A program made the translations under genes and the position numbers. Source: an uncultured Pelagibacteraceae bacterium (GTDB lineage Bacteria; Pseudomonadota; Alphaproteobacteria; Pelagibacterales; Pelagibacteraceae). Taken from it: a stretch of DNA of 64,000 nucleotides. Under the pieces are notes generated by a model, which saw only the letters and a program-made list of their open reading frames with translations, was not told the DNA's origin and ran no database searches. Positions 1 to 64,000 of the stretch are shown here, one piece after another; position 1 is the stretch's first letter, and each line of letters begins with the position of its first letter. The stretch spans positions 1 to 64,000 of the forward strand of contig CACFLJ010000002.1 in NCBI GenBank assembly GCA_902567045.1. Reading direction: 5' to 3'.

Positions 1-213
1 ACTCTAAAAAATGGTGTACTAGATCCACAAGGTAAAGCAATACAGCAAACTTTGAATGGGATGGCTTTTGATAATGTTTCAGAAGTTAGACAAGGAAAAT
101 ATTTTGATATTGAAGTAAACGAAGCCGATGAAAGTAAAGCTAAATCTCAAGTAGAAGAAATGTGTAAAAAGCTTTTAGCAAATCTAGTTATTGAGGATTA
201 TAAAATCTTGTAA
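1..213 (+). CDS. purS: PurS, FGAM synthase small subunit (5' end cut off)
   Basis: The window opens inside this gene; 70 codons remain before TAA at 211-213. PurS is the small dimeric bridging subunit of the PurS-PurQ-PurL formylglycinamidine ribonucleotide synthase in de novo purine synthesis. The visible part has the family pattern of 'LKNGVLDPQGKA', then 'NGMAFDNVSEVRQGKYFDIEV', and ends in the usual 'CKKLLANLVIEDY' helix and strand. The usual length is about 80 residues, so only the first 10 or so are missing. purQ starts 7 nt downstream. The identification rests on these motifs and on the purQ-purL neighbours. Confidence 0.93.
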   Translation, partial: TLKNGVLDPQGKAIQQTLNGMAFDNVSEVRQGKYFDIEVNEADESKAKSQVEEMCKKLLANLVIEDYKIL

Positions 214-220
214 CTACTGA

Positions 221-901
221 ATGAAATCATCTGTAATTATATTCCCTGGTTCAAATTGCGACAGAGACATGGATGTGGCTTTGAAGAAATTTGGTTTTGA
301 AAATCAAATGATTTGGCATAATGATGCTAAAATACCTAAAAGTGATTTAATTGTACTTCCTGGAGGTTTTTCTTACGGCGATTACCTTAGATGTGGGAGT
401 ATTGCTGGAAAATCAAGAATAATTAAATCTGTGATTGATTTTGCAAATTCAGGAGGATTAGTTCTTGGAATATGTAATGGTTTTCAAATACTAACTGAGA
501 CAGGTTTGTTGCCTGGGATACTTCAACAAAATAAATACTTAAACTTTATTTGCAAAAATGTTTTCGTAAAAATTAAAAATAAAGAAAATAAATATTTTAA
601 AAAAATTAAAAAAGAAGTTTTAGAACTCCATATTGCTCATAACGAGGGAAATTATTTTTGTTCAAACGATGAATTAAAATCAATTGAAGATAATGGTCAA
701 ATCGCTGTTACGTATTGTGACCATAAAGGAAATGATGATGAAAAAAATAATCCAAACGGTGCTTTAAAGAACATTGCAGGAATATTTAATAAAGATAAAA
801 ATATTTTAGGTATGATGCCTCATCCAGAAAGAATGATTGATCCATTTCTTTCAGGTGAAGATGGATCACTATTTTTTGAAAACTTAATTGAAAGCTTATA
901 A
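221..901 (+). CDS. purQ: PurQ, FGAM synthase glutaminase subunit
   Basis: Class I glutamine amidotransferase subunit that supplies ammonia to PurL for making formylglycinamidine ribonucleotide. At 226 aa it has the normal length. The nucleophile is C85 in 'GICNGFQIL', and the other triad residues are H200 and E202 in 'MMPHPER'. The N-terminal 'FPGSNCDRD' is typical of PurQ. The stop codon shares one base with the purL start (TAATG at 899-903), so the two subunits are translationally coupled, as fits a fixed-stoichiometry complex. No strong Shine-Dalgarno sequence lies before the ATG, so it is probably read through from purS. Confidence 0.96.
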
Positions 902-3096
902 TGGTTGAAGTTAATGAAAAAATAGCAATAGAACATGGCTTAAAAAGTGACGAGTATAAGAAAATCTGTAATCTTTTAAAGAGAACGCCAAATATTACTG
1001 AATTAGGAGTTTTTTCAGCAATGTGGAATGAGCACTGCTCTTACAAGTCATCCAGAAGACATTTAAAAAAATTACACACTAAAGGTGACCAGGTTATTCA
1101 AGGTCCGGGAGAAAATGCCGGAGTTGTTGACATTGAAGATGATGATGCAATTGTATTTAAAATAGAAAGTCATAACCATCCTTCATTTATTGAGCCCTAT
1201 CAAGGAGCGGCAACGGGTGTTGGTGGAATTATGAGAGACGTTTTCACAATGGGTGCAAGACCTATTGCTAACTTAAATTCTATTCATTTTGGTTCTCCAG
1301 ACCATGAAAAAACAAGAAATTTATTAAGAGGAGTAGTTAAAGGTATTGGTGGATATGGCAATTGTATTGGTGTTCCAACAATTGCTGGTCAAACGTGTTT
1401 TGACGAGTCTTATAATGGTAATATTTTAGTTAATGCTATGACATTGGGTTTAGTTAATAAAAATAAAATATTTTATTCAAAAGCTGCAGGAATTAACAAA
1501 CCAGTAATTTATGTTGGCTCAAAAACAGGAAGAGATGGAATACATGGTGCAAGTATGGCATCAGCTATTTTTGATGACAAAATAGAAGAAAAAAAACCCA
1601 CTGTTCAAGTTGGTGATCCATTTACAGAAAAACTTTTACTTGAAGCTTGTCTTGAACTTATGGCTGGTAAATCAATTATATCAATTCAGGATATGGGTGC
1701 TGCGGGTTTAACATCCTCTAGCATTGAAATGGCATCTAAAGGTGATTTAGGTATTGAAATTGATTTAACAAAAGTTCCTTGTAGGGAAGAAAATATGACA
1801 CCTTATGAGATAATGCTCTCAGAAAGCCAAGAGAGAATGCTTATTGTTTTAGAGGAAGGAAAAGAAAATGAAGCAAAAAAAATATTTGATAAGTGGAACT
1901 TAGATTTTGCAGTAATTGGAAAAACAACAAATAGTAAAAATATTGAATTGTTTTTCAAAAATGAAAAAGTTGCTGAAATTCCAATTGATTTTTTAGCGGA
2001 GAATGCTCCTATGTATGATCGAAAATGGATAAAAGCTAAACTTCCAAAAGAAAATAATTTTTCAAAAGAACAATTTAAGTCTTTAAAACTTGGTCATTGT
2101 TTAAAAAAAATTTTAATTGATCCAAACATTGCAGATAAAGAATGGATCTGGGACCAGTATGATCATACAGTTATGGGAGACACTATACAAAAACCTGGAG
2201 GGAATGCTGGTGTTGTTAGAGTTCATGGCACAAATAAAGCTGTTGCCGCATCTGTAGACTCGTCTGCAACTTATTGTCATGCTCATCCATTAACTGGTGG
2301 TAAACAAGTAGTTTGTGAAAGCTGGAGAAACATGATTGCTGTTGGTGCAAAACCAATAGCAATTACAAACTGCCTAAATTTTGGCAATCCAGAAAAGGAA
2401 AAAAATATGGGTGAATTTGTTGAGTGTGTAGAGGGGATTACAGAAGCTTCAAAATATTTAAATTACCCAGTAGTTTCCGGAAACGTCTCTTTTTATAATG
2501 AAACAAAAGATAAAGGAATTAAACCCACACCCTCAATTGGAGGTATAGGACTATTATCTGACTACAAAAAGATGATGACAATGGAATTAAAGAATGAAGG
2601 TAATTATCTTCTAGTAATTGGTAAAACTGAAGGACATTTAGATCAATCAGTATTTGCAAGAAATATATTATCAGAATTTAATGGTCCTCCACCAGAAGTT
2701 AACTTATTCAACGAAAAACAAAATGGAATGAGTGTTTTAAATTTAAAAAATAAAAATTTAATTGAGACTTGTCACGACGTATCTTTAGGAGGGATTTTAA
2801 CTGCTATATCTAAAATGAGTATTAAGAGTGGTAAGGGCGTTAAATTATTTCCTTTAGAGGGCTTAGTAAATAAATTTGAGTATTTTTTTGGTGAAGATCA
2901 AGGAAGATATGTAATAGAAATTAAACCAGAAAATTTAGAAAAAGTTGAAAATATTCTTAAAAAGGACTCCATTCATTTCGATAAATTAGGTTTAGTGGAA
3001 GGTGATAAAATTGCATTAGAAAATGATATAAAATTATCAATTGACGATATCAAAGAAGGCTATAAAAAATGGCTAAAAGAATATATGGTTAACTAA
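901..3096 (+). CDS. purL: PurL, FGAM synthase large subunit (small-type)
   Basis: Catalytic ATP-dependent subunit of formylglycinamidine ribonucleotide synthase (fourth step of purine synthesis). At 731 aa it is the small-type PurL that needs separate PurS and PurQ, both encoded just upstream. It has the duplicated AIRS/PurM-like fold: 'GPGENAGVV' near residue 68 and 'ESHNHPS' at 89-95 in the first half, and '[12 protein letters not shown]' and '[11 protein letters not shown]' in the second half. It overlaps purQ by one base, and its TAA shares one base with the following BolA start, so one message probably carries purS to grxD. Confidence 0.97.
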
Positions 3097-3326
3097 TGGC
3101 AATGGATTTAAAAGAAATTGAAAGCTTAATAAAAGAGGCATTGCCAGATGCTAAGATAGAAATTCAGGATCTTGCAGGAGATGGTAATCATTATTCTGCC
3201 ACAGTAATTTCGTCGCAATTTGCAGGAAAGAGTAAAATTCAACAACACAAAATGGTATATAATTCACTTAAAGGAAAAATGGGCAATGAATTACATGCCC
3301 TAGCAGTTAAAACTAAGGAGAAATAA
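3096..3326 (+). CDS. bolA: BolA family protein
   Basis: Small 76-residue BolA-family protein. It has the family core 'AGDGNHYSATVIS' with the conserved histidine and the C-terminal 'GNELHALAVKT' segment. BolA proteins bind a [2Fe-2S] cluster together with a monothiol (CGFS) glutaredoxin and take part in iron-sulfur trafficking. The next gene is exactly such a glutaredoxin and starts directly after the stop codon, which supports a working BolA-Grx4 pair. The start is fused to the purL stop (TAATG). Its position behind purL is probably only transcriptional economy. Confidence 0.93.
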   Translation: MAMDLKEIESLIKEALPDAKIEIQDLAGDGNHYSATVISSQFAGKSKIQQHKMVYNSLKGKMGNELHALAVKTKEK

Positions 3327-3665
3327 ATGGATAATCAAACAAATGAATTAATTAATAATGAAATTAAAAGTAACGAAGTTTGCTTGTTTATGAAAGGAAC
3401 ACCAGACGCTCCTCAGTGTGGATTTTCTATGGCAGTTACAAATATTTTAAAAATGCTTGAAGTGAATTTTAAAGGTGTAAATGTTTTAGCTGATCAAAAT
3501 CTTAGAGAGGGAATTAAAGTTTTTAGTGACTGGCCCACAATCCCACAACTATATGTTAAAAACGAATTCATCGGTGGATGTGATATTGTAAAAGAAATGT
3601 ACGAAAGTGGAGAATTAGCAAAACTGCTTGAAGATAACGGAATAGAATTTAAAAAGAAAAGCTAA
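3327..3665 (+). CDS. grxD: Monothiol glutaredoxin, Grx4 type
   Basis: A 112-residue monothiol glutaredoxin with the signature C31-G-F-S in 'APQCGFSMAV', preceded by 'MKGTPDAP' and followed by 'WPTIPQLYVKNEFIGGCD' (cis-proline and glutathione-binding residues). Proteins of this family hold a [2Fe-2S] cluster between two subunits or with BolA and pass it on to apoproteins. It begins directly after the BolA stop codon. It is convergent with rpsD; only 25 nt separate the two stops, and I see no convincing terminator hairpin there. Confidence 0.96.
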   Translation: MDNQTNELINNEIKSNEVCLFMKGTPDAPQCGFSMAVTNILKMLEVNFKGVNVLADQNLREGIKVFSDWPTIPQLYVKNEFIGGCDIVKEMYESGELAKLLEDNGIEFKKKS

Positions 3666-3690
3666 GGTTACTTTCAGTCTTATAGATTAA

Positions 3691-4308
3691 TTATCTAGAA
3701 TAATATTCAATTACAAGGTTAGGTTCCATCACAACAGGGTAAGGAACTTCCTCAAATTTTGGAATTCTTACAAATTTAACTTTTTTATTTTTTTCATCTA
3801 GTTGTAAATACTCAGGAACTTCTCTTTCTTTGTTAGCAAGAGCTATATCTATTAAAGCTAATTGTTTTGATTTGTCTCTTATTTCAATACTGTCTTCTTC
3901 TTTTACTTGGTAGCTAGCGATATTAACTTTTTTACCATTAACTCTAACGTGTCCATGGTTTATTAATTGTCTTGATGAAAAAATAGTATTTGATAATTTT
4001 GATCTATAAATTACTGCATCTAACCTTCTCTCAAGTAAACCAATTAAATTTTCTGCAGTATCACCTTTTTTCATAATAGCTCTCTTATACATATTTCGAA
4101 ATTGTCTTTCATTCATGTTGCCATAGTAACATTTAAGTTTTTGTTTGGCCTGAAGTTGAATACCGTAATCTGATGGTTTAGATGACTTGGTTTGTCCGTG
4201 TTGTCCTGGAGGGTAAGCTCTAGTGTTAAAAGGACTTTTAGGTCTACCCCATAAATTAACTTTAAGTCTTCTATCTACTTTATGCTTTGAGTTTAATCGT
4301 TTTGTCAT
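3691..4308 (-). CDS. rpsD: 30S ribosomal protein S4
   Basis: Primary rRNA-binding protein that nucleates 30S assembly at the 16S 5' domain. Its 205 aa match the family length. The N-terminal part has the characteristic '[10 protein letters not shown]'. The S4 RNA-binding domain covers roughly residues 94-155, including '[13 protein letters not shown]' and '[13 protein letters not shown]'. No Cys zinc knuckle is present near the N-terminus, as in the Cys-free subtype. It stands alone here rather than in the alpha operon, as is common in alphaproteobacteria. The ATG at 4308 has no strong Shine-Dalgarno sequence. Confidence 0.97.
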
Positions 4309-4351
4309 ATTGTGATAATGGGGTTTATAGACATCAAAATATTTTTGTCAA

Positions 4352-5065
4352 TCAAGGTTTTTTTGTTAGACCAGCAAATACACTTGATAAAATGCGTGTT
4401 TCTTTTTTAGATAGTTCCATTTTATAAAAAATACTTCGTAAATTTTCAATCATAATAGGTTTTTTAGCCTTTTGTTTAAAAAAATTTTGGTTTTCTAGGG
4501 TAGATAGACAGAAATTCAGCATACTAGTTATTTCTTTCTTAGTAGCTGTTTGTATTTTTTTTGACTTTTGAAAATCAACTTTATTTGTTGAAATCAAATA
4601 TGAAACTGTTTGAGCTACAATTACTAGACTGTGCGATAAATTGAGTGATCTAAATTTACTATTACTTGGAATTTGTAGAGTATAATCAGCATAACTGACT
4701 TCATCATTTGTTAAACCAGAGGCTTCTGAACCAAACAAAAAGCTAACCCTTTTTGTAAAGTTTATTTTTTTTAATTGATCTAATGAAATATGTTTAATAT
4801 TTTTATTTCTAAACCTTGCTGAAGTCGCAATTAAAATATCAGTTTTGTCTATTGATTTTTCTAGGTTTGAATAAACTTTAGTTTTTTTGATTATATCTTT
4901 GGCTCCAACAGAAGTTGCTATAATTTTATCATTTGGGAATATTGGTTTTGGTTCAATTACTGATAAATTATTAAAACCAAAATTTTTCATAGCTCTTGCA
5001 CATAAACCAATGTTTTCAGATAGCTGAGGCTTGTGAAGAATAAATGAAATATTGTTAAAATTCAT
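4352..5065 (-). CDS. trmJ: TrmJ/SpoU-family RNA 2'-O-methyltransferase
   Basis: SPOUT-superfamily RNA methyltransferase, most like TrmJ (2'-O-methylation of tRNA position 32). At 237 aa it has the N-terminal 'HKPQLSENIGLCARAMKNFG' pattern, motif 2 'FLFGSEASGLTNDEV' and motif 3 'LNLSHSLVIVAQTVSY', which form the knotted S-adenosylmethionine site. The C-terminal helical extension is of the TrmJ kind. The target RNA cannot be read from sequence. Its start overlaps the cimA stop by one base, so it is the last gene of the cysS-cimA-trmJ run. Confidence 0.85.
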   Translation of the reverse strand: MNFNNISFILHKPQLSENIGLCARAMKNFGFNNLSVIEPKPIFPNDKIIATSVGAKDIIKKTKVYSNLEKSIDKTDILIATSARFRNKNIKHISLDQLKKINFTKRVSFLFGSEASGLTNDEVSYADYTLQIPSNSKFRSLNLSHSLVIVAQTVSYLISTNKVDFQKSKKIQTATKKEITSMLNFCLSTLENQNFFKQKAKKPIMIENLRSIFYKMELSKKETRILSSVFAGLTKKP

Positions 5066-6663
5066 TAAGCACTTGCTGGTGCATTATCTTTAAATAACTT
5101 ATAATCAAGACTATCTATTAATGCTTTAAATGAAGCATCAATAATATTTGGTGATACGCCTATTGTAAACCAATTCTTGCCCTTGGCATCTGTGCTTTCA
5201 ATTGAAACTCTAGTTACAGCCTCTGTTCCTGTATTTAATATTCTTACTTTATAATCAACTAATCTTAAATCTTTAAGATAATCAGAATATTTAGAAATCT
5301 TTTTTATGTTATTTCTGATTGCGTTATCTAAAGCATTTACTGGGCCATTGCCCTCACCTTCACATACAATAGTTTCGCCATCTACTTCAAGTTCTGCTTT
5401 TGCTGATGAAACAATTTTTCCAGATGAGTTTTTCTTAACAGAAACATCGTAAGCCTTAATTAATAAATATCTTGGAATTTCACCCACTATTCTTCTAGCC
5501 AATAATTCAAACGAAGCATCTGCACCATCATAACTATACCCAATAAATTCTCTTCCTTTAACTTCTTCTAAGAGTTGTTTAATTTTTGGATCATTTTTTT
5601 TTATATCAATTCCTATAGTTTCTAATCTAGACAAAATATTAGACTGCCCTGCTTGATCTGAAACTACAATATTTCTTGTATTCCCAACATCTCTGGGATC
5701 AATGTGCTCATAGGTTTTTGGGTCCTTTTGTACTGCAGAAACATGCATTCCACCTTTGTGCGAAAATGCTGCAGCACCGACATAAGGCATATGTTTATTT
5801 GGTTTTCTATTTAAAATTTCATCTAATAGTCTAGAGCATTGCGTTAAATGTTTAATACTCTCCTCACTTATATTTATTTCATAATTATTAGAAAATTCGT
5901 GCTTTAAATATAAAGAAGGTATTAGTGACATTAAATTAGCATTACCACATCTTTCTCCCAAACCATTAATAGTTCCCTGCACTTGTCTAACACCAGCTTG
6001 AATTGCAACTAATGAATTAGCAACTGCATTTTCTGTATCGTTATGTGCGTGGATTCCAAGGTTTTTGCCAGGGATATGTTTTACAACATCTGTAACTATT
6101 TTGGATACTTCATGAGGTAATGTTCCACCATTGGTATCACATAGAACAATCCATCTGGCTCCTTGCTCATAAGCAGATTTAATACAATTTAAAGCATATT
6201 CTTTATTGGATTTATAACCATCAAAAAAATGTTCAGCATCAAACATAAACTCTTTTCCAGAATTAATGATGTGTTTTGCGCTTTCACTAATATTTTTTAA
6301 ATTTTGTTCTTTTGAAATACCTAAAGCAACGTCAACGTGAAAATCCCAAGATTTTCCAAACAAGCAAATTGAATTTGCCTTAGAATTTATTAATGATGAA
6401 ATCATTGGATCATTTTCAGCACTATGATCAGACTTCTTGGTCATCCCAAAAGCTGTTAATATGGAATTTTTAAAAGAATGTTTTTTATTAAAAAATTCAG
6501 TATCTGTTGGATTTGCTCCTGGCCAACCTCCTTCAATATAGTCTACTCCTAGATTATCTAATGCTAATGAGATTTTTTCTTTATCATCTAAGGAAAAATC
6601 AACGCCTTGTGTCTGAGCACCATCACGTAAAGTAGTATCAAAAATGTATATTTTGTCTGACAT
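5065..6663 (-). CDS. cimA: (R)-citramalate synthase
   Basis: Condenses pyruvate and acetyl-CoA to citramalate, the threonine-independent entry to isoleucine. At 532 aa it is longer than isopropylmalate synthase. It has the DRE-TIM motif 'DTTLRDGAQTQG' (residues 9-20), 'GIHAHNDTENAVANS' with the metal-binding HxH, 'GTINGLGERCGNANL', and a C-terminal regulatory LeuA-dimer domain with 'TGTEAVTRVSI'. The 'TLRDGAQ' and 'GGWPGANPTD' pattern is that of the CimA type rather than LeuA. It overlaps cysS upstream and trmJ downstream by one base each. Confidence 0.92.
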   Translation of the reverse strand: MSDKIYIFDTTLRDGAQTQGVDFSLDDKEKISLALDNLGVDYIEGGWPGANPTDTEFFNKKHSFKNSILTAFGMTKKSDHSAENDPMISSLINSKANSICLFGKSWDFHVDVALGISKEQNLKNISESAKHIINSGKEFMFDAEHFFDGYKSNKEYALNCIKSAYEQGARWIVLCDTNGGTLPHEVSKIVTDVVKHIPGKNLGIHAHNDTENAVANSLVAIQAGVRQVQGTINGLGERCGNANLMSLIPSLYLKHEFSNNYEINISEESIKHLTQCSRLLDEILNRKPNKHMPYVGAAAFSHKGGMHVSAVQKDPKTYEHIDPRDVGNTRNIVVSDQAGQSNILSRLETIGIDIKKNDPKIKQLLEEVKGREFIGYSYDGADASFELLARRIVGEIPRYLLIKAYDVSVKKNSSGKIVSSAKAELEVDGETIVCEGEGNGPVNALDNAIRNNIKKISKYSDYLKDLRLVDYKVRILNTGTEAVTRVSIESTDAKGKNWFTIGVSPNIIDASFKALIDSLDYKLFKDNAPASA

Positions 6664-8024
6664 TATTTAAATTTCCACGAGGTTTTACCATCTTTATCCT
6701 CTATTTGAACTCCTTTTTCTAAAAGCTCATTACGAATTTTGTCAGCTAATTCGTAATTTTTGTCGTCTCTAGCCTTATTTCGTTCTTTAATTTTTATTTC
6801 AATTAACTCATTGCTTAAAGTGGATTTATTTTTTTTAAAATTATTCCATTCTTCTTTAGTTTCAGTTAATAGTCCTACAAAATTACATGCTGATACAAAT
6901 ACTTTTTTATCTTCTAAATTTCCTGATTGTGATATTTCGTATAGCTTATGAAGGTTAGCTATATACTTTGGTGTATTTAAATCATCATACAAAGGATAAA
7001 GATCATCATCAGAGATTAATTTAGGTTTATCTAATTCAATATAGCTGTTGTACCATTTATCAATTGTTTTCTGACTTTCCTCTAAAAGTTTATCATTCCA
7101 ATCTAATGGTTGTCTGTAATGAGCACTGATAAGAGCCAACCTTAAAACCTGACCGTTAACATTCTCTTTAAAATCACTTATTTTTAATATATTGCCTTGT
7201 GATTTAGACATTTTTTCATTTGATTGAGTAATAAATCCATTGTGAACCCAATAATTGGAGAAAGTTTCAGTTCCATTAGCACAACATGATTGTGCAATTT
7301 CATTTTCATGGTGTGGAAATAATAAATCTCTACCACCACCATGAATATCAAATTTATCGCCAAGATATTTTTTTGACATTGCTGAACATTCTAAATGCCA
7401 GCCTGGTCTGCCCTTTCCCCAGGGTGATGTCCAGCTAGGCTCATCTTCGTTTGAAGGTTTCCACAATACAAAATCCTCAGCATTTTTCTTATTACTTGAT
7501 ACTTCTACCCTAGATCCTGATATTAAATCATCTATTTTTTTATTAGATAATTTTCCATAATCCTTAAATTTATTAACTTCAAAATAGACATGGTTCACGC
7601 TTTCGTATGCAAAACCTTTTTTAACTAAAATACTGATCATCTCTATCATCTCTTTAATATTTTCTGTGGCCTTAGGTTGAAAACTAGGTTTTTCACAAAT
7701 AAGATAATTACAATCTTCTTGAAAATTGTTATTAATTTCAGTGGTTAGATCTTTAATTGAGATTTTTTTTTCATTTGCAGATTGAATTATTTTATCATCA
7801 ATATCTGTAATGTTTCTTACATATGTAACTTTACCATTGCCATATTTGCACTTTAGAACTTTATAAAGTAAATCAAATACAACCAATGGTCTTGCATTAC
7901 CTATATGTGGATCATCATAAACTGTTGGGCCACAAACATACATTTTGATATTATTTTCATCAATTGGTTGGAATTTTTCTTTTTTTCCACCATAGCTATT
8001 TGTTAAAAAAATATCTTTATTCAT
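6663..8024 (-). CDS. cysS: Cysteinyl-tRNA synthetase
   Basis: Class I aminoacyl-tRNA synthetase that charges tRNA-Cys. At 453 aa it has the HIGH-type motif 'PHIGNAR' (residues 39-45), KMSKS at 271-275, and the zinc ligands C31, C213, H238 and E242, which set cysteine specificity. The C-terminal anticodon-binding part ends 'RNELLEKGVQIEDKDGKTSWK', as is typical. The gene is complete. It starts a run in which cysS, cimA and trmJ overlap by single bases, so they are probably co-transcribed. Confidence 0.97.
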   Translation of the reverse strand: MNKDIFLTNSYGGKKEKFQPIDENNIKMYVCGPTVYDDPHIGNARPLVVFDLLYKVLKCKYGNGKVTYVRNITDIDDKIIQSANEKKISIKDLTTEINNNFQEDCNYLICEKPSFQPKATENIKEMIEMISILVKKGFAYESVNHVYFEVNKFKDYGKLSNKKIDDLISGSRVEVSSNKKNAEDFVLWKPSNEDEPSWTSPWGKGRPGWHLECSAMSKKYLGDKFDIHGGGRDLLFPHHENEIAQSCCANGTETFSNYWVHNGFITQSNEKMSKSQGNILKISDFKENVNGQVLRLALISAHYRQPLDWNDKLLEESQKTIDKWYNSYIELDKPKLISDDDLYPLYDDLNTPKYIANLHKLYEISQSGNLEDKKVFVSACNFVGLLTETKEEWNNFKKNKSTLSNELIEIKIKERNKARDDKNYELADKIRNELLEKGVQIEDKDGKTSWKFK

Positions 8025-8069
8025 TATTCTAGGAATATACTTTAATTATAGATTTGTGAATCTATTTGA

Positions 8070-8813
8070 TTAGCTAGGAATCTTGCAAACTGGAATAGGA
8101 TCCATTTTATGCAAATTTGCGTTTCTTATTTGGATGTATTTTTCTCTATTTTTTGAATTTTCATTTTCCATTGCTTCTTCTAGTTCTTTATAACTTAAAC
8201 CCAATTGACCTTCATCAGTTCTCCCATCGTCCCATAGACCATCTGTTGGGGGAGCATCTATGATCTCTTGTAAAATTTTTAACTCTTTTCCTAATTGCCA
8301 AACTTCTGTTTTATTGCAATCAGCTATTGGTGATATATCAACTCCACCATCACCATACTTTGTATAAAAGCCAACTCCAAAGTCCTCAACTTTGTTTCCT
8401 GTACCAACTACTATTCCATTGTTTGCTGCAGCAACTTGATAAAGTGTTGTCATTCTTAATCTAGCTCTAGAGTTTGCCATACCATGTAAACTATCAAAAT
8501 TTTTTAAAGTATTTTCAAATGTAGAAAAAAGGCTATCTAGCTCTACTGTAACACCTTCAACATTTTTAAAATTTTGCTTAAGCCACTCTTGATGCTTTAA
8601 ACTTAAATCATGCTGAGCACTTTTTTGCTTTATGGGCATTGATAAAACAATAGTTTTGAGTCCCGTCATTGCACTTAACGTGCTTGATACAGACGAGTCT
8701 ATTCCACCTGAAATTCCAATTACCAGAGACTCGGCTTTTTTGGGCATTGAATTAACATAATTCGATATCCAATTTTTAATAAATGTAACTTTTTGGCTCG
8801 GTTCCATATTCAA
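8070..8813 (-). CDS. nadE: NH3-dependent NAD+ synthetase
   Basis: Final step of NAD synthesis: ATP-dependent amidation of nicotinate adenine dinucleotide. The 247-aa protein is the short, ammonia-dependent form; no N-terminal nitrilase (glutaminase) domain is present. The PP-loop 'SGGIDSS' is at residues 35-41, followed by 'GTGNKVEDFGVGFYTKYGDGGVD', which binds the dinucleotide and magnesium. Translation could begin at either of two near methionines (residue 1 or 3). It is followed 45 nt downstream by cysS. Confidence 0.95.
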   Translation of the reverse strand: MNMEPSQKVTFIKNWISNYVNSMPKKAESLVIGISGGIDSSVSSTLSAMTGLKTIVLSMPIKQKSAQHDLSLKHQEWLKQNFKNVEGVTVELDSLFSTFENTLKNFDSLHGMANSRARLRMTTLYQVAAANNGIVVGTGNKVEDFGVGFYTKYGDGGVDISPIADCNKTEVWQLGKELKILQEIIDAPPTDGLWDDGRTDEGQLGLSYKELEEAMENENSKNREKYIQIRNANLHKMDPIPVCKIPS

Positions 8814-8844
8814 AATATAATAATTAATTTAAAAAATTAAATGA

Positions 8845-10224
8845 TTAAGATGCCGCTCTAATGCCATTTTTAGCATACAAGGTATTCTTTTTAATCTCGT
8901 CTGATATTAAAAAAGCTAACTCTAAGGCTTGATTAGCATTAAGTCTTGGGTCACATTGTGTGTGATATCTGCTTGATAAATCTGTGTCTGATATTTTTTG
9001 CGCTCCACCAGTACATTCTGTCACATTTTGACCAGTCATTTCAATATGGAGACCTCCAGCATATGAACCTTCACTTTGATGAACGGCGAATACATTTTTA
9101 ACTTCATTTAAAACATTATTAAAAGGTCTTGTTTTAAATCCAGTAGTTGATTTAATTGTATTTCCATGCATTGGGTCACAAGACCAAACAACATTTAGCC
9201 CCTCTTTTTTGATTCCTCTAATAAGTTTTGGTAAATATTTTTCTACTTGATCATGACCGAATCTAGAAATTAATGTAATTTTTCCTTTTTCATTTTTAGG
9301 GTTAATCAATTCACAAATTTTAGCTATCTCCTCAGGTTTAGAAGTTGGGCCACATTTAATTCCAATTGGATTTTCTATTCCCCTACAAAATTCTACATGA
9401 CCACCATCTATTTGTCTTGTTCTGTCACCTATCCATACAAAATGAGCAGATGTATCGTGATATTCACCTGTTGTAGAGTCTACTCTTGTCATTGTCTCCT
9501 CAAACGGTAAATGCAAAGCTTCGTGTGAAGTCCAAAAATTAACAGTATATAATCTTCTATTAAAGTCAGATGTGATGCCACAAGCTTCCATAAAAGCTAA
9601 AGCATCAGCAATTTTGTCTTCTAATTCTTTAAACTTTTTAGCTTGCGCAGCAGATTTAATGTATCCTAAGTTCCATAAATGAACCTTTTTCAAATCAGCG
9701 AAACCTCCATTAGAAAAAGCTCTTATTAAATTTATTGTAGAGGCAGATTGAGAGTAAGCTCTAAATAATCTCTTTGGATCTGGAGCTCTTGCGGCCTCTG
9801 TAAATTCCATACCATTAATGTTATCTCCTAAATAACTTGGAAGTTCTATATCTCCTTTTTTTTCTGTAGGAGCGCTTCTGGGTTTTGAAAACTGGCCGGC
9901 AATTCTACCAAGTTTAACAACAGGTAAAGATGCTGAATAAGTTAACACTAGAGACATCTGTAACATTAGTTTAAAATAGTCTCTTATATTGTCTGGATGA
10001 AATTCTGCAAAACTCTCAGCACAGTCTCCACCTTGCAACAAAAATGCTTTTCCATCAACAACGTTAGCAAGTTGATCTTTAAGATGTCTTGTTTCACCTG
10101 CAAATACTAGAGGTGGAAAATTTTTTAACTTACTCAAAACAATATTTAACTCATCCTCATTTTTGTACTCAGGGATGTGTTTAACTGGATAATTTCTCCA
10201 GCTGTTTGTTTTCCATTTTTTCAT
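8845..10224 (-). CDS. aroG: Class II DAHP synthase (shikimate pathway entry)
   Basis: 3-Deoxy-D-arabino-heptulosonate 7-phosphate synthase of the class II (plant and actinobacterial) type. It joins phosphoenolpyruvate and erythrose 4-phosphate at the start of aromatic amino-acid synthesis. At 459 aa it has 'FLLQGGDCAESF' with the metal-binding cysteine, 'RIAGQFSKPRS', 'GIKCGPTSKP' and 'WSCDPMHGNT', all class-defining. No chorismate mutase fusion is present. The 128-nt gap upstream (10225-10353) is A/T runs with no feature I can name. Confidence 0.95.
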   Translation of the reverse strand: MKKWKTNSWRNYPVKHIPEYKNEDELNIVLSKLKNFPPLVFAGETRHLKDQLANVVDGKAFLLQGGDCAESFAEFHPDNIRDYFKLMLQMSLVLTYSASLPVVKLGRIAGQFSKPRSAPTEKKGDIELPSYLGDNINGMEFTEAARAPDPKRLFRAYSQSASTINLIRAFSNGGFADLKKVHLWNLGYIKSAAQAKKFKELEDKIADALAFMEACGITSDFNRRLYTVNFWTSHEALHLPFEETMTRVDSTTGEYHDTSAHFVWIGDRTRQIDGGHVEFCRGIENPIGIKCGPTSKPEEIAKICELINPKNEKGKITLISRFGHDQVEKYLPKLIRGIKKEGLNVVWSCDPMHGNTIKSTTGFKTRPFNNVLNEVKNVFAVHQSEGSYAGGLHIEMTGQNVTECTGGAQKISDTDLSSRYHTQCDPRLNANQALELAFLISDEIKKNTLYAKNGIRAAS

Positions 10225-10353
10225 AATTCAATCTAGAAGTGTATATATAGAATTTAATTAAAAAAAAGTAAATAATTTTGATTAAAAAAAGTTTGATTTA
10301 CCTGACTTAATTTACTTACTTTATATCTTGATTAATTAATAAATTAAATAATT

Positions 10354-11061
10354 TTAAAATAATTTATCAGAAAGTATTTCTAAGATTTGATTTTCTGAAA
10401 AATTTTTTTTTCTATAAGGATCTGACTCTTTAATCTCATCTAAATTAAATTTTTTTGAAATATTAATATTTGAATTAATTCCAATTACATTTAGAGCATT
10501 GATTAATACCTCTGAAGATTTAATGAGATCTTCATAAAAAATAATCTGCACTCTTGATGGATTTTGTTCATAGATTTTTTGCCAAAAATCATAATAAGCA
10601 ATATAATCATTATAAATAACATGAATATTATTTTTTAACTCTTTTTTATCTTGGAGCAATTTAAAATTATAAAAGTAATTTGCAATAGATGTTACTCCTG
10701 AAATAGTTTTTTTTCTTATTATAATATGATTGGTACTCGGAAAATATTTACATAATTTATTTACATCACTTATATTATTTGCAGTAAGATCGTTTATAAG
10801 TGATTTTTTTAGATTTGGAATTAATGACTTGTCAGTGTACCATCTGAAATGTTTATGAGTTGGATGATTTTCTGCAGGATCAAATTGATTAATAAGATTT
10901 ATTTTCAATATAATTAAAATTGCTCTTAAATAATTGGTACCACTTCTTTCAATGCCATGATGTGCTATCCAATCATTTTTTACAAATAATTTTTTTATTG
11001 TTAATTTTTTTTTTGCAATGCTCCTAAAATATTTGTTTTTGTAAAAATTTTTTTGAACCAT
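10354..11061 (-). CDS. Sulfotransferase-like protein
   Basis: A 235-aa protein that resembles the PAPS-dependent sulfotransferase fold. Near residue 35 is 'HGIERSGTNYLRAIL', which matches the P-loop-like 5'-phosphosulfate loop (x-R-S-G-T/S). Near residue 168 is 'VQIIFYEDLIKS', the usual 'yEDL' segment at the end of the core. The acceptor cannot be deduced; surface sugar is possible given the neighbouring glmS and glmU genes. Base composition is even more AT-rich than its neighbours, and it breaks up a run of housekeeping genes, so it may be a recently gained surface-modification gene. Confidence in the fold is moderate. Confidence 0.6.
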   Translation of the reverse strand: MVQKNFYKNKYFRSIAKKKLTIKKLFVKNDWIAHHGIERSGTNYLRAILIILKINLINQFDPAENHPTHKHFRWYTDKSLIPNLKKSLINDLTANNISDVNKLCKYFPSTNHIIIRKKTISGVTSIANYFYNFKLLQDKKELKNNIHVIYNDYIAYYDFWQKIYEQNPSRVQIIFYEDLIKSSEVLINALNVIGINSNINISKKFNLDEIKESDPYRKKNFSENQILEILSDKLF

Positions 11062-11087
11062 GCAGAATATTATTAAATATTAATTAA

Positions 11088-12908
11088 CTATTCTACAGTA
11101 ACAGATTTTGCCAAATTTCTTGGTTTATCAATGTCATATCCTTTTTTTAAAGCTGAGTAAAAAGCTAGTTTTTGTAAAGGTATTGTCATTAAAAAAGGCA
11201 TTAAGTCTTCATCAAGACTATCAACTTCAATTTTTTCCCAAATATTCTCTGATGTTATTTCATCTTTATTTTTATTTGTAATCAACAAAACCTTAGCACC
11301 TCTTGCTATAACCTCCTGCATATTGGAGATTGTTTTTTTATAATGTTTATCTCTTGGGGCTAAGACAACAACGGGCATCCCCTCCTCAATTAATGCTAAA
11401 GGGCCATGTTTCATTTCTCCAGCTGGATATCCTTCGGCATGAACATAAGCCAACTCTTTAAGTTTTAATGCCCCCTCTAGTGCGATGGGAAATGAATAAC
11501 CTCTACCTAAAAACATTGATCCTTTGGCATCTGCAAAAACCTTAGCGATATTTAAGATCTTTTGGTCTACTTTAAGAGTTTTTTTAGCAGAATTAGATAA
11601 TTTTAGTAAATTTTTAAGCTTATATTTATATTCTTCTTTTGTAATAAAATTTTGGTCATGAGAAATTTTTAAAGATAGAATATACAAGACTAACATTTGA
11701 CCCATAAATGCTTTTGTAGATGCAACCCCTATTTCTTGACCACAATGAATTGGCAAAACTAAATCTGTATCTCTCGCTATTGAACTCTCTACGACATTCA
11801 CAACAGCACAAGTTTTCATTTTATTTTGTTTGCATAAATCCAAAGCTGCGTAGGTATCAGCTGTTTCACCTGACTGTGAAACAAAAATATAAAGACAATC
11901 TTTTTTAAATCTAACTTTTCGGTATCTAAATTCAGAAGCTATATCAACACTTACATCTAAGTTTGTACTTTGTTCCATCCAATACTTCGCAATTAAACAT
12001 GAGTGAAATGCTGTCCCACAACCAATGAGCATTACAGATTTTATAGAACTAGTTTTCCAAGGAAAGTTAAAAATATTAACTTGGTTATTATACTTATCAA
12101 TATACTCATTTATACAATCGCTAATGGTTGATGGTTGTTCATCAATTTCCTTTTCCATAAAATATTTATAATCACCTTTATTATAATCAATTTCATTTTT
12201 GGATAAATTCATCACTTTTTTATTTATATGAGATCCATCAATATCAAAAAATTCTATCTGATCTTTTTTTACAATACAAAATTCTCCATCCTCTAAATAA
12301 GAAATTTTATTAGTCATTGATTTTAAAGCATACGAGTCTGAACCGATATAATTCTCATTTGGACCATAGCCTACTGCAAGTGGAGAGCCTCTTTTTGCAC
12401 CAACCATTAAATCATTTTGATCTTTAAAAATAATTCCTAGAGCAAAACTTCCATGAAGTTTTTTTAGAACTTTAATTATAGTATTTTTTATTGAGTTTTT
12501 TTTTAAATAGTCTGTTACTAAGTGAGCGATTACCTCAGTATCTGTTTGTGATTTGAATACGTAACCTTTTTTTTCTAAAATCTTTTTTAATATTGTTGAA
12601 TTTTCAATAATTCCATTATGTACTACAGATACTTGTTCAGATGAATGTGGATGTGCATTAATTTTGCTGGGCTTACCATGTGTAGCCCATCTAACATGAC
12701 CAATGCCAATGTCTCCTTTAAGATTAAATTTAGAAATATCTTTTTCTAAAACATCAACTCTGCCTTCACATTTAACTTCATTTATATTTCCATTAACAAG
12801 TGTAGCTATGCCAGCGGAATCGTATCCTCTGTATTCAAGTTTCTTTAACGAGTTTACTATTCTACTTGAAACTTCTTTTGAACTTATTATTCCTATAATT
12901 CCACACAT
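11088..12908 (-). CDS. glmS: Glucosamine-6-phosphate synthase (isomerizing)
   Basis: Makes glucosamine 6-phosphate from fructose 6-phosphate and glutamine, the first step to UDP-GlcNAc. At 606 aa it is full length. The class II amidotransferase domain starts 'MCGIIGI' with nucleophile C2 and has 'RGYDSAGIA' and 'GHVRWATHG'. Two SIS sugar-isomerase domains follow, with 'SQSGETADTYAAL' and 'KELAYVHAEGYPAGEMKHGP'. The C-terminus 'PRNLAKSVTVE' is the family hallmark. It starts directly behind the stop of the GlmU-like gene, so the two form one UDP-GlcNAc operon. Confidence 0.97.
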   Translation of the reverse strand: MCGIIGIISSKEVSSRIVNSLKKLEYRGYDSAGIATLVNGNINEVKCEGRVDVLEKDISKFNLKGDIGIGHVRWATHGKPSKINAHPHSSEQVSVVHNGIIENSTILKKILEKKGYVFKSQTDTEVIAHLVTDYLKKNSIKNTIIKVLKKLHGSFALGIIFKDQNDLMVGAKRGSPLAVGYGPNENYIGSDSYALKSMTNKISYLEDGEFCIVKKDQIEFFDIDGSHINKKVMNLSKNEIDYNKGDYKYFMEKEIDEQPSTISDCINEYIDKYNNQVNIFNFPWKTSSIKSVMLIGCGTAFHSCLIAKYWMEQSTNLDVSVDIASEFRYRKVRFKKDCLYIFVSQSGETADTYAALDLCKQNKMKTCAVVNVVESSIARDTDLVLPIHCGQEIGVASTKAFMGQMLVLYILSLKISHDQNFITKEEYKYKLKNLLKLSNSAKKTLKVDQKILNIAKVFADAKGSMFLGRGYSFPIALEGALKLKELAYVHAEGYPAGEMKHGPLALIEEGMPVVVLAPRDKHYKKTISNMQEVIARGAKVLLITNKNKDEITSENIWEKIEVDSLDEDLMPFLMTIPLQKLAFYSALKKGYDIDKPRNLAKSVTVE

Positions 12909-13529
12909 TTACTTTTTTCTTTTATAATTTTTTTTTTCTATTTGATCGGCTCTAGTAAGTGCTAACGAGTTTTTTGAAACTTTTTTAGTTATAACCGATC
13001 CAGCTCCAATTATACTTTTTTTTTCAAGTTTAATTGGGGCAACTAGTGACGAATTAGAGCCTATAAAAACACCATCATCAATTATTGTATTATTTTTCTT
13101 AATGCCATCGTAATTACATGTAATTGTTCCTGCTCCAATATTAACTTTTTTTCCAATTTTAGTATCACCCACATATGATAGATGATTTATTTTTGAACTA
13201 TTTCCAACAATGCTTTTTTTTATTTCTACAAAATTTCCAATTTTTGATCCTGACTTAAGCACTGTTCCAGGCCTTAATCTCGCATATGGTCCAACATTTA
13301 CATTATTTTCAATTTTTACACCTTCTAAATGTGAGAAAGATAAAATTTTAACATTATCTCCTACTGATACGTTATCAGCAATTACCACATAAGGTTCTAT
13401 CGTTACATTTTTTCCAATTTTTGTGTTTTTAGAAAAAAAAACTGTATCAGGTGCAATCATTTTGACACCTTTTTTAAGAAATTTATTTCTTAACTTCAAT
13501 TGAATATTTATTAATTTTTTTTGTTTCAT
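12909..13529 (-). CDS. glmU: GlmU acetyltransferase domain, stand-alone
   Basis: A 206-aa protein that matches only the C-terminal half of bifunctional GlmU: the linker helix ('LRNKFLKKGVKMIAPDTV') and then a left-handed beta helix of hexapeptide repeats. This half acetylates glucosamine 1-phosphate. The catalytic site is intact: 'GPYARLRPGT', 'GNFVEIKKS', H116 in 'NHLSYVGD', and 'NIGAGTITCNYDG'. The N-terminal uridyltransferase domain is absent, and no frame upstream encodes it: the divergent gph gene begins only 69 nt away. The cut falls exactly at the domain boundary. It is coupled to glmS. Confidence 0.9.
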   Translation of the reverse strand: MKQKKLINIQLKLRNKFLKKGVKMIAPDTVFFSKNTKIGKNVTIEPYVVIADNVSVGDNVKILSFSHLEGVKIENNVNVGPYARLRPGTVLKSGSKIGNFVEIKKSIVGNSSKINHLSYVGDTKIGKKVNIGAGTITCNYDGIKKNNTIIDDGVFIGSNSSLVAPIKLEKKSIIGAGSVITKKVSKNSLALTRADQIEKKNYKRKK

Positions 13530-13597
13530 TTGATATTTTTATATATATGGGTATTAGTTTAATTAATTCACAATATATTTCTTAATAATACTTTTAA

Positions 13598-14263
13598 ATG
13601 ACACAAAAATTTACCATTCTTTTTGATCTAGATGGAACTTTGATTGATACAGCTCCAGATTTAATTCGTGCTCATAATCATGTTATGAAAAAATTTGGAT
13701 ATCCAACAAAAACTTTAGGTGAATTGAAAAATGCTGTTGGTAGAGGTGCAAAAGCAATGATGGCAAAAGCTAATGGTCAATGGAAATGGTTTGATGAAAA
13801 AATTCAAAACGAGATGACAAATGAATTTTTATCTTACTATGGAGAAAATATATTTTATGAAAGTAAGTTAATAAATGGAGTAAAGGAATTTTTAAATTGG
13901 TGTAAAAGAGAAAATATTTCTATGGCAGTATGCACTAATAAGACTGAACATTTAGCAGTTGATCTTTTAAAAAAAATTGGAATTTATGATTATTTTGAAT
14001 ATGTTGCTGGATACAATACTTTTGAATATTGTAAACCAGATCCAAGACATTTGACTACTATTATTAAAATTTTGGATGGTGACATAAATAAATCACTTAT
14101 GATTGGGGATAGTGAAACAGATGCAAACGCAGCTAAAGCCGCAGAAATTCCAATAATTTTGCTAAAATATGGATATACTGAAAAGAAATCTAGTGAAATA
14201 TATCATAATCACTTAGTTAAAGATTTCGTGGGTATTGAGAAAATTATAACTGAATATCTTTAA
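13598..14263 (+). CDS. gph: HAD-family phosphoglycolate phosphatase
   Basis: A 221-aa haloacid-dehalogenase phosphatase of the Gph type, which removes phosphate from 2-phosphoglycolate. Motif I is 'DLDGTLIDTAPDL' with nucleophile D10 and acid/base D12. Motif II is 'AVCTNKTEHLA', the lysine lies in 'YCKPDPRHL', and motif IV is 'MIGDSETDANAAK'. The helical cap sits between motifs I and II. HAD substrates are hard to predict, so another small phosphoester is possible. It is divergent from the glmU-like gene and followed 53 nt later by prpD. Confidence 0.87.
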   Translation: MTQKFTILFDLDGTLIDTAPDLIRAHNHVMKKFGYPTKTLGELKNAVGRGAKAMMAKANGQWKWFDEKIQNEMTNEFLSYYGENIFYESKLINGVKEFLNWCKRENISMAVCTNKTEHLAVDLLKKIGIYDYFEYVAGYNTFEYCKPDPRHLTTIIKILDGDINKSLMIGDSETDANAAKAAEIPIILLKYGYTEKKSSEIYHNHLVKDFVGIEKIITEYL

Positions 14264-14306
14264 TATTGATTAATTTATTTTAACTATTAAAACAAATTCA
14301 TAAGTT

Positions 14307-14311
14307 AGGAG
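14307..14311 (+). promoter_or_regulatory. Shine-Dalgarno for TTG-started prpD
   Basis: AGGAG lies 5 nt before the TTG at 14317 and 8 nt before a second TTG at 14320. No ATG is available nearby in frame, so this site fixes the start of prpD at one of the two TTG codons. Confidence 0.7.
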
Positions 14312-14316
14312 ACATT

Positions 14317-15819
14317 TTGTTGTTAAACAATATTAAAGTATACCCATCGAAAATAAATCTTCCAAAGAAGAAACAGCTTGCATGGAAAATTGCAGAAATT
14401 GCAAGTGATAATTCAAAGTTAAATAAAGATGCAATAGATATGGTTATCAATAGAATAATTGATAATGCGTCGGTTGCTATTGCCTCGTTAAACAGAAAAC
14501 CGGTTATATCTGCAAGAGAAATGGCTAAAGGTCATTTAAGAAAGTCAGGATCAACAGTTTTTGGAATTAATTCTAAAGTGAAATTTGATCCTGAATGGGC
14601 AGCCTGGGCAAATGGAACGGCAGTTAGAGAATTAGACTTTCATGATACTTTTCTGGCAGCTGACTATAGTCATCCAGGTGACAATATTCCTCCAATCTTA
14701 GCCGTTGGGGAAAAACTTAAAAAAAGTGGATTGGATCTTTTAAGAGGAATTATTACTGCTTATGAAGTTCAAGTAAACTTAGTAAAAGGAATTTGTCTTC
14801 ATAAACATAAAATTGATCACATTGCACATTTAGGACCAAGCGTTGCAGCAGGAATAGGTTCAATGCTAAAACTACATACTGAAACTATTTATCAAGCAGT
14901 TCAACAAGCTCTTCATGTTTCAATTTCAACACGTCAATCAAGAAAGGGTGAAATTTCAAGTTGGAAAGCATACGCGCCTGCTCATGCTGGTAAATTAGCG
15001 ATAGAAGCAGTTGATAGAGCAATGAGAGGCGAAGGTGCTCCTAGTCCTATATATGAAGGCGAAGACAGTGTTATTGCAAGAATTTTAGACGGAAAGAACG
15101 CAAAATATTATGTTCCTTTGCCAAAAAAAAATGAGCCTAAAAAAGCTATTTTAGAAACATACACAAAAGAATACTCAGCAGAATATCAAGCGCAAGCACT
15201 CATTGATATTGGTAAAAAATTAAATAAAAAAATTTCAAATTTAAATAATATTAAAAAAATTGATATTTTTACTAGCCATCATACACATTTTGTAATTGGT
15301 ACTGGGGCAAATGATCCACAAAAGATGGATCCAAATGCTTCTAGAGAAACATTAGATCACTCAATAATGTATATTTTTGCTGTAGCTTTAGAAGATGCTG
15401 ATTGGCATCATATAAAGTCTTATACAAAATCAAGAGCCAATAGAAAAAGTACTATTAAAATATGGAAATCAATAACAACCCATGAAGATAAGAAATGGAC
15501 AAAAAAATATCATCATCCTGATCCAAAAAAGAAATCATTTGGTGCAAAAGTTGTTATCACTTTAAATAATGGTAAAAAAGTATCTGAAGAACTAGAAAGA
15601 GCTGATGCACATCCGTATGGAGCTAGACCTTTTGAAAGAAAAAATTACATTAAAAAATTTCTAACTTTAACTAATAATATTATTTCAAAAAAAGAAAGTA
15701 ATAGATTTTTAAAAACTGTGCAAAAATTAAAAAAATTGAAAAAAGGTAATCTTAATAAATTAAATATTGAAGTGAGTAGAAAATATTTAAAAAATAATTA
15801 TCGAAGAGGTATTTTTTAA
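14317..15819 (+). CDS. prpD: MmgE/PrpD family 2-methylcitrate dehydratase
   Basis: A 500-aa MmgE/PrpD-family protein. PrpD dehydrates 2-methylcitrate to 2-methylaconitate in propionate breakdown. Family segments are visible: '[20 protein letters not shown]', '[15 protein letters not shown]', '[14 protein letters not shown]' and '[12 protein letters not shown]'. The start is an unusual TTG (14317 or 14320) behind a clear AGGAG. The stop is directly followed by the prpB ATG, and prpC follows with a one-base overlap, so it belongs to a three-gene methylcitrate operon. The neighbouring genes, more than the family alone, point to methylcitrate as substrate. Confidence 0.93.
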
Positions 15820-16716
15820 ATGCATTTTGTTGAAAAAGATTTGGCTCAAAAAAGAATTGACTTAGATACTAAACTTAAATCTAACAAAATTCTAAGGGTG
15901 CCTGGTGCTTACAATCCATTAACTGCAAAATTAATTGAAGAAATTGGTTATGATGCGGTCTATGTATCAGGTGGGGTTATGGCAAATGATTTGGGATTTC
16001 CAGATATTGGTTTAACAACTCTGCAAGATGTAAGCACAAGATCTTATTTAATTTCTAGAGTAACAAATCTTCCAACAATTGTTGATATTGATACTGGATT
16101 TAAATCATGCAAAGAGACAATTGGGACATTTGAAGAATTTGGAGTTGCTGCTGTTCATTTGGAAGATCAAATTGAACAGAAAAGATGTGGCCATTTGGAT
16201 AACAAAGAACTTATCTCAAAAGAGAAAATGGTTGATAAGATAAAAGAATGTGTGAGCGCTAGAAAAGATAAAAATTTTAAGATTATAGCAAGATCCGATG
16301 CAAATAGTGTGGAAGGAATAGATAGCATGTTAGACAGATGCAAAGCATATGTTGATGCTGGGGCTGAAGTAATATTCCCAGAAGCTTTAAAAGATGAAAA
16401 AGAATTTGAATTAGTGAGAAAGTCTCTAGATTGTTATCTCTTAGCTAATATGACTGAATTTGGTAAATCCAAATTACTTGATTATAAACAACTTCAAGAC
16501 TTAGGATATAATATAGTCATTTATCCAGTTTCCACTCAAAGATTGGCAATGAAAAATGTGGAAGATGGTTTGCGTGCCATTTTTGCTGATGGACATCAAA
16601 ACAATATTATTGATAAAATGCAGACGCGGAAAAGGTTATATGATCTTGTAGAATATGAGAAATACAATTCTTTAGACGAAAAAATTTATAATTTTAAGAC
16701 AGACGGACACGAATAA
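15820..16716 (+). CDS. prpB: 2-methylisocitrate lyase
   Basis: Isocitrate-lyase-superfamily enzyme that splits 2-methylisocitrate into pyruvate and succinate. At 298 aa it has the short PrpB length, not that of AceA. The catalytic loop is 'KRCGH' at residues 121-125 with C123. 'VDIDTGF' near 88 and 'HLEDQ' at 113-117 carry metal ligands, and 'RSDANSVEG' follows near 157. The start codon directly follows the prpD stop, and its TAA shares a base with the prpC ATG. It could act on a related malate-like lyase substrate, but the operon favours methylisocitrate. Confidence 0.93.
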   Translation: MHFVEKDLAQKRIDLDTKLKSNKILRVPGAYNPLTAKLIEEIGYDAVYVSGGVMANDLGFPDIGLTTLQDVSTRSYLISRVTNLPTIVDIDTGFKSCKETIGTFEEFGVAAVHLEDQIEQKRCGHLDNKELISKEKMVDKIKECVSARKDKNFKIIARSDANSVEGIDSMLDRCKAYVDAGAEVIFPEALKDEKEFELVRKSLDCYLLANMTEFGKSKLLDYKQLQDLGYNIVIYPVSTQRLAMKNVEDGLRAIFADGHQNNIIDKMQTRKRLYDLVEYEKYNSLDEKIYNFKTDGHE

Positions 16717-17840
16717 TGAGTGATGAAATCAAAAAAGGGCTACTAGGGATTGTCGTTGACGAAACAGAAGTTTCCAAAGTTATGCCTGAAATCAACTCTT
16801 TAACTTATAGAGGTTATGCTGCTCAAGATCTATGTGCAAAATGTAAATTCGAAGAAGTGGCTTATCTCATTTTAAATGGTGAGCTTCCAAGTAAAAAACA
16901 ATTAAAAAAATTTGAAAAAGAAGAGAGAAAAGAAAGAAAATTATCTAAAACATTATTAGATGATATCAAAAAATTTCCTAAAAAAGCTCACCCGATGGAT
17001 GTTGCTAGAACAGCAGTAAGTATTATGGGATTAGAGGATAAAGAAACAAAAGATAATTCACCAGCAGCTAATATGAGAAAAGTAATGAGAATTTTCGCAA
17101 AAACACCAGTTGCTTTAGCTGCATTTTATAGAGCTAGAAAAGGAAAAAAAATTATTGCACCAAAAAAAAACCTTTCATTTTCTGAAAACTTTTTTTATAT
17201 GTGTTTTGGCAAAGTACCAAACAAAGATATAGTTAAGGCCTTTGATGTATCTTTAATCTTATATGCAGAACATAGTTTTAATGTTTCAACTTTTACAGCC
17301 AGAACCATAACAAGTAGTTTGTCTGACATTCATGGAGCAATTACTGGTGCTATAGCAAGCTTGAAAGGCCCTCTTCACGGAGGAGCGAATGAAGAAGTCA
17401 TGCATATGATGAATAAAATCAAAAAACCAGAGAATGCACTTAAATGGATAAATAAAGCTATAGATAATAAAAATGTTGTTATGGGATTTGGCCATAGAGT
17501 TTATAAAAGTGGAGATTCAAGAGTTCCTACAATGAGAGAATATTTTGGAAAAGTTGCTAAAATCAAAAAAGATAAAAAATTTGAAAGAATTTACGACATT
17601 GTTGAAAAAGTGATGATAGACAGGAAAAATATTCATCCAAATGTAGACTATCCTACTGGGCCTACTTATCACTTAATGGGATTTGATACTGATTTCTTCA
17701 CACCAATTTTTGTAATTTCAAGAATTACAGGTTGGTCAGCTCATATAATCGAACAACATGCTGCAAATAAATTAATCAGACCTTTAGCAAGCTATAAAGG
17801 TAGCAATCATCGTAAAGTTCTTCAATTAAATCAAAGATAA
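16716..17840 (+). CDS. prpC: 2-methylcitrate synthase
   Basis: Condenses propionyl-CoA with oxaloacetate. At 374 aa it is shorter than typical Gram-negative citrate synthase (about 430), as expected for PrpC and the short citrate-synthase type. Active-site segments are 'GPLHGGANEEV' and 'MGFGHRVYKSGDSR' with the catalytic histidines, and 'ADQLIRPLASY' is replaced by 'AANKLIRPLASYKG' near the end. Together with prpD and prpB it forms a compact methylcitrate cycle. No acyl-CoA ligase (prpE) or regulator (prpR) is in the operon. It is convergent with nrdB, with a 2-nt gap between the stops. Confidence 0.94.
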   Translation: MSDEIKKGLLGIVVDETEVSKVMPEINSLTYRGYAAQDLCAKCKFEEVAYLILNGELPSKKQLKKFEKEERKERKLSKTLLDDIKKFPKKAHPMDVARTAVSIMGLEDKETKDNSPAANMRKVMRIFAKTPVALAAFYRARKGKKIIAPKKNLSFSENFFYMCFGKVPNKDIVKAFDVSLILYAEHSFNVSTFTARTITSSLSDIHGAITGAIASLKGPLHGGANEEVMHMMNKIKKPENALKWINKAIDNKNVVMGFGHRVYKSGDSRVPTMREYFGKVAKIKKDKKFERIYDIVEKVMIDRKNIHPNVDYPTGPTYHLMGFDTDFFTPIFVISRITGWSAHIIEQHAANKLIRPLASYKGSNHRKVLQLNQR

Positions 17841-17842
17841 TC

Positions 17843-18850
17843 TTAAGAAAAAGCTTCTGTCCAAGATCCTCTTGTAGATGCTTTAGAATATTCAGTGGCT
17901 CTACCTTCAAAGAAGTTCATATGCTCTACTGCATTTAACATAGTATCAAGCCATGTTAATGGATTTTTTTGAACATCATAAATAGGTTCTAAACCTAGTT
18001 GGTCCAGCCTTCTATTTGCAATGAATCTTATATATTCTTTAACTTCTTTAGCAGTTAATCCTTCCATTGGTCCCATTTCAAATGCTAGATCAATAAATGA
18101 ATCTTCATGCTCAACGATTGTTCTGCACGCTTCATAAAGTTCTTTTTTAAGTTTTGGTGTCCAAATTTCTGGATTTTCTTTAATAAATTCCTTAAAAATT
18201 CTAATCATTGAGTTACAATGAAGTGTTTCATCTCTTACTGACCAAGTAACAATTTGGCCCATTCCCTTCATTTTATTGTGTCTTGGAAAATTTAGTAAGA
18301 TAGCAAAACTTGCAAATAACTGCAAACCTTCAGTAAATGCACTAAATACTGCAACAGTTTTTGCAATATCTTCTTTTGAATTTACATTGAAGTTTTGCAT
18401 GTAATCATATTTGTCTTTCATCTCTTTATACTTCATGAAAGCTGAGTATTCAGACTCGGGCATTCCAATTGTATCTAAAAGATGTGAATACGCTGCAACA
18501 TGAACAGTTTCCATTGAAGCGAATGCAGTCATCATCATTAAAACCTCAGTTGGTTTAAATACAGTTGTGTAATGTCTCAAGTAACAGTTATTAACTTCAA
18601 CATCTGCTTGTGTAAAAAATCTAAAAATCTGAGTTAATAAATTTTTTTCAGGTTGAGATAAATTTTTTTGCCAATCTCTCACATCGTCACCCAACGGAAC
18701 TTCCTCAGGTAACCAATGAATTCTTTGTTGAGTTAACCATGCATCATAACACCATGGATATCTAAAAGGTTTGTATACTGGATTCTCAACTAATAGGCCC
18801 ATTTTTTTTGGTTGAATTATTTCTTTATTAATTTTTTCTGCTACTGACAC
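17843..18850 (-). CDS. nrdB: Ribonucleotide reductase class Ia, beta subunit
   Basis: R2 subunit carrying the diiron centre and tyrosyl radical. 'METVHVAAYSHL' gives the iron ligands E and H and, four residues after the His, the radical Tyr. 'TEGLQLFAS' and 'RDETLHCN' give the remaining ligands. So this is a tyrosyl-radical class I enzyme, not the Tyr-less class Ic. I place the start at GTG 18850 because GAGGAG (18859-18864) lies 8 nt ahead of it. The earlier GTG at 18859 overlaps that site. Length is then 335 aa. It overlaps nrdA by 10 bases. Confidence 0.95.
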   Translation of the reverse strand: MSVAEKINKEIIQPKKMGLLVENPVYKPFRYPWCYDAWLTQQRIHWLPEEVPLGDDVRDWQKNLSQPEKNLLTQIFRFFTQADVEVNNCYLRHYTTVFKPTEVLMMMTAFASMETVHVAAYSHLLDTIGMPESEYSAFMKYKEMKDKYDYMQNFNVNSKEDIAKTVAVFSAFTEGLQLFASFAILLNFPRHNKMKGMGQIVTWSVRDETLHCNSMIRIFKEFIKENPEIWTPKLKKELYEACRTIVEHEDSFIDLAFEMGPMEGLTAKEVKEYIRFIANRRLDQLGLEPIYDVQKNPLTWLDTMLNAVEHMNFFEGRATEYSKASTRGSWTEAFS

Positions 18851-20778
18851 GATAAACACTCCTCATAATCTTGTTGGTTATTACTTTCTTCTTTTGATTT
18901 ATAAACGTTAGCTGCAATGTCAGTTGAATTTGCATCATTAACATTTTCAGCACGCTGTATTGATTTAGACCTACAGTAGTAAAGACTCTTCAATCCTTTC
19001 TTCCATGCTTGGAAATGGATTTGATGTAAATCTTTTTTATGTACATCTGCAGGTAAAAATAAGTTAATAGATTGCGCTTGTGAGATATGTGGAGTTCTAT
19101 CTGCACTTAAATCTACAAGCCATCTTTGATCTAACTCAAAAGCTGTTTTGAAAACATCTTTTTCTTCTTGAGTTAAAAAATCTAAATGTGAAACAGATCC
19201 TTGATTTGTTGTAATGCTTGACCATACTTCATCTGTATCTTTTCCGTGTTTTTCTAATAATTGTCTTAAATATTTATTTCGAACATTAAATGAACCAGAC
19301 AATGTTTTGTGAGTAAAGCTATTAGCTGCAATTGGCTCAACACCTGGAGATGTTCCACCACATATAATTGAGATAGAGGCTGTAGGTGCTATTGCAGTTT
19401 TATTTGAAAATCTTTCCATGACACCATAATCAGATGCATCAGGACATGGTCCTCTTTCCTCAGCTAAATCTTTTGATGCCTTGTCTACGTGCTTTTGAAT
19501 ATGTTCAAACATTTTTTTATTCCAAACTTTGCTCATAACGGACTCGATTGGGATCATTTTCTTCTGATAATATGAATGAAGACCCATAACACCTAAACCG
19601 ACACTTCTTTCTCTCATTGCCGAATAAGTAGCATCACTAAATTGCTCTGGTGCGTTTTCAATGAAATCTGTCATTACATTGTCTAAAAATCTCATCACAT
19701 CACCTATGAAATTTTCATCATCTTTCCAGTCATCATATTTTTCAATATTCAAAGATGATAAACAACATACTGCTGTTCTATCTCTACCATCTTTATCAAT
19801 TCCAGTAGGCAGAGTTATTTCACTACAAAGGTTTGAAGTTTTAACTGTAAGACCTGCTAATTTATGATGTTGAGGAATTTGTCTATTAACTGTATCGATG
19901 AATATAATATACGGCTCACCTGTTTCAATTCTTGCTGTTAATAATCTTATCCATAGATTTCTTGCAGAAACAGTTGCTTGAACAGCTCCATCTTTTGGAC
20001 TTTTTAGTCCCCATTGCTCGTCCAATTCGACAGCTCTCATGAACGCGTCTGAAACTAAGACACCATGATGTAAATTTAATGATTTTCTATTAGGATCTCC
20101 TCCAGTTGGTCTTCTCATCTCAATAAACTCTTCTATTTCTGGATGATCTATTGGTATATAACAGGCCGCAGAACCTCTCCTTAGTGAACCTTGGCTAATT
20201 GCCATTGTTAAAGAGTCCATCACTTTAATAAATGGAATTATGCCTGAAGTTTTACCAACTCTTCCAATTTTCTCACCTATTGATCTAAGATTTCCCCAGT
20301 AGCTTCCGATACCTCCACCACGTGCTGCGAGCCAAACGTTCTCACTCCATAGATCAAGAATACCGTTAAGACTATCGCTAGCTTCATTTAGAAAACAAGA
20401 AATTGGTAATCCTCTCGTTGTTCCGCCATTTGATAAAACTGGCGTTGCTGGCATGAACCAAAGATTACTAATGTAATTATATAATCTTTGAGCGTGCAAG
20501 TTGTCATCAGCATAATGGCTTGCAACTCTAGCAAACAAATCTTGAAAAGATTCGTTAGCACCCAAATATCTATCTTTAAGAGTAGCTTTACCAAAGTCAG
20601 TTAAATTATCATCTCTGCTTCTATCAATTTTAATTGTTATGCCTTTTGAATTTTGAAATAGTTCTGTTTCGCTATTGAGAGAAAATAAATCTAATCTTTT
20701 ATCTTTAGGATCTTGGTTCACATTTGGTGTATAATCAGAGACAGCTTTCCTAATAGCTTGTGATAAAATCTTGTTCAT
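18841..20778 (-). CDS. nrdA: Ribonucleotide reductase class Ia, alpha subunit
   Basis: R1 catalytic subunit reducing ribonucleoside diphosphates. At 645 aa it is short compared with the E. coli type (761). Active-site cysteines are seen in 'GLPISCFLN', 'TSNLCSEITLP' and 'AVCCLSSLN', the loop 2 region in 'RGGGIGSYWGN', and 'PTASISIICGGTSPG'. The C-terminal redox tail is 'EECLSCQ'. The N-terminal ATP-cone allosteric domain looks reduced or missing, since recognisable catalytic sequence starts by about residue 70. A good Shine-Dalgarno sequence (AGGAG) precedes the ATG. The nrdB start lies within the redox-tail codons. Confidence 0.95.
   Translation of the reverse strand: MNKILSQAIRKAVSDYTPNVNQDPKDKRLDLFSLNSETELFQNSKGITIKIDRSRDDNLTDFGKATLKDRYLGANESFQDLFARVASHYADDNLHAQRLYNYISNLWFMPATPVLSNGGTTRGLPISCFLNEASDSLNGILDLWSENVWLAARGGGIGSYWGNLRSIGEKIGRVGKTSGIIPFIKVMDSLTMAISQGSLRRGSAACYIPIDHPEIEEFIEMRRPTGGDPNRKSLNLHHGVLVSDAFMRAVELDEQWGLKSPKDGAVQATVSARNLWIRLLTARIETGEPYIIFIDTVNRQIPQHHKLAGLTVKTSNLCSEITLPTGIDKDGRDRTAVCCLSSLNIEKYDDWKDDENFIGDVMRFLDNVMTDFIENAPEQFSDATYSAMRERSVGLGVMGLHSYYQKKMIPIESVMSKVWNKKMFEHIQKHVDKASKDLAEERGPCPDASDYGVMERFSNKTAIAPTASISIICGGTSPGVEPIAANSFTHKTLSGSFNVRNKYLRQLLEKHGKDTDEVWSSITTNQGSVSHLDFLTQEEKDVFKTAFELDQRWLVDLSADRTPHISQAQSINLFLPADVHKKDLHQIHFQAWKKGLKSLYYCRSKSIQRAENVNDANSTDIAANVYKSKEESNNQQDYEECLSCQ
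18859..18864 (-). promoter_or_regulatory. Shine-Dalgarno for nrdB inside nrdA tail
   Basis: GAGGAG on the - strand, 8 nt before GTG 18850. The same bases encode the two glutamates just before the redox cysteines of NrdA. It decides the nrdB start in favour of 18850 over the GTG at 18859. Confidence 0.7.
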
Positions 20779-20798
20779 TTAGCTCCTTTTTTGTACTA

Positions 20799-20812
20799 TA
20801 CTTAATTAAGTA
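20799..20812. promoter_or_regulatory. 14-bp palindrome upstream of nrdA (possible operator)
   Basis: A perfect 14-bp palindrome, TACTTAATTAAGTA, centred 27 nt upstream of the nrdA start. A second short inverted repeat (ACAAC-TAGAT-GTTGT) follows just beyond it. It could be a repressor site or overlap the promoter. In DNA this AT-rich such palindromes also arise by chance. It does not match the NrdR-box consensus well. Confidence 0.3.
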
Positions 20813-20937
20813 AAACAACTAGATGTTGTATGATGGTTTGGTAAATATACTATATGACCAACAAATCAATAGAACATTTATAGAACTTAAGAAAAAAATT
20901 ATCAATAAAAAAATAAACAAAATATAAAAATATTAAC

Positions 20938-22392
20938 ATGAAAAATTCAATAAAAATTGATCCTTTTGGCTTTAGAGAGTACGACGCGCGATGGTTGTAC
21001 CCTGATAATATAAATTTAGAAGGTGTGACAAATTTGGGAAAAGGTTTAGGAACGCAGATTATTAATCATACAAATAAAAGTAATCCAAGAATCATTGTTG
21101 GTCATGATTACAGATCTTATAGTGAAGAAATAAAATCAGCTTTAAAAAAAGGACTTATCTCAACAGGTTGTTATGTTGAAGATGTGGGATTAGCATTATC
21201 GCCGATGGTTTATTTTGCACAATTCAATTTAGAAAGTGATGCTGTTGCAATGGTGACAGCTAGTCATAATGAAAATGGTTGGACAGGTGTAAAGATGGGA
21301 ATAAAGAAAGGATTAACCCATGCACCGGAAGAGATGAAAGAATTAAAAGATATAACCTTAAATAATAAATTTATTGAAGGTCAAGGAAATGAAAAAGAAA
21401 TTAGTGATTTTCAAAGTGTTTATAAAGATGATCTTATAAATAAAAATAAAATTAAGAAAAAAATTAAAGCTGTAGTTGCCTGTGGTAATGGAACAGCAGG
21501 AATATTTGCACCTGACATTTTAAGAGGAATAGGATGTGATGTAATAGAGCTAGATTGCAATTTGGACTATACTTTTCCAAAGTACAATCCTAATCCTGAA
21601 GATCTTGAAATGTTACATGCAATAAGTAAATCTGTAAAAGATAATAATGCTGATATCGGATTTGGATTTGATGGAGATGGTGATCGTCTAGGTGTAATAG
21701 ATAACGATGGTAATGAAATTTTTTCAGATAAAATTGGATTATTGATTGCAAGGAACTTATCTTCAAACCACAAAGGATCTAAATTTATTGTAGATGTTAA
21801 ATCAACTGGGCTGTATTCAACAGATGAAGTTTTGAAAAATAACTCGTGTGAAACATTGTATTGGAAAACTGGACATTCCCATATTAAAAGAAAAGTAAAT
21901 AATGAAAAAGCACTTGCAGGCTTTGAAAAAAGTGGTCATTTCTTTTTTAACAAACCTTTAGGTTTCGGATATGATGATGGTATAAATTCAGCTATTCAAG
22001 TTTGCCATTTACTAAATAATAATCATAAAAAAATGAGTGAGATCATAAGTGAATTACCTAATACCTATCAATCGCCTACCATGGCTCCTTTTTGTGAAGA
22101 CAATGAAAAATATCAAGTTGTTGATAAAATAATTAAACAAATTGAGGATTTAAAATCAAATAATGTTCAAATTGATGGCCAAGAAATTGCTGATATCCTT
22201 ACTGTAAATGGTATTAGATTTTCATTTAAAGATGGTTCTTGGGGTTTAATAAGGGCCTCATCAAATAAACCTTCTTTAGTTGTCGTTACTGAAAGTCCAA
22301 CATCTGATGAAAGAAAGAAAAAAATCTTTGATTTTATTGACGATTTGCTTCAAAAAACTGGTAAAATAGGTGAATACGATCAAAAGATTTAA
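20938..22392 (+). CDS. Phosphomannomutase/phosphoglucomutase
   Basis: A 484-aa alpha-D-phosphohexomutase. The phosphoserine loop 'TASHNENG' has S109, the metal loop 'DGDGDR' is at 245-250, and sugar-binding segments include 'GFEKSGHFFF' near residue 325 and 'RASSNKPSLVV' in the C-terminal phosphate-binding domain. The ManB/AlgC type interconverts mannose or glucose 1- and 6-phosphates for surface glycans. GlmM activity is not excluded, as no glmM is seen here. It is divergent from nrdA across a 159-nt gap that holds only the palindrome listed separately, and convergent with the TSUP gene with no gap. Confidence 0.88.
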   Translation: MKNSIKIDPFGFREYDARWLYPDNINLEGVTNLGKGLGTQIINHTNKSNPRIIVGHDYRSYSEEIKSALKKGLISTGCYVEDVGLALSPMVYFAQFNLESDAVAMVTASHNENGWTGVKMGIKKGLTHAPEEMKELKDITLNNKFIEGQGNEKEISDFQSVYKDDLINKNKIKKKIKAVVACGNGTAGIFAPDILRGIGCDVIELDCNLDYTFPKYNPNPEDLEMLHAISKSVKDNNADIGFGFDGDGDRLGVIDNDGNEIFSDKIGLLIARNLSSNHKGSKFIVDVKSTGLYSTDEVLKNNSCETLYWKTGHSHIKRKVNNEKALAGFEKSGHFFFNKPLGFGYDDGINSAIQVCHLLNNNHKKMSEIISELPNTYQSPTMAPFCEDNEKYQVVDKIIKQIEDLKSNNVQIDGQEIADILTVNGIRFSFKDGSWGLIRASSNKPSLVVVTESPTSDERKKKIFDFIDDLLQKTGKIGEYDQKI

Positions 22393-23223
22393 TTAAAGAT
22401 CTAAGAACCTAATCAAAAAAAGAGTACCTATTACATATAAAAATACCCCAAACATTCTTTGAGTTTTATTTTTATCTGTGGTGTGAACCATATTTGCTCC
22501 AACTCTAGCCATAAAAGATGTAATTGGAATAAATATTAAAAAAGCAGGAATATTAACAAAACCTAAGCTTAAAGGTAGATTTGCATTTAGTAAAAAACCA
22601 GATGTCAAAAAACCAATTGAACCAATAGATGCTATTACAAATCCTATTGCAGCTGAACTTCCAATTGCTCTACTTATAGGATATCCAAAATATCTTAGGA
22701 TTGGAACATTCATCATAGCCCCTGTAATACCCATAGGTGCAGATATAAAACCAGAAATGAAACCAAACGTTGCTCTAGGCAGAAACTTAAACTTTTTAAT
22801 TTTTTTTAATTCCTGTTTTACTAGTAATAAATATCCACCAAAAAAATATACAACTACAGCAAAAAATAAAACTAAAGATTTTGTATTTAACAATGCTGCC
22901 ATGTACGTACCAAGCAAAACTCCAAAGATAACAAATAGACCATAAGTTTTTAAAATATTTGTATCTACAGCTTTATGTTTTCTATGAGTCATAACTGAAA
23001 CAAAAGCAGTAAAAATTGTAATAGAAAAAGCTGTTCCCACTGAAAGATGCATCAAATAAGATTTATCGACATCTGCTGTTTCAAAAATAAAAAAGAGCAC
23101 AGGTACAGAAATTAGGCCTCCACCTATCCCAAAATAACCTGCAAAAAATCCTACAGGAAAAGCAGTTATTATCATTAATAAAATTAAAAGATAATACTGA
23201 TTAGAAAGAATAGTATTAATCAA
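22393..23223 (-). CDS. TSUP (TauE/SafE) family membrane transporter
   Basis: A 276-aa membrane protein with about eight hydrophobic helices and the two TSUP half-repeats: 'GFFAGYFGIGGGLISVPVLF' near the N-terminus and 'GFISGFISAPMGITGAMMNVP' in the middle. TSUP carriers move small sulfur compounds or organic anions such as sulfite, sulfoacetate or lactate; the substrate cannot be read from sequence. It overlaps dusA by 8 bases and lies at the end of the dctPQM-mcd-dusA run, so it may be co-transcribed with that module. Confidence 0.82.
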   Translation of the reverse strand: MINTILSNQYYLLILLMIITAFPVGFFAGYFGIGGGLISVPVLFFIFETADVDKSYLMHLSVGTAFSITIFTAFVSVMTHRKHKAVDTNILKTYGLFVIFGVLLGTYMAALLNTKSLVLFFAVVVYFFGGYLLLVKQELKKIKKFKFLPRATFGFISGFISAPMGITGAMMNVPILRYFGYPISRAIGSSAAIGFVIASIGSIGFLTSGFLLNANLPLSLGFVNIPAFLIFIPITSFMARVGANMVHTTDKNKTQRMFGVFLYVIGTLFLIRFLDL

Positions 23224-24217
23224 TTCGACCTGCCGAATGTAATTTAGGAGAAAGTCTAACTTTATCCATAATATGATCGATTTTTTTTACATCCGCATCT
23301 CTTACACACATATTTTCACTCAAATATCTTTTCCAGTGGCTTGAACCTGTTTGTCCATGGAATAAACCTAATGTATGTCTCATAACTTGATTTACTCTTG
23401 TACCCATTTGTACTTGAGCCTTAACATAATCAATTAACTCCTCAACAATTTCTTCTCGCTCTTTGATATCGCTATTATTAAAAATCTCTTTTTCAATATC
23501 AGCTAAAAGATATGGAGAATGATAAACAGATCTTCCAATCATTGCTCCATCCACTTTATCTAAATGATCTTTTACTTCTTCAACTGAAGTGACACCGCCA
23601 TTAATAATTATTTCAAGGTCTTTTAAATCTTGCTTTAGTTTATACACATAATCATATTTTAAAGGAGGTATATTAAGATTTTGCTTAGGCGTAAATTTAC
23701 CTAGCATGGCTTTTCTTGCATGAATTATAAAAGTTTTAACCCCAGTCTCCTTTAAAGTTTTTATGAAATTAAAAAAATGTTCGTAATCCTCAACATCGTC
23801 ATATCCAATTCTAGTCTTAACTGTAACTGGCAAAGATGTTGAGTTAATCATTTCTAATAAACAATCTGCCACTAAATTTGGTTCCTTAATTAAACATGCA
23901 CCAAATCTATTTTTTTGGACTTTTTTACTTGGGCAGCCTAAGTTTAAATTAATTTCATCATAACCAAAATCTTCACCAATTTTTGCAGCATTTGCTAGTA
24001 ATTTTGGCGTGGAGCCACCTAATTGTAAAGCAACTGGTTTTTCTCTTAGATCAAAAGATAATAATTTGTCTTTATCCCCTCTATCAATTGCTTCGGAAAC
24101 CACCATTTCTGTATAAAGAAGCACATGTTTACTTATCAATCTTAAAAAGTATCTTTCGTGTCTATCAGTGCAATCCATCATAGGAGCAACTGATACCAAT
24201 CTATTAATCTTAGACAT
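23216..24217 (-). CDS. dusA: tRNA-dihydrouridine synthase A
   Basis: FMN enzyme that reduces uridines in the tRNA D-loop. At 333 aa it shows the DusA start 'SVAPMMDCTDRHERYF', 'LQLGGSTP', 'NLGCPSKKVQ' and 'FGACLI' with the catalytic C108, then 'VKTRIGYDD' and 'INGGVTS' of the TIM barrel, and a C-terminal helical RNA-binding domain with 'HTLGLFHGQTGS'. It overlaps the decarboxylase gene upstream and the TSUP gene downstream by 8 bases each, so it is embedded in the transport operon although functionally unrelated. Confidence 0.94.
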   Translation of the reverse strand: MSKINRLVSVAPMMDCTDRHERYFLRLISKHVLLYTEMVVSEAIDRGDKDKLLSFDLREKPVALQLGGSTPKLLANAAKIGEDFGYDEINLNLGCPSKKVQKNRFGACLIKEPNLVADCLLEMINSTSLPVTVKTRIGYDDVEDYEHFFNFIKTLKETGVKTFIIHARKAMLGKFTPKQNLNIPPLKYDYVYKLKQDLKDLEIIINGGVTSVEEVKDHLDKVDGAMIGRSVYHSPYLLADIEKEIFNNSDIKEREEIVEELIDYVKAQVQMGTRVNQVMRHTLGLFHGQTGSSHWKRYLSENMCVRDADVKKIDHIMDKVRLSPKLHSAGRID

Positions 24218-25517
24218 GTTTTTTAACTTTGTTGGATATATTAACTTTCTTCTCGTTTACATATTCTTGGTGATTTTTTTCAATTTTTGCTAATTCATAT
24301 CTATAATTAACCATTACACCAAAAGATCTTTTAAAGCCTACCTCTGAAACATTTGCATTTACTGCTATATCATCAATATCTGCTCCATTTTTTAAATGAA
24401 ATCTACAAACATCATTTATTGGAAAACCAAAATCATTTTTCTGTTTTGCTAAATAATTTACCGCTAGCTTACAAATCAAAGCTTTATTATCAGCAATTCT
24501 TTTATCTCCAATTTTTAAATCAGAAGACTTTAAAAAATCTAAACTATTTTTGTTTGCCTCTCCTAATATTCCAGCAGCTTGAGCACTGTCCATTTTTTTA
24601 AACCAATCAGCAAATCCCACCATTGGCGATAAGGTTCCAAAATATTTAACATCTGGAAGTTCTTCTTGAAGCTCATAAACAACTCTTTTAATTAAAAAAT
24701 TTCCTAAAGTTACTCTTGATAAACCATCTTGACAGTTGCTTATTGAATAGAAAGTTGCTGTATCATAATTCTTTATTTTTTCGTCTGAAGGTCTTGTTAA
24801 TTCTTGTATCGATTGACTTAATCCTTTAGTTAAAGCTATTTCAACAAATATAATAGGCTCATCCTCTAAAGCAGGATGAAAATAAGCAAAAAATCTTCTA
24901 TCTTTTCCAAGTCTTCTTTTTAATTCATTCATGTCTTTCATTGAATGAACTTTTTCGTATTTCAATAATTTTTCTAAAATTGCAGCTTTAGTATCCCAAG
25001 TTATTTTTCTTAATTTTAAAAATCCTGGGTTGAACCAATTTTTAAATATATCAATTAAATCATAGTCTAAGCTCTTTAACTCAGGTTTATCCTTCATTAA
25101 TTTTAATAAATCTTCTCTTAAAGACACAATCTCTGAAGTTCCGTTAGGTGCCATGTTTAATCTAACAAATAGTTCTTTTCGAATACCGGAAGTTACTTTT
25201 GATAGATTTAAAATTGAATAATCATCTTGTTTGTCACTATATTTCTTAATAGCTTCATCAATTTTTGATGGATCTGGTTTGTATTTTTCATTAACTTCAA
25301 TTAAAAATTTGTTTTTATCCTCAACAGATAAGTTTTGATATCTGAATAATATATCTCTTGCGAGGGTAATTCCAAAAGCTGCGCCTTTTGTAGACAATAG
25401 GTCATCACAAAGATCTAATAGATCTCTTTTTTTTGCAATACTTTTAAAAGATTTTTTTTCTAAAATCTTTTGTCCAGCATCAGCAATAGTCTCAAAAATT
25501 CTTTTTATATTTAACAT
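24210..25517 (-). CDS. Malonyl-CoA decarboxylase
   Basis: A 435-aa MCD-family protein that converts malonyl-CoA to acetyl-CoA and CO2. The N-terminal helical bundle covers about residues 1-160. The GNAT-like catalytic domain has 'FAYFHPALEDEPIIFVEIALTKG', 'ISNCQDGLSRVTLGNFLIK' with the catalytic serine region, 'FGTLSPMVGF' and 'FHLKNGADI' with the catalytic His region. It starts 15 nt after the dctM stop, so uptake and decarboxylation are likely linked. This is the MatA-type role in malonate use. No malonyl-CoA synthetase (MatB) is present; the CoA-transferase across the divergent promoter may make malonyl-CoA instead. Confidence 0.93.
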   Translation of the reverse strand: MLNIKRIFETIADAGQKILEKKSFKSIAKKRDLLDLCDDLLSTKGAAFGITLARDILFRYQNLSVEDKNKFLIEVNEKYKPDPSKIDEAIKKYSDKQDDYSILNLSKVTSGIRKELFVRLNMAPNGTSEIVSLREDLLKLMKDKPELKSLDYDLIDIFKNWFNPGFLKLRKITWDTKAAILEKLLKYEKVHSMKDMNELKRRLGKDRRFFAYFHPALEDEPIIFVEIALTKGLSQSIQELTRPSDEKIKNYDTATFYSISNCQDGLSRVTLGNFLIKRVVYELQEELPDVKYFGTLSPMVGFADWFKKMDSAQAAGILGEANKNSLDFLKSSDLKIGDKRIADNKALICKLAVNYLAKQKNDFGFPINDVCRFHLKNGADIDDIAVNANVSEVGFKRSFGVMVNYRYELAKIEKNHQEYVNEKKVNISNKVKKHV

Positions 25518-25532
25518 TGTGTTTTTTATATA

Positions 25533-26864
25533 TTAAAAACCTAAACTTTTGCCCATTATTTTATCAGGAAGCCAAGTAACAATTTCAGGAAAAATACACA
25601 AAATTAATATAGCTAAAGCCATAATTATCATAAAAGGTATAGATCCTTTTAATATTTCAGACAAACTAACGTCTGGAGTAATTCCTTTTATTATGTAAAG
25701 ATTTAATCCAACTGGCGGAGTAATAAGACCAATTTCCATATTAATTGTAAATACAATTGCAAACCAATATGGATCAAATCCTAAAGTAGTTATAACTGGC
25801 AACAATATTGCTGAAGTCATAACTATAACAGCAACTGGTGGTAAAAAGAAACCAGCTATAAGTAAAAATATATTAATTAAAATAAATACGACCCATTTAT
25901 TAGAACTTAATTCTACCATACTCTGGGCTAATGATTGAGTTACGTAAAGTTGTGATAATGTAAATGCAAAAAGATAAGATGCTGCGATGATGAACATTAT
26001 CATCACACTTTCTTTCATTGAAACTTTAACAATATTCCATATTTTTTTTGGTTGATAAATTTTATAAACTACAGCTATCAACACAAAAACCAAAAATGCT
26101 CCAACACCTGATGCTTCTGAAGGTGTCGCAACTCCACCATATAACACATATAGGACTCCAGCTATGATTGCTAAAAAAGGAAGAATTCTTGGTAGCACCT
26201 CAATTTTCTCTTTAAATGTAGGAGGTGTTCTATTTTTTAAAGCCCTTGCAGAGTCTTTATCAATAAAATAACTATGTATAAGAGCCCATATTGCAAACAT
26301 ACCAGCCAACATAAACCCAGGTACCAAACCACATAAAAATAATCTTCCTATTGATGTTCCTGTTGCAATTCCATAAACAATTAAAACAATACTAGGTGGA
26401 ATTAAAACTCCTAGAGTACCACCAGCTGCTATTGTCCCTGTTGCTATTTGATCTGAGTACCCTCTTTTTCTCATTTCAGGTATTCCCATGGTTCCGATTG
26501 CTGCACAAGTTGCTGGACTTGATCCACTGAGGGCAGCGAAAACTGAACAAGCTCCAATATTAGATATTACTAGTCCACCTGGAACCCTCCAAAGCCATCT
26601 ATCTAATCCTGTATATAAATCTTTTCCTGCAGGAGAGTTAGCAACAGCCATTCCCATTAAAATAAACATTGGTATTGAAAGCAAAACAAAAGAATTTAAT
26701 CCTGCATAAAAAGTTTCTGCAAACACATCTAACATTTGAAAACCCTCAAATGTAACTAAAAGAGCAATTGAGACAAAACTCAAACCAAATGCAATTGGTA
26801 TTCCAGAAAATAAAACTATCAACGTGAAAACTGCAACTATTACTGCTATTAATAAAGGATCCAT
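25533..26864 (-). CDS. dctM: TRAP transporter large permease (DctM)
   Basis: A 443-aa integral membrane subunit, about 12 helices, of a TRAP importer that uses a sodium gradient. DctM signatures include 'GIPIAFGLSF', 'LLSIPMFILMGMAVANS', 'CSVFAALSGSSPATCAAIG', 'GTIAAGGTLGVLIPPSI' and 'GLITPPVGLNLYIIKG'. Its ATG shares a base with the dctQ stop. The malonyl-CoA decarboxylase gene follows by 15 nt, which makes a dicarboxylate such as malonate the most likely substrate (inference). Confidence 0.94.
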   Translation of the reverse strand: MDPLLIAVIVAVFTLIVLFSGIPIAFGLSFVSIALLVTFEGFQMLDVFAETFYAGLNSFVLLSIPMFILMGMAVANSPAGKDLYTGLDRWLWRVPGGLVISNIGACSVFAALSGSSPATCAAIGTMGIPEMRKRGYSDQIATGTIAAGGTLGVLIPPSIVLIVYGIATGTSIGRLFLCGLVPGFMLAGMFAIWALIHSYFIDKDSARALKNRTPPTFKEKIEVLPRILPFLAIIAGVLYVLYGGVATPSEASGVGAFLVFVLIAVVYKIYQPKKIWNIVKVSMKESVMIMFIIAASYLFAFTLSQLYVTQSLAQSMVELSSNKWVVFILINIFLLIAGFFLPPVAVIVMTSAILLPVITTLGFDPYWFAIVFTINMEIGLITPPVGLNLYIIKGITPDVSLSEILKGSIPFMIIMALAILILCIFPEIVTWLPDKIMGKSLGF

Positions 26865-27358
26865 TAATTGCTACCTTCCTCATCAACAAGCTTAATAATT
26901 TCTGCTATGTATTGAAGTATCATTAATACAGCTCCAATCATCATTGATGAATAAGGTATCCACAATGGTGGGTCCCAAACTGTTCCTGTTGAATAATTTT
27001 TAGTAAAAGCTTCCTCAACCATTAAATATCCAAAATAGAATAAAATTATAAAAAATAATAAGCTAATTAATGAGGTAAATATTTTAAGTCTTAGAATATT
27101 TTTTTTTGATAAAAAATCGTATATCCATTCCATACTAACATGCGCTTTTTCACTTAAAACATAAGCACTACCAATAAATGTTGAAGCAACTAGAAGCATC
27201 GTAACTAGCTCTGTTTGCCATGTGATTGCTCTTTGGAAAAAGTATCTTTCAAAAACCAATTCAACGATTACCAAAATTGATACTATTAAGGCTAGTACTG
27301 CAAAAGCACCACAAGCTTTCGAAGAATAACTACAAAATTTTAAATATTGTTCTTTCAT
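26864..27358 (-). CDS. dctQ: TRAP transporter small permease (DctQ)
   Basis: Four-helix small membrane subunit, 164 aa, with the DctQ pattern 'LVIVELVFERYFFQRAITWQTELV' near residue 35 and 'SMMIGAVLMILQYIAEI' near the end. An open frame continues upstream to a GTG at 27373, but that codon lies inside the arm of the hairpin at 27365-27395. I therefore prefer ATG 27358, which follows the GGGGG-T8 segment directly. The stop overlaps dctM by one base. The hairpin in front of the start should limit its expression relative to dctP. Confidence 0.9.
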   Translation of the reverse strand: MKEQYLKFCSYSSKACGAFAVLALIVSILVIVELVFERYFFQRAITWQTELVTMLLVASTFIGSAYVLSEKAHVSMEWIYDFLSKKNILRLKIFTSLISLLFFIILFYFGYLMVEEAFTKNYSTGTVWDPPLWIPYSSMMIGAVLMILQYIAEIIKLVDEEGSN

Positions 27359-27364
27359 AAAAAA

Positions 27365-27395
27365 AACCCCCACTTAAGTATTTTAAGTAGGGGTT
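27365..27395 (-). terminator. Stem-loop plus T8 between dctP and dctQ
   Basis: Arms 27365-27377 and 27383-27395 pair over 13 positions with one C/A mismatch and a 5-nt loop. On the - strand the stem is followed by eight T (27366-27359, partly shared with the arm), which is the layout of an intrinsic terminator. It begins 15 nt after the dctP stop and ends at the dctQ start codon. It should act as a partial terminator or mRNA stabiliser. Confidence 0.8.
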
Positions 27396-27409
27396 CTTTA
27401 TATATTGTT

Positions 27410-28420
27410 TTACTTAACTGCTAAAGCCATTTCCATAAGTTTGTCTCCGCCTGGTACTTTTTTAGCGAATTCTTTATGAGAAGTTTGTTTTGCAATTTCA
27501 ATCCATGCAGCATGGTCTTCTGCTGTCATGTAAGCTAATTTAACACCTGCAGCTTTATAGGCATCTTCAAATTTTTTATCTAAATTTGCTACTTGTGCTG
27601 TCATGTATTTTTCTGCAACTTTTCCTGCTTTCATTAAAGCATCTTGTTGTTTTGCATTAAGTTTATCGAAACTCATTTTTGACATCAAAATTGGTTCATA
27701 CATAAACCATAGACCATATTCTCCTGGAGGAGTTGCGCAAGTCACTTGTTCGTAAATTTTGTAACTTACAAAACTTCCTGAACTTGTATTTGCTCCTGTT
27801 AATACACCAGTTTGTAGACCAGTATAAATCTCAGAGGATGGCATACTTTGTATTCCAGCACCTGCACCAGCTAACATTTGGTTAAATGCTTTACCAGCAG
27901 CTCTCATAACCTGACCTTTAACATCTGATGGATTTGTAATACATTTAGTTTTAGATGCAAATCCTCCACCTAACCAGGCATCAGATAATACAACTACACC
28001 AGCATTATTGATAATTTTTTTAATTTCTACCATCATTGGAGAATTGTTAAATCTTAATGCATGATCGTGATTTTTCACTGTGCCAGGCATTAGAGTAGCA
28101 TCAAATTCTGGATGAAATTTTGCAGCGTATCCTAATGGAAACGCAGAAATATCTAACTGACCAGTAGTCATTGGTTTCCATTGCTCTTTTGGTTTGTAAA
28201 GTGATTTTGCCGGATAAATTCTAATATCCAAATCAACTCCAGCTTTTTTAACTTCATCAGCAATTATTTGTACCATCTCATGTCTTGGATCATATGAACC
28301 ATCTGCTCTTGGTGTTCCTGGCCATTGGTGACTTGCTTTTAATGTCACAGCATATGCTGATCCAATTAATGAGAAAGCTAAAAATAATGTTGTGAAATAA
28401 AAACTAATTTTTTTAAACAT
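27410..28420 (-). CDS. dctP: TRAP transporter solute-binding protein (DctP)
   Basis: A 336-aa periplasmic binding protein. The signal peptide ends near residue 24 ('SLIGSAYA-VTLKASHQWP'). DctP-type segments include 'WKPMTTGQLDISAFPLGY', 'VKGQVMRAAG' with the conserved substrate-contact arginine, and 'IYTGLQTGVLTGANTS'. A strong Shine-Dalgarno (AGAGGGG) precedes the ATG. The gene is divergent from the CoA-transferase across about 90 nt. Malonate or a similar dicarboxylate is inferred from the decarboxylase in the same run. The C-terminus leads into a terminator-like stem-loop. Confidence 0.92.
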   Translation of the reverse strand: MFKKISFYFTTLFLAFSLIGSAYAVTLKASHQWPGTPRADGSYDPRHEMVQIIADEVKKAGVDLDIRIYPAKSLYKPKEQWKPMTTGQLDISAFPLGYAAKFHPEFDATLMPGTVKNHDHALRFNNSPMMVEIKKIINNAGVVVLSDAWLGGGFASKTKCITNPSDVKGQVMRAAGKAFNQMLAGAGAGIQSMPSSEIYTGLQTGVLTGANTSSGSFVSYKIYEQVTCATPPGEYGLWFMYEPILMSKMSFDKLNAKQQDALMKAGKVAEKYMTAQVANLDKKFEDAYKAAGVKLAYMTAEDHAAWIEIAKQTSHKEFAKKVPGGDKLMEMALAVK

Positions 28421-28512
28421 ATTATTCCCCTCTTTAGATTAATTTAATAAGCTATATTAAATTGAACTTAAGACTAAGAGTCAATATAAGTATTTGTCAT
28501 ATAATTGAAATT

Positions 28513-29655
28513 ATGGATGGACCATTAAAAAATTTATTAGTTGTTGATTTAACAAGGGTTTTAGTTGGACCTTATTGTACGATGATACTCTCAGATTTAG
28601 GTGCGAGAGTTATAAAAATTGAAGCACCAGAAACTGGTGATGATTCTAGAAAATTTGGACCTTTTGTTAAAGATTATTCTGCATACTTTATGTCACTAAA
28701 TAGAGGTAAGGAAAGCATTGCTTTAAATTTAAAAAATGAAAATGACAAAAAAATATTTAAAAAAATATTGTCTAAAGCAGATATTTTAGTAGAAAATTTT
28801 AAACCTGGCACTTTAGAAAAGTGGGGTTTTGGTTGGCAGGATGTAAGTAAAAAATATCCTAAATTAATTTATGCATCAGCATCGGGCTTTGGTCAAACTG
28901 GACCTTTAAAAGAACTTCCAGCATATGATATGGTGGTTCAAGGTATGGGGGGCTTGATGAGTGTAACCGGTCATCCTAATTCTGAACCAACAAGAGTTGG
29001 AACATCTATTGGGGACATTACTGCTGGTCTATTTACTGCTATTGGAATTAACGCAGCCTTATATGATAGACAAAAGACTGGAAAAGGAGCTTTTATAGAT
29101 GTCTCAATGTTAGATTGTCAAATAGCAATTTTAGAAAATGCAATTGCAAGGTATCTCTCCAAAAATGAAATTCCAGGACCAATGGGTTCTAGACACCCAT
29201 CTATTGCTCCGTTTGAAGCATTTAAAACAAAAGATAGCTACATAATTATTGCTGCAGGAAATGATAAACTTTTTGCAAAACTTTGTGATGTATTAAAAAT
29301 TCCTGAAGCTTCAAATGATGAAAGATTTAATTCTAACTCATTAAGATGTGAAAACATGGATCAATTAAAAGAAATTTTTGAAAAACAATTAAATTCAAAA
29401 ACTACTAATGAATGGGTAAAAGAAATGGAAGCATTGAAAATTCCATGTGGACCAATTTTTAATATAAAGCAAGCTGTAGAAAATCCTCAAGTTCAAGAAA
29501 GAAATATGATTGTAAAATCATATCATAAAATTATTGGTGAATTTAAATCCGCAGGAAATCCCATCAAAATGTCTACATATAAAGATGAAAATACAAGAGG
29601 TGATGTTCCTGATTTAGATGAGCACAGGGAAAAAATAATAAAAGAATTTAGTTGA
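28513..29655 (+). CDS. Class III (CaiB/BaiF) CoA-transferase
   Basis: Family III CoA-transferase, 380 aa, moving CoA between carboxylic acids. It shows 'VVDLTRVLVGPYCTMILSDLGARVIKIE', 'SLNRGKES', 'NFKPGTLEKWG' and 'GTSIGDITAG' with catalytic D168, aligned to Asp169 of formyl-CoA transferase. An in-frame TTG at 28462 gives 17 extra residues that do not fit the family, so ATG 28513 is preferred. It faces the TRAP-malonyl-CoA decarboxylase operon and could activate the imported acid, for example malonate from succinyl-CoA or acetyl-CoA (inference). It ends one base before the rpoZ stop. Confidence 0.9.
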   Translation: MDGPLKNLLVVDLTRVLVGPYCTMILSDLGARVIKIEAPETGDDSRKFGPFVKDYSAYFMSLNRGKESIALNLKNENDKKIFKKILSKADILVENFKPGTLEKWGFGWQDVSKKYPKLIYASASGFGQTGPLKELPAYDMVVQGMGGLMSVTGHPNSEPTRVGTSIGDITAGLFTAIGINAALYDRQKTGKGAFIDVSMLDCQIAILENAIARYLSKNEIPGPMGSRHPSIAPFEAFKTKDSYIIIAAGNDKLFAKLCDVLKIPEASNDERFNSNSLRCENMDQLKEIFEKQLNSKTTNEWVKEMEALKIPCGPIFNIKQAVENPQVQERNMIVKSYHKIIGEFKSAGNPIKMSTYKDENTRGDVPDLDEHREKIIKEFS

Positions 29656-29656
29656 T

Positions 29657-30175
29657 TTATTCTTGGTTTTCTGTTTCGTCAGTTACAGTATCTTCTTGAT
29701 CTTTCATTTCATCTAAAGATACATCAGCTTCTTCATCTTGTGCTTCTTCTATAGGATCAGAAGTAGGTTGTTCAATTGTGTTTTGTAGCTCAGACAAATC
29801 ATCTTTTGAAACTTGAATTTTTTCTGGAATTTTTCTAGCTCTTTTAGATGGAAGGATTGGCACTCCACTCTTTGAAATTTCTCCTTTATAAAGATTTTCA
29901 AAATCATCACCAATATCATCTTCATCTTCTGAAGCGTCATCTATTTGCTCAACATGTTTTCTTAATTTGTAAACTGCAGCTTCTGTTAAATCTGGAACTT
30001 TAATTGTTTCTTCAGCAATTTCTCTTAATGCTATAACTGTATTTTTATCGTTATCTCTATCTAGTGTTGGTTCTAATCCTGAATTAAGTTGTGTTGCTCT
30101 TTCTTTTGCAACCAACACTAATTCATAAGGACTGTCTACTTTATCTATACAATCTTCAACTGTTACTCTTGCCAT
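29657..30175 (-). CDS. rpoZ: RNA polymerase omega subunit with long acidic tail
   Basis: Omega promotes assembly of RNA polymerase around beta prime. The core is clear: '[27 protein letters not shown]' and '[15 protein letters not shown]'. At 172 aa it is twice the 90-residue E. coli protein. From about residue 75 the sequence turns into a low-complexity acidic tail rich in Glu and Asp ('[15 protein letters not shown]', '[14 protein letters not shown]'), ending 'ETENQE'. Alphaproteobacterial omega often has an extension, but this one is strongly acidic. It lies 42 nt behind the MFS gene and is convergent with the CoA-transferase. Confidence 0.93.
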
Positions 30176-30217
30176 GGACGGTTTGATACACCTCGATTAT
30201 AAAAAAATCAAGCAGTA

Positions 30218-31426
30218 TTAGAGATAAACTGGATTTAATTTTTTTCGTATAGTGAAAAGTAAGGCTATAGAACATGCTATAGCAATAGCTGCAATAAATG
30301 CGATTTTTTCAATTGAAAATCCAGCATCTATAAAAAAACCAAACAATGCTGTACCAAAAGCAGTTGCAAATACCATTAAAGCTGTAGTCAAAGCTTTAAT
30401 AGATCCAATATATTTTACACCGTAAATTTCTGCCCATGTTGATGATCCTAATAAATTAGCTAGACCGTTTGATATTCCTACCAATCCAAGAAATAAAAAA
30501 GCAGTTTGTGGAGCATCAAAATATATGATCACTAAAGTTCCTAAGAATAATGGAATATTCATATAGATAAGTAATTTTCTACTTGTAAACTTATCAATTA
30601 AATATCCAGCAACAATTAAAGTAATTACAGAAAAAATTGAGTAAGACATAAAAGATTGTGCAATTGTATATTCACCCCACCCTTTTGAATTAGTGACGAA
30701 TGATTGATAGACAAATACTCCTGTTGCTATCCAGGGCATTGCCAACATATTTAATGAGACAATGTAAAATCTATAATCTCCAAGAACCTCTATTCTTTTC
30801 CAGTTTTTAATATTGTTCTCTTTTAATTTTTCATTTTGAGTGTTCTCTCTGGTATCTAATTTGACATCTTTAACTAAAATATAGGATGCCAACGGTAGGC
30901 AAATTAAAACTATTAAAGAAAATATTACCCATAAATCCTGCCAAACAATTAGAGTTAAAAGATAAACAATTAATACAGGCATTATGAACTCTGCAGAGGA
31001 TAAACCAAACCATATAATGCTTAATGCTTTTCCTCTCGATTTTGTAAAATATCTTGAAATAGTGGTTGAAGCTGTGTGAGACATTAACCCTTGTCCAGAA
31101 AATCTCATTAAAAAAATTGCAACAAATAAAAAAGCTACTGAAGATGTTTTGGAAAAGAAAAAAGAGGAAAAAGATAAAAGTATCGTAACAAAGATTGCAA
31201 ATTTTATCACATTTACATCATCAATTTTTTTTCCAATCCAAATAAGAAGCAAACTACTAAATAGGGTTGCGGATGCATAAATCGTGCCAAATTGTCCATG
31301 TGTTATAGAAAGAGTTTCTCTTATACTAGAATTAAACAGTCCTATAAAAAAACTCTGTCCAAAACACGAAAAAAATGTAAAAATAAAACCAAAAATAATT
31401 ACTTTTAAACTTAAACTTTTAAACAT
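30218..31426 (-). CDS. Major facilitator superfamily transporter
   Basis: A 402-aa membrane protein with 12 predicted helices in two halves, the usual MFS size. The loop between helices 2 and 3 reads 'WIGKKIDDVNVIKF', in place of the classic G-x-x-x-D-R-x-x-R/K pattern, and 'GYLIDKFTSRKLL' is the equivalent in the second half. The substrate is unknown; the closest type would be the oxalate/formate-like or monocarboxylate carriers. It starts only 11 nt from the divergent dehydrogenase gene, which suggests a related small acid as substrate (weak inference). Confidence 0.85.
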   Translation of the reverse strand: MFKSLSLKVIIFGFIFTFFSCFGQSFFIGLFNSSIRETLSITHGQFGTIYASATLFSSLLLIWIGKKIDDVNVIKFAIFVTILLSFSSFFFSKTSSVAFLFVAIFLMRFSGQGLMSHTASTTISRYFTKSRGKALSIIWFGLSSAEFIMPVLIVYLLTLIVWQDLWVIFSLIVLICLPLASYILVKDVKLDTRENTQNEKLKENNIKNWKRIEVLGDYRFYIVSLNMLAMPWIATGVFVYQSFVTNSKGWGEYTIAQSFMSYSIFSVITLIVAGYLIDKFTSRKLLIYMNIPLFLGTLVIIYFDAPQTAFLFLGLVGISNGLANLLGSSTWAEIYGVKYIGSIKALTTALMVFATAFGTALFGFFIDAGFSIEKIAFIAAIAIACSIALLFTIRKKLNPVYL

Positions 31427-31437
31427 ATAAATAATTT

Positions 31438-32313
31438 ATGACTTGTAATGTTGCTTTCATAGGTCTCGGGGTAATGGGTTATCCGATGGCTGGTTATATA
31501 TCAAAAGCTGGGCATAATGTAAGTGTTTTTAATAGAACAACTGCCAAAGCTGAAAAATGGATTTCTGAATATAAAGGTAAAATGGCTTCAACACCAAAAG
31601 AAGCTGCAGAAGGTGCTGATTTTATTTTTACTTGTGTAGGTAACGATGAGGATTTGAGACAAGTTACTTTAGGTGAAAATGGATTATTTCATAGTGCTAA
31701 AGAAGGTTCGATATATGTAGATAATTCAACTGTGTCTGCGGAAGTATCTAGAGAACTTTATAATAAAGCAAAAGAAAAAGGATTTGCTTTTTTAGATGCA
31801 CCAATTTCTGGAGGTCAATCTGGAGCTGAAGGTGGAATTTTAACAGTAATGGTTGGTGGTGATGAAGAAGCCTTTAAAAAAGCAGAACCAGTAATTGATT
31901 GCTATAGCAAAAAAGTAAAATTAATTGGTCAATCAGGAAGTGGTCAACTTACAAAAATGATGAATCAAATGTGTATTGCAGGAGTTGTTCAAGGTTTATC
32001 AGAGGCTATTAATTTTGGAATAAATGCTGGATTAGATATTGATAAAGTAATGGAAACTATATCAAAAGGTGCAGCACAATCTTGGCAAATGGAAAATAGA
32101 TATAAAACTATGGTTGAGGATAAATTTGATTATGGTTTTGCAGTTGATTGGATGAGAAAAGATTTAAAAATCGTAATTGAAGAAGCAAAAAGAAATGGTT
32201 CACCTGTTCCAATTACTGAAATAGTTGATGAATATTATGCAGATGTTCAAAAAATGGGTGGAAATCGTTGGGATAGTTCTAGTTTGATCGCTAGGCTTAA
32301 AAAAAAGAAATAA
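31438..32313 (+). CDS. 3-hydroxyisobutyrate dehydrogenase family oxidoreductase
   Basis: A 291-aa beta-hydroxyacid dehydrogenase. The Rossmann start 'FIGLGVMGYPMAGYISKAGH' and 'NRTTAKAEKW' bind NAD(P). 'DAPISGGQSGAEGGILTVMVGG' is the substrate motif and 'GSGQLTKMMNQM' carries the catalytic lysine near residue 170. The family includes 3-hydroxyisobutyrate dehydrogenase, tartronate semialdehyde reductase and related enzymes; the sequence alone does not decide. It heads a three-gene run (31438-33126) and is divergent from the MFS gene with an 11-nt gap. Confidence 0.88.
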   Translation: MTCNVAFIGLGVMGYPMAGYISKAGHNVSVFNRTTAKAEKWISEYKGKMASTPKEAAEGADFIFTCVGNDEDLRQVTLGENGLFHSAKEGSIYVDNSTVSAEVSRELYNKAKEKGFAFLDAPISGGQSGAEGGILTVMVGGDEEAFKKAEPVIDCYSKKVKLIGQSGSGQLTKMMNQMCIAGVVQGLSEAINFGINAGLDIDKVMETISKGAAQSWQMENRYKTMVEDKFDYGFAVDWMRKDLKIVIEEAKRNGSPVPITEIVDEYYADVQKMGGNRWDSSSLIARLKKKK

Positions 32314-32317
32314 ACCA

Positions 32318-32923
32318 ATGACAAATACTGTCCCATACTATGAGGACTTCTCCGAAATAAAAAAAAAAATTTGGTTAATGCTTGATGATGCTGTAACGAA
32401 TAGATCGTCACCATTTAGAATTCCAGTTTTTGTTTGTGGTGATCAGTCAGACTTTGATGGAAGAATTGTTGTTCTTAGAAAATCAGACCAATCTAGTAAT
32501 ATACTTCAATTCCATAGCGACATTAGATCAGACAAAATTCCAAAATTAAAAAAAAATAAAAATGCTGCACTAATCTTTTACGATAAAGAAGAAAAAATTC
32601 AGCTTCGAGTTAAAGTTAATTGCATAGTCAATCATGAAAATGAAATAACTGAGCAATCATGGTCAAAAACAGCACACGTGAGTCGAAAATGTTATTTAGT
32701 AAACAATGGACCAGGAACAGAAACTAATGAACCAAGCTCAGGTTTAAGTGAAGACATTGAAAAATCTGGCTTTACTATGGAACAAAGTGAAGAAGGTTAT
32801 AAAAACTTTACTGTAATTCAATGTAATATTGAAAGTATTGAGTGGCTTTATCTTGCAGCAAAAGGTCATAGAAGAGCAAGATTTGATTTTTCAAATAATA
32901 AACAAAACTGGCTAGTTCCATAA
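32318..32923 (+). CDS. Pyridoxamine 5'-phosphate oxidase family flavoprotein
   Basis: A 201-aa protein with the split-barrel FMN-binding fold of the PNPOx family: 'PVFVCGDQSDFDGRIVVLRKSD', 'LQFHSDIRSDKIPKLKKNKNAALIFYD', and a C-terminal 'EWLYLAAKGHRRARFDF' followed by 'NWLVP', where PdxH ends in 'WEFRLHDR...'. It lacks the full set of PdxH substrate residues, so it is probably one of the general PNPOx-like flavoproteins rather than the true vitamin B6 enzyme. It follows the dehydrogenase by 4 nt and precedes a small membrane protein by 2 nt. Confidence 0.78.
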   Translation: MTNTVPYYEDFSEIKKKIWLMLDDAVTNRSSPFRIPVFVCGDQSDFDGRIVVLRKSDQSSNILQFHSDIRSDKIPKLKKNKNAALIFYDKEEKIQLRVKVNCIVNHENEITEQSWSKTAHVSRKCYLVNNGPGTETNEPSSGLSEDIEKSGFTMEQSEEGYKNFTVIQCNIESIEWLYLAAKGHRRARFDFSNNKQNWLVP

Positions 32924-32925
32924 AA

Positions 32926-33126
32926 ATGCTAAGTGGATTTATTATTGCTGTAGCACTTGTTTTAGGGGGATTGGCAGTAATGAGGTTTGGCATTTTTCAA
33001 ATCAGAAAATTTAAAAAAGGAGAAACTAAAGTCACAAAAAAAGTAAGTGAGCAACTAGCTTTTATAATATTTTTTGTAATTATTTTAGGATTAATAATTT
33101 ATTCTGTTAATGATTTGTTGTTTTAA
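32926..33126 (+). CDS. Small two-helix membrane protein
   Basis: A 66-aa protein with two hydrophobic helices (about residues 2-22 and 45-63) joined by a lysine-rich loop. I do not recognise a function. It sits 2 nt after the PNPOx-like gene and overlaps the 3' end of the carbonic-anhydrase-like gene by 4 bases on the other strand. Tight coupling to its neighbour and a clean membrane pattern support a real gene. Confidence 0.72.
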   Translation: MLSGFIIAVALVLGGLAVMRFGIFQIRKFKKGETKVTKKVSEQLAFIIFFVIILGLIIYSVNDLLF

Positions 33127-33635
33127 AAAACTGATTTAGAATATTTTTTCCAATTTTCTTGATACCTTATTGCATTTTGCTTTACCGCCTCAATTTCGTC
33201 TTCGGTTAATTGACGAATTATTTTTCCTGGCGAGCCCATTACTAAAGAATTGTCTGGAATTTCTTTATTTTCTGTAATTAATGATTTAGCTCCGATTATG
33301 CAATTTTTTCCAATTTTTGCTTTATTGAGAACTACAGCTCCAATGCCAATTAAAGAATTGTCATCAATTGTGCAACCATGAAGCATTACTAAATGACCTA
33401 TGGTTACATTCTTTCCAATTATTAATGGGTAACCTGGGTCAGTATGCAAAACACTTCCGTCTTGAACATTTGACCCTTCTCCTAAATGAATATTTTCTAT
33501 ATCACCTCTTAATGTTGCATTAAACCAGACACTAGAGTTTTTCTCTAATGTTACATCACCAATTATTACAGCGTTGGGAGCTACCCAATTTTCGCCAAGG
33601 TTTTTTGGTTTTTTATCTTTTAAATCGTAAAACAT
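33123..33635 (-). CDS. Gamma-carbonic anhydrase family protein
   Basis: A 170-aa left-handed beta-helix protein of hexapeptide repeats, of the gamma carbonic anhydrase-like group (YrdA/PaaY). Markers are 'NAVIIGDVTLEKNSSVWFNATLRGD', 'GEGSNVQDGSVLHTD' and 'IGHLVMLHGCTIDDNSLIGIGAVV', in which the histidines that bind metal in the trimer are present. Real carbonic anhydrase activity in this branch is variable. It is divergent from the thioredoxin-fold gene with a 20-nt gap. Confidence 0.87.
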   Translation of the reverse strand: MFYDLKDKKPKNLGENWVAPNAVIIGDVTLEKNSSVWFNATLRGDIENIHLGEGSNVQDGSVLHTDPGYPLIIGKNVTIGHLVMLHGCTIDDNSLIGIGAVVLNKAKIGKNCIIGAKSLITENKEIPDNSLVMGSPGKIIRQLTEDEIEAVKQNAIRYQENWKKYSKSVF

Positions 33636-33655
33636 AAATTATATAGTCTTTTAAC

Positions 33656-34207
33656 ATGGCATTAACTAAAACACCAATTTGTGACTTCGGTAAAAAAGCT
33701 GATAACTTTGAACTTAAATCTATAGATAATAAAATAATTTCACTAAATGATGCAAAGGGTGAAAATGGAACACTAATAATGTTTATCTGTAATCACTGTC
33801 CATATGTTTTGGCGGTTATAAATAATGTTGTCGAAGATTGTAAAGAATTAGAAAATGAAGGAATTAAATCTATAGCAATAATGTCTAATGACCCAAGTAG
33901 ATATGAAGAAGATTCATTTGATAACATGATTAAATTTTCAAAAAATAATGATTTTAATTTTCCATATTTAATCGACGAAACGCAAGAAGTGGCTAAAAGT
34001 TATGGTGCTGTCTGTACTCCAGATTTTTTTGGTTATAATAAAAATCTTGAACTTCAATACAGAGGTAGAATTAGAGAATTAAAAAATTTAAAACCAATAG
34101 AAAATGGAGATAGCGAACTTAAAAATGCTATGAAAATGATTGCAAAAACTAACAATGGTCCAAATGAACAATTTCCTAGTATGGGCTGTAGTATTAAATG
34201 GTTTTAA
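33656..34207 (+). CDS. Thioredoxin-fold (AhpC/TSA-like) protein
   Basis: A 183-aa thioredoxin-fold protein with 'MFICNHCPYVLAV' near residue 42. The C-x-x-C in 'CNHC' is typical of the redoxin-domain branch often annotated as thioredoxin family or peroxiredoxin-like, and differs from the single peroxidatic Cys of AhpC. 'GAVCTPDFFGYNKNLELQYRGRI' carries the cis-proline. It probably acts in cytosolic thiol redox chemistry, as no signal peptide is seen. It is followed 6 nt later by a glycosyltransferase. Confidence 0.82.
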   Translation: MALTKTPICDFGKKADNFELKSIDNKIISLNDAKGENGTLIMFICNHCPYVLAVINNVVEDCKELENEGIKSIAIMSNDPSRYEEDSFDNMIKFSKNNDFNFPYLIDETQEVAKSYGAVCTPDFFGYNKNLELQYRGRIRELKNLKPIENGDSELKNAMKMIAKTNNGPNEQFPSMGCSIKWF

Positions 34208-34213
34208 TAATTA

Positions 34214-35296
34214 ATGTATTTAGTAATAACTAGAACTTTTCCTCCTGAATTAGGAGGTATGCAAAATCTCATGTGGGGATTAACAAGGTCTCTTTCAAAA
34301 CTTAATCTTATAAAAGTTTTCGCAGACTATCATGAAAATCATGAGGAGTTTGATAAGTCGGTTTCATTTTCAATTGAAAGAGTAAGTGGAATGAAGCTTA
34401 TTAGAAAATACAGAAAATCTTACATGATAAACGATTATCTTGAACAAAATAACAATGTAGAGTGTATTATTGCTGATCATTGGAAAAGTTTGGAGCTTAT
34501 AAAAACAAAAAAAAAGAAGATCTGCCTAATACATTCAAAAGAAATTAACCATCCCAAAGGCTCAAGTTTAAATAAAAAAGTATTGTCAGTTCTAAATAAT
34601 GTTGATCATATTGTTGCTAATTCGAGCTACACAAAAAATTTAGCTATTGACTTAGGTGTAGAAGAGAAAAAAATAATTATTATTAATCCTGGAATTGATC
34701 CAGTAGTTGAAGTTCCCAAAAAATATTTAGATGAGGCAGAGGATATTCTCAAAGGTAAAAAAAATAGACTAATAACAGTATCAAGATTTGATAAGAGAAA
34801 AAATCATGAAAAAGTAATAATGGCTGTTAGAAACTTAAAAGAAATCTACCCTGATATTATTTACACTTGTATCGGCTATGGAGATGAGGAGGAAAAATTA
34901 AAAAAATTAGTAATTGAACTGAAATTAGAAGACCAAGTAACTTTCTTAAAAGATATTCCTTTAGATTTAAAAAACGCTCTTATTTCTAAGTCAGATATTT
35001 TTGTAATGCCTTCAATAATTTATAAAAAATCTGTTGAAGGTTTTGGTATTGCTTATGTAGAAGCTGCACAATATGGAGTTCCATCTGTAGGAGGTAAGGA
35101 TGGAGGAGCATCAGACGCGATAATCCACGAAAAAACTGGCTTGATATGTGATGGAAATAAATTGGAAGATGTATATTCAAGCATAGATAATATTTTTAAG
35201 AATAATAAATATTTAGAATACGGAAAAGAAGCAAAAATTAATGCTGAAAACTTCCTGTGGGATAGAATAATTGAAAATTATAAAAGAATCTTATAA
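34214..35296 (+). CDS. Glycosyltransferase family 4 (GT-B)
   Basis: A 360-aa GT-B glycosyltransferase. The N-terminal domain begins 'TRTFPPELGGMQNLMWGLTRSL', a GT4 glycine-rich loop. The C-terminal nucleotide-sugar domain has 'VSRFDKRKNHEKVI', 'GYGDEEEKLKKL' and 'EGFGIAYVEAAQYGVPSVGG' with the E-x7-E pattern. The sugar and acceptor are unknown; lipopolysaccharide or another surface glycan is likely. It lies between a thioredoxin-like gene (6 nt) and a small membrane protein (9 nt). Confidence 0.87.
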   Translation: MYLVITRTFPPELGGMQNLMWGLTRSLSKLNLIKVFADYHENHEEFDKSVSFSIERVSGMKLIRKYRKSYMINDYLEQNNNVECIIADHWKSLELIKTKKKKICLIHSKEINHPKGSSLNKKVLSVLNNVDHIVANSSYTKNLAIDLGVEEKKIIIINPGIDPVVEVPKKYLDEAEDILKGKKNRLITVSRFDKRKNHEKVIMAVRNLKEIYPDIIYTCIGYGDEEEKLKKLVIELKLEDQVTFLKDIPLDLKNALISKSDIFVMPSIIYKKSVEGFGIAYVEAAQYGVPSVGGKDGGASDAIIHEKTGLICDGNKLEDVYSSIDNIFKNNKYLEYGKEAKINAENFLWDRIIENYKRIL

Positions 35297-35305
35297 AGTC
35301 TAAGG

Positions 35306-35725
35306 ATGATAGCCAAATTTAATAATATTTTTTATTTAATTATTTATGTGGTTCACTTTGGAATGCTAGCATTCTACGCTGCTCAATTACTAGTTGGTAC
35401 AAAAAAATTCATGGATAAATTTGCTATTGATCACACAGCCGCTTTCATGATTAGATTTTTAGGAGCCTTCTTTCTAGCTTGGATATTAATGGCATTATAC
35501 ATAATGTTCGTAAGACCAAATGGCGTAGAAGGTACTTGGGCATTTTTTAATCTTATATTTATTACTCATTTGATTGTCACTATAACCAACTATTATTCTA
35601 AAAATATTAGCAAACTTGGAAATACAGATAAATTTACAAACGAAGGTATTATTGTTCCATTTGTTTTATTGATAATGAGTGCAATTCTTTGTTACGGTCT
35701 ATCAGATAAGATTTATATTACTTAG
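35306..35725 (+). CDS. Membrane protein of unknown function
   Basis: A 139-aa protein with four hydrophobic helices (about residues 7-29, 44-68, 78-97 and 115-131). I do not recognise the family. A glycine and 'MIRFLGAFFLAWILMALYIMF' mark the second helix. It follows the glycosyltransferase by 9 nt. It overlaps the tctA 3' end by 4 bases on the opposite strand. Confidence 0.75.
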   Translation: MIAKFNNIFYLIIYVVHFGMLAFYAAQLLVGTKKFMDKFAIDHTAAFMIRFLGAFFLAWILMALYIMFVRPNGVEGTWAFFNLIFITHLIVTITNYYSKNISKLGNTDKFTNEGIIVPFVLLIMSAILCYGLSDKIYIT

Positions 35726-37227
35726 GCGTTACTTTTTTTAAACATAGTTTTATATATATGCCAAACTACAATTAATATTGTGGTTAACAAAATACATGCA
35801 GTAAGAGTTCTATCCCATAAAAATTCCCAAGATCCATTACTTAACAATAAAGATCTTCTTAAATTCTCCTCCATTAAACCACCAAGAACAAATGCGAGTA
35901 TTAATGGCGGCATTGGAAAATCATAAAGCCGCATAAAAGTTGCAACAATTGCAATTCCAATCATTAAATAAATATCAAAGTTATTAAATGACATTACATA
36001 AATTCCAGTAATAGAAAAAAATAGGATTAATGGGATTAGATAATTTTTTGGAACAGCAAGAATTCTTGCAATATATGGAATCAAAGGAAGATTTAAAATT
36101 AATAATATTACCATCCCTATATACATTGACATGATAATTGACCAAAATATTTCTGGGTTAGTCATATATAGTCTTGGACCAGGCTGAACTCCAAAACCTA
36201 ATAAAGCTCCTAACATTACAGCAGTTGTTCCACTACCAGGTATTCCCAATGTAAGCATAGGCACAAATGACCCTGAACAGGCTGCATTATTTGCTGTTTC
36301 TGGAGCTGATAAACCATTAACACTTCCCTTGCCAAATTTTTCTTTTTCTTCATCGTTAACAATATTTCTTTCCATTCCGTAGGCTAAAAAAGAAGCAATA
36401 GTAGCCCCTGCTCCTGGCAAAACACCAATTAAAAAACCAATTACTGATGACCTAGGTATTGTCTTGTACATTTTGGTTCTTTCTTCTTTATTAATTTTAA
36501 TTGAACCAAGTTCTGTTAATGACACTTGCTTAGCGGCACTTGTGGGATCATTTCTTTTCAAGATTATGGTTAAAGCCTCGCTCATCGCAAAAGTTGCCAT
36601 AACAACAAGAACAAAACTAATTCCATCTGTTAAATTCATATTATTAAATGTAAATCTTGTAATATCAGATAAGCTATCTTGACCAACAGATGCCAACATT
36701 AAACCAAGTACTACCATCATCATAGCTTTTAAAAACTGACCCTTAGAAGAAAATGCTGCAATAGCAGTTAGACCTAAAATCATTAACGCAAAATAATCAG
36801 GAGATCTAAAAGATAAGCTTACTTTCGATAAACTTGGAGCCATAAATAATAAATATATTGCTGACAACGTTCCACCAGCAAATGAACTCCAAGCAGCTAT
36901 AGCCAATGCTTTTCCTGCTTTACCTTGTTGGGCCATTGGATAGCCATCAAATGAGGTTGCGACCGTACCTGGAACACCAGGTGCGTTTAATAGTATTGAT
37001 GATGTAGAACCTCCAAATACCGCTCCATAATAAACTCCTGCCATTAAAATTAAACCGGTTGCTGGATCAAAACCATAAGTAATTGGTATCATTAAAGCTA
37101 TCGCTGTCATTGGTCCAAGTCCTGGCAACATTCCAATAATTGTTCCAAAAAAACAGCCAAGCATTACCATTAAAATATTTTGAAGAGTAAGGGCTGTTGT
37201 TAAACCAATTAGAATCCCCTCAATCAT
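35722..37227 (-). CDS. tctA: Tripartite tricarboxylate transporter, large permease TctA
   Basis: A 501-aa membrane subunit with about 12 helices, the large component of a TTT importer. Signature segments are 'IIGMLPGLGPMTAIALMIPITYG', 'FGGSTSSILLNAPGVPGTVATSFDGYPMA', 'GVLPGAGATIASFLAYGMER' and 'LTLGIPGSGTTAVMLGAL'. It overlaps tctB by 4 bases. TTT systems carry citrate, tartrate and other carboxylates; the substrate cannot be read from sequence. Confidence 0.95.
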   Translation of the reverse strand: MIEGILIGLTTALTLQNILMVMLGCFFGTIIGMLPGLGPMTAIALMIPITYGFDPATGLILMAGVYYGAVFGGSTSSILLNAPGVPGTVATSFDGYPMAQQGKAGKALAIAAWSSFAGGTLSAIYLLFMAPSLSKVSLSFRSPDYFALMILGLTAIAAFSSKGQFLKAMMMVVLGLMLASVGQDSLSDITRFTFNNMNLTDGISFVLVVMATFAMSEALTIILKRNDPTSAAKQVSLTELGSIKINKEERTKMYKTIPRSSVIGFLIGVLPGAGATIASFLAYGMERNIVNDEEKEKFGKGSVNGLSAPETANNAACSGSFVPMLTLGIPGSGTTAVMLGALLGFGVQPGPRLYMTNPEIFWSIIMSMYIGMVILLILNLPLIPYIARILAVPKNYLIPLILFFSITGIYVMSFNNFDIYLMIGIAIVATFMRLYDFPMPPLILAFVLGGLMEENLRRSLLLSNGSWEFLWDRTLTACILLTTILIVVWHIYKTMFKKSNA

Positions 37228-37694
37228 CCCATAACTCCAATTGATTGTAAGAATGGATCTCTTAAATAAATATCAAGAACGCCATGAAGCAAATACATAA
37301 AAGCTGCTACAAAAGGAAAAGACAATAAGAACATTAAGACCCATCTTCTCTCTCCTAAAAAATAATATGAAGAGAACAAAAATAGCGAAGTAGTTAAAAA
37401 ATAACCAACTTTTAAAATTGTAGCACCATAAATTATCGCAATAACAATGAGTATTACTGTTTTTTTATATTCTAAAGTTTTATGTTGAACTTTTATTGTA
37501 TTAGGATCTGGTAAAATTAGTTTTAATCCTGAAAAAAAAAGGCCTGCATAACCTAGATAAATTGGGAATGTTCTTGCATTAAAAGGTGCATTTTCATCGA
37601 ATGCAAAAACTTGAATTTGATAAGCTGTATATAAATAAAATGCGGAAAATATAAAAAAGAGCAGTGATATAACTTTTGTAGTATTTATATTCAC
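37224..37694 (-). CDS. tctB: Tripartite tricarboxylate transporter, small permease TctB
   Basis: A 156-aa four-helix membrane protein at the TctB position between tctC and tctA. It has 'RTFPIYLGYAGLFFSGLKLIL', typical of the family. The start is GTG at 37694; no methionine codon lies downstream in the first half. The start codon lies inside the 5' arm of a stem-loop (37658-37700), and the T-run that follows the 3' arm encodes codons 13-14. The first 14 codons thus double as a terminator-like element. Confidence 0.87.
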   Translation of the reverse strand: MNINTTKVISLLFFIFSAFYLYTAYQIQVFAFDENAPFNARTFPIYLGYAGLFFSGLKLILPDPNTIKVQHKTLEYKKTVILIVIAIIYGATILKVGYFLTTSLFLFSSYYFLGERRWVLMFLLSFPFVAAFMYLLHGVLDIYLRDPFLQSIGVMG

Positions 37695-37700
37695 TGCTCT
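37658..37700 (-). terminator. Stem-loop plus T6 covering the tctB start
   Basis: Perfect 10-bp arms, 37658-37667 and 37691-37700, with a 23-nt loop. On the - strand the 3' arm runs into TTTTTT. The hairpin begins 21 nt after the tctC stop and contains the tctB GTG start (37694-37692). It looks like an attenuator between binding protein and permease genes, but here within coding sequence. Confidence 0.65.
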
Positions 37701-37721
37701 AATATTTAATAATCGTTAAGA

Positions 37722-38702
37722 TTATATAACTCCTAATTTCTTCATAAGAGCCGTCATTTCTTCAGTTTGTTTTTCTAAGAAAGAGACAAACTTACCTTCT
37801 GGATTGTAAATATTAACCCATGCATTTCTTGCTCGAACTGTTTCCCATTCGGAAGTCTTTTGTACATCGCCTAACATTTTAGCAATTTTAGATTTATCTG
37901 CATTGCTCATTCCTGGAGGTCCAAAGAAACCTCTCCAGTTAACAAATTGTACATCATAACCCTGTTCTTTAAGAGTTGGTGCATCTGGAGCATCAGAAAC
38001 TCTTGAAGGAGCTGTAATACCAATAATTCTTACTTGGTCTCTTGCACCCATAAGCTCACCTAAACCAGTGGAAATAATTTGTGTTTCTCCAGATAAAAGT
38101 CCGGCTAAAGCTTTTCCACCAGCATCATAAGGAATATAAGCAACATCATTTGGATTAGCGCCAGCTGCTTGGAAAGCTAAAGCGCCAATTAAATGGTCCA
38201 TACTTCCTCTTACTGATCCACCAGCCATTTTAATAGAGCTTGCATCTTTTTTATATGCATCAACTACATCTTTAAAATTTTTATAAGGTGAATTTTTAGC
38301 AACTGCTATTGCACCATAATCACCGATAACACCTGCAATTGGCACAACATCCTTATAGGATAAAGTTCCACTTCCACTTACATAACCTTTGTGTCTTGTA
38401 ATTGATCTTAAAACTAATGGTGTTGATTGAACTAAGACTGTATTAGCAGGCTTATTATTAATCATATAAGCTAATGCTTTTCCACCACCACCACCTGACA
38501 TATTTTCAAATGATGCACTTTTTAACATTCCAGCTTTTGTTAAAGCTTCTCCAGTACCTCTAGCAGTTCCATCCCAACCACCACCAGCGCCACCACCAAT
38601 TACAAAATGCAATTTATCAATTGCTATTGAACTAGTTGTTGTTGCTGAAAATATAAGAATTGCTGAGAATAAAACTGAAATTATTGATTTAATTGGTTTC
38701 AT
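37722..38702 (-). CDS. tctC: Tripartite tricarboxylate transporter, binding protein TctC
   Basis: A 326-aa periplasmic binding protein of the TctC (Bug) family. The signal peptide ends near residue 28. 'LHFVIGGGAGGGWDGTARGTGEAL' is the substrate loop, followed by 'SFENMSGGGGGKALAYM' and 'VAYIPYDAGGKALAGLLSGE', all family hallmarks. AGGAGAG lies just before the ATG. It is divergent from the AbrB-family gene over 79 nt. A stem-loop separates it from tctB, which should allow surplus binding protein. Confidence 0.94.
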   Translation of the reverse strand: MKPIKSIISVLFSAILIFSATTTSSIAIDKLHFVIGGGAGGGWDGTARGTGEALTKAGMLKSASFENMSGGGGGKALAYMINNKPANTVLVQSTPLVLRSITRHKGYVSGSGTLSYKDVVPIAGVIGDYGAIAVAKNSPYKNFKDVVDAYKKDASSIKMAGGSVRGSMDHLIGALAFQAAGANPNDVAYIPYDAGGKALAGLLSGETQIISTGLGELMGARDQVRIIGITAPSRVSDAPDAPTLKEQGYDVQFVNWRGFFGPPGMSNADKSKIAKMLGDVQKTSEWETVRARNAWVNIYNPEGKFVSFLEKQTEEMTALMKKLGVI

Positions 38703-38781
38703 TATTTTCTCTCCTATTATAATTATAATTAGTTATTAAACATAAATTAAAATTCAGTGTCAATGAGGATTTATCACTTAC

Positions 38782-39870
38782 ATGTTAAACTTGATTCCAT
38801 TTAAACGATTATTAAATGAGCTTAACATGAGTTATAAAGCATTAATCATAGGAGTAATTGGGGGCTATATTGGAACTCTAATTGGTCTTCCTTTGCCTTG
38901 GTTACTAGGTGCTTTAGGTTTAAATCTTTGCATTGCTTTCACTAATTTTAAAATTGAATTCTCAACAAAATTACTCAATCCAGTTTTTCTGATGGTTGGT
39001 ATTATTTTGGGTGGAACGTTGAATGTATCTTTATTGTATAAAATTCATTTATGGATTTTCTCGTCTATGGCAATGGTTGTTTGCACTATAGTGAGTACTA
39101 TTTTGGCAGGATATTATTTTGTTAAAGTTTGCAAATTTGATAAGTTTATTGCAACACTTGCTGCTCTACCAGGTGCATTTGTACCTATAGCTGCAGCACT
39201 TTTAGAGTATGGAAAAAAAGAAAATCATAAACAAGTTTTAATTCCTCAAGCCACAAGAGTTATATTTATTGTAAGTTTTGTACCTATATTGTTTATTAGT
39301 AAGTTAGGTTTTTCTGAAATTGCAGGATACAATTACGAAAACATTTACGATGTAAGATATTTTTTAGAAATTACTTTTTTAATAGTTATTTGTTATTTAT
39401 TTTCTAAACTACTCAAAAAATTTAATATCCCTTCACCTATACTTGTTGGTGCTATGGCTTTATCAGGTTTATTTTATACTTTTGAGATTGTTAATTCTAG
39501 ATTCCCAGATACTGTAATAAATTTAGCTTTCATTTTTTTGGGTACTGCTCTTGGAAGTAGACTAAATGGATTAAAACTAAAAGAATTATTCTTTTACATT
39601 TTTCACGGTATAATTGTTTGTTCTATTTTAGTTATTGTTGCGATGATTACTGCTTACCTTCTCCAGTATTTAGGTTTTGATTTTATTCCAACATTTTTAA
39701 GTTTTGCACCAGGAGGAATCCATGAAATGGTTGTTATTAGCGTTGCCTATAATATTGACCCAATTTTTGTAAGCTATCATCATTTCTTAAGGATAATAAT
39801 AATTGTAGCTTTTCTGCCATTTTTGCTAAAAAAATTTGGTAATAATTCGATTAAAAAAGATTGGAATTAA
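38782..39870 (+). CDS. AbrB family membrane protein
   Basis: A 362-aa membrane protein with two repeats of the AbrB duplication: 'GGYIGTLIGLPLPWLLGALGLNL' near residue 28 and 'FNIPSPILVGAMALSGLFY' near 215, plus 'ALPGAFVPIAAALLEYG' and 'SFAPGGIHEMVVISVAYNIDP', the segment that names the family. Its members are often mislabelled ammonia monooxygenase. Function is unknown; neighbourhood with tctCBA is recurrent in proteobacteria, which suggests transport. Translation could also begin at methionine 16 (38827). It overlaps the TSUP gene at the 3' end by 4 bases. Confidence 0.82.
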   Translation: MLNLIPFKRLLNELNMSYKALIIGVIGGYIGTLIGLPLPWLLGALGLNLCIAFTNFKIEFSTKLLNPVFLMVGIILGGTLNVSLLYKIHLWIFSSMAMVVCTIVSTILAGYYFVKVCKFDKFIATLAALPGAFVPIAAALLEYGKKENHKQVLIPQATRVIFIVSFVPILFISKLGFSEIAGYNYENIYDVRYFLEITFLIVICYLFSKLLKKFNIPSPILVGAMALSGLFYTFEIVNSRFPDTVINLAFIFLGTALGSRLNGLKLKELFFYIFHGIIVCSILVIVAMITAYLLQYLGFDFIPTFLSFAPGGIHEMVVISVAYNIDPIFVSYHHFLRIIIIVAFLPFLLKKFGNNSIKKDWN

Positions 39871-40610
39871 ATAAAATCGAATATTAACTTTGTGCTACTC
39901 ACAAGAATTAATCCATAGATAATATTATAAAATAAATTTTCCTCTATAATTTTAAGCAATTGATAACCAATAAATATTCCAATTAAAGCCAATGGAAACA
40001 GCGAGACAGATTGAAATAAAGTATCAAAGTTCATCATCGATAGATAAATATACAAAGGTAGCTTTATTAAGTTAACACAACTAAAAAAGATAATTCTCGT
40101 TCCAACATATATTTCTTTTTTTAACCTTAATGGAAGTAAATAAAGACTTGTGGGTGTTCCACCAGCATGAACACAAAAACTAGAAAATCCAGCAATAGAT
40201 GAACAGATTGCACCCTTCAAAAAATTTTGCTTGGCTGGAACTGTTTTTTCTTTTTTAAACAGAAAGTAGTGCCCAGCAAATATAAATCCCATTATTCCAA
40301 CTATTAATTTAAGTAAATCTTCGGAAAAATGATTGAATGTTAAGGAACCAATTACAATCCCTATTGCAGCAAACGGTACAATTACTTTCAATATACTAAA
40401 ATTAAACTCTCTTCTAAATCTGTAAACAGCAATCATGTCTGAAAAAATTAAAATTGGTAGAATAATTGCTAATGCCTGCTGTAATGGCATTACAACTGTC
40501 ATTAATGGGACTGATATTAATGATATAGAACCACCTAAACCTGATTTTGCAATACCATACAAAATAATTGCTGGAACTACACTTATGAAAAAAAGGAAAT
40601 TAATTTCCAT
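39867..40610 (-). CDS. TSUP (TauE/SafE) family membrane transporter
   Basis: A 247-aa membrane protein of about eight helices with TSUP repeats: 'AKSGLGGSISLISVPLMTVVMP' and 'SIAGFSSFCVHAGGTPTSLYLLP'. This is a second TSUP carrier in the window, clearly different from the one at 22.4-23.2 kb. Substrate is unknown; sulfite or small organic acids are possible for the family. Its start overlaps the stop of the GT9 gene by one base, and it ends inside the last codons of the AbrB gene. Confidence 0.82.
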   Translation of the reverse strand: MEINFLFFISVVPAIILYGIAKSGLGGSISLISVPLMTVVMPLQQALAIILPILIFSDMIAVYRFRREFNFSILKVIVPFAAIGIVIGSLTFNHFSEDLLKLIVGIMGFIFAGHYFLFKKEKTVPAKQNFLKGAICSSIAGFSSFCVHAGGTPTSLYLLPLRLKKEIYVGTRIIFFSCVNLIKLPLYIYLSMMNFDTLFQSVSLFPLALIGIFIGYQLLKIIEENLFYNIIYGLILVSSTKLIFDFI

Positions 40611-41551
40611 TAATTTAAAGATTTTATAAAATATTCAAATACTTTTTCAGGAGATAATTTATTTAAGTCTGTTACTTGAATTGCTTTAAAATTTTCTCTC
40701 TCTATACTTACTTTGTATGCAGTGGTATGAGAACCGAATAAAGCTAAACCTTTAGCTCCCAAATGTGCAGCCATGTGTGCGGGACCGGTATCATTTGCGA
40801 CAACAAAAGAACTATCTTTTATAAGTGCAGCAAGCTCAGAGATATCTAAAGATTTGTTTTCTTTTAAGATTGAAATAGCGTTAATTTCATTTGTCTTATC
40901 AATTTCATTAGGACCTGGGGCTACTATGATTTTATATTCATCTTTAAATTTAATCTTAATTAAATTTATAAGTTTGTTGTAATTAGGCCATTTTTTTATT
41001 TGTAAATGTGGTGAGCAAAAAGGGAATAAAATTATGTATTTATTTAAACCAAATTTTTTTTTTATACTATCTATATTAGAGCAAGCCCATTTAAAATCAG
41101 GCAACATTGTTTTATTTGTTATAAGTCCTGAAGTATCTAATTGATGTTTAAATCGATCTAATACTGGTTTTTTATCAAATTCCACTTTTGACTGATCCTT
41201 TGGTAGAGTGGTTTCCGATGATGACCAAATTGTGCTATCTGCACTTGGAAATAGTATTCTTTTGTAAAAGCTTGATCTTGAGGAATTTTGTAAATCAAAA
41301 ACTTTTTGAAATTTATATTTTTTTAATTCACGCATCAGGCTAAACAGATAAATTAGATTAAACCTTGATAACCTTTTATCTAAAATAGTGTCCTTTAAAT
41401 GTGGATTTTTTTTAAAAAGATTAAAGTAAGGTTTAGTTGTTAATAAATAGATGTTATCACCTTTGTGAAAATCAAAAATATCTTGAATTGCACCACTAGC
41501 CTGAGCTATATCTCCTAATGAACCATGTTTAATTATAAGAATATTAGACAT
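40610..41551 (-). CDS. Glycosyltransferase family 9 (heptosyltransferase-like)
   Basis: A 313-aa GT-B enzyme of the ADP-heptose:LPS heptosyltransferase family. It starts 'ILIIKHGSLGDIAQASGAIQDI' (the K-x-x-x-G-D-x-x loop). The C-terminal half has 'ILFPFCSPHLQIKKWP', 'LAALIKDSSFVVANDTGPAHMAAHLGAKGLALFG' in which D-T-G-P-x-H binds the nucleotide sugar, as usual. It probably works in the outer-membrane lipid core. It is divergent from the DUF6165 gene by 32 nt. Confidence 0.88.
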   Translation of the reverse strand: MSNILIIKHGSLGDIAQASGAIQDIFDFHKGDNIYLLTTKPYFNLFKKNPHLKDTILDKRLSRFNLIYLFSLMRELKKYKFQKVFDLQNSSRSSFYKRILFPSADSTIWSSSETTLPKDQSKVEFDKKPVLDRFKHQLDTSGLITNKTMLPDFKWACSNIDSIKKKFGLNKYIILFPFCSPHLQIKKWPNYNKLINLIKIKFKDEYKIIVAPGPNEIDKTNEINAISILKENKSLDISELAALIKDSSFVVANDTGPAHMAAHLGAKGLALFGSHTTAYKVSIERENFKAIQVTDLNKLSPEKVFEYFIKSLN

Positions 41552-41583
41552 ATTTTAAACAACTTAACACACTATGTTTATAT

Positions 41584-41973
41584 ATGAATAAAATTTTAGT
41601 TGAAGTATCTGTGGGTGAACTTTTAGATAAAATTTCAATTTTAGAAATCAAAAAAGAAAAAATTAAAGATTCAGATAAATTAATATTTATTAATGATGAA
41701 TATCTGGTTTTAGCAAAACAATTAGATGAAAACATAACTTTAAATGATGAATTAAAAAAACTTTATGAAGAATTAAAGGCAATAAATGCAAAACTTTGGG
41801 ACATTGAAGATAATAAAAGAATGTGTGAAAAAAATAGTGATTTTGGTGAAAATTTTATAAAATTATCTAGAGATGTTCATTTTCTAAATGATGATAGAGC
41901 AAAAATAAAATTAGCGATAAACAATCAAACTGGTTCAAAGATAAAAGAAATTAAGCAATACACAAACTATTAA
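41584..41973 (+). CDS. DUF6165 family protein
   Basis: A 129-aa, highly charged, mostly helical protein with 'EVSVGELLDKISILEIKKEKI' at the N-terminus and 'LWDIEDNKRMCEKNSDFG' in the middle. This matches what I recall as the DUF6165 family, often found next to lipopolysaccharide glycosyltransferases, and a GT9 gene is its divergent neighbour here. No function is known. The 3' end overlaps the nitrilase-family gene by 4 bases on the other strand. Confidence 0.72.
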   Translation: MNKILVEVSVGELLDKISILEIKKEKIKDSDKLIFINDEYLVLAKQLDENITLNDELKKLYEELKAINAKLWDIEDNKRMCEKNSDFGENFIKLSRDVHFLNDDRAKIKLAINNQTGSKIKEIKQYTNY

Positions 41974-42755
41974 AGCATACTAGGAATAACTTTTCTTAAA
42001 TCCATAGCTATTTTTGGAATTATATTTGAATATATAATTCCTTTACCAACTTTCTTAAGAGCCATTATTTTACCATCTGGTGAAATAATAACTGTATGCC
42101 CAAACGTTTCTCTTTTAATCGTATTTTTTCCTGTTTGATTAGGTGCAAAAATATAACAAAAGTTTTCAATTGCTCTTGCTTTTAATAAAGTTAACCAATG
42201 TCTTTGACCAGTTGTTTTAGTAAATGCAGATGGAACTGTGATAAAACTTAAATTTCTTTTTGATAAGTTTCTATAAAGTTCTGGAAATCTTAAATCATAA
42301 CAAATTGAAAGACCTATATTTCCCCAGGGTAATTTAGCTGATACTAATTTTTTACCTGCCTTAAATACTTTACTTTCTTTATGTTGTTCTTTTTTTGAAA
42401 CTTTAACATCGAACATATTTATTTTATCATAATAAGTATTTATTTTACCCTTAGGTCCAATAAGAATAGATCTATTTCTTAATTTGCTTTTTTCTTTAAT
42501 GCACATTGAGCCAAGAAGTATCCATTTCTTCTTTGTTTTAGCTATAATTTTTACTTTTTTAATTATTGGATCATGTTTCATTTCATATGAATATTTAAAT
42601 AAATTATTTTTGTCAGCAGACATCAATGAAGAAGTTTCTGGAGTAATTATTAAGTCTGCTTTATTTACAATTGCTTGATTAATATATTTTACAATATCTT
42701 TAAAATTTTTATTATAATCTTCCCCACTAGATAATTGAATACAAGCTACTTTCAT
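41970..42755 (-). CDS. Carbon-nitrogen hydrolase (nitrilase family, Nit1/2-like)
   Basis: A 261-aa nitrilase-superfamily amidase. The Glu-Lys-Cys triad is visible: E in 'LIITPETSS' near residue 41, K in 'YYDKINMFDV' near 110, and C in 'GLSICYDLRFPELYR' near 152. The 'YDLRFPELYR' pattern is that of the Nit1/Nit2 group (omega-amidase or deaminated glutathione amidase). The ATG overlaps the stop of the ABC permease by 4 bases (ATGA), so it may act on an imported amide, or the coupling may be incidental. Confidence 0.87.
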   Translation of the reverse strand: MKVACIQLSSGEDYNKNFKDIVKYINQAIVNKADLIITPETSSLMSADKNNLFKYSYEMKHDPIIKKVKIIAKTKKKWILLGSMCIKEKSKLRNRSILIGPKGKINTYYDKINMFDVKVSKKEQHKESKVFKAGKKLVSAKLPWGNIGLSICYDLRFPELYRNLSKRNLSFITVPSAFTKTTGQRHWLTLLKARAIENFCYIFAPNQTGKNTIKRETFGHTVIISPDGKIMALKKVGKGIIYSNIIPKIAMDLRKVIPSML

Positions 42756-43429
42756 GTTTGAAATCCGTATTTTTTTTCTAAATACTTTATAATATTGTGA
42801 ATTATAAATGTAATAAATAAATAAATTATTCCTGCTGTAATAAAAGCCTCAAAAGGTTTAAAAGTTAAAACATTTACTTTTCTAGCTTCACCCATTAAAT
42901 CCATAATTGTTATAACGCTTGCAAGAGAGGTGCCTTTAAGCATTAATATTATTTCATTCCCATATGCTGGAAGTGATTGTTTTATCGCTATAGGTAATTG
43001 AATTCTGTAAAAAGTTATTTTTTTTGTTACACCTAAGCTTTGAGCGGCTTCAATGTAACCTTTTTTAATTGTCTGAAATGCTGATCTTAGTATCTCGGAC
43101 GTATAAGCTCCTGTATTTAAAGAAAATGCTATTATTGCACACCAATATGGCTCCTTTATTATTACCCAAAAAAATGAATTTCTTAAAAACTCTATATTAG
43201 CTAATCCATAATAAATTAAATATAATTGAACTAGTAATGGTGTTCCTCTAAAAAAATAAGAATAACCATAAGCAAACTTATTAATTATTGGATTTTTATT
43301 AATTCTTAAAATTGCAAAAATTAAACCTATTATTAATCCTAAAAACATTGAAGATACTAAGAGTTGAAGAGTGATAACTGCACCACTTAATAAGCTCGGA
43401 AAAATACTAATCATTAATTTTATATCCAT
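42752..43429 (-). CDS. Polar amino-acid ABC transporter permease (HisM/ArtM-like)
   Basis: A 225-aa membrane permease with five helices. The coupling-loop motif 'EAAQSLGVTKKITFYRIQLPIAIKQSLPAYGNEI' (the EAA loop, about residues 134-167) and 'FFRGTPLLVQLYLIYYG' are typical of the polar amino-acid uptake family. It overlaps the other permease by one base and the nitrilase gene by 4. The expected ATP-binding subunit is not in this cluster. Confidence 0.92.
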   Translation of the reverse strand: MDIKLMISIFPSLLSGAVITLQLLVSSMFLGLIIGLIFAILRINKNPIINKFAYGYSYFFRGTPLLVQLYLIYYGLANIEFLRNSFFWVIIKEPYWCAIIAFSLNTGAYTSEILRSAFQTIKKGYIEAAQSLGVTKKITFYRIQLPIAIKQSLPAYGNEIILMLKGTSLASVITIMDLMGEARKVNVLTFKPFEAFITAGIIYLFITFIIHNIIKYLEKKYGFQT

Positions 43430-44121
43430 CAGTATCCTTTGCTATATTTTATTTCTAATTTATTAATTAATTTCATACTTAGGAAAGTAAGCATTAAGTA
43501 TAATACAGCTGCTACTGAATAAAAAAATAAAGGATCTCTAGTTGAACCAGCAGCAATATAAGATTGCCTCATTATTTCTACTAATCCTGTAACAGAGATT
43601 AAAGATGTATCTTTTAAAGTTATTTGCCAAACGTTACTGAGGTTTGGAATTGATAACCTCAACATTTGCGGTAAAATAATTTTGTAAAATTGAATATATT
43701 TTTTTATACCCAAAACTTTTGAAGCCTCAAATTGACCTTTATCGATTGATAAAATGGCACCCCTAAAAACTTCAGTAGAATACGCTCCAGAAATAATCCC
43801 AATTGCAAGAGCACCAGTTATAAATGCATTTATTTCAATATAACCATCATACCCAAAAATTGAAGCCGCATACATAGCGGCTCCTGTTCCACCAAAAAAT
43901 AACAAGTATATTACTAGTAATTCTGGAACACCTCTAATTATAGTAGTGTAACAATTTCCAATTACATTTAGTGTTTTATTTTTAGATAATTTTAAAGGAG
44001 TAAATATTAAAGCAAATATAAATCCAATCGCCATTGCAGCAATAGATACAGCAATTGTCATTAGGGTTGCGAAAAACAGTTCGTCTCCCCAACCAGTATC
44101 TCCAAATGATAGAAGTTCCAT
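43429..44121 (-). CDS. Polar amino-acid ABC transporter permease (HisQ/ArtQ-like)
   Basis: A 230-aa permease partner of the following gene, with 'YTTIIRGVPELLVIYLLFFGG' and the EAA loop 'FEASKVLGIKKYIQFYKIILPQMLRLSIPNLSNVWQ'. HisQ and HisM type permeases pair to form the membrane channel. It lies behind the binding-protein gene, separated from it by a strong stem-loop (44128-44152). It overlaps the next permease by one base. Confidence 0.92.
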   Translation of the reverse strand: MELLSFGDTGWGDELFFATLMTIAVSIAAMAIGFIFALIFTPLKLSKNKTLNVIGNCYTTIIRGVPELLVIYLLFFGGTGAAMYAASIFGYDGYIEINAFITGALAIGIISGAYSTEVFRGAILSIDKGQFEASKVLGIKKYIQFYKIILPQMLRLSIPNLSNVWQITLKDTSLISVTGLVEIMRQSYIAAGSTRDPLFFYSVAAVLYLMLTFLSMKLINKLEIKYSKGY

Positions 44122-44127
44122 ATAGAT

Positions 44128-44152
44128 TGGCGACTATATATTATAGTCGCCA
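44128..44152 (-). terminator. Stem-loop between binding-protein and permease genes
   Basis: Perfect 11-bp arms, 44128-44138 and 44142-44152, with a 3-nt loop. It lies between the stop of the binding-protein gene (44166) and the permease start (44121), 7 nt upstream of that start. No clean T-run follows on the - strand, so it may act as an mRNA 3' stabiliser rather than a full terminator. Confidence 0.7.
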
Positions 44153-44165
44153 TATCTAAAATTAA

Positions 44166-44993
44166 TTACATAGAAGCGTCGAAGCCGAACCATTTGATGG
44201 CAATTCTACTAATGTGGCCATCTTTTCTTGCTTTATCGATAGCTTTGTTAAAAGCTTTTAAGAGTTTAGTATCGTCTTTTCTAATACCTACTCCTACACC
44301 ATTACCAAATGCACCACCTGAAAAAGTTGGTCCCACAAGTACAACAGCTTCACCAGATTTTTCAGCATAGTCCGTAAACGCAACTGCTGCTGCTAAAGCA
44401 ACATCACATCTACCATTAGTCAAATCAAGATTTACTTCATCTTGTGTTTTATAAGTTTTCAAATTTATTTTTCCAACGTCACCCGACTCCAAGAAATTTT
44501 GGTGAATTGTTCCAATTTGTGTACAGACTGTTTTTCCAGATAAAGCTGAAGTTAATGTTTTCATTGCTTTATTAACAGCTGATCCACCAAGGTTTAAATT
44601 TACTGCTTCTGGAGTATCCATACCTTCTAGGTCAGAACCTTTCATAACAGCCAAAGATGCTACTTCGTCAGCATATCCTTGTGAAAAATTAATTGTTTTC
44701 ATTCTCTCATCAGTAATTGACATTCCAGCCATTATTGCATCGAATTTTTTTGATGTTAAAGCTGGTATCATGCCATCCCAGTCTTGCTCAACGATTTCAC
44801 ACTGCTGGCCGATATATCTGCAAAGTGTCCATGCAAGCTCTACTTCAAATCCAATAAGTTTACCTGAAGCATCTTTTGAATTCCAAGGTGGGTAAGCTCC
44901 TTCAGTTCCAATCTTAATTTTATCAGCATTAGAATTACTAATTAAAAATAAAGATAATAAAACAGTTAAAAATATATTTTTTATTACATTCAT
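44166..44993 (-). CDS. Polar amino-acid ABC transporter binding protein
   Basis: A 275-aa periplasmic protein of the lysine/arginine/ornithine/histidine/octopine group. The signal peptide ends near 'SNSNA-DKIKIG'. Family marks are 'TEGAYPPWN', 'GFEVELAWTLCRYIGQQCEIVEQDWDGMIPAL' and 'DAIMAGMSITDERMKTINFS'. These look closest to the octopine and basic amino-acid binding proteins, so a basic amino acid or opine-like compound is likely. A GGAGG lies 6 nt before the ATG. The transporter lacks a local ATPase gene. Confidence 0.9.
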   Translation of the reverse strand: MNVIKNIFLTVLLSLFLISNSNADKIKIGTEGAYPPWNSKDASGKLIGFEVELAWTLCRYIGQQCEIVEQDWDGMIPALTSKKFDAIMAGMSITDERMKTINFSQGYADEVASLAVMKGSDLEGMDTPEAVNLNLGGSAVNKAMKTLTSALSGKTVCTQIGTIHQNFLESGDVGKINLKTYKTQDEVNLDLTNGRCDVALAAAVAFTDYAEKSGEAVVLVGPTFSGGAFGNGVGVGIRKDDTKLLKAFNKAIDKARKDGHISRIAIKWFGFDASM

Positions 44994-45051
44994 TATTTCC
45001 TCCGTTAAAAGAATAATTATTTCATAATTTTTGAGATTTAAAAAGAAGTTT

Positions 45052-46095
45052 CTAATGATTTATAGATGAAGAAAAATTCCAGGAACAATCAAAACTTGGT
45101 ATATAAATTCTAGATAATTTAGTGTTGCCAAAATTTTCATTAAATATGTTTAACCAATTCTCTACTTGTTTTGGTTTTTTATCCTGGCTACCAACCTGAG
45201 CTGTAATAACTCCTTTTGGCTTTAAAATTCTTACAAGTGAATTCATATTTTTAGAGGCCAAATCTATACAGTATTGATCATCATTTAAATCAACATATAT
45301 CTGATCATATGTATTATCTTTGACTGATTTGATGCTCTCAAATGCGTCACCCCAAACACATTTTACTGAATTCTTTTCAGTTGCTTTATCACCAATTTTT
45401 CTAAGATGTTTATCACATACATCTACCACTTCAGGATCTAATTCATACCAATCAATAAATCCAAAATTTTTAGATATACACTCTCTAGCCACACCTCCAT
45501 CACCCCCACCGATTATTGCAGCTTTTTCCTTATTAGAGTTCAAATCTAAACCAGCTTTAACAAAAGTAGAGCTATAAAGATGTTCATCTTTTTCAGCTAC
45601 TTGAATTTCGTTGTCTATAAATAATGCTTTTCCAAATTGTTCTAGTTCTAATATCTCAATATTTTGCCCAACATTTGATTTAAAATTTTCTAATACTTTA
45701 TTAACTACGTATGACTTTTTTAAACCTGGTGAGCTATAAATGTCATGATAAAGATCTACTGTATCTCTATTAAATTCCTTCTTAACTATTCTACTGTGTT
45801 CGATTTCCTCTTTAATAACATTTATTGCTACTGAAGGTGAAATTTTTGCACATGTAAAGAAGTCAAAACTGATAATACCTTTTTCAGGAAAGGTGTGGAA
45901 ACTGATGTGGCTTTCTGCGAGAAGTGCAACTAGAGTAAATCCCTGTGGTTCAAATTTATATTTAGATATTTCCAATACTGTTACTTTTGCAATTTTTGCA
46001 ATCTTGTAAACTAATTTTTCAAAAAAAACAGGATCATACTCTTTTTTAGTACCTATAATATCAAGTGTAATATGTTCACCAACTTTTGTAGTCAT
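45052..46095 (-). CDS. speDE: SpeD-SpeE fusion: AdoMet decarboxylase plus spermidine synthase
   Basis: A 347-aa fusion. Residues 1 to about 112 are a class 1B S-adenosylmethionine decarboxylase: 'ESHISFHTFPE' with cleavage pair E61-S62 (the serine becomes the pyruvoyl group), H67, and C82 in 'FFTCAK'. Residues about 112-347 are an aminopropyltransferase with 'IIGGGDGGVARE' (195-206), D220 in 'YELDPEVV' and D250 in 'WGDAF'. The catalytic-loop region reads 'YVDLNDDQYCID' in place of the usual D-S-S/T-D-P-x-G-P. It should make spermidine, releasing methylthioadenosine. It starts one base after the aldolase stop. Confidence 0.92.
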   Translation of the reverse strand: MTTKVGEHITLDIIGTKKEYDPVFFEKLVYKIAKIAKVTVLEISKYKFEPQGFTLVALLAESHISFHTFPEKGIISFDFFTCAKISPSVAINVIKEEIEHSRIVKKEFNRDTVDLYHDIYSSPGLKKSYVVNKVLENFKSNVGQNIEILELEQFGKALFIDNEIQVAEKDEHLYSSTFVKAGLDLNSNKEKAAIIGGGDGGVARECISKNFGFIDWYELDPEVVDVCDKHLRKIGDKATEKNSVKCVWGDAFESIKSVKDNTYDQIYVDLNDDQYCIDLASKNMNSLVRILKPKGVITAQVGSQDKKPKQVENWLNIFNENFGNTKLSRIYIPSFDCSWNFSSSINH

Positions 46096-46096
46096 A

Positions 46097-46726
46097 CTAA
46101 CCTCTTTTATACGTTTTACTTTTAGATAAAACTTTTTTCATTTCACTTAAACTTAAAAGCTTTGGTCGTCCTATAACGAGAGCTTTGATATATTGTTTGG
46201 CAAGATTGTCAACTTCTTCGGCAAGTTCAAATGCTTCAGAGAGACTCTGTCCAAATGTAATTTGTCCATGATTTGCTATTAAACATGCCGATCTATTTTT
46301 TAAAGCTTTAAGAATATTTTTTGACAATTCTCGAGTTCCATAAGTTGCATACTTTGCACACTTTATATCTATACCTCCCGCTAAAGCGACCATGTAATGA
46401 AATGAAGGTATTTTCTTATTATGAGTTGATAGAGCGGTAGCGTTTGTAGAATGTGAATGAACTATTGCTTTTGCATTTTTTTTTGAATTATATATATCTT
46501 GATGAAATCTCCACTCAGATGATGGTTTTTGATTTTTATTATATTCACCATCAAGATTTATATAAACAATATCTTTTTCCTTTAACGATGAATACTTTTG
46601 TCCTGAAGGCGTTATTAAAAAACCATTTTTGTATCTTAATGAAATATTGCCAGATCTTAATGCTGATAGTTTTTTATCGTTAAGCATTTTGGCAAATTTA
46701 ACGACTTCTTTTTTTGATGAATTCAT
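46097..46726 (-). CDS. FucA-like class II aldolase (candidate methylthioribulose-P aldolase)
   Basis: A 209-aa class II aldolase/adducin protein closest to L-fuculose-phosphate aldolase. It has 'PSSEWRFH' with catalytic E71, zinc ligands H90 and H92 in 'VHSHS' and H153 in 'NHG', and 'YATYGTRELS'. MtnB dehydratases have a different segment at the SSEWRFH position. FucA-like enzymes called Ald2 split 5-methylthioribulose 1-phosphate in the DHAP shunt. The stop is one base from the SpeDE start, which ties it to methylthioadenosine. An in-frame methionine at 46786 would overlap the divergent gene, so 46726 is preferred. Confidence 0.88.
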   Translation of the reverse strand: MNSSKKEVVKFAKMLNDKKLSALRSGNISLRYKNGFLITPSGQKYSSLKEKDIVYINLDGEYNKNQKPSSEWRFHQDIYNSKKNAKAIVHSHSTNATALSTHNKKIPSFHYMVALAGGIDIKCAKYATYGTRELSKNILKALKNRSACLIANHGQITFGQSLSEAFELAEEVDNLAKQYIKALVIGRPKLLSLSEMKKVLSKSKTYKRG

Positions 46727-46771
46727 TTTATTTAAGTATACTAATTTTTTAATTTTTATTAGATTGAATTT

Positions 46772-47557
46772 ATGGCTTTTTTTCAACCAGATAAATTACC
46801 TAAATTAATGGTAGCTCCAAATGGAGCAAGAAAAGTCAAGAAAGATCACCCAGAAGTTCCATTAACAATTAAGGAAACAGTTGAGGTTGCTAAAAATTGT
46901 TTTGAAGCAGGAGCAGGCGCTATTCACCTGCATGTAAGAAATAATAAAGGAGAACATGTTTTGGATGCTGGATTGTATAAAGAGGCATTAAATGAATTAG
47001 AACACCAGGTTCCTAAAATGCATATTCAGGTCACTACTGAAGCAGTTGGAAAGTATTCTCCTGAAGAAATGAGGAAGCTTGCATATGATGTTACTCCGCC
47101 TGGGACATCAATTGGTACTGCTGAATTAATACCTTCCAGAAACCCAACAGAGGAAGATATCAAGTTATATAAATATTTGACAGAAGCTGGAACTAAAATT
47201 CAGCATATTTTGTATAATCCACAGGATGTAGAATTATTAGTAAACCTTTTAAATAAAGCAGAAATTCCAATTGAAGGAGCTTGGTGCTTATTTGTTATTG
47301 GTCATTACACAGGTAAAATTAGTTATCCAGAAAAAATTCCAGAATTCTTAAAAGTAATGAAAGATAATAATGCCAATTTAGATTGGTCGATATGCGCTTT
47401 TGCAAAAGAAGAAATGAGTTGCTTGGAAAAAGCTATTAACCTAGGTGGCAAAATTAGAGTAGGATTTGAAAATTCCTTATATATGCCTAATGGAGAAATT
47501 GCTCCAAACAATCATTCAAAAATATTAGCTGTAAATGAGATGTTCAAGTTATCGTAA
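46772..47557 (+). CDS. Beta-keto acid cleavage enzyme (BKACE, DUF849)
   Basis: A 261-aa DUF849 protein. BKACE enzymes condense a beta-keto acid with acetyl-CoA and release acetoacetate and a CoA ester, as first shown for the lysine-degradation enzyme Kce. The metal-binding 'AIHLHVRN' near residue 50, 'TTEAVGKYSPEEM' and 'VGFENSLYMPNGEIAPNNHSKI' near the end are family marks. The beta-keto substrate cannot be told from sequence. It is divergent from the aldolase over 45 nt and convergent with the flavin hydroxylase, overlapping it by 9 bases. It may serve the neighbouring aromatic cluster. Confidence 0.9.
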   Translation: MAFFQPDKLPKLMVAPNGARKVKKDHPEVPLTIKETVEVAKNCFEAGAGAIHLHVRNNKGEHVLDAGLYKEALNELEHQVPKMHIQVTTEAVGKYSPEEMRKLAYDVTPPGTSIGTAELIPSRNPTEEDIKLYKYLTEAGTKIQHILYNPQDVELLVNLLNKAEIPIEGAWCLFVIGHYTGKISYPEKIPEFLKVMKDNNANLDWSICAFAKEEMSCLEKAINLGGKIRVGFENSLYMPNGEIAPNNHSKILAVNEMFKLS

Positions 47558-49009
47558 AATCGAGGAATATTTTTTTAAAAGTAAACTAACATCTTTATTT
47601 GATCTTGCTGAAGCTAAAATAAATCTATCTGGTCTTACTAAAATAGCTTTTGAATTAATATTTTTTAAATATTTTGATACATTGCTCAAATTCTTTGCTT
47701 TCAATAAGGAGTAATTTTTTAAGTTTTTGTGCTTTATTTCTGAAGATAAAATTATAATTCCTTTTTTTGAAAAATGATCATCTAGGGTTTTATTATTTTT
47801 AAGTTTAAATTGAGGAAAAGTTTTTCCTCTATTTTTATCCTTTAGGTTACCTAAGCCTTTTCCTAGTTTAGGTTTAATTGACTGCATGCTTTTAATACCT
47901 TTATTATCAGATTTTATATTGTCTGTTATTTGAATAGTTTCAACAGCATTTACAAATTCTCCCATCCTCATAGTGGTTTCAATATATTCTTTTACATTGA
48001 GAGACCTTTCTGACTGATATGTGTTTAAAAGTTTTTCATCAAATTTATTTCTTATGCAATTGGCAATTTTCCATGCTAAATTTGATGCATCCCTAATTCC
48101 AGCACACATTCCCTGACCCATAAATGGTGGCATTAAGTGAGCAGCATCCCCAGCTATAAAAACTCTACCTTTTCGCCATTTTCTAGCAATGGCAGATTCA
48201 AATGTATAAATTGTTTTTCTCTCAATAATTGCTTCGCTTTTATTTAGCCAAGGTTTTAAAAAGTTCCAAATATAATTATCTGATAAAACTTTTTTATCGC
48301 TATGATTTTTCTTAATTGCAAATTCCCATCGTCTACGTCTACCAACATTTCTACAATATGTTGCTGGTTGTTTTGGGTTGGAATATTGGATTGTTCTATC
48401 TGGTAAATTATTTTTTTTCTTTTTCAATATTAAATCAACTACTGCCCATTTTTGAGTAAAACCTAAATTTTCCATTTTTGTTTTCATTTGTTTTCTAGTT
48501 ATTGAGTTGGCACCATCACAACCAATTACATATTTTGACCTTACGAAATACTCTTTGTGATTATTTGTATTTAAATAAGTTATATCCACATGGTTTTTTG
48601 AATTTTTAATTTTTATAACTTCAGAATATTGTTCTATTGAGACTTTTTTATAATTTTTTAATTTTTTTCTAAGTTTTTTTTCTAGATCTGGTTGATGAAA
48701 TCTATAACTTGGATACCATCCATTATCAGTAATTTTTTTTGGTCTTGGCCAATCTAATATTATTTTATCTTTAGAATTAACGAATTTAGTGCCTTTGTTA
48801 ATTATAGTGTGTTTCAAAAATTCTTTTGTAATTCCTATTGTTTGAAATACTCTCATTATTTCGTCGTCAAAATGAACTGCTCTAGGCAGTGGATAAAAAC
48901 TTTTTTCTCTATCGAGAATTAATATTGAAAAGTCATGCATTGCGAGAAGGTTTGCTAAAGTCCCTCCCGCGGGTCCTAAACCTACTATTGTGACATCAAA
49001 TTCTTTCAT
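47549..49009 (-). CDS. FAD-dependent aromatic hydroxylase (MhpA/PheA-like)
   Basis: A 486-aa group A flavoprotein monooxygenase. It has the dinucleotide motif 'VGLGPAGG' (9-16), the DG motif 'GCDGANSITRK' (163-173) and the FAD motif 'GDAAHLMPPFMGQGM' (287-301). These enzymes hydroxylate aromatic acids with NAD(P)H and O2; MhpA acts on 3-hydroxyphenylpropionate. It follows the extradiol dioxygenase by 15 nt, so the product is probably a catechol-type ring for that enzyme. The C-terminal thioredoxin-like part is short and divergent. Confidence 0.9.
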   Translation of the reverse strand: MKEFDVTIVGLGPAGGTLANLLAMHDFSILILDREKSFYPLPRAVHFDDEIMRVFQTIGITKEFLKHTIINKGTKFVNSKDKIILDWPRPKKITDNGWYPSYRFHQPDLEKKLRKKLKNYKKVSIEQYSEVIKIKNSKNHVDITYLNTNNHKEYFVRSKYVIGCDGANSITRKQMKTKMENLGFTQKWAVVDLILKKKKNNLPDRTIQYSNPKQPATYCRNVGRRRRWEFAIKKNHSDKKVLSDNYIWNFLKPWLNKSEAIIERKTIYTFESAIARKWRKGRVFIAGDAAHLMPPFMGQGMCAGIRDASNLAWKIANCIRNKFDEKLLNTYQSERSLNVKEYIETTMRMGEFVNAVETIQITDNIKSDNKGIKSMQSIKPKLGKGLGNLKDKNRGKTFPQFKLKNNKTLDDHFSKKGIIILSSEIKHKNLKNYSLLKAKNLSNVSKYLKNINSKAILVRPDRFILASARSNKDVSLLLKKYSSILR

Positions 49010-49024
49010 TGATATTTTTAAAAA

Positions 49025-49996
49025 TTATTTATTTTTTAAATTTGAATATAACCAAGGACAATCAATTAACAATGGAGCTTGTTTTCCTTGAGAAGCAGTT
49101 TCGAGTCTTTTATTTCTAAATTTCATTCTCTCATCATCAGGTAAATAAAGTCTCTCATGCCCCCAAAAACTAGGTCCCTCAAATGTTTCAATTGGCTCCC
49201 ATGTGTCTGGATTAATAATCCTCCCACCCCATCCATTTTCAATAAAAAATCCTGAAGGTGTAATTGAATAAAATGAAGTCATATAATCATTGGTATGCCG
49301 TCCCATTGTATAGGCAATTGCATTATCCTTGTATTGTAATAAGTCATAACCTTGACCTACGTCGTCTAAGTTATTGTATTCAACCATAAAATGATGGAAA
49401 CCAGTTCCACCTGAACCAAATAAAGCTAAACTATGATGTCTACCATTAACATGGAAAAAGCATAAAGATATTGGAGTATGACTATAATCACTTATCTTGA
49501 ATCCCATTACATCTCTGTAGAAAGGAATTAAATCATCAATATTTTTTACATGCACAACAGCATGTCCCATCCCTAGTGCCCCAGTCTTAAACCCTGAAAT
49601 TGGCCTACCTGGTTTGAAAGGATCTGTATCTATCATAGGCTTATAAACAAGTTCAATACGATTTCCTTGTGGGTCGTTAAAATAAATTAAATCCTCAACA
49701 AAACGTTTATCAGCAAAAGAAGTTTTTCCATGGTTTACCGCTATTTTATTTTCCTCTAATTTATTTGCAAAAGTTTGAAGATCTTCTTTGCTATCAACTT
49801 CCCATCCTAAAAATCCTAATCCATCTCCTGTATCACCAGTAATTGTTAACCTTTGTTTTTGGCTATCCATTCTAAAAGACAGAATTTCTTTTCCACGGTC
49901 CATCTGTTGCATACCGAGGTATTTTTGAGAGTATTCTGACCAATCCTCAAATTTATCTGAATTAACTCCAATATAACTTAAAGCTTTTACTGCCAT
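49025..49996 (-). CDS. Extradiol ring-cleavage dioxygenase (type I, VOC fold)
   Basis: A 323-aa two-domain vicinal-oxygen-chelate protein like BphC. The iron ligands are H145 in 'GMGHAVVHV', H202 in 'FHHFMVEY' and E253 in 'FFIENGWG'. Second-sphere residues 'RHHSLAL' and 'SFYSITPSG' (Y243) also match. The N-terminal domain is the usual degenerate copy. It should split a catechol ring next to the hydroxyl pair using Fe(II) and O2. It follows the TRAP binding protein gene after a stem-loop and is followed by the hydroxylase. Confidence 0.9.
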   Translation of the reverse strand: MAVKALSYIGVNSDKFEDWSEYSQKYLGMQQMDRGKEILSFRMDSQKQRLTITGDTGDGLGFLGWEVDSKEDLQTFANKLEENKIAVNHGKTSFADKRFVEDLIYFNDPQGNRIELVYKPMIDTDPFKPGRPISGFKTGALGMGHAVVHVKNIDDLIPFYRDVMGFKISDYSHTPISLCFFHVNGRHHSLALFGSGGTGFHHFMVEYNNLDDVGQGYDLLQYKDNAIAYTMGRHTNDYMTSFYSITPSGFFIENGWGGRIINPDTWEPIETFEGPSFWGHERLYLPDDERMKFRNKRLETASQGKQAPLLIDCPWLYSNLKNK

Positions 49997-50021
49997 GATA
50001 TTATTATACTTAATTTTGAAA

Positions 50022-50047
50022 GAGCCCGCTATGAAATTAGCGGGCTC
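50022..50047 (-). terminator. GC-rich stem-loop after dctP
   Basis: Perfect 9-bp arms, GAGCCCGCT (50022-50030) and AGCGGGCTC (50039-50047), with an 8-nt loop. This is by far the most GC-rich stretch around. On the - strand it ends in TTTC then AAAATT, so the T-run is short. It begins 12 nt after the dctP stop and stands 26 nt before the dioxygenase start. Confidence 0.8.
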
Positions 50048-50058
50048 GAATTTGACTA

Positions 50059-51072
50059 TTAACCGTCTATTTTAGAAATTACTTCTCTTGCTCTTTTTAA
50101 TACAGCATCTCCATCAAGACCTTTGCCTTTCATTTCTGCTAACCAGTCTGATTCAATTGGAGCTAATATTTTTTTGTATTCAGCTAACACTGAGTCAGAT
50201 GCAACAGTTATCTCGTGCCCTGGGGTATTTTCTACTTGAACTCTCATCTTGGCATTCTGAGTATCAATTAAATTAGATGCCCAATCGCCAAACCATTGAC
50301 CTGAATGTTTATCAACACATCCTTTTGCTGCTGAAGAAAGACCATTATATTTCCCTTCATTCATTATTAACCCAAATGTAGCATTAGTAATGTTAACCTC
50401 TGTATGATATTTTGTAACATCAAATAATCTAAATGAACCAATTGCTGTATATGGGAAAGGTGTACCATCTATAACACCTTTATTTAAGGCTTCTGAAGTT
50501 CCTGGTGCTGGTACTTTAACTCCAGTTGCTCCTAAAGTTTTAAGAATTGTTCCGGCTATTTTGCTTGGAACTCTCATTTTTTTTCCTTTAAAGTCTGCAG
50601 GCTTAACAACTTTTGTATCCTTCATATGGATTTGGTATCCTGGATTCGAATGGAGTCCTATCAGTTTAATTCCTGCCATTTCTTTATCTAGATAACCTTC
50701 TTCAAAAAGAGTATTTAAAGCTCTAGATCCAGCTTTTGAAGTTTTAGTTAAGAATGGTAGTTCTACAACTGAACTTAAAGGAAATTGACCGCCAATATAT
50801 CCAAGAACTGTCCAAGATATATCTGCAACTCCTGAAGTTACTATATCGTATTGTTTGGGAGGACTTCCTAATACTCCTCCTGCATACATTTTTACGTTTA
50901 AAGCACCATTTGAACATTTGTTAACTTTATCTGCCCAAGCAGCTAAAATCTTACTTGCTATAAATGCTTTTGGTGGTTCAAAAGTTGCTAACTTTAATTC
51001 TGTAGCTGATGCCGTACTAATAATGCTTAAGGAAAAAATTCCTATAACAAAACCAATTATTTTTTTTTTCAT
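50059..51072 (-). CDS. dctP: TRAP transporter solute-binding protein (DctP)
   Basis: A 337-aa periplasmic protein. The signal peptide ends near residue 23 ('STASA-TELKLATFEPP'). It has 'MYAGGVLGSPPKQYDIVTSGVADISW', 'FKGKKMRVPSKIAGTIL' with the conserved arginine, and 'GTSEALNKGVIDGTPFPYTAIG'. A GAGGGG Shine-Dalgarno is present. The permease genes dctQ and dctM lie on the other strand beyond the FAH gene. The neighbours (hydroxylase, dioxygenase, FAH hydrolase) suggest an aromatic acid or a related carboxylate as substrate (inference). Confidence 0.92.
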   Translation of the reverse strand: MKKKIIGFVIGIFSLSIISTASATELKLATFEPPKAFIASKILAAWADKVNKCSNGALNVKMYAGGVLGSPPKQYDIVTSGVADISWTVLGYIGGQFPLSSVVELPFLTKTSKAGSRALNTLFEEGYLDKEMAGIKLIGLHSNPGYQIHMKDTKVVKPADFKGKKMRVPSKIAGTILKTLGATGVKVPAPGTSEALNKGVIDGTPFPYTAIGSFRLFDVTKYHTEVNITNATFGLIMNEGKYNGLSSAAKGCVDKHSGQWFGDWASNLIDTQNAKMRVQVENTPGHEITVASDSVLAEYKKILAPIESDWLAEMKGKGLDGDAVLKRAREVISKIDG

Positions 51073-51122
51073 TTTAATCCCCTCTTATTATTAAATAATT
51101 ATGAGAAAGTTTAACTTGAAAA

Positions 51123-51974
51123 TTAGATTATTTCATCCTTAATTGTGTTAGATAAAGTGCCAATTTCTGTGATTTCTATTTCAACATTATCTCCAGGTTT
51201 CATAAATATTGGAGGATTTCTTTTAAACCCTACCCCTCCAGGCGTACCAGTGACTAGTACATCACCGGCTCTCCAAGCCATTGCTTTGGAAACATACGAA
51301 ATTAAAATTGGAATATCAAAAATAAGTTGACTTAATTTTGCGTTTTGCATGACTTCACCATTTAATCTAGTTTCAATTGTTAGATTTTTATAATCATTAA
51401 TGTCTTCGGCTAAAACCATATGTGGCCCAAAACTCCCTGTTTTTTCAAAGTTTTTACCCATTCCAAATTGTCTAGTATGTCTCTGCCACTCTCTTACAGT
51501 ACTTTCATTATAACATGAATAACCAATTATATGCTTTAAAGCATCCTCCGGTTTTATGTGTTTGCCACCTTCACCCATAATTACTGCCATCTCACCTTCA
51601 AAATCTAAACTTTGTGAGACAACGGGTCTTTGAATTGGTTGCATATGTGCAGTTTGACTTTCTGGAAATCGATGAAAAATTACTGGATTCTCTTCAACTG
51701 TTCTGTTGGTTTCTTTAACATGTTCACTATAATTTAAACCTACACAAATAATTTTTCCAGGATTTGGAATTAATGGTAAATATTCAATATCTGATTCATT
51801 AATGTTGCCTGGATTATTTGTTGCATATGATTTCGCTTCATCAATTCCTTGATTTGAAATTAAATCTTTAAGTGTATTTGAATTTGATACTTTTCCAGTT
51901 AGATCTGTAATTTTATTATTATTTATAGTACCAAACTTATTTTGATCATTATGTTTAAAAGAAATAAATTTCAT
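51123..51974 (-). CDS. FAH-family hydrolase (fumarylacetoacetate/acylpyruvate type)
   Basis: A 283-aa FAH-fold protein. The N-terminal cap is about residues 1-65. The metal-binding E126 and E128 are in 'DFEGEMAVI'. The third ligand position reads 'YNESTVREWQ', giving E157 where most relatives have Asp. 'FEKTGSFGPHMV' and 'VTGTPGGVGFKRNPP' complete the active site. The family hydrolyses or decarboxylates ring-cleavage products. It lies upstream of dctP in the same run as the dioxygenase and hydroxylase, so it probably processes the meta-cleavage product. Confidence 0.9.
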   Translation of the reverse strand: MKFISFKHNDQNKFGTINNNKITDLTGKVSNSNTLKDLISNQGIDEAKSYATNNPGNINESDIEYLPLIPNPGKIICVGLNYSEHVKETNRTVEENPVIFHRFPESQTAHMQPIQRPVVSQSLDFEGEMAVIMGEGGKHIKPEDALKHIIGYSCYNESTVREWQRHTRQFGMGKNFEKTGSFGPHMVLAEDINDYKNLTIETRLNGEVMQNAKLSQLIFDIPILISYVSKAMAWRAGDVLVTGTPGGVGFKRNPPIFMKPGDNVEIEITEIGTLSNTIKDEII

Positions 51975-52041
51975 GATTAATACTTTCTATTTTTGAAACT
52001 ACTTATATGTTAATGTTTAAATAATTTGAAGCAACATTTTT

Positions 52042-52533
52042 ATGATTTCTAAAGTCAGTAAAGTTTTTGATTATTCGGCGATAGCTTCAGGTATTGTTTT
52101 ATTTTTATTAGCTGTATTAACTTTTTGTGACGTATTTGGAAGACGATTTTTAAATTCACCAGTTACAGGTACAATAGAGTTAGTAGAAATAGGAATGGCA
52201 TTAGTAGCTTTCCTTGCAATGCCAAGAGCATTTTATTTAAATGCTAATGTTTCAGCAGATTTTATAAATAATTTAAATTTAGGTATATTTAAAACTTACT
52301 TGGTAATTTTAAAATTTGTTTTAATGATATCGATTATGTCTTTAATGGCATATTCAACTACTTTGACTTCTTATAAATTTATGAATAATCAAAGAGTAAC
52401 GCTTGACTTAGAACTATATTTTTATCCATTTTATTTCATTTGTTCTATCGGGATGTGGTTAAGTGTTTTTGCAATAATAATATGGTTTATTAAAACTATT
52501 AAAAAAAATTACTCAAAAGTAGAGGAATTATAA
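52042..52533 (+). CDS. dctQ: TRAP transporter small permease (DctQ)
   Basis: A 163-aa membrane protein of four helices with the DctQ pattern 'LTFCDVFGRRFLNSPVTGTIELVEIGMALVAFLAMP'. The TAA shares a base with the dctM ATG (TAATG at 52531). It is divergent from the FAH gene (67 nt) and so split from its binding protein gene, which lies 1 kb away on the - strand. That arrangement implies two promoters in one small region for one transporter. Confidence 0.93.
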   Translation: MISKVSKVFDYSAIASGIVLFLLAVLTFCDVFGRRFLNSPVTGTIELVEIGMALVAFLAMPRAFYLNANVSADFINNLNLGIFKTYLVILKFVLMISIMSLMAYSTTLTSYKFMNNQRVTLDLELYFYPFYFICSIGMWLSVFAIIIWFIKTIKKNYSKVEEL

Positions 52534-53843
52534 TGGGTTTAGAAGCTGTAATTAACGGAGGGTTATCTTTCGCTGCTGTATTAATTTTGATGGTATTAAA
52601 TGTACCAATAGGAATTGCAATGTTGGTAGTTGGTTTTACTGGGTTTGCAATGATATCAGGATTTGACCCTGCGATATTTGTTTTAGGTACTGCTCCATTT
52701 GACGCTGTCTCAAAATATACATTATCGGTTTTACCGCTATTTGTTTTAATGGGAAACCTTGCCAATAGTTCAAATTTATCTAGAAATTTATACGATGCAG
52801 CCTATGCAATAGTTGGTCATTACAAAGGCGGTTTAGCGATGTCTACAGTTGGTGCATGTGCAGGATTTGGAATGATTTGCGGATCTTCAATTGCAACAGC
52901 TGCAACGATGTCTCAAATGGCAGGTCCTGAAATGAGAAGACACGGTTATAGCGATGCTCTTATAAGTGGCTCTATTGCTTCTGGAGGAACGCTTGGAATA
53001 ATAATTCCACCAAGTGTTATTTTAGTAATATATGCATATTTAACTGAACAATCAGTTCAAGAACTTTTTTTTGCAGCACTAGTACCAGGAATAATAGCTG
53101 TAGTGCTCTATATGATTGCAATTAGAATTTATCTTTTGATTTATCCATCTCAAGGTGGTTATGGAACAAAAATGCCCTTTAAGGAGAGAGTTTCAGCTAT
53201 CTCAAAAGTTTTTCCAATTTTTTTAATATTTGCAATTATGATGGGTGGACTTTATTTAGGTTTCTTCACCGCAACTGAGAGTGCGGCAGTAGGAGTAATA
53301 TTAGTTTTAGTTTTTATTTTTTTTAGAGGACAATTAAAATTAAGTCTATTGAAAGATGCGGTATGGACAACGATTAAAACTGTTGGTTCATTATATTTAA
53401 TTGTAATTGGAGCAAGTATATTTAATTACCTCATAACTGTTACACAGCTACCTTTTGCTGTAGTTGATTTTATAAATTATTTAGAACTTACTCCGTTAGG
53501 AATAATTTTAGTAATTTGTGCAATATATTTAGTACTTGGAACTGTGATGGACTCATTAGCAATGTTATTTTTAACTATTCCAGTATTTTATCCTGTAATT
53601 GTTGATGCTGGGATTGATCCAGTATGGTTTGGAATATTTGCGGTAATAGTAGTCGAATTTGGATTAATTTCACCTCCTGTTGGTATGAATTTATTTGTTA
53701 TTAAAGGCGTTATGCAAAATACTCCTCTTCAAACCATATGGTTTGGAACTCTTCCTTTCTTACTGACAGATGTAATTAGACTTGCTTTAATTATAGGTTT
53801 TCCAGCAATATGTTTGTATTTGCCTAGTCTGATGACTCCATAG
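52533..53843 (+). CDS. dctM: TRAP transporter large permease (DctM)
   Basis: A 436-aa, 12-helix TRAP channel subunit. Signatures are 'VLPLFVLMGNLANSS', 'FGMICGSSIATAATMSQM', 'SGSIASGGTLGIIIPPSVIL' and 'FGLISPPVGMNLFVIKG'. It is coupled to dctQ by a one-base overlap. The last 20 bases overlap the 3' end of the small membrane gene on the other strand (53824-53843). Confidence 0.95.
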   Translation: MGLEAVINGGLSFAAVLILMVLNVPIGIAMLVVGFTGFAMISGFDPAIFVLGTAPFDAVSKYTLSVLPLFVLMGNLANSSNLSRNLYDAAYAIVGHYKGGLAMSTVGACAGFGMICGSSIATAATMSQMAGPEMRRHGYSDALISGSIASGGTLGIIIPPSVILVIYAYLTEQSVQELFFAALVPGIIAVVLYMIAIRIYLLIYPSQGGYGTKMPFKERVSAISKVFPIFLIFAIMMGGLYLGFFTATESAAVGVILVLVFIFFRGQLKLSLLKDAVWTTIKTVGSLYLIVIGASIFNYLITVTQLPFAVVDFINYLELTPLGIILVICAIYLVLGTVMDSLAMLFLTIPVFYPVIVDAGIDPVWFGIFAVIVVEFGLISPPVGMNLFVIKGVMQNTPLQTIWFGTLPFLLTDVIRLALIIGFPAICLYLPSLMTP

Positions 53844-54162
53844 TCTGATTAAAATTTTTAAAATAATTAAAATAAATTAATCCAAAAATAGCACCAACAA
53901 GGATTAAAATATATTGATAGAATTTTAAAAGAACAAATACCACTGGAAGCTCTTTGCCAGGATTTTGAGCAATAAAATTTTCAGTTCCGTCTTTATATAA
54001 ATCTATCGGCCCAAAAGTTGCGTACAAACCATAAATAAAAATATAAATGCATGGAATTATTGCAATTAATAATAAAATTTTATTTTTTCTTATTAATTTT
54101 ATTAGATTTGCGGAAACTCCAACTGTTACTAAACCAATTAAGGATAATATTAATGGATTCAT
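53824..54162 (-). CDS. Small membrane protein of unknown function
   Basis: A 112-aa protein with three hydrophobic helices (about residues 3-22, 30-47 and 76-96). I do not recognise it. An open frame begins at ATG 54168, but AGGAG at 54170-54174 sits only 1 nt before that codon and 7 nt before ATG 54162, so 54162 is preferred. The start shares a base with the sulfatase stop (TAATG), so it ends the mtnP-mtnA-sulfatase run. It ends 20 bases inside dctM on the other strand. Confidence 0.68.
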   Translation of the reverse strand: MNPLILSLIGLVTVGVSANLIKLIRKNKILLLIAIIPCIYIFIYGLYATFGPIDLYKDGTENFIAQNPGKELPVVFVLLKFYQYILILVGAIFGLIYFNYFKNFNQTMESSD

Positions 54163-55745
54163 TACCATACTCCTATCATAATACCGTCGTCTTTAGTATA
54201 GTCTCTTTCTTTCAAAACAAATTCATCTGTTGCTGCAACTCTATTTTTTCTATTAGTAATTCTTTTAAGTAGAATATCTTTCATTTCCTCAATAATTTTT
54301 GAATGATCAGGAGATTGTCCCAAATCTTTAAATTCGTCTGGATCTTTTTTTATGTCAAATAATTGTGGTGGAAAACCTTTATAATAAATATACTTCCAAT
54401 CATTATTTCTAATCATATAAGCTCTTGCATCTGATGCTCCAATATTGAGAATTTTTCTTGCTTCATTAAAAGAGTAATCTATTTCACTAAATACACTATC
54501 TTTCCAATTAGAAACTTCATTTCCTCTAATAATTGGTAATAAGGATTGTCCCTCAAGACGATGTTTGCTTACATTGCTATCTACAGAGTCTAAAAAAGTA
54601 GGTAATAAATCTATAGCCTCTACAAATCTTTTTTCTCGTACTCCCCTATTATTGTCTGACAAATTACTTGGATCATAAATTATCATTGGAACCTTAACAA
54701 TTTGTTCATGAAATAATTCTTTTTCTCCTAGCCAATGATCGCCCTGATAATCACCATGATCTGATGTAAAAACTATCATTGTATTTTTCATATAATTTTT
54801 TTCTTCAAGAAAATTAAAAAGTCTTCCAAGATTATCATCAATTTGTTTTATCAATCCCATGTATCCTGAAAGAACTGTGTTTCTTACTTCTTCTTTTGAA
54901 AAAGTCTTTGAAATATTATTTTCTATAAAAGCTTTGTATACTGGATGATCTATTTCTTTTTCAGTATCGCGTCTATGAACTGGATAAAATTGGTTTGCTG
55001 AATACATATTATGGTAAGGTGCAGGTGCAATATAAGGCCAATGAGGTTTTATATATGACAAATGAAGAAACCAAGGCCTCTCGCCACTTTCTTGGATGAA
55101 CTCCATAGATCGATTAGTCATAAAAGCAGTTTCAGAGTGCTCCTCTTTAACTCTTGCAGGTTTATTAGAATTTCTTAACCTCCATCCACTTAAAATATTT
55201 CCATTTTCGTCTTCTGAAGAATTCGCCCAACTATCCCAAGGGTTTTGGCCATCATATCCGAGTTTATTTAACCATTCATTGTAAGATAGTTTTTTATTTG
55301 AATTTTTAATATGGTTATTTGGGTGAAGTCCATCATCTCTTTCATAAGGTTCAAAACCTGGCTCACTAATTGTTAAACCTATTTCTGTATCTTTTGAAAT
55401 TCCGAGACGGCTCATTCCATCTAAATCTGGTCTCATATGAGTTTTGCCAACAACACCCGTTCTTATCCCAGATTGTCTTAAATAATCTCCAATTGTTAAT
55501 TCCCCAATTGGCAAAGGTATTTGATTCCATGTTGATCCATGGCTAAACACTGTTCTTCCAGTATAATATGATGCCCTCGAGGGACCACAAACAGGTGCCT
55601 GAACGTAAGCTGACTCGAATAATACTCCTTTTTTTGCTAAACCATCTAAATTAGGAGTTTTTAAGTGCGGGTGACCATAACAAGAAAGATAATCAAATCT
55701 TAGTTGGTCTGCCATTATAAATAATATATTTTTTACTTTATTCAT
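54162..55745 (-). CDS. Sulfatase / phosphonate monoester hydrolase family enzyme
   Basis: A 527-aa member of the alkaline-phosphatase-superfamily sulfatases. C53 in 'PVCGPSRASYYTGR' matches the C-x-P-S-R signature in which the cysteine is converted to formylglycine. Metal ligands appear in 'IMADQLRFD' and 'FTSDHGDYQGDHW'. 'IKPHWPYIAPAPYHNMY' resembles the phosphonate monoester hydrolase and arylsulfatase branch. No signal peptide is seen, so it is probably cytosolic. No maturation enzyme is encoded here. It is coupled to mtnA by a one-base overlap. Confidence 0.85.
   Translation of the reverse strand: MNKVKNILFIMADQLRFDYLSCYGHPHLKTPNLDGLAKKGVLFESAYVQAPVCGPSRASYYTGRTVFSHGSTWNQIPLPIGELTIGDYLRQSGIRTGVVGKTHMRPDLDGMSRLGISKDTEIGLTISEPGFEPYERDDGLHPNNHIKNSNKKLSYNEWLNKLGYDGQNPWDSWANSSEDENGNILSGWRLRNSNKPARVKEEHSETAFMTNRSMEFIQESGERPWFLHLSYIKPHWPYIAPAPYHNMYSANQFYPVHRRDTEKEIDHPVYKAFIENNISKTFSKEEVRNTVLSGYMGLIKQIDDNLGRLFNFLEEKNYMKNTMIVFTSDHGDYQGDHWLGEKELFHEQIVKVPMIIYDPSNLSDNNRGVREKRFVEAIDLLPTFLDSVDSNVSKHRLEGQSLLPIIRGNEVSNWKDSVFSEIDYSFNEARKILNIGASDARAYMIRNNDWKYIYYKGFPPQLFDIKKDPDEFKDLGQSPDHSKIIEEMKDILLKRITNRKNRVAATDEFVLKERDYTKDDGIMIGVW
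54170..54174 (-). promoter_or_regulatory. Shine-Dalgarno deciding a start at 54162
   Basis: AGGAG on the - strand, within the last codons of the sulfatase gene, 7 nt before ATG 54162. It is only 1 nt before the competing ATG 54168, which rules that one out. Confidence 0.65.
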
Positions 55746-56818
55746 TATCTATTAAACATTTGCTTCAAACCATTAGTAGATGCTTCACATACACCTTTTT
55801 CAGTAATTAAACCTGTTACATATTTTGCTGGAGTTATATCAAATGCTAAATTCATTGACTTACTTTTTTCAGGATAAATTAAAACTTTCTTAATAATATT
55901 TTTATCATCTTTTCCCTCTATATGTGACAATTCATCAGAATTTCTTTCTTCTATAGGAATTTTTTTATAATCTTTTGTTTCCCAATCAATTGTAGAGCTT
56001 GGTAAAGCTACATAGAAAGGTACGTTATTATCATATGCTGCTAATGCTTTTAAATAAGTGCCGATTTTATTACAAACATCTCCTGTTGATAAAGTCCTGT
56101 CAGTTCCAACAATGCACATATCAACCTCTCCTCTTTGCATTAAAATACCGCCAGCATTATCTGTAATAATTGTATTTGGTATGCCCTCTTCATTTAATTC
56201 AAATGAAGTTAGATTTGCACCTTGGTTTCTTGGTCTTGTTTCATCAACCCATATATGCACTGGAATACCATTTTTATGTGCATGATAGATTGGAGATGTT
56301 GCGGTACCCCAGTTAATTGTTGCTAACCACCCTGCATTACAATGAGTAAGTATATTGACTGTATTTTTCTTTTGCTTATAAATTTTCTCAATAATTTTAA
56401 GTCCCTCTAAACCTATATTTTCACAAAAATTTATATCTTCATTACATATTTCTTCAGCTTCTTTTAATGCAATATCTAATAATTCTTCAGATTTTATAAA
56501 TGATAATTTATTATTCATCCTATGTACTGCCCATTGTAAGTTAATTGCAGTTGGTCTTGCATTAACTAATTTTTCTGAGCTTTTTTTAATAAATTTTAAA
56601 TCATTATTTTCCTTGATCGCCAAAGCTATACCGAAAGCAGCTGTAGCTCCTATTAGTGGGGCGCCCCTGACTTCCATTGATTTAATTGCATTAACAGCAT
56701 GATCTATTGTTTCAAGATCCTTAATTATAAAATTATGAGGAAGTTTTGTTTGATCAATTATTTTAATAACATCATCTTCGTACCAGATAGTTCTATATTC
56801 TTTACCTGCTATTTTCAT
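55745..56818 (-). CDS. mtnA: Methylthioribose-1-phosphate isomerase
   Basis: A 357-aa MtnA, related to eIF2B alpha. It converts 5-methylthioribose 1-phosphate to the ribulose form. Family marks are 'VRGAPLIGATAAFG' near residue 49, 'THCNAGWLATINWGTA' with the catalytic Cys near 160, 'TDNAGGILMQRGEVDMCIVGTDR' with the catalytic Asp near 240, and 'NKIGTYLKALAA'. It overlaps mtnP by 4 bases (ATGA). No mtnB, mtnC, mtnD or mtnK is present nearby, so the usual methionine salvage route is not completed here. Confidence 0.95.
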   Translation of the reverse strand: MKIAGKEYRTIWYEDDVIKIIDQTKLPHNFIIKDLETIDHAVNAIKSMEVRGAPLIGATAAFGIALAIKENNDLKFIKKSSEKLVNARPTAINLQWAVHRMNNKLSFIKSEELLDIALKEAEEICNEDINFCENIGLEGLKIIEKIYKQKKNTVNILTHCNAGWLATINWGTATSPIYHAHKNGIPVHIWVDETRPRNQGANLTSFELNEEGIPNTIITDNAGGILMQRGEVDMCIVGTDRTLSTGDVCNKIGTYLKALAAYDNNVPFYVALPSSTIDWETKDYKKIPIEERNSDELSHIEGKDDKNIIKKVLIYPEKSKSMNLAFDITPAKYVTGLITEKGVCEASTNGLKQMFNR

Positions 56819-57687
56819 TTATTTAATACTCTGCCAGCTATTGTTTTCAATTTATCTTTTGTTTTCTGAGACCTCTTTTCTGGTGCAGTTATAATAGCTA
56901 CATCTAGACAATTATTTGTAGGATCGTTTACATCAATATAATTTTCAAAGACATGAATTAGATTTTTGATCATGTTTTTTGCTTTTGATGCATTGTCTAA
57001 TAATACTTTAATAACTTTTTGAACATCAACATTTTCGTGATCTGGATGCCAACAATCATAATCAGTAACCATTGATACAGAAGCATATCTAATTTCAGCT
57101 TCTCTCGCTAACTTCGCTTCTGGCATATTGGTCATTCCAATAACATCTGCACTCCAAGATCTGTAAAGATTAGACTCGGCTAAAGTTGAAAATTGTGGAC
57201 CCTCCATTACAACATAGGTCCCACCTTTTTTATAATTTATTTCTGCTTTCTTTATAGCTTCTTCACATGCATCCATTAATCCGCTTGATGTCGGATGTGC
57301 CATTGATACATGAGCAACAATTTCATCGTCAAAAAAAGTTTTATTTCTTGTAAATGTTCTATCTATAAATTGATCGATAATAACAAATTTACCAGGAGGC
57401 AAATCTTCTTTTAAAGAGCCAACCGCAGATACAGATACAATATCTGTTACACCTAGTTGTTTTAATGCATCAATATTTGCTCTAAAATTAATATTTGATG
57501 GTGAAATAAAATGGCCTTTGCCATGCCTTGGAAGAAAATAAACTTCCTTACTATTGTAATTAGTTTTTAAAATCTGATCTGAAGGCTTTCCCCAAGGTGT
57601 ATCTAAATCTAATAATTCCCTATTTTTGAAATCTTCAACGTCGTAAAGACCGCTTCCACCTATTATTGCTAATTTATTATTTGCCAT
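56815..57687 (-). CDS. mtnP: Methylthioadenosine phosphorylase
   Basis: A 290-aa purine-nucleoside-phosphorylase-family protein. 'IGGSGLYDVEDF' near residue 9 binds phosphate, with 'PRHGKGHFISPSNINFRAN', 'GPQFSTLAESNLYRSW' and 'VIGMTNMPEAKLAREAEI' as typical MTAP motifs. It splits methylthioadenosine into adenine and methylthioribose 1-phosphate. It feeds MtnA (next gene, overlapping 4 bases). The adenine can go to Apt, whose gene is divergent by 37 nt. S-methyl-5'-thioinosine phosphorylase is an alternative, but the apt neighbour favours adenine release. Confidence 0.93.
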   Translation of the reverse strand: MANNKLAIIGGSGLYDVEDFKNRELLDLDTPWGKPSDQILKTNYNSKEVYFLPRHGKGHFISPSNINFRANIDALKQLGVTDIVSVSAVGSLKEDLPPGKFVIIDQFIDRTFTRNKTFFDDEIVAHVSMAHPTSSGLMDACEEAIKKAEINYKKGGTYVVMEGPQFSTLAESNLYRSWSADVIGMTNMPEAKLAREAEIRYASVSMVTDYDCWHPDHENVDVQKVIKVLLDNASKAKNMIKNLIHVFENYIDVNDPTNNCLDVAIITAPEKRSQKTKDKLKTIAGRVLNK

Positions 57688-57724
57688 GTAAAAAGTAATT
57701 ATATTGTATTTATAAATAACTATT

Positions 57725-58252
57725 ATGGATTTGAAAGATTATATTCGTTCAATTAAAGATTATCCAAAAAAAGGTATTTTATTTAGAGATATTACCACCT
57801 TGATAAAAGATGAGTTAGCATTTGAGGAAACAATTAATCAGATAGTTGAAAAATCAAAAAAATTTAAGGTGGATAAAATTGCAGCAATTGAGTCACGTGG
57901 TTTTGTGTTTGCATCCGCTGTTTCTTACATTTTAAAAAAACCATTCATAATGTTAAGAAAAAAGAACAAACTTCCTGCTGATGTTCACTCAGTAGATTTC
58001 CAATTAGAATATGGAACTGCAACAATAGAAGTGCACAAAGATTCTATTTCTGAAAATGACTCGGTATTAATAATTGATGATTTGATAGCAACAGGAGGTA
58101 CTGCAGAAGCTGCCGCAAAACTTATAGAAATTTCTAAAGGAAAAGTTGCAGCATTTATATTTGTAATTAATCTTTTTGACTTAGGTGGCTGTAAAAACCT
58201 CTTAAAAAATGGTTACAAAGTTGAAAATTTAATGGATTTTCCAGGTCATTAG
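57725..58252 (+). CDS. apt: Adenine phosphoribosyltransferase
   Basis: Converts adenine and PRPP to AMP. At 175 aa it has 'GILFRDITTLIKD', 'GFVFASAVSYIL' and the PRPP loop 'VLIIDDLIATGGTAEAA', all characteristic of APRT. It is divergent from mtnP with a 37-nt gap, which fits adenine salvage from methylthioadenosine. The stop at 58250-58252 lies 2 nt from the encoded CCA of the convergent tRNA-Met, so no terminator fits between them. Confidence 0.95.
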   Translation: MDLKDYIRSIKDYPKKGILFRDITTLIKDELAFEETINQIVEKSKKFKVDKIAAIESRGFVFASAVSYILKKPFIMLRKKNKLPADVHSVDFQLEYGTATIEVHKDSISENDSVLIIDDLIATGGTAEAAAKLIEISKGKVAAFIFVINLFDLGGCKNLLKNGYKVENLMDFPGH

Positions 58253-58254
58253 TT

Positions 58255-58331
58255 TGGTAGCGGGAAGTGGGATCGAACCACTGACCTCGGGCTTATGAGT
58301 CCCGCGCTCTAACCAACTGAGCTACCCCGCC
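58255..58331 (-). tRNA. tRNA-Met (CAT), elongator type
   Basis: A full 77-nt cloverleaf with encoded CCA. The acceptor 5' strand GGCGGGG pairs with TCCCGCT (G-T at both ends). The D-arm is GCTC...GAGC, the anticodon loop CTCATAA, and the T-arm AGTGG-TTCGATC-CCACT. The loop TTGGTTA and the paired first base exclude the initiator form. The last pair of the anticodon stem would be A31-G39, a mismatch. A tRNA-Ile2 with modified C34 is the alternative for any CAT anticodon. Confidence 0.92.
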
Positions 58332-58388
58332 ATAAAATTATGTGAGTTATAATAGAAATTTTATATAACGCAATCAACTATTAAAAAA

Positions 58389-59075
58389 TTAAGTTTTTTT
58401 TACTCCTGTTGGATGTGGAATTCCATCAATAACTAATTTTGGTTCGACACTTACATTGATTAATTTAGGACGATTGTCTAGGTAAGACTTTATACTTTCA
58501 ATAGACATCATATCTTCTAAAAATTTTTCTAATCTAGGAAATTTTTTTATAATTGATGGATCAAGCATTTTAGATAAATCTAAATGATGAAATGTTACAA
58601 AATCACATGCTCTAGGCTCATCTAAAATAAAAAATTTTTTATCATTTTCTTTAATAACTTTTTCAAGATCTTCAAATCTTGACATTAAAAATGGCATCAA
58701 ATCTTCTTTTTTTTTTTCAAACTTCTCACCTTTTGCAAAGTTAACTATTGGATTAAGTGGCATAAAAAGTTCTTGTGCGCTTTGCATGATTGCGTTTGCT
58801 TTTGCATTTAATATTGGGTCAGTAATGTTAATACCTGCCAAATTTTCAACAAATGTCATAATTGCCATGCTTTGACAAATATAATGTTTTTTATCAACTA
58901 CCAACATTGGAAGTTGTTTAAAAGGAATATTTGGTTTCACCTCTGACCACTCTTTATCATAGTAATCCCATGACATTAGATCCTCATATTCAATATTGGT
59001 GTAATGAAATAATAAACGAGGAGCTTCTGCTAAAGCTCTCATTTTAAAATATATTAATTCTAATTTATGTTTCAC
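58389..59075 (-). CDS. Glutathione S-transferase (sigma-like)
   Basis: A 228-aa GST-fold protein. The N-terminal thioredoxin-like domain begins 'LELIYFKMRALAEAPRLLF', in which the Tyr and the R-x-x-A-E pattern recall sigma-class GSTs. 'FKQLPMLVVDKKHYICQSMAIMTFV' carries the cis-proline and the SNAIL-like glutathione site. The all-helical domain follows. The start is GTG at 59075. The natural substrate is unknown. It lies 6 nt behind a small membrane gene. Confidence 0.85.
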   Translation of the reverse strand: MKHKLELIYFKMRALAEAPRLLFHYTNIEYEDLMSWDYYDKEWSEVKPNIPFKQLPMLVVDKKHYICQSMAIMTFVENLAGINITDPILNAKANAIMQSAQELFMPLNPIVNFAKGEKFEKKKEDLMPFLMSRFEDLEKVIKENDKKFFILDEPRACDFVTFHHLDLSKMLDPSIIKKFPRLEKFLEDMMSIESIKSYLDNRPKLINVSVEPKLVIDGIPHPTGVKKT

Positions 59076-59081
59076 TTAAAT

Positions 59082-59264
59082 TTATGAGTCTATAAACTTT
59101 ATTAAGTAATAAAGTATACCAGTAATTATTGTTGCATAAACAAAGCCTACAACAAACAATTTGATAATTATTTTGTTATCATCATATTTTGATTTTAAAT
59201 ATACATAAATGAGAGTGTAAATTCCCACTATTGCAATACTTAATAATATATCTGTTGGATTCAT
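59082..59264 (-). CDS. Small two-helix membrane protein
   Basis: A 60-aa protein with two hydrophobic helices (about residues 5-23 and 34-57) and a short charged loop 'KSKYDDNK'. No known family is recognised. It sits 6 nt upstream of the GST gene on the same strand, which supports co-transcription. No clear Shine-Dalgarno sequence is seen. Confidence 0.6.
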   Translation of the reverse strand: MNPTDILLSIAIVGIYTLIYVYLKSKYDDNKIIIKLFVVGFVYATIITGILYYLIKFIDS

Positions 59265-59392
59265 ATATTTTTTTATTATTCTAATTTAATACAATAATAT
59301 TACTTATTCAATTTATAATAGAATAATTTTAGATTGTCTTATCTTTCTCAAATAATAAACTGTTATTATTAAAAATATAGAGAGAGGAAAAA

Positions 59393-60409
59393 ATGATTAA
59401 ATTTAAATCGATTAGCAAAACCTTTATGAGTTTTGTGTTAGTTATTTCATTTTTAGTATCTTCAACAGCAGCATTTGCAGAAATAGTGGGTAGACTTTCA
59501 GTTCATTGGAGTCCTAAACACCATAGTGCAAAACACGCTCAAATTTTTGCTGATGAAGTTAATAAAAGAGCAAATGGAAAATTAAAAATTGAAGTTTATC
59601 CATCTAAGCAACTTTTTGGAATTAGAGAAGTCATGGGCGCTGTAACTTCAGGTGCAGTTGAATTAGGTGGAATTGTTGGTGTTGTAAGTTTTCCACCAAT
59701 AAATAAAAACTTTAATGTTGCATCTTTCCCAGGCCTATTTAATTCTTGGGAACAACAAAGAGGTTTTTTCCAAAATTCATCTAAAGGAAAAGAGATTTGG
59801 GGAGAATTAACCAAAAAAACTAATTCAACTTTAGTGATGTACAATCCAGTTGGACCGGTGATGTCAATTTCAAGTGCTAGAGAGTTAACTGGTATTGACG
59901 CTATGAAAGGTTTAAAAGCGAGAAGATTACTTAAAAGTGAAGAGCCTATGTGGGATGCTCTTGGTGCAAATCGTGTATCTTTAAAAACAGGTGAAGTATA
60001 CAATGCTTTACAGTCTGGAATGATTGATACAATAAATAGCCCTCCAGGAAGTATAAAAGCTTATAGCTGGTGGGAATTTTTAAAATACGCTCAAAAACCA
60101 TACCAATATTATGCTGATGCATACATAATGGCTAACTCTACTTGGTTTAATAGTTTACCAGCAGACTTACAAAAAATAATTATGGATGTTGGTAAAGAAG
60201 TTGGAACACTTTCAACAGACAGAATTATGGATCATGGTGAAACTGTTCTTAAAGAATTCCAAGACAGAGGTGGTGTTGTAACTACTCTTTCAGGAGCTGA
60301 GAAAGCAAAATTTGATAAGCTCATGAAGGATAAGGTTATGCCTGCAATGGCTAAAATGATCGACTCTGATGCTTTAAAAGCAGCACAAGAGTACGCAAAA
60401 AGTAATTAG
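59393..60409 (+). CDS. dctP: TRAP transporter solute-binding protein (DctP)
   Basis: A 338-aa periplasmic protein with signal peptide ending near residue 29 ('STAAFA-EIVGRLSVHW'). It has 'VYPSKQLFGIREVMGAVTSGAVELGG', 'MKGLKARRLLKSEEPMWDALGA' with the conserved arginine region, and 'TGEVYNALQSGMIDTINSPPGS'. A purine-rich GAGAGAGGAAAAA lies directly before the ATG. The substrate is unknown; an xsc gene three genes away hints at C2 sulfonates (weak inference). Its stop codon is in the 5' arm of a stem-loop. Upstream, 59265-59392 holds only AT-rich sequence, presumably the promoter. Confidence 0.92.
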   Translation: MIKFKSISKTFMSFVLVISFLVSSTAAFAEIVGRLSVHWSPKHHSAKHAQIFADEVNKRANGKLKIEVYPSKQLFGIREVMGAVTSGAVELGGIVGVVSFPPINKNFNVASFPGLFNSWEQQRGFFQNSSKGKEIWGELTKKTNSTLVMYNPVGPVMSISSARELTGIDAMKGLKARRLLKSEEPMWDALGANRVSLKTGEVYNALQSGMIDTINSPPGSIKAYSWWEFLKYAQKPYQYYADAYIMANSTWFNSLPADLQKIIMDVGKEVGTLSTDRIMDHGETVLKEFQDRGGVVTTLSGAEKAKFDKLMKDKVMPAMAKMIDSDALKAAQEYAKSN

Positions 60410-60432
60410 AATAAGTTAATTGCTTAATCTAA
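60406..60432 (+). terminator. Stem-loop between dctP and dctQ
   Basis: Arms 60406-60415 and 60423-60432 pair at 9 of 10 positions (one A/A mismatch) with a 7-nt loop. The dctP stop codon (60407-60409) lies in the first arm and the dctQ ATG is 4 nt after the second. Weak and AT-rich, with no T-run, so it is the least certain of the five such elements. Confidence 0.4.
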
Positions 60433-60436
60433 TAAA

Positions 60437-60928
60437 ATGAAAGCGTTGCGAGCAGTTAATAATTTTTTAGCTTCGGCTTCATTAGCTCTCGCAATGTTAA
60501 TCATTTTTATTATGGTTGCTGCACTATTTTTAAGTGCAGCTACAAGATTCATTACAGGAACCGGATTTGCTTGGTTTATAGAACTACCACCTGTTTTAGT
60601 TAGTTGGTTAGTATTTCCATTATTAGGACCTCTTTTAAAAAAAGGACAACACATAAAAGTTGATTTTTTAACTCCTTTATTGTCAAAAAAAAATAAGGAA
60701 ATTTTGTTTTTAATTGTAAATATAGTTGCCCTTTTGTCGGCATGTGTTTTTTTTAAGGCTGGTCTAGATGCAACAATGATGTATTTCAATTTAGGTCAAG
60801 TCATGGAAATTGAAATTAGTATCCCTATATGGTGGATGTTTTTAGCATTCCCTGTTGGTTTTTTAATATTAGCTCTTACTTCATTAGAGTTATTACTCGA
60901 TAACATTAAAAATTTAATAAGAAATTAA
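60437..60928 (+). CDS. dctQ: TRAP transporter small permease (DctQ)
   Basis: A 163-aa membrane protein of four helices with the DctQ core 'FITGTGFAWFIELPPVLVSWLVFPLLGPLLKKGQHIKVDFL'. It lies 27 nt after dctP, and its stop is directly followed by the dctM ATG. It is more diverged from the other two DctQ proteins here than they are from each other in the first helix. Confidence 0.92.
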   Translation: MKALRAVNNFLASASLALAMLIIFIMVAALFLSAATRFITGTGFAWFIELPPVLVSWLVFPLLGPLLKKGQHIKVDFLTPLLSKKNKEILFLIVNIVALLSACVFFKAGLDATMMYFNLGQVMEIEISIPIWWMFLAFPVGFLILALTSLELLLDNIKNLIRN

Positions 60929-62194
60929 ATGTTTGCATTAGCATCTATATTGTCCTTAGTAGCTTTAATAATTTCTGTTCCAATTTTTTTAGTATTTGGT
61001 TTTGGCAGTTCTATAGCTGCTATTGGTGGATTAAATCTGCCTTGGTCTGTTTTAATTCAAGTGTCTTTCGGGGCTTTAACAAAACATGTCCTTATAGCTG
61101 TGCCATTGTTTATTTTTAGTGGAATGGCGATGCTTAAAGGTGGAGCAGCACTTAGACTTGTAAAATTTGCAACAACTTTAGTTGGACATTGGCCAGGAGG
61201 GTTGGGTGTGGCAATGGTTATTGCGATGGGATTCTTTGCAGCATTCTGTGGATCTATATTAGCTGCAATTACGGCTGTAGGAACAATCATGATGCCTAAA
61301 ATGATTGAGCAGGGCTACCCTACTCCATTTGTTGTGGTACTAGCTGCTTCAGCTGCTTTACTTGAAGCTTTAATTCCTCCATCAAATGCTGCTATTTTGT
61401 TTAGTGCACTTACATATGTTCCTGTCTCTAAAACATTTGCAGCCGGTGTAATACCAGGAATTATACTTTTAATTTTAATGGTCTTATTAGTTTTATTTAA
61501 ATGCAGACACATAAGAGCTGATAAAAAAGCAACTCTTAAAGAGAGATTAAGTTCTTTTGTTGCAGCACTTCCAGCTTTAATAACTCCAATTATTATATTA
61601 GGTGGAATATATGCAGGTTTTTTAACACCATCAGAGTCTGCAGCAATTGCTGGGGTTTATGCTGTTGCAATAGGATTTTTAATTTATAGGGAATTAACTT
61701 TTTCATCTCTTTTAAGTTGTTTGAAAGATACAGCTATCATTACCGCTGTTATATTTTCAATTATTGCGACCGCAACTTTTTTAAGTGTTGTGCTTACTTA
61801 TACTCAAGCCCCTCAAAAGATTATAACTTATTTTACAGATATGGGAGTAAGTGTAAATTTATTCTGGATAATGTTAGGAACAATATGTTTAATTTTAGGA
61901 ACGTTTATAGAAATAGTTCCAGTATTTTACTTAACTGTTCCAATATTTGCAGCTCTAACATTATCTTTTGATCAAAGCTTACTTCATTTATATGTAGTAT
62001 TTGTTGCTTTTGCTGGGATAGGAATGATTACTCCACCGGTTTGTGTGGGAATTTATACCGCTGCCGGAGTTATAAAAGAAAATCCTGCAAATGCGTTTAA
62101 AGAGGTACCATTATTTACGATTGTTGGAATTATTTATGGAATATTGATGATATTATTTCCCATATTTTCTACTTGGTTACCAAGTTTTCTCTAA
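60929..62194 (+). CDS. dctM: TRAP transporter large permease (DctM)
   Basis: A 421-aa TRAP channel subunit with 12 helices. Signatures are 'IAVPLFIFSGMAMLKGG', 'FAAFCGSILAAITAVGTIMMPKMIEQGYPTPFVVVLAASAALLEALIPPSNAA' and 'GMITPPVCVGIYTAAGVI'. The 'LLEALIPPSNAA' segment replaces the usual 'GTLGIIIPPS', marking a separate DctM branch and probably a different substrate. It abuts dctQ with no gap. It is convergent with a small gene 24 nt away. Confidence 0.94.
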   Translation: MFALASILSLVALIISVPIFLVFGFGSSIAAIGGLNLPWSVLIQVSFGALTKHVLIAVPLFIFSGMAMLKGGAALRLVKFATTLVGHWPGGLGVAMVIAMGFFAAFCGSILAAITAVGTIMMPKMIEQGYPTPFVVVLAASAALLEALIPPSNAAILFSALTYVPVSKTFAAGVIPGIILLILMVLLVLFKCRHIRADKKATLKERLSSFVAALPALITPIIILGGIYAGFLTPSESAAIAGVYAVAIGFLIYRELTFSSLLSCLKDTAIITAVIFSIIATATFLSVVLTYTQAPQKIITYFTDMGVSVNLFWIMLGTICLILGTFIEIVPVFYLTVPIFAALTLSFDQSLLHLYVVFVAFAGIGMITPPVCVGIYTAAGVIKENPANAFKEVPLFTIVGIIYGILMILFPIFSTWLPSFL

Positions 62195-62218
62195 AAATTA
62201 ATTTTAATAATTTCATCA

Positions 62219-62410
62219 TCAATTTTTAATTTCTTTCTCGCAAATTATTCTAGCTTCCGCAGGTTTAAGTTCTTTTTTCAGTTTACTTTTTGCTATTACA
62301 CATGCTGAGATTGATTTTTTAAGACTAAATTCCTCATATTTATCTACACTCATATAAAGAAATATTATAGCCGCTCCTAAAAATAACAACAATTTGTAAT
62401 TTTTATACAT
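62219..62410 (-). CDS. Small membrane-anchored protein
   Basis: A 63-aa protein with one N-terminal hydrophobic segment (about residues 6-21) and a charged tail with two cysteines in 'SACVIAKSKL' and 'RIICEKEI'. This could be a membrane anchor or an uncleaved signal peptide with a periplasmic disulfide. Function is unknown. Its ATG overlaps the desaturase stop by one base, which supports it as a real, co-transcribed gene. Confidence 0.6.
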   Translation of the reverse strand: MYKNYKLLLFLGAAIIFLYMSVDKYEEFSLKKSISACVIAKSKLKKELKPAEARIICEKEIKN

Positions 62411-63411
62411 TAAGAGGGTTGTTGCTCAGGTAAAGAGATATCTAAATGATAGTTTGGTTCATCTCTTTGTTTTTTAATAGCTGGAATTATTTCTTTATAG
62501 GTTTCAAATAATCCACTTTTAATTTCGGGTAACTGATCTTTTAAATGGTAATGTAATTTTTCTAAATTATATGCTGGAACAGTCGGAAAAATATGATGCA
62601 CACAATGGTACTCCATCTTCCAATAAAGAAAGCTTAGTATTGGGTTTAATTTCATATCCCTTGCTGACAATCTGTGATCTTTTACATCTCTAGCTAAACC
62701 AGCATGTTGTGTAAATGCAACAAATTTATGCAAACCTTTTCCATAATAGTGAGGCAACAAAAGATATAATGCTGGTAGCCAAGATGATATCAAAAGAGAC
62801 CAGATAATTATAGAGATCCAAATTAAAACATAAATTCTTGATATTAAAATAGCTCTTGGTCTTGCTTTTTCAGGAATACTATCAGTCATTACTTTAGTTT
62901 TTACTCCAAAAGCATGTTTTATAACTTCATTAGCAATGCTTTTTTTGAAAAATAACAATTCACCAAAAGGGATTAAATTCATTATTAGTTTTTTAGGAGT
63001 ATCTTTTAAATTATTGTCATATTCAATTTCATGATCATAAGGATCTTTTGTCGAATAAGTATTTCCATGGTGAACAAAGTGGGTATATCTCCATCTAGTG
63101 GGTTCAAAGTATGCCATGTAACTTGAGATATAATAAAATATTTCATTTAAAAATTTAGTCTTGAATGCTGTTTTATGACCTGTCTCGTGCCAAATTGGAT
63201 TACAAAAACAAAAAATGTTTCCATAAATGTAAAACCAAAATACTGACCACCAGGTACCCCAAGTTAAATATGCTAAATATCCAACAATACTTAATAAGCT
63301 AAAGTAAACGCCCACATGTACCAATCCTTTGATATCAGATTTTTTTGTTAGTTCTCTTAGTACTTCTTTATCAATATTAGGTCTAAACCACTTATCTAGT
63401 TTTACTTCCAT
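62410..63411 (-). CDS. Fatty acid desaturase family protein
   Basis: A 333-aa membrane-bound diiron enzyme. Three histidine boxes are visible: 'HETGH' (75-79), 'HFVHH' (111-115) and 'HCVHHIFPTVP' in the last third. Four hydrophobic helices lie between them. The family includes acyl-lipid desaturases, hydroxylases and beta-carotene-type enzymes. Which lipid it modifies is not clear. It lies 37 nt behind the xsc gene, so the two may share a transcript. Confidence 0.87.
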   Translation of the reverse strand: MEVKLDKWFRPNIDKEVLRELTKKSDIKGLVHVGVYFSLLSIVGYLAYLTWGTWWSVFWFYIYGNIFCFCNPIWHETGHKTAFKTKFLNEIFYYISSYMAYFEPTRWRYTHFVHHGNTYSTKDPYDHEIEYDNNLKDTPKKLIMNLIPFGELLFFKKSIANEVIKHAFGVKTKVMTDSIPEKARPRAILISRIYVLIWISIIIWSLLISSWLPALYLLLPHYYGKGLHKFVAFTQHAGLARDVKDHRLSARDMKLNPILSFLYWKMEYHCVHHIFPTVPAYNLEKLHYHLKDQLPEIKSGLFETYKEIIPAIKKQRDEPNYHLDISLPEQQPS

Positions 63412-63448
63412 AAATTAGAGTATGAATTTACATCATACACATATTTAT

Positions 63449-64000
63449 TTAACCAACCAATGATTTTTGAGGCTTCATATCACCTTTTTCAATTCCTGCT
63501 ACTTCAACCGGTTTCTTCATAGCATCTCTTCTAAATGGCTCACCTAATTCTTGGTTCAAAATTACTTCTATAAATGTTGTAATTCCTTTTTTTTGATCCT
63601 CACATGATTGTTTGATTGCTGCAGTTGTTTCTTCCATAGTTTTAACGGCAACTCCCTTTAAACCACATGCATTAGCAACTTTGGCGTAGCTTAGTTCAGG
63701 ATCTAATTCTGTTCCAATAAAATTATCATCAAACCATAAAATAGAATTTCTCTTTTCTGCTCCCCATTGGTAATTTCTAAATATTACCATTGTAATTGCA
63801 GGCCATTCTTCCCTTGCACAAGAACTCATTTCATTCATACTTATTCCAAATGCACCATCGCCTGCAAAACCAATTACAGGTGTATCTGGACATCCTATTT
63901 TTGCTCCAAGTATTGATGGAAAACCATAACCACATGGACCAAACAAACCTGGTGCTAAATATTTTCTTGGCTTTTCAAAAGTTGGATATGCGTTACCTAT
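63449..64000 (-). CDS. xsc: Sulfoacetaldehyde acetyltransferase (Xsc), C-terminal part
   Basis: The window ends inside this gene; 183 codons of the C-terminal part are present and the frame is open to the edge. It is the thiamine-diphosphate-binding domain: 'IGFAGDGAFGISMNE' is the G-D-G motif, followed by 'RNYQWGAEKRN'. 'LNQELGEPFRRDAMKKPV' near the end is characteristic of Xsc. Xsc turns sulfoacetaldehyde and phosphate into acetyl phosphate and sulfite, the key step in taurine and isethionate breakdown. A different acetolactate-synthase-like enzyme is less likely given that C-terminal motif. Confidence 0.88.
   Translation of the reverse strand: MGNAYPTFEKPRKYLAPGLFGPCGYGFPSILGAKIGCPDTPVIGFAGDGAFGISMNEMSSCAREEWPAITMVIFRNYQWGAEKRNSILWFDDNFIGTELDPELSYAKVANACGLKGVAVKTMEETTAAIKQSCEDQKKGITTFIEVILNQELGEPFRRDAMKKPVEVAGIEKGDMKPQKSLVG

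Follow-up and report, generated by a model that had tools for sequence, protein, structure and literature searches.

Both peptidoglycan and lipopolysaccharide are built from UDP-GlcNAc, and GlmU is regarded as an essential, conserved drug target. We wanted to find out how a bacterium could make UDP-GlcNAc with a glmU gene that encodes the acetyltransferase half only. The gene lies in the window, which here means the whole analysed stretch of 64,000 nucleotides (contig CACFLJ010000002.1, positions 1 to 64,000, assembly GCA_902567045.1) of an uncultured Pelagibacteraceae bacterium.

The short glmU gene

The locus in the window comprises the following features.

11088..12908, minus strand: glmS, glutamine--fructose-6-phosphate transaminase (606 aa, over cut-off; 0 bp gap downstream of glmU-C)
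12909..13529, minus strand: glmU-C, the GlmU acetyltransferase half, a left-handed beta-helix with a linker-helix remnant (206 aa; from the ORF, profile and structure alignment)
13530..13597, no strand: 68-bp intergenic gap between glmU-C and gph
13598..14263, plus strand: gph/mupP-like HAD phosphatase, divergent neighbour of glmU-C (name inferred; phosphoglycolate phosphatase models match below cut-off)

By sequence, the window gene encodes the entire acetyltransferase half of GlmU and sits in the old glmU locus. The protein aligned with the GlmU model NF010933 over positions 242-436 of 453 (E 6e-88, 294-295 bits; cut-off of 505 not reached) and with positions 239-450 of 452 of TIGR01173 (241 bits; cut-off of 367 not reached). 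Five Pfam matches were obtained, to hexapeptide-repeat and related models (Hexapep, 105.6 bits), and a nucleotidyltransferase domain was absent among them. Thirteen positions, which we take to be acetyltransferase-site or CoA-site residues in E. coli numbering, were compared with the solved chain 3fww. All 13 were identical (333, 351, 363, 366, 377, 380, 384, 386, 387, 392, 405, 423 and 440); overall, identity was 81/175 aligned positions. The ORF starts within the linker helix, and its last base directly precedes glmS. The initial annotation had described a gene that begins at the linker helix, lacks the uridyltransferase half, keeps a complete acetyltransferase site and is coupled to glmS, and these results bear out the description in each respect. 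The glmM gene, which it had named as one to look for, was present in the same genome (C5:32017-33324, 520 bits, over cut-off) and in 14/14 genomes searched. Since the acetyltransferase half is intact and both GlmS and GlmM are present, the route to GlcNAc-1-phosphate is, at sequence level, complete. The gph gene marks one flank of a conserved gph-glmU-glmS locus; in Caulobacter, MupP adjoins glmU by locus tag (CCNA_02390/02389, in an excerpt of PMC13046382).

Distribution of the short gene and loss of the N-terminal half

We analyzed 148 genomes of the order Pelagibacterales, namely 147 that were at least 90% complete and the genome of the window, and counted them from the listing of NF010933 matches. 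The label g1 stands for Pelagibacter, g5 and g6 for its sister genera, g2, g3 and g4 for further genera and f2 for the sister family. The C-terminal half alone was found in 116/148 genomes; 18 had full or near-full GlmU (17 scoring above the cut-off of the model, and G117 near-full), and 14, all drafts, had neither. C-half-only genomes made up 100/113 of g1 (including G045, whose contig ends inside the gene), 2/2 of g3, 13/13 of g5 and 1/2 of g6, and no full-length GlmU was among the listed matches in these four groups. The initial annotation had asked whether the short form is common to all SAR11; it is not, as full or near-full GlmU was kept in 2/2 g2, 4/4 g4 and 12/12 sampled f2 genomes. 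The C-half was the only form in 8 of the 11 single-contig genomes, and all 80 named loci fetched (80 kept of 488 found; Pelagibacteraceae or Pelagibacterales records) had a short ORF of at most 260 aa. Class-wide, 151/192 genomes were over the GlmU cut-off. We regard the loss of the N-terminal half as solid.

Other irregular forms of GlmU were also observed. A mirror image, a stand-alone uridyltransferase half that covers GlmU positions 3 or 4 to 245-260, was present in six genomes of 1.2-1.8 Mb from four other alphaproteobacterial families (L311-L316; G222, G315, G290, G184, G194 and G209), and none of them gave a match above 50 bits to a GlmU-like acetyltransferase half. No GlmU match better than E 1e-6 was found in G204, G303, G241 and G328, other Alphaproteobacteria of 0.9-1.5 Mb. 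In the g4 genome G117 (L121, single contig) glmU is broken by a frame change within the first ~75 residues, which leaves a 366-aa ORF; a sequence error is possible there, because in G117 a phosphomutase is also interrupted, by four in-frame stops.

The surroundings of the gene were constant. In 20/20 regions read, gph was divergent to glmU and glmS followed, whether glmU was short or long; among further regions, G132 had 2.1 kb between gph and glmU and was left out of the gph alignments. The gap upstream of glmU was 68-72 bp in 10/11 g1 regions (the eleventh, G011, has an over-extended gph frame), 61 bp in both g2 regions with their full-length glmU, 57-60 bp in 2/4 g4 regions (G028 and G060; of the others, one was over-extended and one had the broken gene), and 131 and 162 bp in two g3 regions. 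Because the 68-bp gap is close to those upstream of full-length glmU in g2 and g4, the deletion would have removed coding sequence and not the upstream region. On the model, the short genes start at 227-230 in 10/13 g5 genomes, at 228 in one g6 genome and at 237-243 in g1 (the cut G045 excepted). Gene order thus indicates an in-place deletion of the N-terminal half, with gph and glmS as the unchanged neighbours, and that no split occurred. The initial annotation had spoken of the splitting of a bifunctional enzyme, a view that the conserved gph-glmU-glmS locus contradicts; an in-place 5' deletion at a conserved locus amounts to gene economy, not un-fusion.

The loss probably happened twice, once in the ancestor of g1, g5 and g6 and once in g3. 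The ribosomal-region tree (29 proteins, 29 genomes, 5828 columns; a quick method with SH-aLRT support) placed f2 outside, g3 with g2 and g4, and g1 with g5 and g6, while in the tree of glmS, glmU-C and gph the family branched first into g3 and the rest. The N-domains of g2 and g4 grouped as sister to the f2 ones, apart from those of 34 other Alphaproteobacteria (support 99); the C-domains of the order nested together (support 90). On these two grounds, full-length GlmU appears to be ancestral.

Two other histories were considered. A single origin was rejected, as both trees need two changes. One loss followed by one regain in g2 and g4 is equally short by count, and it was rejected because the N-domain of these groups has that of f2 as its sister and occupies the same locus. 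A GalU tree put g3 beside the Pelagibacter clade, contrary to the ribosomal-region tree; as it contained one g3 sequence, it was given no weight.

Search for an enzyme that covers the missing step

Apart from the short gene, no full-length glmU was found elsewhere in the genome of the window by NF010933 profile search (1.18 Mb, 27 contigs, 86% complete). The next best match reached 34 bits and was CysE-like by sequence and neighbour, and the N-terminal matches, of 24 and 18 bits, were IspDF and KdsB, respectively. PF00483 detected ManC, a GalU gene that is cut by a contig end and adjoins ugd, and a MurU-like gene preceded by an AmgK-like kinase; PF12804, which was used on this genome only, added IspDF and KdsB. 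An archaeal-type replacement was not seen, since the TIGR03992 matches in this genome were GalU, ManC, MurU and IspDF. A stand-alone GlmU N-domain was not found in eight single-contig relatives with the short gene (G003, G005, G009, G011, G013, G015, G020 and G025), and NF010933 matches across the 148 genomes, listed down to 53 bits, included no separate GlmU-N gene in the short lineages. Among the listed matches, 16 frames of 190-210 aa, which is the size of MobA/MocA, matched N-domain positions 3-144 with 53-65 bits. Fourteen of these were in C-half-only genomes, one in G060, which has full GlmU, and one in G069, which has neither form; no frame of 190-210 aa was present among the PF00483 matches of G011 and G020. 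PF00483 and the GlmU model matched in all 14 control genomes. PF01704 (eukaryote-type pyrophosphorylase) matched in 0/14 genomes, but it matched in no control either, so its absence carries no weight.

The initial annotation had argued that the uridyltransferase must be either encoded by a separate gene or replaced. The second part stands, and for the first no gene came to light: neither the stand-alone N-domain nor the archaeal-type nucleotidyltransferase that it had suggested was found among the listed matches of the short lineages and in the own genome, respectively. A full-length glmU, which it had named as evidence to the contrary, was found neither in the 86% complete genome of the window nor in the eight single-contig relatives. 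The step to UDP-GlcNAc is thus predicted to be carried out without any GlmU domain in this genome. In the literature searched, which left subscription papers mostly outside, we found no published account of the short GlmU in SAR11.

The single-contig genomes G011 and G020, both with short GlmU, had only three PF00483 matches each, which were assigned to ManC by size and to GalU and MurU by gene place. As candidates for the stand-in, we propose GalU in first place and MurU in second.

GalU and its rivals

We looked for galU by its place in 17 regions. Eleven gave galU, three f2 regions had none, and three contigs (G060, G038 and C15 of the own genome) end before it. The gene was located 14-15.4 kb from rplB in 11/11 single-contig genomes, and galU was followed by ugd in 11/11 further loci examined. 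The GalU proteins of g1, g5 and g6 (16 complete sequences and the own partial one) carried GTG in place of GLG, WG in place of YG and E-H-ITD in place of E-Q-ITD, so that the three pocket sites read T/W/H in 17/17, whereas they read L/Y/Q in 6/6 GalUs of g2, g3 and g4 and in five solved GalUs. Twelve GalUs of other bacteria, mostly environmental and picked by hand out of 40 entries shown for 109 matching plasmid records, had 11 L and 1 S, 12 Y and 12 Q. The switches of the clade, Leu109Thr, Tyr168Trp, Gln228His and Lys21Ser, fall on the same stem as the loss of the GlmU N-domain, and the link between GalU and GlmU therefore rests on a single event. The catalytic core (R15, K25, D132, E189, K190 and D254) was invariant in 16/16 clade GalUs. 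The best family of the G011 protein was TIGR01099, at 240.8 bits and below the cut-off of 326.8; a canonical g2 ortholog was also below it, at 269.1 bits.

We compared the frequency of such switches with that in other proteins, leaving G000 out of the counts. The reference set consisted of 18 other GalUs, six from g2, g3 and g4 and 12 from other bacteria. Three of the 39 columns invariant in this set were switched in all 16 clade rows (K21S, Y168W and Q228H), and at conservation of at least 17/18 five of 48 columns were switched, L72Y and L109T being added. The same count gave 0/431 in MurU, AmgK, GlmS, Gph, GlmU-C and TsaE together and 14/1158 in the ribosomal region. With g2, g3 and g4 as the only outgroup, switches were found in 9/107 columns of GalU, 1/64 of MurU, 1/82 of AmgK, none of the other four proteins and 47/1692 of the ribosomal region. 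The p-values serve as a guide only, because outgroups differ in depth among the proteins (one-sided Fisher, strict set: p = 0.0005 against the six proteins, p = 0.016 against the ribosomal region; wider set: p = 8e-6 and p = 0.0006, respectively; g2/g3/g4 outgroup, two-sided: p = 3e-7 against the six proteins, p = 0.005 against the ribosomal region, p = 0.09 against MurU alone).

At column 109, Thr was also present in 6/6 SAR11 GlmU N-domains aligned. GlmU has Tyr at columns 168 and 228, and Trp168 and His228 of the clade are unlike it. In RmlA, the substitutions L89T, E162D, Y177F, T201A and W224H raise tolerance for sugar-1-phosphates, and Gly146 contacts O2, O3 and O4 of the sugar (excerpt of a review, PMC9415975). 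In our reading, Gly146 would be placed beside the Tyr/Trp column of GalU. Column 109 presumably corresponds to RmlA L89, as we read it from the RmlA sequence and from four RmlA-like SAR11 proteins, which had L or I there. A Pelagibacter glycolipid enzyme takes UDP-glucose, UDP-galactose and UDP-glucuronate (excerpt of PMC8231724), and the old function of GalU is therefore likely to be still needed.

We propose that GlmS, GlmM and GlmU-C would make GlcNAc-1-phosphate as usual, and that the GalU ortholog of g1, g5 and g6 would perform the last step (GlcNAc-1-P + UTP -> UDP-GlcNAc). The clade GalU would have kept its core and its coupling to ugd while its sugar pocket changed (Leu109Thr as in GlmU, Tyr168Trp, Gln228His and also Lys21Ser), and the altered pocket could let it serve both UDP-glucose and UDP-GlcNAc. 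The separate N-domain loss in g3 would have used another stand-in. We give this combination, an in-place deletion of the GlmU N-half with GalU as UDP-GlcNAc maker in g1, g5 and g6 and a separate stand-in in g3, a nearly even chance. Somewhat more tentatively, and a little below even, we suggest that a few pocket substitutions re-tuned GalU to a dual UDP-glucose/UDP-GlcNAc pyrophosphorylase, which would have allowed the half-deletion of GlmU, and that a second SAR11 lineage took another route. Several observations speak against a role of GalU. Genus g3 lost the N-domain, yet the single GalU recovered from it (G009) has the canonical residue at each of the three pocket sites. Only Thr109 matches GlmU, and GalU must still feed Ugd. 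The ribosomal region shows switches as well (the strict comparison above), and the excess over MurU alone is weak. In G009 a 250-aa sugar nucleotidyltransferase (L387) belongs to a gene island with sugar-epimerase-like and glycosyltransferase-like members, and it is a possible candidate for the stand-in of g3.

MurU is the MurNAc-1-phosphate uridylyltransferase of a peptidoglycan-recycling shunt, and its natural substrate is GlcNAc-1-phosphate with a lactyl group added. It might also uridylylate GlcNAc-1-phosphate and so replace the GlmU N-domain, in both lineages or in g3 alone, which we consider unlikely. A single enzyme would then account for both losses, MurU was matched in 143/148 genomes, including all 11 single-contig ones (four of the 143 only at E about 1e-8 to 1e-10), and it was first identified by its likeness to the transferase domain of GlmU (excerpt of PMC5371407). 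However, MurU is equally present where GlmU is whole, and since AnmK was found in 141/148 genomes (the own draft not among them), MurU has a recycling job in most of them. Its speed relative to the ribosomal region was the same in short and full lineages (ratio 3.8 in g1 and 3.7 in g2 and g4), with neither a slow-down nor the tightening expected of a newly essential enzyme, and the 11 single-contig genomes (4.4 and 3.3) gave no slow-down either. It evolves as fast as its neighbour AmgK. One MurU switch, from Ser to Pro immediately ahead of the catalytic Asp motif, was fixed on the stem of g1, g5 and g6, but 0/28 deep-conserved columns were switched. Substitutions common to both short lineages numbered 0 in MurU, AmgK, TsaE, GlmS, Gph and GlmU-C; the ribosomal region had 46 in 5466 columns, and at nine of these f2 shared the state of the full-GlmU lineages. 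We put MurU in second place because neither shared substitutions nor a slow-down were found. In gene order, murU came after tsaE-amgK in 29/31 loci (the G038 contig ends after amgK), and amgK adjoined murU in 30/31 loci read; the exception in both counts is murU of the g3 genome G009 (L206:1477-3107), which has neither gene beside it and adjoins an argF-like gene, so MurU may have been freed there. Within g1, the evolutionary rate of MurU and AmgK is close to four times that of the ribosomal-region proteins, and the own MurU (L003, C1:174652-175335) is 81-91% alike to eight others and at most 54% to the rest.

UDP-GlcNAc could also be made by a non-homologous or highly divergent protein that belongs to none of the families searched. 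The lack of an obvious stand-in in g3 would fit it, as would the narrow reach of PF12804 and the failure of PF01704 in the controls. Related enzymes should have been seen, since PF00483 and the GlmU model matched all 14 controls, and the streamlined G011 and G020 offer few candidates; such a protein seems to us more doubtful still than MurU. That the short gene is an artefact of assembly or annotation, or that its N-domain lies in the unassembled 14% of the own genome, is hardly credible. The 27 contigs and the incompleteness of this genome would allow it, but the C-half-only form recurs in the 116 genomes, the eight single-contig ones included, with no full-length GlmU beside it; neighbours are constant, spacing is constant within g1, and all 80 named loci are short.

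Pelagibacter is among the commonest cells in the sea. A clade without the GlmU uridyltransferase would show that cells can do without this half once the step is taken over by another enzyme, and the proposed role of GalU gives a named candidate with named residues. Pipelines that call the short gene bifunctional GlmU would give metabolic models of Pelagibacter a reaction without a gene.

In comparison with bifunctional GlmU (TIGR01173, PRK14353/NF010933), the window C-half has all 13 checked site residues and, like that of the full-length SAR11 relatives, its locus is adjacent to glmS, but the gene is without the whole N-terminal uridyltransferase half. Archaeal ST0452-type and alternative bacterial GlmU (TIGR03992 and TIGR03991) likewise combine a nucleotidyltransferase with a beta-helix acetyltransferase to make UDP-GlcNAc; these are, however, fused and belong to other lineages, and the window protein scored 99 and 40 bits against them, far under the cut-offs. 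MurU of the AmgK-MurU shunt (NF045761) is the best family for the 228-aa nucleotidyltransferase that follows the AmgK-like kinase in the own genome, which at 91 bits against a cut-off of 250 is placed by best match and gene order only. The clade GalU keeps TIGR01099 as its best family, the conserved core and the coupling to ugd, and differs from other members at otherwise conserved sites, where Leu, Tyr, Gln and Lys are replaced by Thr, Trp, His and Ser, respectively.
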